From Candidatus Cloacimonadota bacterium (GTDB lineage: Bacteria > Cloacimonadota > Cloacimonadia > Cloacimonadales > Cloacimonadaceae): a DNA stretch of 33,645 nucleotides. A program made the translations under genes and the position numbers. The stretch spans positions 1 through 33,645 of the forward strand of contig JAQVIX010000022.1 of NCBI GenBank assembly GCA_028695495.1. The letters run 5' to 3'. Position 1 is the stretch's first letter. Each line of letters begins with the position of its first letter. Below are positions 1 to 33,645 of this stretch, piece by piece. The notes beneath the pieces are model-generated. The model was not told the DNA's origin. It ran no database searches and saw only the letters and a list, made by a program, of their open reading frames with translations.

Positions 1-171
1 GAACATGCTGTATCCTTATGTATCGTTAATGATGCCAATTATATACAGCTTTATATCTTGTCAAGTCTTTTCTTTACAATTTAATAAATATATTTTATGT
101 CCTTAGGGAGTTTTTTCTACAGAGTCACAGTCTATTACAAATAATGTTTCCAAATTTTATCTTGGAATGCC

Positions 172-371
172 TGATTGGTATCTGCAAAAAACAGGAAGCC
201 GTCATGAACTCCAGGAAGCCTGCCACCTGCGCAGCGCCTGACACCCGACACCTTGCCTGCGGCTTACCTGAAGTCCATGCCGGCGTCAAGTGATTGGTAT
301 CTGCAAAAAACGGGAAGCCGTCATGAACTCCAGGAAGCCTGCCACCTGCGCAGCGCCGGACACCCGACACC
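172..371. repeat. 81-bp direct repeat, two copies at 172-252 and 291-371
   Basis: Two copies of an 81-bp unit start at 172 and 291 (period 119) and differ at two positions (ACAGGAAG/ACGGGAAG and GCGCCTGACA/GCGCCGGACA). Each begins TGATTGGTATCTGC and ends CACCCGACACC. The 38-bp spacer carries CTTACCTGAAGTCCATGCCG, which recurs with one change at about 16175-16193 in another gene-free stretch, so pieces of this region belong to dispersed intergenic repeats. No start codon with a ribosome site or convincing protein is seen, so I read it as non-coding. The first 170 bp of the window are AT-rich and show no feature. Confidence 0.85.
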
Positions 372-455
372 CGATACCTAACACCTAACCCCGTTTTGGA
401 ACGTTTTTTGCATCTTAATAAGGAAAAGAAACCGCTTTGGATATTGGAGGTATAG

Positions 456-1466
456 ATGTCCAGACCCCTGCTGCTCAGTTTACTCTTGGCATTATTGCTA
501 ATTGTAGCCGGCTGTGCCAAACGCCCTACCGAGCCTAATAAAGACAGGCTCAGCCTGGAAAGCCAGATTCCCTTTGTGGGTTATCCTTACCACCTGGTGG
601 TGGGCGGAGATTGGCTATATGGTGCCCTGGATCAGGGTGGCGTGGCTCAGTATAACGCTAATGATCATAGATTCAATATGTACAATCAATTAGTTGCCGA
701 AGATGGCAGCGAAGTAGTTCTCTATCGCATCCGCAAGGTGGGCTATGTGCCCGAGCGCGAAATGGTCTTTATCAATGAAGTGCGCGGCACAGACCAAGTT
801 TACATCGCCAAGGCAAACGATCCGGATTCCCTGCGCATTTTCGATGCCATTACCGGTGAAACGCAGGACATTCAGGATATTATCTGCCGCAACCTGGAAA
901 ACGACCCCGATGGCAACATTCTGGAAGTGCTTTATTGCACCATTGCCACCATCAAATATGGTCGCTTCAATGGCAGCCTTTGGCTGGGCAGCGAGCTTAC
1001 CATCAATACCGAGCTTTCCATTGCCAGCCTGGATATGGATGATCAATATATTTACGTAGCTGGTCAACAGGCGGGTCTCTTTATTTATTCCCGCACCGAC
1101 GGCAAGCTCATCTCCAATATCAATACCGTTGGCGACGTGCAAAAGGTAGTGGTAGCGGGAGATAAAGCTTATATCGCTGCCAAACACAATGGCTTGAAGA
1201 TAGTAGATCTCAGCGATATCGAGCATCCTTTTGAGCTGGGTAGCTACGAAACCACCGGCTACGCCACCGATCTCGCTTATCACAATGGCAAGGTGATTTT
1301 GGCTTCCGGCAGCGGCGGCGCCTACTACTTTGATGTATCCACGCCCCACCGTCCCAAGCTGATTCAGCGCATGGTAGAGCCTGGCTATGCCCTGAACGTA
1401 GCTTTTATGCAGGGAAAAGCCGTGATTGCTACCCGCAGCAATGGACTCTTTATTTACAAGAAATAG
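456..1466 (+). CDS. Lipoprotein with LVIVD-type beta-propeller repeats
   Basis: This is a 336-residue exported lipoprotein. An N-terminal hydrophobic stretch (residues 5-18) ends in the lipobox VAGC with Cys20 as the predicted lipidation site. The mature part holds repeated blade-like units, clearest near the C-terminus: AYIAAKHNGLKIVDLSD, then KVILASGSGGAYYFDVS, then KAVIATRSNGLFIYKK. This Ala-X-X-X-Gly-Leu-X-Ile-hydrophobic-Asp pattern is the LVIVD repeat, known from surface beta-propellers; the function is not predictable beyond binding or scaffolding. The start is set by GGAGG at 446-450, five bases before the ATG. Base use matches the next gene. It stands alone: a hairpin and a terminator separate it from the protease gene downstream. 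Family assignment is good; the role is unknown. Confidence 0.85.
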   Translation: MSRPLLLSLLLALLLIVAGCAKRPTEPNKDRLSLESQIPFVGYPYHLVVGGDWLYGALDQGGVAQYNANDHRFNMYNQLVAEDGSEVVLYRIRKVGYVPEREMVFINEVRGTDQVYIAKANDPDSLRIFDAITGETQDIQDIICRNLENDPDGNILEVLYCTIATIKYGRFNGSLWLGSELTINTELSIASLDMDDQYIYVAGQQAGLFIYSRTDGKLISNINTVGDVQKVVVAGDKAYIAAKHNGLKIVDLSDIEHPFELGSYETTGYATDLAYHNGKVILASGSGGAYYFDVSTPHRPKLIQRMVEPGYALNVAFMQGKAVIATRSNGLFIYKK

Positions 1467-1527
1467 AAAACGTTCAGAAATACGAAATGAACATAACAAA
1501 TCAAGATAAGCTTGAAATGAGTATGTA

Positions 1528-1547
1528 GGGGTCAAGGCATTGACCCC
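1528..1547. other. Perfect 8-bp inverted repeat (hairpin)
   Basis: GGGGTCAA, loop GGCA, TTGACCCC lies 61 bases after the lipoprotein stop. There is no T-run, so it is not a classic terminator; it could protect the mRNA 3' end or be a repeat remnant. Confidence 0.6.
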
Positions 1548-1677
1548 GCTTCAACTTACTGGTTTAATAGACGATTACGGTATGTGCTACGCGCACGCTT
1601 TGCGCCGCTGCATCCCCTTTTTAATAGTTGTAGTGTATGTTTTGGCATTTCCAGACGGACTCAGAAGTTAATAAAGT

Positions 1678-1706
1678 AAAACCTGGATTGCCATCCAGGT
1701 TTTTTC
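1678..1706 (+). terminator. Rho-independent terminator
   Basis: An 11-bp perfect stem (AAAACCTGGAT / ATCCAGGTTTT) with loop TGCC runs into TTTTTT. It lies 25 bases before the ATG of the C25 protease gene, so it ends transcription from upstream or acts in the leader of that gene. Confidence 0.85.
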
Positions 1707-1730
1707 TCCCAACTAATTGAGGAATAGAAT

Positions 1731-4700
1731 ATGTACAGATTTAAGATTCTTATGGCTTTAGGATTGCTTTGCCTCGTTGCCACCCTGGCAGCGAATCCCT
1801 GGCAAACTCTAAGAAGCGATAACAGTGGTATTACCCTGCGTTTAAATAGCCCCGAATTGCAAATAAATAGTACCGAGCTGCGCGGCGAGAGCTTTCAGGA
1901 GCTAAGCCTGGAAGGCGCCAATTCCGCCCTGGATACCGGTGCGCCGGATTTGCCCTCCTTTAGCGGCAGCATCATCTTGCCGCCCAATGGTTCTTACAGC
2001 CTTCAGTACCGCAGCCTGCACACCCGCGAATATGCCGGCATCCACCCTTTTCCAGTGCAATCCAAAGACGCTGCTCCGCGGCGGGACTATCGCCCCGAGC
2101 TATATGAAAGCCACGTAAATCCCAGCCCGCTCTTAAGTGGCGGCGTAAGCGTAATTCGGGATTTTAGGGTATTGCAATTTGTGGTAAATCCTCTGAATTG
2201 GAACCCCCTTACCGGCACACTTTCTCATGCGGACGAGCTTGAAATAGAAATCCGCTTCAATAGCAGCGCTGGCGAAAACGAAGTATCGGCATACACTAGC
2301 TATTCCCCTGCTTTTAGGCATATTTACGAGGCGAATCTGCTCAATTTTGATGATTACCGGAGTTTGAATACCGCAGAAGACCCCGGCAGAATCCTGCTCA
2401 TTCACTGGAATAATCAAACCACCGAATTTACCAATATGCTGAATGCCTATATCGCCTGGAAGCGTCAGAAAGGGCACGAGGTAAATGCGGTAAATACCCA
2501 GGCGGCAGGTGGTTCCAATTCTGCCATCAAGAGTTACATTCAAAATCAATACAATAACCCTGCCACGCGTCCGGATTTCGTTATCCTTTTGGGCGATACA
2601 GGCTATATTCCCACGTTTTCCAATGGCGGAGATGGAGATTATCCCTATACCTTCCTGGCGGGCAACGATATGCTGGGCGATGCCATGATTGGGCGCATCT
2701 CGGTGGAAAATATCACTCACATGGCAGTACTGCTTAGTAAAATCTTCCGCTACGAGCGCGATCTCATATTGGATACCGCCACTTCAGACTATCTGAACCG
2801 CATGCTTTTGGTGGGGGATCCCGGCACCTCCGGCATTTCCTGCGTATATATTAGCAAATACGTGCGCGATCTCGCCAAACAGGTGAATCCGGATTATAGC
2901 TTTGTAGAAGCTTATAGCGGCAGCTATAGCACTACCATGAATACCGGCATCAATCAGGGTGTAAATTTCTTTACCTATCGCGGCTGGATTGGCATGAGCA
3001 GTTGGTCTCCCAGCGAAAACCTCAGCAATGGGCACAAAATGCCTCATGCCGTTATCCTCACTTGCAGCACGGGCAATTTTGGTAGCACTTCTACCACCGA
3101 AAGCTTTGTGCGCCTGGGCACTGCGGCAAATCCCAAGGGTGCGGTTAGCGCCATCGGCATGGCTACTTCCAGCACCCATACCATGCCCAATAATGCTCTT
3201 TTAGGCGGCATCTTCAATGGCATTTTTACCTATAACATGCGCAATATGGGCGCCGCTCTCTTAAATGGCAGACTTTTCCTGCGCCAAACTTATGGCGCTT
3301 CGCATACCAGCATTGCCGATCAACACGCCCATTGGTGCAATCTCATTGGCGATCCCAGCATGGAAGCATTTGTAGGCACTCCTCAGCAAATCGAGATCGA
3401 AATGCCTGAAAGCATCGCCCTGGGCAGCGATATTTTGGATATCCAAATCCGGGATGCCAGCAGCAACCCCATTCCCAATGTATGCGTTACCGCCTTTAGC
3501 AATAGTAGCAATAGCGTAATCGCCAAAGCCTTTAGCAATGAGGATGGCTATGTGCATTTAGATTTCCCGCTGGGCATTACAGAAAACCTTCTAATTACTG
3601 CTTCCAAGCCCGACCATAAACCCACTCAGCTTACCATTTCCATAGCCTCCGGCGGTCCCGTAGCCCGCGGTACCGCATTATTTGACGATGGTAATTACGA
3701 ATCCCAGGGTAATGGCGATGGCATTGCCTCCGGCGGCGAAACTATAGCGATTTTGGTAAACCTGAAGAATACCGGCAATAGCACCATCGAAGGGCTTTCC
3801 GGCACCGCCACTTCCCCAGATGCCTTTGCAAATATCATCTCCAATAGCATCAATTTCCCCAGCCTTGCCCCCAATGAAGAAGCTTTTTCCGAACATGCCC
3901 TTTTGGTTGAGCTGGCAGGCGGGACAGACGGCAGCTACTATCTGCATCTGCTACTGGAACTTACAGATTCTGAAGGCAATAGCTACAATATCCCCGTGCG
4001 CCAGATTGCCCATAACGCCCATCTGGAAATAGAAGTAATGAACCTTAGCGCAGGGGGGAATAGCATTTTGGACCCCACCGAAACGGGCACCATCCAGTTT
4101 GGGCTTAAAAATACCGGCATCGTTCCCGCACAGGATTTATTTGCCCAATTATCTTCGCAAAACGATCTTCTGGTAATCAACGAATCCGAAAGCTATGTGG
4201 GCGATATCGCCTGCCAGGCTTTGGGTTTCAATCAAAGCCACTTTGAAGTTTTTGCCCGCAGCCTGCTCATCCCCGGTATGCAAATGCCCCTCAAGCTGCG
4301 TTTGTACAACGATTCTGGCTTTCAGCAGGAAATCCCCTTCAATCTCAGCATTGGCACCGTTACCACAAATACGCCGCTGGGTCCCGATGCCTACGGCTAT
4401 TTTATTTATGATGAATCCGACATCAATTTCGCGGATTGCCCCACTTACGAATGGATCGAAATCCATCCTTCGCTGGGCGGTAGCGGCAGCAAACTCACCA
4501 GCTTGAACGATTCCGGCACTTCCGGCGATGAAGGCGAAACCAATGGTAGCACCGCCATTCAGATTATTCCCTTGCCTTTCCCCTTCACTTTCTACGGCAT
4601 TCCCTATACGGAAATAAGCGTTTGCACCAATGGCTTCATCGTTTTTGGTCAAACTGGTAATGCCGAATTCCGCAATTGCCGTTTACCCGGTGGCTTGGGT

Positions 4701-7139
4701 CCCGCCCCGATGATTGCCGCTTTTTGGGATGATCTCATCCAGATAAGCGATGCCGGAGTGTATCGATATTACGATGCTACCGAACACATATTCATTATCC
4801 AATACCATAAGATGCGAAATGGCTACGACCGCAACTCTTTGGAAACCTTCCAGATCATCCTATACGACCCCATGTACCACCCTACCAGCCTGGGCGATGG
4901 CAAGATCAAGATTCAATACAAGGATTTTAACAACGTGGATATCGGCGGCGGTGGCTATACCCCGCGCCATGGCAAATATGCCACTATCGGCATCAAAGAC
5001 CATACCAATACCCGCGGCTTGGAATACAGCTATAACAATCAATACGCCCCGGCGGCAGCTCCTTTGGGCGCAAATAAAGCCATCCTTATCAATACCGTTC
5101 CCGTGCTGCACCAATCCCCTTTCCTCATCGTGCAGGATTTTCTCATAAACGATGCCAATGGCAATGGCGCTATCGAACCCGGCGAGCGCGTAGAGCTTGG
5201 AATTCGCCTTATCAATCAGGGCTTGGATACCGCCAGCGAGGTGCAGCTTAGCCTGGAAACCAGCAATCCCTATATCCAGATTATTAGCAATAGCAGCCAC
5301 TATCCGGAAATCCCCGGCGATACCGGCGCCGTAAATAGCTATCCCCTCGTATTGCAGGTGGATTGGAATTGCCCTGCCGGCACCGCTATCCATTTCAATA
5401 TCAATATCGATAGCGCTACCGGAAGCTGGACTTACCCTTATACCCTGCAGGTGACCAAACCCCAAATCCAGATTGTAAATTACTGTATCAATGATGCTTT
5501 GGGCAATGCCAACGGTCTGGCAGAACCCGGCGAAACCTTTGATTTGGTGGTAAACTTTGCAAATAACAGCACATTTGAAACTACTGACCTCACCCTCAGC
5601 ATTTTCTGCCTCTCCGAGGATGTAACGATTGTGAATCCGGATGCGCTTATCCCCTGCCTGAAGCCCGGAGCAATCACTCAGGCGGCGTTTGAAATCAGCG
5701 TTTCGCCAGATGCCATGATTGGCAATAACCTCACTTTTTTCATTACCTATCTGGGCGAACAGGTGGGTCCGCAAAATGAGCAGCTTCTTATCAGCCTGGG
5801 CACCACCGGTATGAACGAGGATTTTGAATACACAAATGGCAATTTCGTTCCCTCGCCGGAGATGAACGGCTGGCAATGGGGTATATCCAGCTATGCCGGT
5901 GCCCAAAGCGGCAGCAAGGTATGGGGCACCCGCTTAAACGATCCCTATCCCGGAAACGCTTTCTATACCCTTACCACGCCTTCCGTTTACGTGGGGGCAA
6001 ACTTCATGCTGGAATTTTGGCATCTGTATGATACTGAAAATAGTTACGATGGCGGCTGCGTTCAGGTTTTGAGCGCTAGTAGCAGCTCCTGGAATCTGCT
6101 GCTTCCCGAAGGCGGCTATAGCCACAATAACGTAAGTGCGCTGGGCGGCGCCGGCTTTAGCGGTCAAAGCGCCGGCTGGAGGCTCTCGCGCTTCCCGCTT
6201 TCGCAATATGAAAATCAAAATATCCGCTTTCGCTTCGTATTTGCTTCCGATGGCTCGGTAGCTGGTAATGGCTGGTTTTTAGATGACGTTCGCACCACCG
6301 GCTACATCCCCTTTGCCAGCAAAATGTATGGGCAGATCATCTCTTCGGATAGCGGCATCGATTTCTCTAAAGTATTGGTGCATAGCCTGGGAGGCATCAA
6401 TTGCTATCCAGATGATAGCGGCTATTACCAGCTGTATCTGCCTGCCGGTAGCCACCAGATAGAAGCCCTTGCGGATGGCTATAGCGGCTTTGATCCCATT
6501 AGTATTACGCTTAGCAACGAAGTTCCCACTTTGAATCAGGATTTCTATTTGGGCGAGCTATACGGCACAGAAAGCCTCAGCTACAATTTAGTGCAAAACG
6601 AGGTAATCCTCGCCTGGGATCCGCCTGAACCCTCCGAGGAATATGCGCTGCTCGGCTATGCCATCTATCGCCGCGCCGGCGGAGGTCTGTTTGAGCTTCA
6701 CGATGAAGTATTGGATTGCCAATATACAGATACCCTGGATGCGCTGGGCACTTATCTTTATTACGTAAAATGTCTTTATCCCGAAGGCTTTAGCCGCGCC
6801 TCCAATACCGTATCCATCCTCTTTGATGGTATGTCAAACGAGGATGCCCAAAGCCCGGCTCTTACTACCACTCTCAAAGGCAATTTCCCAAATCCCTTCA
6901 ATCCCTCTACCACCATTGCCTTTAGCCTGGCAGAGCCTGCCTTTGTAAAGCTGGATATTTTTAATCTGAAAGGGCAAAAGGTGGCAAGGCTTGTGAATGA
7001 ACCGCTTAGCTCCGGCACTTACAATATCCCCTGGCAGGGCGTGGATAATAAGGGGCAAAAGCAAAGCTCGGGTCTCTATTTCATTCGCCTCCAGACCGGT
7101 AGCAAAAGCTTTACCCGCAAAATGATGCTCATGAAATAG
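1731..7139 (+). CDS. Gingipain-like (peptidase C25) secreted multidomain protein with C-terminal sorting domain
   Basis: An 1802-residue secreted protein. A signal peptide covers residues 1 to about 21 (cut near LAANPW). A propeptide-like region follows to about 215, then the C25 caspase-like domain at about 218-550 (RILLIHWNN start; FVILLGDTGYIP; LIGDPSMEAF end). The nucleophile motif is LTCSTGNFG with Cys445. The expected GHG histidine is not where it should be: the matching strand reads YRGWIGMSSW (residues 416-425). After this come several Ig/CARDB-like modules introduced by Asp/Gly/Pro-rich turns (about 656, 778, 1140 and 1253, e.g. NGNGAIEPGE), a nidogen-like segment at about 890-1115, a MAM-like jelly roll at about 1363-1525, a carboxypeptidase-regulatory-like domain, an Fn3-like domain, and an 85-residue FlgD/T9SS-type sorting domain (NFPNPFNPST ... 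KMMLMK). GAGGAA at 1719-1724 sets the start. It is probably exported and anchored by a type IX-like system; activity is uncertain. Confidence 0.92.
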   Translation: MYRFKILMALGLLCLVATLAANPWQTLRSDNSGITLRLNSPELQINSTELRGESFQELSLEGANSALDTGAPDLPSFSGSIILPPNGSYSLQYRSLHTREYAGIHPFPVQSKDAAPRRDYRPELYESHVNPSPLLSGGVSVIRDFRVLQFVVNPLNWNPLTGTLSHADELEIEIRFNSSAGENEVSAYTSYSPAFRHIYEANLLNFDDYRSLNTAEDPGRILLIHWNNQTTEFTNMLNAYIAWKRQKGHEVNAVNTQAAGGSNSAIKSYIQNQYNNPATRPDFVILLGDTGYIPTFSNGGDGDYPYTFLAGNDMLGDAMIGRISVENITHMAVLLSKIFRYERDLILDTATSDYLNRMLLVGDPGTSGISCVYISKYVRDLAKQVNPDYSFVEAYSGSYSTTMNTGINQGVNFFTYRGWIGMSSWSPSENLSNGHKMPHAVILTCSTGNFGSTSTTESFVRLGTAANPKGAVSAIGMATSSTHTMPNNALLGGIFNGIFTYNMRNMGAALLNGRLFLRQTYGASHTSIADQHAHWCNLIGDPSMEAFVGTPQQIEIEMPESIALGSDILDIQIRDASSNPIPNVCVTAFSNSSNSVIAKAFSNEDGYVHLDFPLGITENLLITASKPDHKPTQLTISIASGGPVARGTALFDDGNYESQGNGDGIASGGETIAILVNLKNTGNSTIEGLSGTATSPDAFANIISNSINFPSLAPNEEAFSEHALLVELAGGTDGSYYLHLLLELTDSEGNSYNIPVRQIAHNAHLEIEVMNLSAGGNSILDPTETGTIQFGLKNTGIVPAQDLFAQLSSQNDLLVINESESYVGDIACQALGFNQSHFEVFARSLLIPGMQMPLKLRLYNDSGFQQEIPFNLSIGTVTTNTPLGPDAYGYFIYDESDINFADCPTYEWIEIHPSLGGSGSKLTSLNDSGTSGDEGETNGSTAIQIIPLPFPFTFYGIPYTEISVCTNGFIVFGQTGNAEFRNCRLPGGLGPAPMIAAFWDDLIQISDAGVYRYYDATEHIFIIQYHKMRNGYDRNSLETFQIILYDPMYHPTSLGDGKIKIQYKDFNNVDIGGGGYTPRHGKYATIGIKDHTNTRGLEYSYNNQYAPAAAPLGANKAILINTVPVLHQSPFLIVQDFLINDANGNGAIEPGERVELGIRLINQGLDTASEVQLSLETSNPYIQIISNSSHYPEIPGDTGAVNSYPLVLQVDWNCPAGTAIHFNINIDSATGSWTYPYTLQVTKPQIQIVNYCINDALGNANGLAEPGETFDLVVNFANNSTFETTDLTLSIFCLSEDVTIVNPDALIPCLKPGAITQAAFEISVSPDAMIGNNLTFFITYLGEQVGPQNEQLLISLGTTGMNEDFEYTNGNFVPSPEMNGWQWGISSYAGAQSGSKVWGTRLNDPYPGNAFYTLTTPSVYVGANFMLEFWHLYDTENSYDGGCVQVLSASSSSWNLLLPEGGYSHNNVSALGGAGFSGQSAGWRLSRFPLSQYENQNIRFRFVFASDGSVAGNGWFLDDVRTTGYIPFASKMYGQIISSDSGIDFSKVLVHSLGGINCYPDDSGYYQLYLPAGSHQIEALADGYSGFDPISITLSNEVPTLNQDFYLGELYGTESLSYNLVQNEVILAWDPPEPSEEYALLGYAIYRRAGGGLFELHDEVLDCQYTDTLDALGTYLYYVKCLYPEGFSRASNTVSILFDGMSNEDAQSPALTTTLKGNFPNPFNPSTTIAFSLAEPAFVKLDIFNLKGQKVARLVNEPLSSGTYNIPWQGVDNKGQKQSSGLYFIRLQTGSKSFTRKMMLMK

Positions 7140-7168
7140 GGGTTCTATTCTTGTGAATTATCCAAAAG

Positions 7169-7214
7169 CGAAGAGCCCGGTTTTCTACCTCCGAAAGCCG
7201 GGTTCACCTCTTCA
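7169..7214 (+). terminator. Long hairpin after the C25 gene, possible terminator or leader hairpin
   Basis: The stem AGCCCGGTTTTC (7174-7185) pairs with GAAAGCCGGGTT (7193-7204) through two G-T wobbles, and GAAGAG/CTCTTC extend it. There is no long T-run. It lies 30 bases after the protease stop and ends 3 bases before the next ATG, where a ribosome site would be expected, so it might also control that gene. Confidence 0.5.
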
Positions 7215-7217
7215 AAC

Positions 7218-7475
7218 ATGCGCACCGGCAAGATAATCGAAATCAAATGCAAATGCGGCTTTCTGCTTTTCCGCTATTTCAAAGCCGGCAAAGGCAGGCT
7301 CATCAAGCTAATGATTAGCCGTTTAAGCGAGGATAATGTAGGGCTAAAGGGGCTTCCCACCTTCAGCCGTCCAGCTTGCCCCGCTTGCCAAAAAGAGCTG
7401 GGCATCATTATGATGATCCATGGCGAAGCGGCGCTCAAGCTAAATCAGGGCAGCATCGTAGGCATCCGTATCTGA
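7218..7475 (+). CDS. Small zinc-ribbon protein
   Basis: An 85-residue protein with a split zinc-binding pattern: CKCG at residues 11-14 and CPAC at 54-57, separated by a basic stretch (FRYFKAGKGRLIK), and ending in a hydrophobic strand. The two Cys pairs suggest one zinc ribbon; function is unknown. I take it as real because it fills the gap between two genes, shares their codon style and has an organised Cys pattern. Weak points: no ribosome binding site is visible before the ATG, and a strong hairpin sits immediately upstream, so the start could be wrong or translation may depend on that structure. Confidence 0.65.
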   Translation: MRTGKIIEIKCKCGFLLFRYFKAGKGRLIKLMISRLSEDNVGLKGLPTFSRPACPACQKELGIIMMIHGEAALKLNQGSIVGIRI

Positions 7476-7509
7476 TGCCATAATCTACTAAAACTTAAGG
7501 AAATAATAA

Positions 7510-9264
7510 GTGATCAAAATAAGCGATCTCTCGCTTCCGGAGCCTATCTTGCGCGCTGCAGCCGAGCTGGGCTATACTACCGCCACTCCCATTCAGGCTC
7601 TCTGCATTCCCATTCTTTTGGAGCAAGAGCCGGATCTCATCGCCCTTGCCCATACCGGCACTGGCAAAACCGCCGCCTTCGGCTTTCCGTTGCTCAGCGC
7701 TTTGGATAGCGAAGCCCCTTTTGTACAAAGCCTTATCCTCTGTCCTACTCGCGAGCTTTGCGTGCAAATTACCCAGGATTTGCAGGATTATGCGCGCTTT
7801 ATGCCCCAGGCAAAGATAGTAGCCGTATATGGCGGCGCTCCCATCTTCAGGCAAGAGCAGGCGCTAAAAGCTGGCGCTAATATCGTGGTGGGCACCCCCG
7901 GCAGGGTAAAAGATATGATTCAGCGTAAGGCATTGAATTTGCAGAATCTACGGCGCTTGATCCTGGACGAAGCAGACGAAATGCTAAATATGGGCTTCAA
8001 AGACGAAATCTTTGAAATCATCGCCGAGATTCCGGAAAAGCATCAAACCCTGCTTTTCTCCGCCACCATGCCCCCGGAAGTGGAGAAGCTGGCGCAAAGC
8101 ATTATGAATCAACCGCTTCGTCTATCTGCCGGAGACGAAAAGCGTGGCGTGGATGGCATCCAGCATTTCTTTTACAAAGTGCAGCCCAAAAACAAATACT
8201 TTGCCCTCAAACGCATTGTGGATATGAACCCCAAAATCTACTGCATCATCTTTTGCCGCACCCGCAGCGAAACCCAGCAGGTAGCCGATCAATTGCAAAA
8301 AGATGGCTACAACGTGGAAGCCCTGCATGGAGACCTTTCGCAGGCGCAGCGCGAGCTGGTAATGAACCGCTTCCGCAGCAAATACATTCAGCTTTTGGTG
8401 GCTACCGATGTGGCAGCCCGCGGTTTGGATGTGGACGACCTTACCCACATTATAAATTACCACGTTCCTCTGGATCCGGATATCTATATCCATCGCTCCG
8501 GACGCACCGGCAGAGCTGGCAAAACCGGCGTTTCGCTTACCATTATGCACAGCAAAGAAGCCACACAGATGAAAGCGGTGGAAAAGCGCCTGGGACGCGA
8601 GATTATCTGGAAAAGAATCCCCGGCGGACGCGAAATCTGCGAACGCCAGCTATATCACTTTATCGATGGCGTGGAACGCGTGGAAGTAAACGAAAACGAG
8701 ATTGCCCCCTTTTTGGAAAACGTATATAAAAAGCTAAGCTGGATGAGCCGCGAAGAGCTAATCCGCCGCTTTGTATCCGTGGAGTTCAATCGCTTTTTGA
8801 ATTACTACAAGGATTTGCCAGATCTGGAAAGCCCCGAAGATAAACCCAAACGCAGTTCTGCCAAAGGCATGAAGTACACCCCCTTCAAATTGCAGCTTGG
8901 CAGCAGCAGCGGACTAAATAAAAAGGAGCTGCTGCGCTTTGTAAATCAATTAGCCCCCGTGTGCGATCTCAATATCGGCAATATCCGCATCTTCAATGAA
9001 TTCAGTATTATCGAGCTGGAAAGCGGAAAGGAAAATGAAATCTTAAGCGCCTTTGAATCTGCCAAATACCGCGGCATCGCCCCGCAAGCGACGCTGGATA
9101 AAAAAGGCAAAACCGCCTTTGCCGGTAAAGCTGCAAGCGGAGGCAAAAAAGCCAAAAAGCAGGAATATAAAGCAGCATATTCTGCCAAAAATACGCGCGC
9201 TGCCGAGAAGGCAAAGATTCAGGAAATAAAAGCGAAGATACGTAAGCGCACGCAGAATAAGTAA
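7510..9264 (+). CDS. DEAD-box ATP-dependent RNA helicase (DeaD/CsdA-like)
   Basis: A 584-residue cytoplasmic RNA helicase acting in ribosome assembly or mRNA unwinding. Motifs are complete and in order: Q-motif region ATPIQ, Walker A AHTGTGKT, PTRELC, GTPGR, DEAD within LDEADEMLNMGF, SAT, then helicase-C motifs VATDVAARGLDVDD and HRSGRTGRAGKTG. A helical linker leads to a DbpA-like RNA-binding domain at about 455-525 (LQLGSSSGLNKKELLRFV ... GNIRIF) and a Lys/Ala-rich tail likely to bind RNA. The start codon is GTG, supported by AAGGA at 7497-7501. The architecture is that of the DeaD/CsdA/DbpA group; I leave the symbol blank because these cannot be told apart with certainty here. The gene appears to be a single transcription unit. 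Confidence 0.95.
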   Translation: MIKISDLSLPEPILRAAAELGYTTATPIQALCIPILLEQEPDLIALAHTGTGKTAAFGFPLLSALDSEAPFVQSLILCPTRELCVQITQDLQDYARFMPQAKIVAVYGGAPIFRQEQALKAGANIVVGTPGRVKDMIQRKALNLQNLRRLILDEADEMLNMGFKDEIFEIIAEIPEKHQTLLFSATMPPEVEKLAQSIMNQPLRLSAGDEKRGVDGIQHFFYKVQPKNKYFALKRIVDMNPKIYCIIFCRTRSETQQVADQLQKDGYNVEALHGDLSQAQRELVMNRFRSKYIQLLVATDVAARGLDVDDLTHIINYHVPLDPDIYIHRSGRTGRAGKTGVSLTIMHSKEATQMKAVEKRLGREIIWKRIPGGREICERQLYHFIDGVERVEVNENEIAPFLENVYKKLSWMSREELIRRFVSVEFNRFLNYYKDLPDLESPEDKPKRSSAKGMKYTPFKLQLGSSSGLNKKELLRFVNQLAPVCDLNIGNIRIFNEFSIIELESGKENEILSAFESAKYRGIAPQATLDKKGKTAFAGKAASGGKKAKKQEYKAAYSAKNTRAAEKAKIQEIKAKIRKRTQNK

Positions 9265-9313
9265 AAATGCGCTCCCTGGTGAGCCTTGCTTCAGATTTGG
9301 CACAAGCAGGAGA

Positions 9314-9336
9314 GCGAAGCGTAGATACAGCTTCGC
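9314..9336. other. Hairpin in the gap after the helicase gene
   Basis: GCGAAGC, nine-base loop, GCTTCGC; no T-run. The rest of 9265-9557 shows no gene. Confidence 0.45.
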
Positions 9337-9557
9337 CCCGTGGCTTAGGCACTCCCGTTTTATCTGCCAGCTTTTTGCCAGCATTTTCGGAAGGGCAACC
9401 ACCAATATAGCTATAGTGGACAAGGTATAGACAAAATGAGATTTATTTTTTAGGCAGATGTGTATCTTCATATTGCAGAGTTGTTTGTAAAAAAAAGGTT
9501 TGAACACGATGGATGCTTTGGGGTTTTCCTGCATGAAACATAATTGCCTTCGTGTTA

Positions 9558-9679
9558 GTTCCGGAGGAACGATAGCTTAGGTAGCATGGCAGATACCATT
9601 TTAAAACATAAAATAAAACCCCGCCCCTATCCCCTTTCGGCGCCCAAAATCCACGTGGATATTTCGCATGGAAAAGGGA
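9558..9679 (+). repeat. Decayed copy (D) of the composite palindromic repeat
   Basis: It begins with hairpin GTTCC-GGA-GGAAC (9558-9570), then GATAGCTT and AGGTAGC (9579-9585), the same order and spacing as in copies A and C. The nested hairpin is missing. After AAAACCCCGCCCCTATCCCC comes an imperfect palindrome centred at 9654/9655 on ATCCACGTGGAT; roughly 18 of 25 positions still pair between 9630 and 9679. Its centre resembles that of copy B (ATCCGCGGAT). I read it as a degenerate relative with an internal deletion. Confidence 0.6.
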
Positions 9680-9706
9680 AAGAGGCATCTGCTGAAAAGA
9701 TAATAC

Positions 9707-9735
9707 TTGACTTTTATACGACAATTCCAGACAAT
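9707..9735 (+). promoter_or_regulatory. Candidate sigma70-type promoter for the type III RM operon
   Basis: TTGACT at 9707-9712, 17-base spacer, GACAAT at 9730-9735 (four of six to TATAAT). It lies about 50 bases before the small ORF that opens the operon and directly after the decayed repeat. Called from consensus only. Confidence 0.4.
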
Positions 9736-9785
9736 GCACCTTATTGTATATGAGATATAGAATCTAAACTACAAGGGAGATCTTG

Positions 9786-9881
9786 ATGAATGACTTCATA
9801 AAGTGCCGGCATCAAACTTTAGATTTCGCACCAATAGTTCAGAAAAACAAGGAAATTCATAAAAAATCGGAACAAGGATAA
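9786..9881 (+). CDS. 31-residue ORF coupled to res (possible leader peptide)
   Basis: An ATG at 9786 preceded by GGGAGA (9775-9780, five-base gap) opens a 31-codon frame (MNDFIKCRHQTLDF...) whose TAA at 9879-9881 overlaps the res ATG as TAATG. The AAGGA before res is only two bases from its ATG, so res translation may rely on ribosomes ending this ORF. No family is recognised. It may be a coupling peptide or the residue of a longer gene; it could also be chance, but the good ribosome site and exact overlap favour translation. Confidence 0.5.
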   Translation: MNDFIKCRHQTLDFAPIVQKNKEIHKKSEQG

Positions 9882-12805
9882 TGTCGAAAAATCAGACAAA
9901 ACAGTTTCAGTATGAAACGCAGGGATATCAAGACGATTGTGTAAATAGCATTGTGAGCCTTTTTGAGGGGTTGCGCCAAGAAAATGATGCTCGTGCAGTG
10001 TTTAGAGAACACTTCATGAGTAAGGGTTACAACTTTCCGATCAATGATACGAAGAATATCGATATCATGATGGAAACGGGAACCGGCAAAACATTTACAT
10101 TTATCAAAAGCATCTTTGAATTGAACAAAAACTTTGGATACAAAAAGTTTATCATTCTTGTTCCTTCTGTTGCCATTCGCGAGGGCACGAAGACCCATTT
10201 TCAAGATACAAAGGATTATTTCAAGGCGTATTACGCAAACGAAAAAGAAAAAGAAATAGAAACATTTATCTATGAAGGGGGCAATATCTCAGCAGTTAGT
10301 CAATATATTGCCACTTCACATTTATCGGTTTTAGTAATGACCCCCAGTTCATTTAGCCAAAAAGGCAACCTTCTAAACCGCCCTCTGGAAAGAGACATCA
10401 ATACCCCGGAGATATTCCTGATAAATCAAGACCCAGCCAAAACATATCTGGAGTGTTTAAAACGCTTGAATCCAATTGTGATCATGGACGAGGCTCACCG
10501 CTTTGAGGGAGACGCCTTCAAAAAATATTTTGAGGGCTTCGATAATTATTACCTTCGTTTTGGCGCCACATTCCCAAAGAAGAAAGACAGCCTGCTTTTA
10601 TCGAATGTAGCATATATTTTGGATAGCATTACTTCCTTTAGACAGAGTTTGGTAAAAAAAATCGTAGTTTACACACAAGGTATAGAAGAAAATGCAGATA
10701 CTTTGATCGGTATTGAACAGGAAGGAAGTCGGAACATTGCGATTGTACAAACACTTACAAACGGATTGGTGATGCGGAGGGATTTAAATGCAGGCTCAGT
10801 TTTCAATGGTAAAAGCATAAGAAAGGTAAATAAAGAAAGCCTTGTTTTGGTAGATGACACACTGGTAAAGGTCGATTACTCTTTGTCAGACGAATCCCTC
10901 AGAGCAATGATCAAGCAAACGATTAGGATACACCTCGAAAAAGAAAAAACACTGTTTGAACAAGGCATCAAAGCCCTTACTCTCTTTTTTATGGGAAGTG
11001 ATATAAGCTTGTACCGTGGAGACAATCCCAAAATAAAAAAGATGTTTGAAGAAGAGTATAAAGAGCAATACGATAAAGTAGTAAAACGGCTTGATCCAGC
11101 AAGTGCCTATTGTAAGTATCTGCAAAACGACTACGATCAGGATAACGATCTGCAGGTTCATAAAGGCTACTTTTCGGGCGATAAAGGCAATGCAGACGAA
11201 AAAATAAAAACCGGCGTTGATGAGATTTTGAGAGATAAAAAAAAATTACTTTCTTTTGAAAGCCCCACGCGTTTTATCTTCTCAATCTGGGCTTTGCAGG
11301 AAGGATGGGACAACCCAAATGTATTCACTATTTGCAAGCTATCCAGCCAGGGAAGCGAGATCTCCAAATTGCAACAGATAGGTCGTGGCTTACGTATATC
11401 TGTAAATCAAGCCTTGCAACGCAATACGCTGAAACACCTCGATGGCAATCAAACCGGATTCTGGGAAATTAACAATTTGGATGTAGTGGTATCAGGCAAA
11501 GAGCAGGGTTTTGTAGAAGCCATCCAAAATGAAATATTAAATAATTCTTTCCTGATTGCCGAGATGTTTACAGAACAGGAGCTTAAAAAACTGCTGAAAG
11601 ATAAAGGACACTTTGATGACATCACTGTCCGTGAGATCTTTAGAATGATGGAAGATAGTAAAATGATCGAGTTTAAATCTATCGTTGATGGCATATATAT
11701 TTTTAAAAGATCCCCACATTTTTCACAAATCTTAAGTCAGCAAGAATTGCCGGATGCTCAAAAGCAAGTACTCGAAAACCTGTTTGCCACGGATGCCGCA
11801 GCTTATGTGCAAAAAGCCGAGAGCATCAAGAGCAAAAAGAAAGTTTTTATCAAGGAAGCCTTCCTAAATGAGTTTCAAAATCTTTGGAACGCCATCAATA
11901 AAGATGCCTTCTATATGCTTGATTCCTTAAGCGAAGAGCAGGAAAAGCAATTGATCCAAAACATAAAAACCGAGATTGAAGCCCTGGACATTGAGGCAAT
12001 ACTGCTGCAAACCATCCGGGCTGAACTCAATATTCAGAAGATTGGGGAACAAGGAGCGATCACAGAAAGGCTAACAGACGCTGTTTCATATAAAAGCAAA
12101 ATAGATTATCTGGAATTAGTTCGCTCAATATCTGGCAAAACCAAAACGCCACTTGCATTTGTGGTAAAGGTTTTCAATGCGCTAAGCGGTGATTTTAAAA
12201 ACAAAATGCTCTGCAATAATCCGGAACAGGCGCAAAGAGAGATTACCGGAATCATTAGCCAAAGCTTAATTGCCATGCTCAAGGCGAATATTCAATATAA
12301 CGGTATGAATGGCAAAGCCTTACCCAATGTGTTTCAAAAGGAAAATGATAGAAGCTATTTAGAATCAGGTAGCACAGGCAGATTTCAAAAGGAAATGGAT
12401 TATGACTTTTCGTTAAAGAGCAAATGGGCATTTGATGAAGTAATAGAATATGATAGTGATTTTGAACTGGAAATAATTGAGCAAGACCCAGATATTGAAA
12501 GCATAGAGTTCTTTGGCAAATTACCCCGCCTGAAGATTAAAACACCCTTAGGCGCTTACAATCCCGATTTTTGCTACGCCGTGAAAAGCGTAAACGGTAA
12601 TAAAATCATCCTCGTAGTAGAATCCAAAGGCTATAATGCCGAAACGGATATCCCAGAAGATGAGAAAAACAAAATAGACTTTGCCAAAAAGTATTTTGAA
12701 GCTCTTAACGCTCATTACAAAAATCAAAGTATTAAAGTAGAGTATAAAAAACGCATCAATCGTACACAATTAGCCGCTTTGATAGGGGAAGCAATGAAGC
12801 CATGA
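9881..12805 (+). CDS. res: Type III restriction enzyme, Res subunit
   Basis: A 974-residue restriction subunit that, with Mod, translocates or diffuses on DNA using ATP and cuts near unmethylated sites. The superfamily-2 helicase part shows Walker A METGTGKT (Lys70), motif II DEAH (203-206), ATFPKKKD as motif III region, and QEGWDNPNVF and QQIGRGLR as later motifs. The C-terminal nuclease has the PD-(D/E)XK signature NPDFCYAV (Asp896) followed by VESKG (Glu914, Lys916). Length and motif order fit intact type III Res. The frame starts at the stop of a tiny upstream ORF (TAATG) and ends in an ATGA overlap with another small ORF before mod. Most type III operons have mod first; here res is first. 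It is more AT-rich than the neighbouring housekeeping genes, suggesting transfer. Confidence 0.93.
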   Translation: MSKNQTKQFQYETQGYQDDCVNSIVSLFEGLRQENDARAVFREHFMSKGYNFPINDTKNIDIMMETGTGKTFTFIKSIFELNKNFGYKKFIILVPSVAIREGTKTHFQDTKDYFKAYYANEKEKEIETFIYEGGNISAVSQYIATSHLSVLVMTPSSFSQKGNLLNRPLERDINTPEIFLINQDPAKTYLECLKRLNPIVIMDEAHRFEGDAFKKYFEGFDNYYLRFGATFPKKKDSLLLSNVAYILDSITSFRQSLVKKIVVYTQGIEENADTLIGIEQEGSRNIAIVQTLTNGLVMRRDLNAGSVFNGKSIRKVNKESLVLVDDTLVKVDYSLSDESLRAMIKQTIRIHLEKEKTLFEQGIKALTLFFMGSDISLYRGDNPKIKKMFEEEYKEQYDKVVKRLDPASAYCKYLQNDYDQDNDLQVHKGYFSGDKGNADEKIKTGVDEILRDKKKLLSFESPTRFIFSIWALQEGWDNPNVFTICKLSSQGSEISKLQQIGRGLRISVNQALQRNTLKHLDGNQTGFWEINNLDVVVSGKEQGFVEAIQNEILNNSFLIAEMFTEQELKKLLKDKGHFDDITVREIFRMMEDSKMIEFKSIVDGIYIFKRSPHFSQILSQQELPDAQKQVLENLFATDAAAYVQKAESIKSKKKVFIKEAFLNEFQNLWNAINKDAFYMLDSLSEEQEKQLIQNIKTEIEALDIEAILLQTIRAELNIQKIGEQGAITERLTDAVSYKSKIDYLELVRSISGKTKTPLAFVVKVFNALSGDFKNKMLCNNPEQAQREITGIISQSLIAMLKANIQYNGMNGKALPNVFQKENDRSYLESGSTGRFQKEMDYDFSLKSKWAFDEVIEYDSDFELEIIEQDPDIESIEFFGKLPRLKIKTPLGAYNPDFCYAVKSVNGNKIILVVESKGYNAETDIPEDEKNKIDFAKKYFEALNAHYKNQSIKVEYKKRINRTQLAALIGEAMKP

Positions 12806-12930
12806 AAAAAGAAATAGTCTATAAACTAACCATTTTGCCAACGTCGGTAAAATGGTTAGCGATGGTTCAGGTGCTAAGAAATGAGCTTGATGATTTGATG
12901 CTTACCCGTGAAAGCAAACAAAGAATTTAA
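12802..12930 (+). CDS. 42-residue ORF between res and mod
   Basis: This frame starts in an ATGA overlap with the res stop and reads MKKEIVYKLT...RESKQRI, ending 15 bases before the mod ATG. The first ten residues resemble the opening of DinD-like proteins (from memory, not searched), and the rest could be the tail of another protein, so it may be the scar of a deleted gene or a real small coupled protein. A 14-bp hairpin lies inside it (12826-12859). No function is assigned. Confidence 0.45.
   Translation: MKKEIVYKLTILPTSVKWLAMVQVLRNELDDLMLTRESKQRI
12826..12859. promoter_or_regulatory. 14-bp inverted repeat between res and mod
   Basis: CTAACCATTTTGCC and GGTAAAATGGTTAG pair over 14 bp with one wobble around loop AACGTC. 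There is no T-run. It may slow transcription or translation into mod, process the mRNA, or bind a controller protein. Confidence 0.7.
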
Positions 12931-12945
12931 AAATAAGGACAAAAA

Positions 12946-14880
12946 ATGAAAACGCAATTTATCGAAAAGGGATATACCATGCATGAAACGGAAGCTACTG
13001 AAAATAAACTATTAGCCTTTCTTAAAGAACATTATCCCAACACTATCAAGGACAACGAGATTGATCTAAATGAGTTGAAAGCAGTGGCAGGATTGCCCAT
13101 AGATGAAAAAGTAAACGGATACGGCTTGAACTTTGTGGGCAGAAACTTTGCCCGCGCCAAATACTCCCAAAAGACTCAAAAAGAATTGCGCTTAAATACT
13201 GATATGAGCAAAGACATGGATGCCACGCAAAACCTGGTATTGAAAGGCGATAACCTGGATAGCTTAAAGATATTAAAAAGCTACTATAGCGGCTTGATAA
13301 AGTGCATATACATAGACCCTCCCTATAACACTGATAAAGATGAATTTATCTATCCCGATAAGTTCGATAAAGAAGAGGCTGAAGTTTTGGGTCTTGCAAA
13401 TCTTAGTGATTACGACTATGAACGTATGGATTTTAGCTTCAAAACAAAAAAGAGTCATAATGGCTGGCTCTCTTTTATGTATCCGCGCTTGCTCTTGGCA
13501 AGAGATTTACTCAGTAGCGACGGCGTGATCTTTATCAGTATAGACGACAATGAACAGGCTAACCTAAAGCTGCTTTGCGATGATGTCTTTGGGGAAGAGA
13601 ATACTGTGGCTTCATTTACGCGAGTAACGAAGAAAGGTGGAAAATCATCTGAGGCAACTGCAAGAAATCATGATTATATTTTGGCTTATGCAAAAAACAT
13701 AAATCAAGTTGAGCTTCGTGGGGTTTTTCATACTGATGAGGATTTTTCTAATAAAGATGAGTTTTATAAAGAAAGGGGTTATTATAAATTAAATCAGCCT
13801 CTTGATTACGATAGTTTAAGATATAGCCAGTCTCTTGATTATCCCATTACAATTGACTGTGAAATCTTTTATCCAGGTGGTAGTGAAAATAACTGGAAAT
13901 CTAGACAAGACGGCACACATGGCAGAGCTGACTGGGCGTGGAGATGGAGCAAAGAAAAGTTTAAATTTGGATTAGATAATGGTTTTATTAAAATAACGCG
14001 AGGCGGCAATAGACCTCGTATTTATACTAAAACCTACCAAAATGTAACAATCATAAGAAAAGGTACCCAATATAGTATGGTTGAACGCGAGCGGTCAAAA
14101 CCATTGTCCACCTTGAAGTTTGTAGAGAATAAATACTCAAATGATAATGCAACAATTGCAATTAATGTGTTGATTGGTAAAGGACTTTTTGAATATACAA
14201 AACCATCTGAGCTAATAACACAGTTAATAAAGCTTGTAAATGACGATGGTTTTATTGTTCTTGATTTCTTTGCAGGTTCAGGCACAACGGGTGATGCCGT
14301 AATGCAACTCAATGCAGAAGATGATGGTAAGCGCAAATTCATTCTTTGTCAATTAGATGAACCAATAATTGTTGAAGATAACCCCGTGGCTTATAATTTC
14401 TGCGTAAAAAACAATTTGCCACCCTTTATATCCAGTATCACTATCGAAAGATTGAGAAGAGCCGGAGAAAAGATAAAAAATGAGATAGAAGCGCAAAACG
14501 AAGAGGCGGGTATTCTGGATGAGCTTAAAAAAGAGATTCCCGATATAGGCTTCAAAGTGTTTGATAGCGTGGATGCGCCCAAATTAGAAGTGGAAGACGA
14601 TCAGATTATTTATCCGACCCTTTATAATGATACGATCAGCCGGATTTACAATATGATTTTTACCGTTGGCCTGGATGAAGCTACCCAGGTTCCTGTAGAA
14701 GTGGTAAAAGACTGCATTTACAGAATTGAGAATAACTTTTACATCACCAATAGCGATAAAATCCGCAAAGAAGATTTTGCAGCTGCCGTTAAAGAAGGCA
14801 AGGTCTTTATTGATGGCTGGACAGCAAGCCTAAACGGCACTTTGCAGCATTACATGGATGATGTGAAAATAGTATTTTAA
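12946..14880 (+). CDS. mod: Type III DNA methyltransferase, Mod subunit (adenine-specific)
   Basis: A 644-residue methyltransferase that also gives Res its target specificity. The catalytic motif DPPY is at 124-127 (IYIDPPYNTD) and the AdoMet-binding motif FFAGSGTTGDA starts at about 441; this order (catalysis before AdoMet) marks the beta class of N6-adenine enzymes used by type III systems. The N-terminal helical region (LLAFLKEHYP...) is typical of Mod. The target-recognition region, about 13600-14250, is clearly more AT-rich than the flanks. AAGGA at 12935-12939 supports the ATG at 12946; a second ATG at 12979 with AAGGGA before it is an equally good in-frame start and would give 633 residues. 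It forms one operon with res. Confidence 0.93.
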   Translation: MKTQFIEKGYTMHETEATENKLLAFLKEHYPNTIKDNEIDLNELKAVAGLPIDEKVNGYGLNFVGRNFARAKYSQKTQKELRLNTDMSKDMDATQNLVLKGDNLDSLKILKSYYSGLIKCIYIDPPYNTDKDEFIYPDKFDKEEAEVLGLANLSDYDYERMDFSFKTKKSHNGWLSFMYPRLLLARDLLSSDGVIFISIDDNEQANLKLLCDDVFGEENTVASFTRVTKKGGKSSEATARNHDYILAYAKNINQVELRGVFHTDEDFSNKDEFYKERGYYKLNQPLDYDSLRYSQSLDYPITIDCEIFYPGGSENNWKSRQDGTHGRADWAWRWSKEKFKFGLDNGFIKITRGGNRPRIYTKTYQNVTIIRKGTQYSMVERERSKPLSTLKFVENKYSNDNATIAINVLIGKGLFEYTKPSELITQLIKLVNDDGFIVLDFFAGSGTTGDAVMQLNAEDDGKRKFILCQLDEPIIVEDNPVAYNFCVKNNLPPFISSITIERLRRAGEKIKNEIEAQNEEAGILDELKKEIPDIGFKVFDSVDAPKLEVEDDQIIYPTLYNDTISRIYNMIFTVGLDEATQVPVEVVKDCIYRIENNFYITNSDKIRKEDFAAAVKEGKVFIDGWTASLNGTLQHYMDDVKIVF

Positions 14881-14940
14881 GTTCGGCAAATAGCAGTTTC
14901 AGTAGTGGGTAGATTCGTTGTCTGCCACAGGAAAGTAGAT

Positions 14941-14954
14941 ACGGCATCTTGCCG
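14941..14954. other. Short hairpin after mod
   Basis: ACGGCA, loop TCT, TGCCGT, then GTTAAAAA, 60 bases after the mod stop. Only six pairs and no clear T-run; possible weak terminator. Confidence 0.35.
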
Positions 14955-15033
14955 TGTTAAAAATAAGGCACTGGTTCATTCTTGGTGGGTAAGCCTTTGC
15001 GTAATATGGGGAGCAATCATTATTGCCATAAGT

Positions 15034-15287
15034 TCAAATAACTCCTTGTTTCTTGAGCAGTTTGTAGGCATCTTTGTATGTGTCATCGTTTCTGATGGCT
15101 ACATACAAAAAATATACAGCGGGATCTGCGGTAATATCAAACATAGCACATTCAAATTCGCCAGTAATGGCATATAGTATTCTGATTTTATTCTTATAGC
15201 GCCTGATTCCCTGCAATTTATCTTTCAAAAAGGGGTTGCTTTTTGGAGCTTGGCAAATATAATCTTCTTAATTGCGAATGAAATCAT
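15034..15287 (-). pseudogene. Remnant of a RelE/ParE-family toxin
   Basis: The minus strand encodes a C-terminal toxin half, NPFLKDKLQGIRRYKNKIRI...YVAIRNDDTYKDAYKLLKKQGVI, which fits RelE/ParE toxins (core Arg-Ile-Leu-Tyr strand and the closing R-N-D-D-T-Y-K). It has no proper start: its frame meets a stop at about 15267-15270. An ATG at 15287 in a different frame gives MISFAIKKIIFAK, a plausible toxin N-terminus, but it ends at a TGA after PF, exactly where the other frame takes over. Both halves together are still shorter than a normal toxin, so a frameshift plus an internal deletion is likely. It follows the PanA antitoxin gene by 23 bases. Family assignment is moderate; loss of function is likely. 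Confidence 0.6.
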
Positions 15288-15310
15288 AGATACTGCGGTC
15301 GAGCTGTTTT

Positions 15311-15862
15311 TTACTTTCGTGATAAGAATCCAAGTAGCGATTCTGGTATGTCATCACTCTCGCTCTCCATTTCATTCACTTTGTCTATAAACTGAAAATA
15401 GTGTTCTTTTTTTTCTAAAACCAATTCTTCGATAAAAAGAGGTTCACCCGGTTCTGCATATTCCCATGCGGGCAATTCATGCGTCATCATCGAAAGTTGC
15501 TTCCCAGTGTATTTCTTGGCTTTTGCACATACCTCATGAATGATGTCTTGCGCTTTTTCGGGAATGTCTGCCGGTTTTTGTAAAGGTAAATATCTGTGCT
15601 CATGATACACTGTGCTGGCGTCTGGAATATCCATTTCGCGCATTTGCAGCTTCCAAAGCGTGTTTTTACCCCTCCTCAATATCTCATCAAAATGAGCTGG
15701 AACAGGTCCCATCCGCAAGCGAACGTAATAGCTATCCGTTAAACTCTCCTCCATAGCGCGATAATATGCCTGTTCTACGAAGAGGAATATCTTGGCGAGC
15801 TTCACTTTGCCGCAACCGTTCATTTCGTGCAAAATGGCAAGAATTAGTTCTTGTGCAGTCAT
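15311..15862 (-). CDS. Panacea-domain (DUF4065/SocA-like) antitoxin, PanA type
   Basis: A 183-residue soluble protein. Residues about 15-150 match the Panacea domain: LAKIFLFVEQAYYRAMEESLTDSYY, then GPVPAHFDEIL, and YTGKQLSMMTHELPAW near the end. Panacea proteins are antitoxins that neutralise many unrelated toxins, usually encoded next door. A strong GAGAGGA (15871-15877) sets the start. Here the partner position is taken by a broken RelE-like gene on the same strand, so the antitoxin may be left alone, act on a distant toxin, or have been re-used. It sits back to back with the type III RM operon, typical of accessory islands. Confidence 0.8.
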   Translation of the reverse strand: MTAQELILAILHEMNGCGKVKLAKIFLFVEQAYYRAMEESLTDSYYVRLRMGPVPAHFDEILRRGKNTLWKLQMREMDIPDASTVYHEHRYLPLQKPADIPEKAQDIIHEVCAKAKKYTGKQLSMMTHELPAWEYAEPGEPLFIEELVLEKKEHYFQFIDKVNEMESESDDIPESLLGFLSRK

Positions 15863-15943
15863 CTGTTTATCCTCTCTTAATTTTATTTACTTATATACAA
15901 TATAATTAAAGGTAGAAAATGCGCCACAAACAATAATGATAAT

Positions 15944-16132
15944 AAAGCCCCAGCCCTCCTGTTTTTTTTACTCCCAAAAACGCGTTTTTTAGAGTAAAAA
16001 AAACAGGAGGCAGGGGGATAAAAGAAAACCATTAAACCGCATCCATTACCCAGGGTGATCTTGCCAAAAACTCGCAAGCTCCTTTTTGGCGGCGAACACA
16101 CTGGGCTACCTGAACTTTCGTCCCGCTGGGAC
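15944..16132 (-). repeat. Composite palindromic repeat, copy A
   Basis: Read on the minus strand: hairpin GTCCC-AGC-GGGAC (16120-16132), GAAAGTTC, AGGTAGCCCAG, then nested hairpin GCCAAAAA/TTTTTGGC (16063-16070 and 16083-16090) around GGAGCTTGCGAG, closed by CCCTGGGT, a 30-base AT-rich link, then a palindrome core at 15955-16010. The core pairs at 26 of 28 positions (CCTCCTGTTTTTTTTACTC against its complement, centre ACGCGT) and its outer edge is CCCC/GGGGG. The far side of the core (15870-15943) has no second half. The shorter frames that cross it look like artefacts. Confidence 0.88.
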
Positions 16133-16186
16133 TCATTTGGGTTTGCTTGTGTGAAATACCTTTTTCGCTCCCGCTTACCTGAAATC

Positions 16187-16237
16187 CATGCCGCTTGCAG
16201 AGGGCCTTAATAGCGTATAAGGCGGATAAGCGGCATG
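16187..16237. repeat. Nested inverted repeat
   Basis: CATGCCGCTT and AAGCGGCATG are exact complements (10 bp), and inside them GCCTTA/TAAGGC pair again. The left arm overlaps CTTACCTGAAATCCATGCCG, nearly the same sequence as in the 1-400 repeat region, so this is part of a dispersed repeat. No gene. Confidence 0.6.
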
Positions 16238-16312
16238 AGCTTTAGGAACCTAACACGATATCTCCGAAACGAGCGCAGCGTAATTCTACATTCTACATTT
16301 TACACTTTACAT

Positions 16313-16330
16313 TTGCGAGCTTGCTCGCAA
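16313..16330. other. Hairpin TTGCGAGC-TT-GCTCGCAA
   Basis: An 8-bp perfect stem 80 bases before pepP. It contains GCGAGCTTGC, the same motif as the fixed loop of the composite repeats. It may be a repeat fragment or a leader hairpin. The remainder of 16133-16411 holds only short TTCTACATT-like repeats. Confidence 0.5.
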
Positions 16331-16411
16331 CAAAAATAAACTCTGGACAGCATATCGCTTATTAAAATAATGACTTTCATCTAAAACTAATTTTGAAAAT
16401 TGGAGATACAA

Positions 16412-17635
16412 ATGAAGACAGAAGAAAGCCGTAACCGCAGAGAGGTGCTATTTGCCTCGCTGGAGACAGGGGATGCCCTAATCCTCTTTGCCGCCCTGGA
16501 AGAGAATCTTGCCAAGTTCCGGCAGGATAATAACTTCCTTTACATTACCGGTTTGGAAGCGCCAAACGCCATCTATTTTGCTTACAAAGGGCAGAATGTG
16601 GTGGAACACCTTTTTATCCAACGCGGGATTCCGGAGCGTGAGGTATGGGATGGCAAGAAAATGAGCACTCAGGAAGCGCAAGAACAAAGCGGCATCCAAA
16701 GCGTAATGTATTTGGATCAATGGAGCGACACCCTCAGCATGTATGCACCCAGTATCAAACGCATTTATGCCAATATCGGCGTGCCGGCGCTGGATATGCC
16801 GCTCTCTTACCCGATGTTCCGCTTGCAGCCTTTGAAAGAGCGCTATCCGAATATCGAAATCACAAATATAAATACCAAGCTCAGCCCTTTGCGCAAGGTA
16901 AAAAGCGAGTGGGAAATTAGCAAATTACAACGCGCTATCGATATTACCGGCAAGGGCCTTTTGGACATCTTCGAGCAGGCGGAAGTGGGCATGATGGAAT
17001 ATGAATTGGAAGCCATTTTGTATTTCCGCATGCAGCGCAGCGGCTTGCCGCACTGGGGTTTTGCCCCCATCATTGCCAGCGGTATCAATGCCGCCACCTT
17101 GCACTATGGCAAAAATAACTGCCAAATCGCCGCCGGAGAGCTTATCCTGATGGATGTGGGCGCTTCGCACCATAATTATAGTGCGGATATCACCCGCTGT
17201 TTCCCGATTAGCGGCACTTTCAGCGAGCGTCAAAAAGCCGTATATGCTGCGGTTTTACGCGTGCAAAAAGAGATTATCAGCATGATCCAGCCGGGTGTAA
17301 AGCTTATTGATTTGCAAAGCAAAACCCGCGAGCTTATTGCGCAGGAATGCAAGGAATTGGGCTTGATCCAGGAAGATGACGAAGTAATCAAATACTATAT
17401 GCACGGCGTTAGCCACTTTTTGGGTATGGATACCCACGATTTGGGCGGACGCGACGCCGTATTGGAAGCGGGCAATGTAATTACCGTGGAGCCTGGCATC
17501 TATATACCAGATGAGCGTTTGGGCGTGCGCATTGAAGACGATGTATTGGTTACCGAAAGCGGCTACTGCGTGCTGAGCCAAAATATCCCCAAGGAAATTG
17601 AGGAAATTGAAGAGATTTTGAAGGACCGAAAGTGA
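16412..17635 (+). CDS. pepP: Xaa-Pro aminopeptidase (M24B)
   Basis: A 407-residue cytoplasmic metallopeptidase that removes N-terminal residues preceding proline. Residues 1 to about 150 form the aminopeptidase P N-domain; the pita-bread M24 domain follows. The five metal ligands are all visible: Asp248 (LMDVGASH), Asp259 (YSADITR), His335 (HGVSHFLGMDTHD), Glu360 (TVEPGIY) and Glu375 (VRIEDDVLVT). I use the ATG at 16412 because GGAG at 16402-16405 lies six bases before it; an in-frame TTG at 16400 overlaps that site and is unlikely. The stop overlaps the coaD start (GTGA), and this gene opens a five-gene operon. Confidence 0.94.
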   Translation: MKTEESRNRREVLFASLETGDALILFAALEENLAKFRQDNNFLYITGLEAPNAIYFAYKGQNVVEHLFIQRGIPEREVWDGKKMSTQEAQEQSGIQSVMYLDQWSDTLSMYAPSIKRIYANIGVPALDMPLSYPMFRLQPLKERYPNIEITNINTKLSPLRKVKSEWEISKLQRAIDITGKGLLDIFEQAEVGMMEYELEAILYFRMQRSGLPHWGFAPIIASGINAATLHYGKNNCQIAAGELILMDVGASHHNYSADITRCFPISGTFSERQKAVYAAVLRVQKEIISMIQPGVKLIDLQSKTRELIAQECKELGLIQEDDEVIKYYMHGVSHFLGMDTHDLGGRDAVLEAGNVITVEPGIYIPDERLGVRIEDDVLVTESGYCVLSQNIPKEIEEIEEILKDRK

Positions 17636-18111
17636 AAGCGATCTATCCCGGCACCTTCGATCCCATTACCTTCGGGCATTTGAACATCTTGGAAAAAGCC
17701 GCCAAGATGTTTGACGAAGTAATTCTCGCCGTGGCGGATTATACGGCAAAGCAGAATTATTTTACGCTTGAGGAACGCCTGGAACAATGTAAGGAAGCGG
17801 CGAAAGGCATCCCAAATATAAAGGTGATTAGCTTTTCCGGTTTGGTGGTGGATTTTGCCCGGCAAAATAACTGTCGGATACTCATCCGCGGTTTGCGTGC
17901 AGTATCGGATTTTGAATATGAACTTTCGCTTGCGCTTACGAATATCAAGCTGAGCGAGGATATCGAAACCGTATTTTTGGTGCCTAGCCTGCGCTATATG
18001 TATCTTTCTTCATCGATGATTCGCCAGCTTGCCGAGTTGGATGGCGAGCTAAAGGACTTTGTACCGCCCCACGTGATAAAAGCTTTGAAAGAGCGAGTAA
18101 GGGGAGGCTAA
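17632..18111 (+). CDS. coaD: Phosphopantetheine adenylyltransferase
   Basis: A 159-residue enzyme that joins ATP and 4'-phosphopantetheine into dephospho-CoA, the penultimate step of CoA synthesis. The nucleotidyltransferase signature YPGTFDPITFGH sits at residues 5-16; RGLRAVSDFEYE and the C-terminal SSSMIRQ give the substrate and ATP sites. Length fits bacterial CoaD exactly. The GTG start overlaps the pepP stop by four bases, so translation is coupled. Confidence 0.96.
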   Translation: MKAIYPGTFDPITFGHLNILEKAAKMFDEVILAVADYTAKQNYFTLEERLEQCKEAAKGIPNIKVISFSGLVVDFARQNNCRILIRGLRAVSDFEYELSLALTNIKLSEDIETVFLVPSLRYMYLSSSMIRQLAELDGELKDFVPPHVIKALKERVRGG

Positions 18112-18112
18112 G

Positions 18113-19489
18113 ATGGCAAAAAGCAAGGCAAGCGAAGAAAGCCTGAAGATTTCCGAACGCAAATTGCCCTCGGATATCAATGCCGAAGCGGCGGTGCTTT
18201 CGGCGATGATTATCGATTCGGATGTAATCAGCAAAGGCATCGAAAAGCTAAAGGAAAGCTTCTTTACGCGGCTGGCGCATAAGCTGATTTTCAAGGCTAT
18301 CTGCGAGCTATTTAGCGATGGCATCGAGATTGACCCCCTTACTTTGATCAATCGTTTGGAACGCAATAACCATTTGGAAAAAGCGGGGGGAATACCGGGC
18401 ATCAATGAGATTGCGGATATCGTAGTATCCAGCGCAAACTTTGATTACCACCTAAATATCGTGGTGGAGCAGGCGCAACTAAGGCACCTGATCGTAGCCT
18501 GCAACGGCATTATCGAAAATTGCTATACTTCCACGGCGCCGGTGAAAACGGTAGTAGATGAAGCCGAGCAAGCCATTTTTGCCATTGCAGAACTGCCGCA
18601 AAAACAAGGCTTTGTCCGCTTTGACGATCTCTCTGCGGATGTGCTGCACAATATCGATATCATCGCCTCTACGAAGATACCCGTTACCGGCATCAGCAGC
18701 GGTTTTAGCGATTTGGATAAGCTTACCGGCGGCTTCCGTCCGGGGCAATTCATCATCATTGCGGCGCGTCCCGCCATGGGAAAAACCTCTTTGGCGCTGA
18801 ATATAGCGTCCCACGCCGCGGTAAACCTAAAGAAAAAGGTTGCCATTTTTACCATGGAAATGGCGGCAGATGAAGTGATAATGCGTATGCTTTCCAGCGC
18901 CTCGGAAGTAAGCATGAATAGCATGCTAAAAGGCTATGGCATGAATGAAGATAAGCTGGTGCGCATTATGCAGGCATCGGAAGTGCTTTCCAGCAAACAG
19001 ATTTATATCGATGAAAGTGGCACCAATACCCCGCTGGATATCCGGGCAAAAACGCGGCGGCTGGCTGCGGAAATTGGCGGTTTAGACCTTATCTTGATCG
19101 ACTATTTGCAGCTGATGGAACACAATAAGGATAGGGATAGCCGGCAGCAGGAGATAAGTGAAATCTCCCGTGCGCTGAAGATCTTGGCAAAGGATATGAA
19201 GATTCCCGTAATTGCGCTTTCGCAGCTTAATCGCATGCTGGAAAATAGGGATGACCGGCGTCCGCGTTTGGCAGACCTGCGCGAATCCGGCGCCATCGAG
19301 CAAGATGCGGATTTGGTAATGTTTATCTATCGCGATGAGTATTACAACAAAGAAAAAACCGAGAAGCCGGGAATTGCCGAGGTGATAATCGGCAAAAACC
19401 GCCATGGCTCCACCGGCTCGGTTGATCTCGGCTTTGAAGGTGAATTTACCCTCTTCCGCCCGCTGGATACGGTTGACGACGGCTATTAA
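18113..19489 (+). CDS. dnaB: Replicative DNA helicase
   Basis: The 458-residue hexameric helicase that opens the replication fork. An N-terminal helical domain ([18 protein letters not shown], about 17-115) is followed by a RecA-like domain with Walker [10 protein letters not shown] (Lys224), FTMEMAADE, Walker [24 protein letters not shown], and the DnaB hallmark [20 protein letters not shown]. No intein interrupts the motifs. The gene begins one base after the coaD stop, with GGGGAGG in the coaD end as its ribosome site. It is followed with no gap by the MlaE gene. Confidence 0.96.
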
Positions 19490-20239
19490 ATGATTTCAGA
19501 TACTCTGGCTGGCATTGGCGAATATACTCTTTTTACGGGCAGATGCCTGGCGGCGCTAAAGGCGCTAAAACGGCGTTGGCTGGAATTTATCATCCAGTTC
19601 AAGCGCATTGGCTACGATTCGCTATTTCTCATCATGCTTACAGCGGCGTTTACCGGCTTGGTTACCGCCCTGCAAGCGGTGTATCAATCCAAAGGCTATA
19701 TCCCGCTTAATCTCTTGAGCGTGCTTATCGGCAAATCTACCATGGTAGAGCTGGCGCCCGTGCTTACCGCTTTGGTGCTTACGGGCAAGGTGGGGGCAAG
19801 CATGGCGGCAGAGATTGGCACCATGAAGGTAAGCGAGCAGATAGATGCGCTAAATAGCATGAATATAAGCGAATATGAGTTTTTGTATATGCCGCGCATC
19901 CTGGCGGGGATTGTGGCATTTCCGCTTATCACTATCTTTGCCAATGCCATCAGCATCATCTGCGCCTGGTATTTTTCCTTTCTGCGCTATGGACTGCATT
20001 ACCATACCTTTTTTAGCAATATGCGCGCCTATTTTGAGAGTTTTGATCTCATTAGCGGTTTGGTAAAGTCTGTGGTATTTGGCTTTATCATCACCACCTT
20101 TGCCTGCTATTTTGGTGCGCGCAGTTTTGGTGGGGCAGAGGGCGTGGGGCGCTCCACCACCCAAACCGTGGTCTATAGCTCGGTAAGCATCCTGATCATG
20201 GATTTCATCGTGGCATGGCTGCTTTTTGGCACATATTAA
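19490..20239 (+). CDS. MlaE-family ABC transporter permease
   Basis: A 249-residue inner-membrane protein with about five hydrophobic segments. The family core is clear: GYDSLFLIMLTAAFTGLV, then STMVELAPVLTALVLTGKVGASMAAEIGTMKVSEQIDAL, and GFIITTFACYFGARSFGGAEGVGRSTT. MlaE permeases move phospholipid or other lipids between inner and outer membranes together with an MlaF ATPase and an MlaD protein. Neither partner is next to it here. The ATG follows the dnaB TAA immediately. Confidence 0.9.
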   Translation: MISDTLAGIGEYTLFTGRCLAALKALKRRWLEFIIQFKRIGYDSLFLIMLTAAFTGLVTALQAVYQSKGYIPLNLLSVLIGKSTMVELAPVLTALVLTGKVGASMAAEIGTMKVSEQIDALNSMNISEYEFLYMPRILAGIVAFPLITIFANAISIICAWYFSFLRYGLHYHTFFSNMRAYFESFDLISGLVKSVVFGFIITTFACYFGARSFGGAEGVGRSTTQTVVYSSVSILIMDFIVAWLLFGTY

Positions 20240-20258
20240 TCGCAGGGGTATCCGGCAA

Positions 20259-21302
20259 ATGAAGCTTTGGCGCTGGCTGCTGCTTTTTCCGCTGTTGTTT
20301 ACGCTTTCCTGCCGCAAGGAAGCGGCTGCACCGGCAGAGAGAAATAGTAGCAATCCGGCAAATACCGGGCTTATTATCTTTGCGCCTGCCAGCTTCCGCA
20401 GTTCGGGGCTGGAAGGGGTCTTGATTCCAGAATTTGAAAAGGAAAGCGGCTGCAAGCTAAAGCTATATCTCTTTGAGGATAGCGCAAGCCTGGCAGAGGC
20501 GATCCGCGCGGGGGGAGATAGCCTGGACCTGGCGCTGGGGATAGATAATGGGCTGGCGCTGGCGGAAGATTTAGCGGGTTATTTTCGGGCAAATGAGCGG
20601 GAAGATTTTAGCTTTGTTTCGCGGGAGGCAGTGCAAGATAATAGCTTTCGCCTTATCCCTTATGCTTATAGCTATCTGGCATTGCTCTATAACACCCGTA
20701 TTTTTGAAAGCCCGCCCAAAACTTTTGGGGAATTGCAGGATGCTAAATACCTGCGGCAGATTGCCCTGCAAAATCCTGAAAGCCCCTGGGGCAGAAGTTT
20801 CCTGCATTTTAGCGTTGCGCTATTTGGCGAAGAGGGCTATCGCTATCTTTTAAGTGCGCTAAAAAAGAATAGCTATAAGAGTTTTGAAAGCAGCGGGGAG
20901 AGCATCGCCGCAGTAAAAAAGGGGGAATGTGGGCTGGCGATTGCCATGTTCAATACCGCCATCTGGCAAAAGGAGCTGGACCCGCTGGAGCAAAACCTGA
21001 AAACCCAGAACTTCAGAGAGGCATCTTTTTTGTATTCCGAGAATATCGGGATTTATAGGGGCAGCCGGAATATCAAAGAGGCAGAGGCATTTATCGGGTT
21101 TATCTTTGAGGATTATGCGCAAAATATGCTGCTATACAAAAGCGGGCTGCTGCCGGCAAAAATAGGCGTGGCATTGCCGCAGACATATAGCATGTTGCCG
21201 CTTTCCATGTATGCGGTAAATGACCGGCTGGCGGCACTACAAATACGGGAGCATCATCCGGAATGGCTTACGGGTTTTCGGGCGATCATTCCGCAATATT
21301 GA
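20259..21302 (+). CDS. Thiamine-binding-like (ThiB/TbpA-type) substrate-binding lipoprotein
   Basis: A 347-residue lipoprotein: hydrophobic N-terminus and lipobox TLSC with Cys18. The body is a type II periplasmic binding fold like ThiB: IIFAPASFRSSGLEGVLIPEFEKE, LDLALGIDNGLAL (a ThiB signature region), YSYLALLYNT, and PESPWGRSFLHF. Thiamine or a phosphate ester is the likely ligand by family, but no permease or ATPase gene is adjacent. The start is taken at 20259, with AGGGG at 20244-20248; an in-frame TTG further up inside mlaE would put extra residues before the signal peptide. It is the last gene of the pepP operon. Confidence 0.8.
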   Translation: MKLWRWLLLFPLLFTLSCRKEAAAPAERNSSNPANTGLIIFAPASFRSSGLEGVLIPEFEKESGCKLKLYLFEDSASLAEAIRAGGDSLDLALGIDNGLALAEDLAGYFRANEREDFSFVSREAVQDNSFRLIPYAYSYLALLYNTRIFESPPKTFGELQDAKYLRQIALQNPESPWGRSFLHFSVALFGEEGYRYLLSALKKNSYKSFESSGESIAAVKKGECGLAIAMFNTAIWQKELDPLEQNLKTQNFREASFLYSENIGIYRGSRNIKEAEAFIGFIFEDYAQNMLLYKSGLLPAKIGVALPQTYSMLPLSMYAVNDRLAALQIREHHPEWLTGFRAIIPQY

Positions 21303-21434
21303 TCGCATCGGGTTTTGAAACGAAAGCGCTGGCGTAAAGGCGGGCTGCCGTAGATAAAAGCTGCAATTGTATATCCATAATTGTTGGGAAATATCTTTTT
21401 TAATTGCAATCAGCTGTTGCAGTTGCGGTGCTTC

Positions 21435-21473
21435 CCCGTTGCTTCCCCGTCCATTCGCCGTGCAAGCAACGGG
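21435..21473. repeat. 10-bp inverted repeat
   Basis: CCCGTTGCTT and AAGCAACGGG are exact complements 19 bases apart, 133 bases after the ThiB-like gene. No T-run. The flanking stretch 21303-21585 shows no gene. Confidence 0.5.
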
Positions 21474-21585
21474 TAACTAACGAGTTACGAACGTGTTCTT
21501 TGTGTTGTACTGAAATAGGTTTACTCTTTTTTGCAATAGAATTAGCATTGTTAAAGGTGTATTTTTAGGGTTTTCTTTAGGAATT

Positions 21586-21735
21586 GCCAAAATGAGCCTG
21601 CGATATTTTGGGCAAGATAAACCCTGGGTAATTGATGCGTTTTGATGAATATCTTTTATCCTCCATCCCCTCCTCCTTTGTATGCGCAAAATCCGCGGAT
21701 TTTGCGCATACAAAGGAGGAGGGGATGGGGTTTTA
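21586..21735 (+). repeat. Composite palindromic repeat, copy B, with a perfect 66-bp palindrome
   Basis: A nested hairpin GCCAAAAT/ATTTTGGGC (from 21586) encloses GAGCCTGCG, followed by CAAGATAAACCCTGGGT, a link GATGCGTTTTGATGAAT and the core. The core is a palindrome with no mismatch from 21663 to 21728 (33-base arms, no spacer, centre ATCCGCGGAT), bounded by CCATCCCC/GGGGATGG and then GTTTTATT. The upstream AGGTAGC block is missing and the right side beyond 21735 is unrelated apart from a CCCCTAACGGGG hairpin at about 21779. Confidence 0.92.
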
Positions 21736-21950
21736 TTACATTATGTGTGCCGTGCCACGGATGCTATCTAAAATAGCACCCCTAACGGGGTTCCGCTCGG
21801 CAGCCAGGCGTGATATTCCCTGTTTATGCTTCCATCTTTGTATAACCTTTGAAATCTGTAAAAGTTTTGAGATTATAAGATTATTTGTAAACGACATATT
21901 TTGCCGCCATGAAATCCACGGCTACACCATGCGCCAACTTCTAAATTACC

Positions 21951-21971
21951 ATTGCGAAGCTTGCGAGCAAT
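21951..21971. other. Hairpin ATTGC/GCAAT with GAAGCTTGCGA loop
   Basis: A short stem around a loop close to the fixed loop of the composite repeats, 89 bases before the COG2403 gene. Likely a repeat fragment; 21736-22059 otherwise holds no gene. Confidence 0.4.
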
Positions 21972-22059
21972 ACCGCTTAAGATTTTTCTTGACGTAAACG
22001 GGCTATCTTAAAACTTGAAACGAAAGAAATAAATTCAAAGAAAATAAAGGAGATTCCAA

Positions 22060-23433
22060 ATGAAACGTAAAGTTATCATTATGGGCGCAGCAGGGAGAGA
22101 CTTCCACAATTTTAACGTCTTTTTCCGTGACAACAAAGATTATGAAGTAGTAGCTTTTACTGCCACCCAAATCCCCGGCATCGACGATAAGAAGTATCCC
22201 GCCGCATTGGCTGGGAAGCTTTATCCGAACGGTATCGAGATCAAACCCGAAAGCGAATTGAAAGAGCTGATCGAAAAGAACAATGTGGACCTGGTAATCT
22301 TGGCTTATAGCGACCTGCATCATGAGGACGTAATGCACAAAGCCACAATGGTAAATGCCATTGGTGCAGACTTTATGCTGATGGGCGCCAATAACACAAC
22401 CATCAAAACCACCAAGCCTTTGGTAACCGTATGTGCCACCCGCACCGGTTGCGGCAAATCCCAAACCACCCGTGCGGTGATCAATGCCCTCAAAGCACGT
22501 GGTTTGAACGTAGTGGCTATCCGCCACCCCATGCCCTATGGCGATTTGGTAAAACAAAAAGTGCAGAGATTTGCCGAAGTGGCAGACCTCAAAAAACATA
22601 AATGCACCATTGAAGAAATGGAAGAATACGAACCGCACATCATGGCTGGAAACGTGGTGTATTCCGGCGTGGATTATGAAGCCATTGTGCGCGAAGCCGA
22701 AAAAGAAGCCGACGTAATAATCTGGGACGGCGGTAATAACGACATTCCTTTCTACTGCTCGGACGAAATGATTCGCATCGTAGTAGTGGATCCGCATCGC
22801 CCCGGCGACGAAATTACCTACTTCCCCGGCGAATCCAACGTGCACATGGCAGACGTAGTGGTAATCAACAAAATAGACACTGCGGACATGATGGACATCA
22901 ACGAAGTGCGCCAAAACGTGCGCTATATCAATCCCAATGCCATCATCGTGGATGCTGCCAGCCCGCTCTTTGTAGATAAACCCGAGCTGATTACCGGCAA
23001 GCGCGTACTTATCGTGGAAGATGGTCCCACCCTTACCCACGGCAATATGGCGTTTGGTGCCGGCAGCGTTGCCGCCGATAAATATGGCGCCGCCGAGTTT
23101 GTAGATCCGCGCCCTTGGGCTGTGGGCGAAATTGCCGATACTTTTGAAAAGTATGATACCATTGGCGATATCGTTCCCGCAATGGGCTATAGCGCAAAGC
23201 AGATCAAAGACCTGGAAACCACCATCAATGCTGCAGATTGCGATTCCGTGGTAATTGCCACCCCTATCGACCTGCGCCGCATTGTAAAGATCAAGAAGCC
23301 GGCTTGCCAGGTAGGCTATGAGCTGCAAGAAATTGGCGTGCCCACCCTGGCAGATATCCTGAAGGATTTTGCCACTCCCAAAAAAGCCGCCAAGAAAGCA
23401 GCCCCCAAGAAAGCTGCTCCCAAAAAGAAATAA
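22060..23433 (+). CDS. COG2403 P-loop protein (cyclic 2,3-diphosphoglycerate synthetase-like)
   Basis: A 457-residue cytoplasmic nucleotide-binding protein. A Rossmann-like N-terminus (VIIMGAAGRDFHNFNVFFRDN) is followed by the P-loop TRTGCGKSQTTR (Lys133), VIIWDGGNNDIPF, and VVINKIDTAD, which resembles a GTPase NKxD motif. This is the COG2403 family, named after the archaeal cyclic 2,3-diphosphoglycerate synthetase, but bacterial members have no settled function. The last 17 residues are a Lys/Ala/Pro tail (KKAAKKAAPKKAAPKKK), unusual for a metabolic enzyme and possibly for nucleic acid or polyphosphate binding. AAAGGAG at about 22046-22052 sets the start. The next gene is carbamate kinase, beyond a terminator. 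Confidence 0.85.
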   Translation: MKRKVIIMGAAGRDFHNFNVFFRDNKDYEVVAFTATQIPGIDDKKYPAALAGKLYPNGIEIKPESELKELIEKNNVDLVILAYSDLHHEDVMHKATMVNAIGADFMLMGANNTTIKTTKPLVTVCATRTGCGKSQTTRAVINALKARGLNVVAIRHPMPYGDLVKQKVQRFAEVADLKKHKCTIEEMEEYEPHIMAGNVVYSGVDYEAIVREAEKEADVIIWDGGNNDIPFYCSDEMIRIVVVDPHRPGDEITYFPGESNVHMADVVVINKIDTADMMDINEVRQNVRYINPNAIIVDAASPLFVDKPELITGKRVLIVEDGPTLTHGNMAFGAGSVAADKYGAAEFVDPRPWAVGEIADTFEKYDTIGDIVPAMGYSAKQIKDLETTINAADCDSVVIATPIDLRRIVKIKKPACQVGYELQEIGVPTLADILKDFATPKKAAKKAAPKKAAPKKK

Positions 23434-23460
23434 GCCTTTGGGCTAAATAGAAAAATACGA

Positions 23461-23488
23461 AAGGGGTGAAAGCATTTCACCCCTTTTT
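23461..23488 (+). terminator. Rho-independent terminator after the COG2403 gene
   Basis: AAGGGGTGAAA, loop GCA, TTTCACCCCTT, then TTT: an 11-bp perfect stem 28 bases after the stop and 23 bases before the arcC ATG. It should separate or attenuate arcC. Confidence 0.85.
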
Positions 23489-23510
23489 GGAACTAAAAAA
23501 AGAAGCTAAT

Positions 23511-24458
23511 ATGGGAAAAACCGCTGTACTCGCACTCGGAGGCAACGCCATCATCAAAGCAGGGCAAAAAGGCACTATTCAGGAACAATTTAAGAACACT
23601 CAAAACTCCATGCAGGGCATTGTGGAGCTTATCAAACGCGGCTATCATCTGGCAATAACCCACGGCAATGGCCCACAGGTGGGGAATCTCTTACGCCAAC
23701 AGGAAGCCGGAGCCAAGGAAGGAATTGCAGCACTCAATCTGGGGGTATTAAACGCCGCTACCGAAGGCACAATGGGCTATATGATCGAGCAAAGCCTGAT
23801 AAATAAGCTGGCTGCCGAGGGGATACAGCGCGAGGTATTGAGCCTGATCTGCCAGATTGTGGTGGATAAAGCTGATCCCAGCATGCAAAACCCCACTAAG
23901 TATGTGGGTTCTACATATTATAGTGCGGATGAGGCGCAGCGGCTAAAGCAGGAATTGGGCTGGAACCTGAAAGAGGATTCTGGCAAGGGCTATCGCCGCG
24001 TGGTAGCCTCTCCCAAACCGCGGGAGATAGTAATTGGCAGTAGCATCAAAACCTTGGTGGATAGTGGCAAGATTGTAATAGCCGCTGGCGGGGGCGGGAT
24101 ACCGGTATTTTGGAATGATGCGGGCTTTTTGGAAAGTATCGATGCCGTAATAGATAAAGATTTTGCCTCTGCACTTTTGGCACAAAGGATAAAGGCAGAC
24201 CTCTTGGTAATCCTTACCGGAGTGGATAAAGTGGCGCTAAATTATGGCAAGCCGGATATGCGGGAATTGGATTACCTATCTCCGGCTGAGGCGCTGCGCT
24301 ATTACGAAGCAGGGCAATTTCCGGCGGGGAGTATGGGACCCAAGATTTTGGCAGCCTTGGATTTCCTTCAAAATGGCGGTAAGGAAGTGTTGATTACTTC
24401 CATCGAAAAGATCGTGGATGCCTTTGAAGGGAAAACGGGTACGATACTGCGACCCTAA
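23511..24458 (+). CDS. arcC: Carbamate kinase
   Basis: A 315-residue enzyme interconverting carbamoyl phosphate + ADP and carbamate + ATP, usually the ATP-forming last step of arginine, citrulline or purine fermentation. Family motifs: ALGGNAI near the N-terminus, THGNGPQVGNLLRQQ, AAGGGGIPV, LVILTGVDKVALNYGKPD, and the closing GSMGPKILAALDFL...GKEVLITS. I start it at the ATG at 23511; frames reaching further up run through the terminator. No arginine deiminase or ornithine carbamoyltransferase is adjacent. Energy from amino acid fermentation would suit a Cloacimonas-like life style (inference). Confidence 0.95.
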   Translation: MGKTAVLALGGNAIIKAGQKGTIQEQFKNTQNSMQGIVELIKRGYHLAITHGNGPQVGNLLRQQEAGAKEGIAALNLGVLNAATEGTMGYMIEQSLINKLAAEGIQREVLSLICQIVVDKADPSMQNPTKYVGSTYYSADEAQRLKQELGWNLKEDSGKGYRRVVASPKPREIVIGSSIKTLVDSGKIVIAAGGGGIPVFWNDAGFLESIDAVIDKDFASALLAQRIKADLLVILTGVDKVALNYGKPDMRELDYLSPAEALRYYEAGQFPAGSMGPKILAALDFLQNGGKEVLITSIEKIVDAFEGKTGTILRP

Positions 24459-24754
24459 GAGTTTAAATACAGTTTACAAGCCGATTTTCGCATGGTAGCC
24501 CCAAAATACCCAAATATCACAACAACAAAAAATGCCGACCCCCGAAATGTAGGTGCTCATTGCTATGAGCCCGCCGGAATTTCTGCGCAACAGCTAATGA
24601 TTACAGTATAAATTGCGAACGCTTTGTCAAAAGCGGGCGCAAAACATTACGCCCCTACAGTCCCATTTCGTTAGATATCGTGTTTGGTTTTAGGCATTTC
24701 GGGATAGCCACTTCTTTCGACTATACGCAAATGCCAAATATGCCTGCCGAGCTT

Positions 24755-25061
24755 TCCCCGTCAGGGGATAAAGTTTAGGTAGCCCAGGGTGTTCGCCGCC
24801 AAATATGAGCTTGCGAGTATTTGGCAAGAAAAACCCTGGGTGATAGGCATGTTTTGATGAAATCCTTTTTATCCCCCAGCCCCCCTTGTAATTAACGGCA
24901 CAAAACCCGAGGTGTTTTGTGCCGTTAATTACAAGGGGGGCTGGGGTTTTATTTCCTTATTTAAGCGCATACATTTACCTAGGGTGAACTTGAGCAAAAC
25001 TCGCAAGCTCGTTTTGCTCAATAACACCCTGGGCTATCTGAACTGCTGCCCCTGACGGGGC
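24755..25061. repeat. Composite palindromic repeat, copy C: a 307-bp near-symmetric inverted repeat
   Basis: Both halves are present. Left: hairpin TCCCCGTCAGGGGA (24755-24768), TAAAGTTT, AGGTAGCCCAGGGTG, nested hairpin GCCAAATA/TATTTGGC around GAGCTTGCGAG, ACCCTGGGTGATAG, link GTTTTGATGAAAT. Core: 24874-24946, 36-base arms with one mismatch around GAG, outer edge CCCCAGCC/GGCTGGGG. Right, inverted: AGGGTGAACTTGAGCAAAAC, loop CTCGCAAGCTC, GTTTTGCTCA, CACCCTGGGCTATCTGAAC, hairpin GCCCCTGACGGGGC (25048-25061). The flanks 24459-24754 and 25062-25173 show no gene. Confidence 0.92.
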
Positions 25062-25173
25062 AAGGTCACTGTTCAGCTTGAGTTTGAAGCCATTTTGGCT
25101 TGCATTTTCTCTTAATTAGTCCATTGCTTTTCTTTTTTACCCACCACGATCGAACAAACGCCTATAAAGTAAT

Positions 25174-25365
25174 TCAAGCCTCTTCCAAGGCGGCAATCAA
25201 TGCCTTGAGGGTTCCCATAGGCTCCTCTACGCTCAGAACGCGTTTATCTCCATTATCAAAGGTAATTACCAGATCGCTAAAGGTTTTGTGAATCTCGCGA
25301 ATCTTGGAAATTACGATATAGCTTTTCCCTAAGTGTTCATCTTTGTATTCAAACACTTTTTTCAT
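25174..25365 (-). CDS. Small conserved-looking protein
   Basis: A 63-residue soluble protein (MKKVFEYKDEHLGKSYIVISKI...LKALIAALEEA) with no family I recognise. The sequence alternates short strands and ends in a helix; there are no Cys residues or membrane segments. It is likely real: AAGGAG lies at a good distance before the ATG, it starts 14 bases after the PNPOx-like gene, and codon use fits. It is the last gene of the minus-strand run. Confidence 0.7.
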   Translation of the reverse strand: MKKVFEYKDEHLGKSYIVISKIREIHKTFSDLVITFDNGDKRVLSVEEPMGTLKALIAALEEA

Positions 25366-25379
25366 GCTTTGCTCCTTGT

Positions 25380-25820
25380 TTAGCGTTTTAAATTGAAGCT
25401 TTGGCTAAAGCCTTCGCCGGGGCGCAGATATTCTACAAAGTCCGGGTCAAATTCGATAAGGCTGTAATCCGGATCGTCGTAGCCGCCGAAGTATTGGTCA
25501 AAGAAAAAGCAGCGCTCGCTCGCTTCGGATTTGAGCGCTGCATTTGTAACTATCTTGGCGCTTCCGCTTAAGCGAATATAGCCGGTATGACCTTCTTCGT
25601 GGAGCGGAATACATACTTCTACCAGTCTGTTGGCTTGAATCTGTGCCACTTTGGCATCTCCGCTAAAGGTGGCGAAGAAATAGCGATCTGCATGTAAAAA
25701 TAGCACTACCGGACGCACTCTTGCCTGACGCTTATCGCTGGTGGCAAGATATACATACTGGTTTTGCTTGATCCATGCCAGCATCTCTTGCTGCAGGGCA
25801 GATTCATTGACTTTTGCCAT
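25380..25820 (-). CDS. Pyridoxamine 5'-phosphate oxidase-like flavin-binding protein
   Basis: A 146-residue split-barrel protein. The opening fits the PNPOx-like superfamily: a helix, then YVYLATSDKRQARVRPVVLFLHADRYFFAT, followed by KVAQIQANRLVEVCI and YIRLSGSAKI. Such short members bind FMN or a related cofactor and reduce or bind varied substrates; true pyridoxal synthesis is not implied. AAGGA before the ATG sets the start, 11 bases after the cyclophilin gene. Substrate is unknown. Confidence 0.85.
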   Translation of the reverse strand: MAKVNESALQQEMLAWIKQNQYVYLATSDKRQARVRPVVLFLHADRYFFATFSGDAKVAQIQANRLVEVCIPLHEEGHTGYIRLSGSAKIVTNAALKSEASERCFFFDQYFGGYDDPDYSLIEFDPDFVEYLRPGEGFSQSFNLKR

Positions 25821-25831
25821 GGTTCAAATCC

Positions 25832-26692
25832 TTATTTTGGAAAGGAAACGTCGGTAATAAATGCCTGATTTCCAATATTGGGGTTGTCGGCGTTATCGCG
25901 CGGAAGCATCTCGATGGTATGCACTACGTCCATGCCGCGGGTTACTTTGCCAAATACAGTGTGCTTGCCGTCCAGCCAGGGGGTGCCGCCCTTTTTGGTA
26001 ACGATAAAGAACTGGCTGCCATTGGTATTGGGACCACTATTTGCCATGGCGATATTGCCATAAAGCACTCTTGCTTTCACTATTTTGCGATACACTCCGC
26101 CTTCGTGACCGGCAGCTTTGGCAATCTCTTCCACAGTTTTGCTATAAAGAGGTTCAAAGCCCTGCGCATCCTGGCAGGATTTTACGATGTCGTTTATTAC
26201 GGGGTCTGGGGTGCGGTGGGTTTGCATATGCGGCACTATCAGCTCTTCCCATACGATCTTGGCAGTAGGGTCGTCTTTGATGGCGCCTTTTATCTCTTCA
26301 CCATTGGCGTAGGTTTCGTCTTCAAACTTGTAGCCGGGACCGCCCTGTCCGTCGTTGCCGCGGTTATCGTCTTTGGTATTTGGGCAACCGCCTTGGATCA
26401 TAAAGTCCGGGATTACGCGGTGGAAATAAGTATCCTTGTAAAAGCCATCGCGGGCGAGCTTTACAAAGTTATCCACGGTAATGGGTGCCAATTCTGGCCA
26501 AAGCTCCAGTTCAATCTCACCATAAGTGGTAGTGATTACGGTTTTTACTACTTGTTGTTGGGTGGTTTCTTGCACATTTGTCTCCTTCTGGGGTGCTACT
26601 TGAGTTTTCAATTGAGAATACAGCAGGGTAAGCCCCAGGATGAGGATTACCGGAATCAGGATCAAGGCGAGATAATTCGCTTTCTTTTTCAT
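25832..26692 (-). CDS. Membrane-anchored cyclophilin-type peptidyl-prolyl isomerase
   Basis: A 286-residue isomerase that speeds proline isomerisation during protein folding outside the inner membrane. An N-terminal hydrophobic anchor (residues about 7-25) is followed by a Gln/Thr-rich linker and the cyclophilin domain from about 50: FHRVIPDFMIQGG (catalytic Arg92), NTNGSQFFIVT (221-232) and WLDGKHTVFGKV (Trp239). Between YKFEDE and YGNIAMANSG, about residues 127-210, is an extra segment of about 70-80 residues where other bacterial cyclophilins have only a short loop. There is no Cys for lipid anchoring after the hydrophobic segment. GGAGAA precedes the start, three bases beyond the LpxH-like stop. 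Confidence 0.92.
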   Translation of the reverse strand: MKKKANYLALILIPVILILGLTLLYSQLKTQVAPQKETNVQETTQQQVVKTVITTTYGEIELELWPELAPITVDNFVKLARDGFYKDTYFHRVIPDFMIQGGCPNTKDDNRGNDGQGGPGYKFEDETYANGEEIKGAIKDDPTAKIVWEELIVPHMQTHRTPDPVINDIVKSCQDAQGFEPLYSKTVEEIAKAAGHEGGVYRKIVKARVLYGNIAMANSGPNTNGSQFFIVTKKGGTPWLDGKHTVFGKVTRGMDVVHTIEMLPRDNADNPNIGNQAFITDVSFPK

Positions 26693-26695
26693 GGT

Positions 26696-27439
26696 TTATT
26701 CTCCTTGTTTCTTATAATATTTCAGGTTAATGCCGCCAGCATCTATTTCCAGATAACTGTGATGCGAGATCCAGTCTCCGGAATTGGCGTAAAAGCCGCT
26801 ATCTATGGGAGTAATGATCGGATTATGGCTATGTCCCATAATCACGTAATCCGCATAGCCGCTTCTGATTATCTTACTGGCATAGTTCAGCAAACCTGCG
26901 TTTTTTTTAAGGCGCAGGTGGGCGGGGTCTTTTCTATGCCGGCTGGTGCGGGAAAGGCTGCTGCCCAGCTTTAGCGCCAAATCCGGATGCAATAGCCCAA
27001 AGATGCGCTTCATAAAGGGCAGGCGGATAAAGCGGCGGAAAAGCTGGTAGCGAAGGTCGTTTACCGTATGCGTATCGCCGTGACAAAAGAGGATTTTCTT
27101 GCCATTTGCTTTCAGATCAAATTGCTCGTCCACCAGCTCGATGCCCAGATATTCTGGCAAAAAATCGCCAAACCAGAAGTCATGATTTCCAGGCAGATAT
27201 ACAATGCGGCAGCCGCTTTCTTTTAGTTCATATAGCTTTACGAGCAAAGGGAAATATTGCTTGATGATGGTATGTTGCCAGTCGTACCAGAGGTCAAAGA
27301 TGTCTCCGCAAAGTACCATTATCTCGTATTTGCCTTGGGCTTCGGCAAGGAATTGCAGGATGTAGGCGCTGTTTTCCGCATCTTCTGCGCTGGGCTTTAG
27401 GTATTTGTAATGCAAGTCCGAAATCACGCAGATGCGCAT
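26696..27439 (-). CDS. LpxH-like metallophosphoesterase (UDP-2,3-diacylglucosamine hydrolase family)
   Basis: A 247-residue calcineurin-like phosphoesterase. Metal-site motifs are complete: SDLH (Asp8, His10), GDIFDLW (Asp46), GNHD (85-87), CHGDTHTVND (His120) and GHSHNP. The GDIFDLW and HGD.H spacing is that of LpxH, which removes UMP from UDP-2,3-diacylglucosamine in lipid A synthesis at the inner membrane. Lipid A production cannot be confirmed from this window, as no other lpx gene is present, so the substrate is provisional. The ATG follows the DUF4159 stop with no gap. Confidence 0.85.
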   Translation of the reverse strand: MRICVISDLHYKYLKPSAEDAENSAYILQFLAEAQGKYEIMVLCGDIFDLWYDWQHTIIKQYFPLLVKLYELKESGCRIVYLPGNHDFWFGDFLPEYLGIELVDEQFDLKANGKKILFCHGDTHTVNDLRYQLFRRFIRLPFMKRIFGLLHPDLALKLGSSLSRTSRHRKDPAHLRLKKNAGLLNYASKIIRSGYADYVIMGHSHNPIITPIDSGFYANSGDWISHHSYLEIDAGGINLKYYKKQGE

Positions 27440-28117
27440 TTATGCCTTCCGCGTCATGATATAATGCAGGATGTTTAGCCCAAACTTTAGTGCCGTCTCG
27501 CGCAATTCCCAGGGGTCGCCATGGGTATCGGCGTCTGCCCAGCCATCGCTGATATTGGTTTCATAAGTATATAGCAGCATCAGGCGCCCGTCATCGTCAA
27601 AGATTCCAAAGGCTTGCGGAGGCTTTTCATCGTGCAGGTGAATCTTGGGCAAACCTGCGGAAAAATCGAAGTAGGAAGTAAATAGCGGGTGCCGGCTATC
27701 GATTTCTACCAGCTCGCGCTCTGGGAATACCCGCGCTATCTCGCGGCGGAAGCTGGCATCCATGCCATAATCATCATCCGCATAAAGGAAGCCGCCGCGC
27801 AGCATCCATTGGCGCAGGCTATTTACCTCGCTATCCGACCAACGGATATTGCCATGACCGGTAAGGTACAGGAAAGGGAAATCAAAGAGTTTGCTTTCGC
27901 TGGCGCGCACTACACTTTGGTCTGTGGGTATCTGCGTGCCGAGTATGTTATTCATGTATTTGGCGAGATTTGGCAGCACTTCGGGGTCGTTGTACCAATC
28001 CCCGCCGCCGTCGTATTGCAGGCGGGCAAAGCCTACCTTCATAGCGCTATCGCTTGCCAATAGGAATAAGGGGATCAAGAGCAGGTAAAATACCAGACTT
28101 AGCTGTTTTATTGTCAT
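27440..28117 (-). CDS. DUF4159 exported protein
   Basis: A 225-residue protein with a signal peptide (hydrophobic residues 6-20, cut near LLASDS). The body matches DUF4159: VGFARLQYDGGGDWYNDPEVLPNLAKYM, FLYLTGHGNIRWSD, LRQWMLRGGFLYADDDYG and ETALKFGLNILHYIMT. This fold resembles a glutamine-amidotransferase-like domain; it occurs near moxR-type and membrane protein clusters, but its function is unknown. It begins one base after the PQQ-like gene's stop. Confidence 0.85.
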   Translation of the reverse strand: MTIKQLSLVFYLLLIPLFLLASDSAMKVGFARLQYDGGGDWYNDPEVLPNLAKYMNNILGTQIPTDQSVVRASESKLFDFPFLYLTGHGNIRWSDSEVNSLRQWMLRGGFLYADDDYGMDASFRREIARVFPERELVEIDSRHPLFTSYFDFSAGLPKIHLHDEKPPQAFGIFDDDGRLMLLYTYETNISDGWADADTHGDPWELRETALKFGLNILHYIMTRKA

Positions 28118-28118
28118 G

Positions 28119-29528
28119 TTAATTGAGGATTTTCAGTTGAATGCAGATCAGGGCATCATCCACCACTGCGTAAAAACAGTTCGAGAAATTATCATAAGCG
28201 GAGATGGCACTCAGCTCTTTGGTAAAGGTAATACTGGAAAGGCTTTCGCCGGTGTTGCCATTCATGATGGTAAGCGCTTTGTCCGAGGGGAATACCATGA
28301 TGGGGCGGTCTAAACGCGGGTCGTCTGCAATGCCAATACGCATGGGAACCAGGTTTTTAGCTGCCTGTGAGGGAACGGGTATCTCGCTTGTCCAGATCTC
28401 CAGCCCGTCATCCCGATAGGCAAAGAGCCGATTTGGCGCTACGCTTACCATTAGCTGATTATCCACGTAGTTTACAGAGCTTAGGTCTGTAGTGTAGGAC
28501 TTCTTCCATTCCAGTTGCTGGCTCTTTTTATTGAAGGCAATCAGCTTGTTTTCGGCAGTAAGGAAGATGGTACCCAGGTTAAATACCGGAGCGGCGGTTA
28601 CTTCATATTCCAGCGTGGCAGTCCATTCAATCTGCAGCTCGATATCCCGTGCCGGCTGATTTACAATGCGCTCCATATAGCGGATTACATTTTGCGAATC
28701 TACCGCCAGGGTATTTGGTATCTGGTCTAACCTCAAGCCTTTCTTGCTTTGCACGCTCAGGCGGGTGCGGTGGAAAAGCTGCTCGATGAATCTATTGCCA
28801 AAGATGATATAGATTACGGCGATGAGCGAAATCGCAATCAGGATAAAAGAGCTAATCTGCAAGCTGGAAAGGCGACGTTTACGCGGGGTAATCAGCCGGT
28901 CTTCCGCTTCCAAAATAAGCCAGAGAGGGTTTGGCTCGTTATCAAAACTGCGGATGAGGTGCGGCAGACTGGCTACATCTCGCATATCGTCATAAACCGG
29001 TGTGCAGAGATTTCCGCTAAGGAGGATAAAACGCTCGCCAGCTTCCAAAAAGATGCGCTGCACCTTTACCTGAATATCCTTATCTTCAAAGCCCAAAAGC
29101 CTCATCTTGCTAAGGGTTTGAATCTGGTGATGCCGGTAGTTTGTGCCAATATGCCGTATCTTCTGGCTATCGGTAATGCTGCAAAAGAGCCTGCCAAATT
29201 GTACGAAGAGCAATTCATGATCAAAGAGCAAGCCAAAGAAAACAGAAAGACCCTTTTCTTGCAAGCCCGTTTTGCTTACTTGCCCATACATGCGCCAATG
29301 CAGGTCTTTGAAAAAGTCTTTCAGCCAGCTTTCGGCTTCGGTGCGGCTGATACTATCCACGGTTGAATTGCGGATTTCAAGGCGGATTTCGGCAACTAAT
29401 TCCGCCAAAACCGGATTATTCTCTGGGTGCCATATACCCAAAAACCAACCAAAACGCCCGTCTTTGCTTACCTGATACTCCACCAGGGTATTCGGGCTAC
29501 GGTCTATTTTATATTTCAGGGCTATCAT
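28119..29528 (-). CDS. Single-pass membrane protein: phosphatase-like cytoplasmic domain and PQQ-like beta-propeller
   Basis: A 469-residue protein of unknown function. Residues 1 to about 215 look cytoplasmic and partly resemble a PP2C-type phosphatase fold (GLSVFFGLLFDHELLFVQFGRLFCS), but the Asp residues that would bind metals are not evident. A transmembrane helix lies at about 225-244 after a basic RKRR. The outer part (about 290-469) carries repeated beta-propeller strands of the PQQ type: TIFLTAENKLIAFNKKSQQLEWKK, RLFAYRDDGLEIWTSEI, KALTIMNGNTGESL. A sensor that couples an outside propeller to an inside domain is conceivable. The ATG is six bases after the radical SAM gene stop. Confidence 0.7.
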   Translation of the reverse strand: MIALKYKIDRSPNTLVEYQVSKDGRFGWFLGIWHPENNPVLAELVAEIRLEIRNSTVDSISRTEAESWLKDFFKDLHWRMYGQVSKTGLQEKGLSVFFGLLFDHELLFVQFGRLFCSITDSQKIRHIGTNYRHHQIQTLSKMRLLGFEDKDIQVKVQRIFLEAGERFILLSGNLCTPVYDDMRDVASLPHLIRSFDNEPNPLWLILEAEDRLITPRKRRLSSLQISSFILIAISLIAVIYIIFGNRFIEQLFHRTRLSVQSKKGLRLDQIPNTLAVDSQNVIRYMERIVNQPARDIELQIEWTATLEYEVTAAPVFNLGTIFLTAENKLIAFNKKSQQLEWKKSYTTDLSSVNYVDNQLMVSVAPNRLFAYRDDGLEIWTSEIPVPSQAAKNLVPMRIGIADDPRLDRPIMVFPSDKALTIMNGNTGESLSSITFTKELSAISAYDNFSNCFYAVVDDALICIQLKILN

Positions 29529-29534
29529 AATCTA

Positions 29535-30617
29535 TTAACTCCACCAGCGGATAAAGCTGCGATAGCTTACTCTAAATAAGGTAGGCAGATGTAATAACAT
29601 ATTTGTATATGCTGCATTTGCCAGGGGACACCAGCACTCTTTGCGGTGAATGCTTTTGCGCTCTTTCTTTGCCTTTTTGCCCCACCAGATTTTGCGGAAC
29701 TTGTAGGCGTTATCTCGCAGATTGCCCAGCGACTTTGCCTTTACGCAACAGCTCCAGACTTCGCCATCCGGGGATATCTGGCAAGATGCCACCGAGGAAT
29801 AGCAGGGTATTACCTGCCGTTCATCCCGCATGATCTCCTTTACCAGATTGTAATATTCTATCCTAAACGCCATGGTTATCTTGCTCATGCCGCGGTATTT
29901 GCCGTTTTTGATCTTGTGAATCAGGTAATCGATGGCAGATTTGTATGCCACCTTGCCGGGGGTGATATCCAGCCCAATGGTATCCAGCTCCACGCGCTCT
30001 TCGGCAATCTCGGTAATGTAGCTATCGGGGTTCAGTCGCATCAGCCCATTGGCAATGGACGAAAAGCTATCTACATTGAAGCGGGAGATTACAGTATGGA
30101 TACCCACGGAAAGATTTGGGAGCTGTAGCGCTTTCAGTTTGTTAAAGCTATTTACTGCCTTTTTGTAATTACCGGGTACATTGCGTATTTCATCATGTTG
30201 GCTTTCGATGCCATCTATGGATACATTGATGATTACCTGCGCTTTGGGGCAAGCCAGGGCAATGGCTTTGCTCTTTTCCACTACGGCATTGGTAAGAATG
30301 CCATTGGTGGGGATATTGATGATGGCGGGGCGGGAGATTTTGTAAATGGCGGAAACTACTTCTACCAGGTCGTTTCTCAGGAAGGGTTCGCCTCCGCTAA
30401 AGGTAATCCAGTAAGGACTGCGCCCGATAGAGCGGAATATCTTCTTGTATTCATGCAAAGTAAGGTTGTTTGCTTTCTTTTTCCATACCCGGCAGGTGCT
30501 GCAACGCGAATTGCAGCTATAAAGCAGGCTCACCGTATAGTTCATGGGCTTCAGCCGGGGAAAGCCCAGGTATTTCATCATCCAGTAGCCAACGATGCGA
30601 AAGAGTATAAAGAACAT
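29535..30617 (-). CDS. Radical SAM/SPASM-type protein
   Basis: A 360-residue enzyme with the 4Fe-4S motif CNSRCSTC (Cys35, Cys39, Cys42) after a hydrophobic N-terminus, then FSGGEPFLRNDL for SAM binding. The C-terminal part holds Cys residues spaced as in SPASM domains (CYSSVASCQISPDGEVWSCC and later ECWCPLA), which would bind extra clusters. SPASM enzymes modify peptides or sugars, or serve as membrane-lipid or cofactor enzymes; the product cannot be named. It follows a family 2 glycosyltransferase by 13 bases, so a shared role in a surface polymer or lipid is possible. Confidence 0.88.
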   Translation of the reverse strand: MFFILFRIVGYWMMKYLGFPRLKPMNYTVSLLYSCNSRCSTCRVWKKKANNLTLHEYKKIFRSIGRSPYWITFSGGEPFLRNDLVEVVSAIYKISRPAIINIPTNGILTNAVVEKSKAIALACPKAQVIINVSIDGIESQHDEIRNVPGNYKKAVNSFNKLKALQLPNLSVGIHTVISRFNVDSFSSIANGLMRLNPDSYITEIAEERVELDTIGLDITPGKVAYKSAIDYLIHKIKNGKYRGMSKITMAFRIEYYNLVKEIMRDERQVIPCYSSVASCQISPDGEVWSCCVKAKSLGNLRDNAYKFRKIWWGKKAKKERKSIHRKECWCPLANAAYTNMLLHLPTLFRVSYRSFIRWWS

Positions 30618-30630
30618 ATTCGTTCCGGGT

Positions 30631-31518
30631 CTAATCCTTTATCTTTTTGGTAGATGTGGCGATTTCCCAAGCAAAGGGATTCTTCTTTTTTACATAGTAA
30701 TCCCAGGAGCCTAAAAAGCGGCAATACTGCTCCAAAGCTACTACCAATACGAGGCGGCAGGTATCTTGGGGGCGGGAGCATAGCTCTTGCCAGAGGATCT
30801 TGAAAAGGGTGTTCTTATCCTGAGAAATCACGCTGTAGTTTTGATATTTCTTTAGCCAGAGATGCCCGTTTTGGATGCGGCGGCGCTGCTTGATAAAGTC
30901 TTGCAGGTTTTCCGGACCCTTATTGTGGATAATGGCATCCGGTATATAGCTTAGTTTCAAGCCTTTGGCTCTTACCATGGATTCGATGGAAGCTTCATCC
31001 ACTGCGGATTCTTTGGGAATGGCGTCCATCACCTTGCGGAAGGCGATCATCTCGCCCAGCTTGGGGGAGATAAGCGCCATACGGTGGTGCAAACGCCAGA
31101 GCAATTGCACGGCGTAGGTCATATAGCTGCTGCCACTATTGATGGGCATGGGGCGCCCGCCCGTGGCTCCCATTTTGGGGTCTTCAAAGGCGGAAACCAA
31201 AAGCTCGATGGTATCTGCCGCAGGGATTACATCGCCGGAGATTACTACCAGAACGTCTGAACTGGCTGCCGCGATAAAGAGGTTGATGGCGCTGGACTTG
31301 CCTTCGCGTTTGGCTTGGGTGATGAGCTTTACCTGGGGATGGCTCAAAGCGTATTCACTTACAATCTCATCCGTGCCGTCTGTGCTGGCGCTGGATACCA
31401 CGATTACTTCGCGGATCTCTACCTTCTCAAGCCTCTGAGAGCTAAGCGCTTCCAAAAGGTGCCGGATATTGGCTGCTTCATTGTGGGCAAAAACGCCGAT
31501 ACTGCATGTAATAGTCAT
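30631..31518 (-). CDS. Glycosyltransferase family 2
   Basis: A 295-residue GT-A enzyme that transfers a sugar from a nucleotide donor. It opens SIGVFAHNEAANIRHLLEALSSQ, then VIVVSSASTDGTDEI, GKSSAINLFIAAASSDVLVVISGDVIP (the metal-binding acidic region), GATGGRPMP, a DEAS acidic pair and QRRRIQNGH in place of the classic QXXRW. No membrane segments are obvious. Donor and acceptor are unknown. It lies nine bases after nusB. Confidence 0.88.
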   Translation of the reverse strand: MTITCSIGVFAHNEAANIRHLLEALSSQRLEKVEIREVIVVSSASTDGTDEIVSEYALSHPQVKLITQAKREGKSSAINLFIAAASSDVLVVISGDVIPAADTIELLVSAFEDPKMGATGGRPMPINSGSSYMTYAVQLLWRLHHRMALISPKLGEMIAFRKVMDAIPKESAVDEASIESMVRAKGLKLSYIPDAIIHNKGPENLQDFIKQRRRIQNGHLWLKKYQNYSVISQDKNTLFKILWQELCSRPQDTCRLVLVVALEQYCRFLGSWDYYVKKKNPFAWEIATSTKKIKD

Positions 31519-31527
31519 AAGTATATC

Positions 31528-31998
31528 TTAGGTGGGCAATTGCCGCCCCGGCATGCTATGCGGAATGCCTTTATTGATGGCATCCAGGATGCCGTTGATG
31601 AACTTGCCGGTATGTTCACTGCAAAACTTCTTGGCTATTTCGATGGCTTCGTTGATGATCACCGCTGCCGGAGTATCGGTAAACATCAGTTCATATACCG
31701 CCACGATGAGGATGCTCTTATCCAAATGCGCAATGCTTTCGCGAGACCAATGCTGGGTGTTCTTATCGATCTCGGCTTCGATATCCTCGATATTGATGAT
31801 GGTATTCTTGATGAGTTCATCCGCAAAGGCATATACGGAAGAGCCGCTGCGCACGTTTTCGGCAGAACTAAGCTGCATCAGTATTTCCGGGTATTCATTC
31901 AGCATACCATACTCGCGGTAATCTGTCTTTACATCGGCAAAATCCAACGCATAAATGCACTGCACTGCCATCTCCCGCGCTTTACGCCTTTGTCCCAT
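31528..31998 (-). CDS. nusB: Transcription antitermination factor NusB
   Basis: A 156-residue all-helical factor that, with NusE (S10), binds boxA RNA to prevent early termination in rRNA operons. It begins GQRRKAREMAVQCIYALDF and keeps the family core ESIAHLDKSILIVAVYELM, PAAVIINEAIEIAKKF and KFINGILDAI. Size is normal. Its ATG overlaps the ribH stop as TAATG; ribH-nusB pairs are common in bacteria. Confidence 0.95.
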   Translation of the reverse strand: MGQRRKAREMAVQCIYALDFADVKTDYREYGMLNEYPEILMQLSSAENVRSGSSVYAFADELIKNTIINIEDIEAEIDKNTQHWSRESIAHLDKSILIVAVYELMFTDTPAAVIINEAIEIAKKFCSEHTGKFINGILDAINKGIPHSMPGRQLPT

Positions 31999-32462
31999 TA
32001 TCCCATCTCCTTCAGCAGATTGATCATCTCCAAAGCACTGGAAGCGGCGCTAAAGCCTTTATTTCCCGCCTTGGTGCCGGCACGCTCCAAAGCCTGATCT
32101 ATGCTATCCGTGGTAAGCACGCCAAAGATAACCGGTTTGCCGCTCTTTAAACCCACCTGCGCTACGCCCTTGCTTACCTCTGTCGCCACATATTCAAAGT
32201 GGGGAGTACCGCCGCGGATAACCGCACCCAGGCAGATAACGGCGTCTATTTCCGGCTTTTCGGCTGCCTTCTGCGCTGCCAAAGGAATCTCAAAGGCGCC
32301 AGGCACCCAGATAACGCTGATATCTTCATCTTTTACTTCGCTGCGAATGAGGCAATCCAGCGCCCCATCCAAAAGCTTGCCGCTGATGCTTTCATTAAAA
32401 CGGCTTACCACAATGGCTATCCGATAGCCTTTGGAAACCAGATTTCCTTGTATTATGTGCAT
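31998..32462 (-). CDS. ribH: 6,7-dimethyl-8-ribityllumazine synthase
   Basis: A 154-residue enzyme of riboflavin synthesis that condenses a ribityl-aminouracil with a four-carbon phosphate to lumazine; it normally forms a large capsid-like shell or pentamers. Motifs: [55 protein letters not shown] and [24 protein letters not shown] at a good distance precedes the ATG. No other rib gene or FMN riboswitch is seen in the 79 bases before it. It opens the compact run to nusB and beyond. Confidence 0.96.
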
Positions 32463-32541
32463 TTATGGCTCCTTAAAACAGATAATCTTCATTGTGGGTC
32501 AAGATATAAGAAGGGGGAAATAGTTCAAGTAAAATCTTAGG

Positions 32542-33645
32542 CTAAACCCAATCCCAATCCTCAAATAGGGGGTTTATAAGTAGTAAGTTGCCTCTAAACA
32601 AAGACTTAAGCTCATCCAGAGTGTGCCCATCCAAAGTGAGATTAGCTTTATTTAAGATCGATGCCGGCAACACTGCGATTTCCGCTTCGTTTAGCTGCGC
32701 CTGCGCGGCAAGGTCTTGATAGGTAAGCAGACCTGCCACATTTATGTAAGCGCCAAAGAAGTCGTTGCGGATCGCCTGCACTTCAATCTTTGCTTCCTTC
32801 AGCGAGGCATTAAGGTCTGCTGCTATCTTTTGGATCTGCATATTGGCGGCGACCGAGGAGAAAAAGCGGTAGTTCTGCTGCTTCTTTTGCTTTAGTGCCC
32901 TTTGCAGCTTCTGGCTATTGGCGCGGTAGTTTTCCCAGCCCAGGCGCAGCATACCGATGCCGTTTTCAAGCTGTGGATAATCCTGATAATATTCATCTTC
33001 CGGTATCTCTTCGCCCGCCAGCAGAAAAAACTCGTCTGCCGGATAGATGATATCCGTTTCGTAGCGTTCCCGCACTTCAGAAACTATCTTGAGCAGTTCT
33101 CTGGCGCCTTCTTTGTCGAAAGGTTTTAGCGGACTAAGGTACTCGCGGTATTTGGTAAGCCCCACAGGCACGATGCCGATGGACAGGCAGGGGAGATCGT
33201 TATGAATTAGCTCCACCAAAGTCTTGCGCAGGTCGTCTTTATCGTTATATCCCGGCACGCTTACGATTTGGATATGATACTCAATGCCGCGTTCCGCCAA
33301 ACGCAACAGAGTTCTTAATATGTCAAACGGCTCCTGATAGCGCATCAGCTTTTGCCGCATATCCATATCCGTGCTATGCAGCGAGATATAGAGCGGGCTG
33401 ATATTTTGCTCGTAAATGCGCCGGTAATCCGAATTTGTCAGGTTTGTAAGCGTAATATAATTCCCCAAAAGCAGCGAATAGATATAGTCATCGTCCTTGA
33501 GATACAGGCTTTCCCGCATGCCAATGGGCATTTGGTCTATAAAACAAAAGATGCAGTTATTGTGGCATACCCTGGGCGTATAGGGCGCGATATCGATGCC
33601 CAAATCCTCTTTGCGCTTGCGTTTGAGGCTGATGCTAAAGGTGCC
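32542..33645 (-). CDS. DUF512-type radical SAM protein, 5' end outside the window
   Basis: The frame stays open to the window edge, so the N-terminal PDZ-like part is missing. The visible 367 residues show the 4Fe-4S motif CHNNCIFCFIDQMP, then LLGNYITLTNL and SPLYISLHSTD, and a C-terminal DUF512 region (ADEFFLLAGEEIP). Members of this family, which join a PDZ domain, radical SAM and DUF512, are widespread in anaerobes; their reaction is unknown. The gene ends 79 bases before ribH on the same strand. Confidence 0.9.
   Translation of the reverse strand, partial: GTFSISLKRKRKEDLGIDIAPYTPRVCHNNCIFCFIDQMPIGMRESLYLKDDDYIYSLLLGNYITLTNLTNSDYRRIYEQNISPLYISLHSTDMDMRQKLMRYQEPFDILRTLLRLAERGIEYHIQIVSVPGYNDKDDLRKTLVELIHNDLPCLSIGIVPVGLTKYREYLSPLKPFDKEGARELLKIVSEVRERYETDIIYPADEFFLLAGEEIPEDEYYQDYPQLENGIGMLRLGWENYRANSQKLQRALKQKKQQNYRFFSSVAANMQIQKIAADLNASLKEAKIEVQAIRNDFFGAYINVAGLLTYQDLAAQAQLNEAEIAVLPASILNKANLTLDGHTLDELKSLFRGNLLLINPLFEDWDWV

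Follow-up and report, generated by a model that had tools for sequence, protein, structure and literature searches.

Between arcC and the end of a minus-strand operon, in a 33,645-nucleotide stretch of a Candidatus Cloacimonadota genome (contig JAQVIX010000022.1, positions 1 to 33,645; hereafter the window), lies a 307-bp near-symmetric inverted repeat (24755-25061), and the question raised by this locus is whether the structure serves the two convergent transcription units that it separates or is there for some other reason. An earlier note had read it as two maintained halves at a classic BIME position that could terminate both units. Our best reading is that the element belongs to a mobile hairpin repeat present in many copies, and is itself a gene-less passenger and not a dedicated terminator. 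More specifically, it is quite probably a non-autonomous REPIN/BIME-like mobile repeat made of two inverted hairpin arrays of a TnpAY1 subclass-1.2-type Y1/HUH transposase system, the movement of which we infer.

The arms, the core and the midpoint (24908-24910) are all found where the repeat had been described. The outer inverted arms (24749-24793/25023-25067) span 45 nt and are 82% complementary, a second pair (24802-24828/24989-25015) spans 27 nt with 78% complementarity, and the core arms (24874-24906/24914-24946) span 33 nt with 100% complementarity around a 7-nt spacer. The element folds strongly on both strands, with -198.7 kcal/mol versus -104.1 +/- 4.6 kcal/mol for shuffled sequences on the + strand (z = -20.5), and z = -15.2 on the - strand.

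The whole follows the order A - B - link1 - C - link2 - B' - A'. The left terminal hairpin A (CCCCGTCAGGGG as read on the + strand; 24756-24767, - strand), which keeps the same position in other copies, is followed by the left half-unit, the NTAG-footed hairpin B (TAGCCCAGGGT..ACCCTGGGT; 24774-24841, + strand; 57.3 bits, E 4.8e-13 with covariance model R1). This hairpin has a GTAG foot (24779-24782), an outer stem in which CCCAGGGT (24783-24790) pairs with ACCCTGGG, an inner stem GCCAAATA/TATTTGGC, and the loop GAGCTTGCGA (24807-24816). Link1, of GATAGGCATGTTTTGATGAAATCCTTTTTATC type (24842-24873, + strand), leads into the core palindrome C (24874-24946), which recurs genome-wide, and link2, of TTTTATTTCCTTATTTAAGCG type (24947-24976, + strand), contains a T-rich tract 3' of the core on the + strand. 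The right half-unit hairpin B is inverted (24977-25042, - strand; R1, 87.3 bits, E 2.1e-21), with an ATAG foot (25034-25037) and an inner stem GAGCAAAAC/GTTTTGCTC, and the right terminal hairpin A' (CCCCTGACGGGG; 25049-25060, + strand) closes the element. The B loop is conserved while the stems vary, and could form tandem G-A mismatches; in two B copies, GCTA stands in its place.

The differences that had been claimed between the halves (TATTTGG versus GTTTTGCTC in the stems, and GTAG versus ATAG ahead of the hairpin) are correct, and since the B halves differ, both a recent duplication and a fold-back can be discounted. A near-palindrome within a fragmented draft assembly does invite the suspicion of an assembly fold-back or of contamination, yet the halves have diverged by 18-29% and many independent copies lie on many contigs with differing flanks; together these exclude a fold-back, and an artefact of either kind is extremely improbable.

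In the 2.7-Mb window genome, the 307-bp query gives 93 alignments, and the exact outer-stem pattern TAGCCCAGGGTN{30,60}CCCTGGGT gives 55 matches versus none for a backward-pattern control. The stretches of this genome that were analysed contain 67 half-units and 12 converging dimers, which are inverted REP-type units at the short, regular spacing typical of REPINs and BIMEs (130-143 bp between the halves in 10 of the 12). Their order is fixed, with a single link1 and a single link2 in most of the complete dimers; half-units are also found singly, dispersed without a partner and with one core. The window itself holds a second B half-unit (16048-16114, - strand; core palindrome 15948-16017) and a partial one (21576-21629, + strand; core palindrome 21663-21728). 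The foot of hairpin B varies by copy (GTAG, ATAG or CTAG), and the inner-stem arms co-vary, pairing with their own partners at -12.4 kcal/mol versus -9.6 kcal/mol for swapped arms (0/5000 permutations). The converging dimers and the co-varying inner stems bear out the view that both halves are maintained, as a BIME-like pair. Contigs C33 and C73 of this genome (G000) end inside these repeats, which therefore probably break the assembly.

The position between the convergent arcC and minus-strand operon, the strong hairpins, and the tract TTTTATTT that follows the core on the + strand would all suit a dedicated bidirectional terminator, or a stabiliser of mRNA 3' ends between convergent units, kept by selection on RNA structure. 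We nevertheless regard this as improbable. A bidirectional terminator has a hairpin and a U tract on both strands, whereas here the T-rich tract is on the + strand only and the - strand has none after the core. Nor is the element confined to convergent junctions, as 45 element clusters lie at 11 convergent, 20 tandem and 14 divergent gene pairs, compared with 12, 67 and 15, respectively, for other neighbouring gene pairs at the same loci (both counts from a crude ORF caller). The clusters are intergenic (1 of 53 lies inside an ORF), and the ~66-nt unit has a high copy number.

The corresponding junction in a congener (G004, a syntenic sister species only ~70% identical) has an ordinary hairpin and lacks the element; it measures ~100 bp between arcC and the gene for a 63-aa protein, versus 715 bp in the window, so that the two differ by about 0.6 kb (element plus other repeats), through gain here or loss in the congener. 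A scan for terminators and promoters returned no site at the element or its core, which is a weak test given the 20-pair stem limit of the scan, and an Rfam search returned nothing above the gathering score, with only sub-threshold miRNA look-alikes at the core. The suggestion that the palindrome terminates both convergent units is thus unsupported in view of the tandem and divergent locations, the one-sided T-rich tract and the short sister junction, though arcC transcripts may be terminated by the element as a side effect.

The junction contains further repeats. Upstream of the element lies a separate MITE-like repeat of ~216 bp (LF, 24494-24709) with imperfect terminal inverted repeats GGTAGCCCCAAAAT/ATTTCGGGATAGCC; copies of ~216-250 bp with GGCTGTCC..GGACAGCC-type ends occur at many loci of the same genome (e.g. 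L054, about 2590-2832), independently of the element. On the other side, a module with a GAAGCC..GGCTT hairpin (RF, 25068-25146, + strand) often adjoins A; the modules adjoining A are themselves different repeats. At 172-371 of the window, two 81-nt direct copies, 98% identical, start 119 bp apart. Were the element instead a MITE derived from an ordinary DDE transposon, unrelated to Y1 transposases and ending in A as terminal inverted repeat, it would likewise be multicopy and intergenic with inverted-repeat ends, and would have a MITE-like neighbour in LF. However, A is self-complementary and forms a hairpin of its own, unlike a simple terminal repeat, half-units also lie scattered singly, and such arrays stand at Y1 genes in several phyla, all of which makes a DDE origin quite unlikely.

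A repeat of the Y1 transposase system remains the preferred reading, and the window genome has one short-type Y1 transposase gene (C68:4422-4769). This gene is N-terminally broken where a copy of LF lies, and its product has lost the N-terminus and retains DHIH, WQ and YIRNQVEHH. An A-B-C array is located ~90 bp from the 3' end of the gene, in direct A-B-C orientation versus inverted C'-B'-A' at genes elsewhere. The window genome, at 155 contigs and 95% completeness, yielded no intact gene of this type; given the contigs that end inside repeats, one may have been lost or may fall in a gap of the assembly. It is likely that the family was spread in this genome by an intact copy of the C68-type gene. 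A second Y1 transposase (L087, G000:C80:12976-16221; 190 aa, NHVH) adjoins tandem GGCATCTTGCCGC-type repeats and apparently represents a separate REP-like system; a link between the element and this gene was rejected, the gene being of another type with repeats of its own.

Genomes of the window's own phylum, selected independently of the repeat, provide a broader comparison. A protein-profile search identified proteins of this type in 66 of 125 genomes. At the best 29 loci with usable flanks, repeat arrays, direct or inverted, flank the gene on both sides in 26, versus 0 of 105 control sites, these controls being random sites and not matched transposase loci. Direct arrays were seen at 18 and inverted arrays at 16 of the 29 loci, some having both; among the 29 is L258, the remnant gene of the window genome itself, which owes its score to LF copies and not to A-B-C. 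Hairpin density near these genes is 5.5 per 900 bp versus 1.1 in controls, and TAG-footed hairpins are enriched near subclass-1.2 genes (27/141 versus 9/202, p = 2e-5). In a genome of the window's order (G012), a TTTAGCCCAGGGT..ACCCTGGGT hairpin is inverted on both sides of the gene and has 29 DNA matches in the genome; within the phylum, the exact B outer stem is shared with this genome only. Vertical inheritance of the family within the genus was considered and rejected, since across 107 genomes of the order the covariance model of the half-unit (R1) detected the B family in that of the window alone, under strict filters that let slip the shorter B of G012, recovered by a pattern search.

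A looser form of the B pattern was scanned in named genomes, a set from which the window's own genome may be absent. Among the matches listed, it occurs in MAGs of at least eight other phyla (Chlamydiae, Planctomycetes, Acidobacteria, Gammaproteobacteria, Lentisphaerae, Bacteroidetes, Gemmatimonadetes and Sumerlaeota), the listed Planctomycetes matches being Phycisphaerales, Pirellulales and Gemmataceae. In these matches an A-type hairpin usually stands ahead of B and a further hairpin, C, often comes after it, and PF01797 (Y1) genes are present in 15 of the 16 repeat-bearing genomes of other phyla among them. In Sumerlaeota locus L214 the order is A-B-C, ATG, gene, stop, C'-B'-A', and at L207, L212, L215, L216 and L224 B hairpins flank the transposase gene on both sides. 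Inverted flanking repeats accompany 19 of 21 genes of subclass-1.2 type versus 3 of 7 Y1 genes outside this type. A Phycisphaerales genome (G108) has, alongside the gene-carrying form, inverted dimers of about 300 bp that lack the gene and follow the same plan as the one in the window. The Sumerlaeota MAG of locus L180 (G122) has 43 B copies that hardly differ from the copy adjoining its transposase gene, which suggests recent spread. A transposase gene between copies of a genome-dispersed repeat, the arrangement that defines a REPtron, is thus seen in G012, G108 and G122; in the window genome, the broken gene lies beside one array.

Among known systems, TnpAY1 subclass 1.2 is defined by DH[IV]H, WQ and Y---Q--HH in about 148 aa, with no REPs listed and a distribution mainly in Cyanobacteria/Bacteroidetes (Quentin et al. 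2018, PMC6006769). The array-flanked proteins described here carry this signature, the assignment being by motif match alone, and have in common with the subclass DH[IV]H, WQ, YIxxQxxHH, a length of ~150 aa and a low copy number. In contrast to the published set, given as 'no' for REP, the genes here are flanked by hairpin arrays and occur in several further phyla. A search of later literature on the subclass, thin on subscription journals and preprints, found none; a search by repeat sequence gave unrelated matches only, and one for Cloacimonas together with repeats found no paper.

GTAG-tagged REPs are palindromes of 20-40 nt with high intergenic copy number and an unpaired GTAG at the 5' foot. 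Like REPINs and BIMEs (E. coli Y/Z REPs, Pseudomonas REPINs; PMC3116915, PMC3733652), the present repeats are dispersed intergenic hairpins in inverted pairs, with (G/A/C)TAG at the hairpin base and copies flanking a Y1 transposase gene. Unlike them, they consist of ~66-nt B units plus separate A and C hairpins in ~300-bp dimers, have an NTAG and not strictly GTAG foot, are not depleted between divergent genes, and are associated with a class 1 protein and not a class 2 protein (RAYT); the Y---NP motif of TnpAREP/RAYT (class 2) is absent from the proteins here. The IS200/IS605 elements (IS608, ISDra2), which leave as an ssDNA circle and insert site-specifically, also have subterminal hairpins, and ISDra2- and IS608-type transposases are the nearest solved protein relatives; the present system differs in having up to three hairpins per side, an inverted arrangement and dispersed gene-less copies. 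Measured against the NCBIfam IS200 cut-off, two of three proteins fall slightly short and the third slightly exceeds it. The TIRtrons (TIRYT; Di Nocera et al. 2013, PMC3733652) likewise have a Y1 gene with long inverted flanking repeats that are also dispersed, but their proteins are mostly subclass 2.1 with Y---NP, whereas those here have Y---Q--HH.

By analogy with IS200/IS605 and TnpAREP enzymes, a route of movement may be proposed. In the gene-carrying form, inverted A-B-C and C'-B'-A' arrays bracket the ~150-aa transposase gene; in the form seen in the window, the gene is absent and the C arms meet as the central palindrome. When the DNA becomes single-stranded, as lagging-strand template or during repair, the NTAG-footed B hairpins would fold, the transposase would recognise the foot and nick there via its catalytic tyrosine, and the dimer, excised or copied as single-stranded DNA, would be rejoined elsewhere in intergenic DNA.

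Extending this to the family, we lean towards the view that TnpAY1 subclass 1.2, described without REPs or insertion-sequence features, is a widespread REP-like system, in which cognate A-B-C arrays with an NTAG foot form gene-less inverted dimers across many phyla, the repeat sequence being species-specific and the foot and plan being kept. This view would give candidate DNA targets to a transposase group left without any by a family-wide survey, and would explain a recurrent intergenic motif of uncultured bacteria, TAGCCCAGGGTG..ACCCTGGGT. It also points to genomes suited to testing repeat movement, in particular the Sumerlaeota MAG G122.
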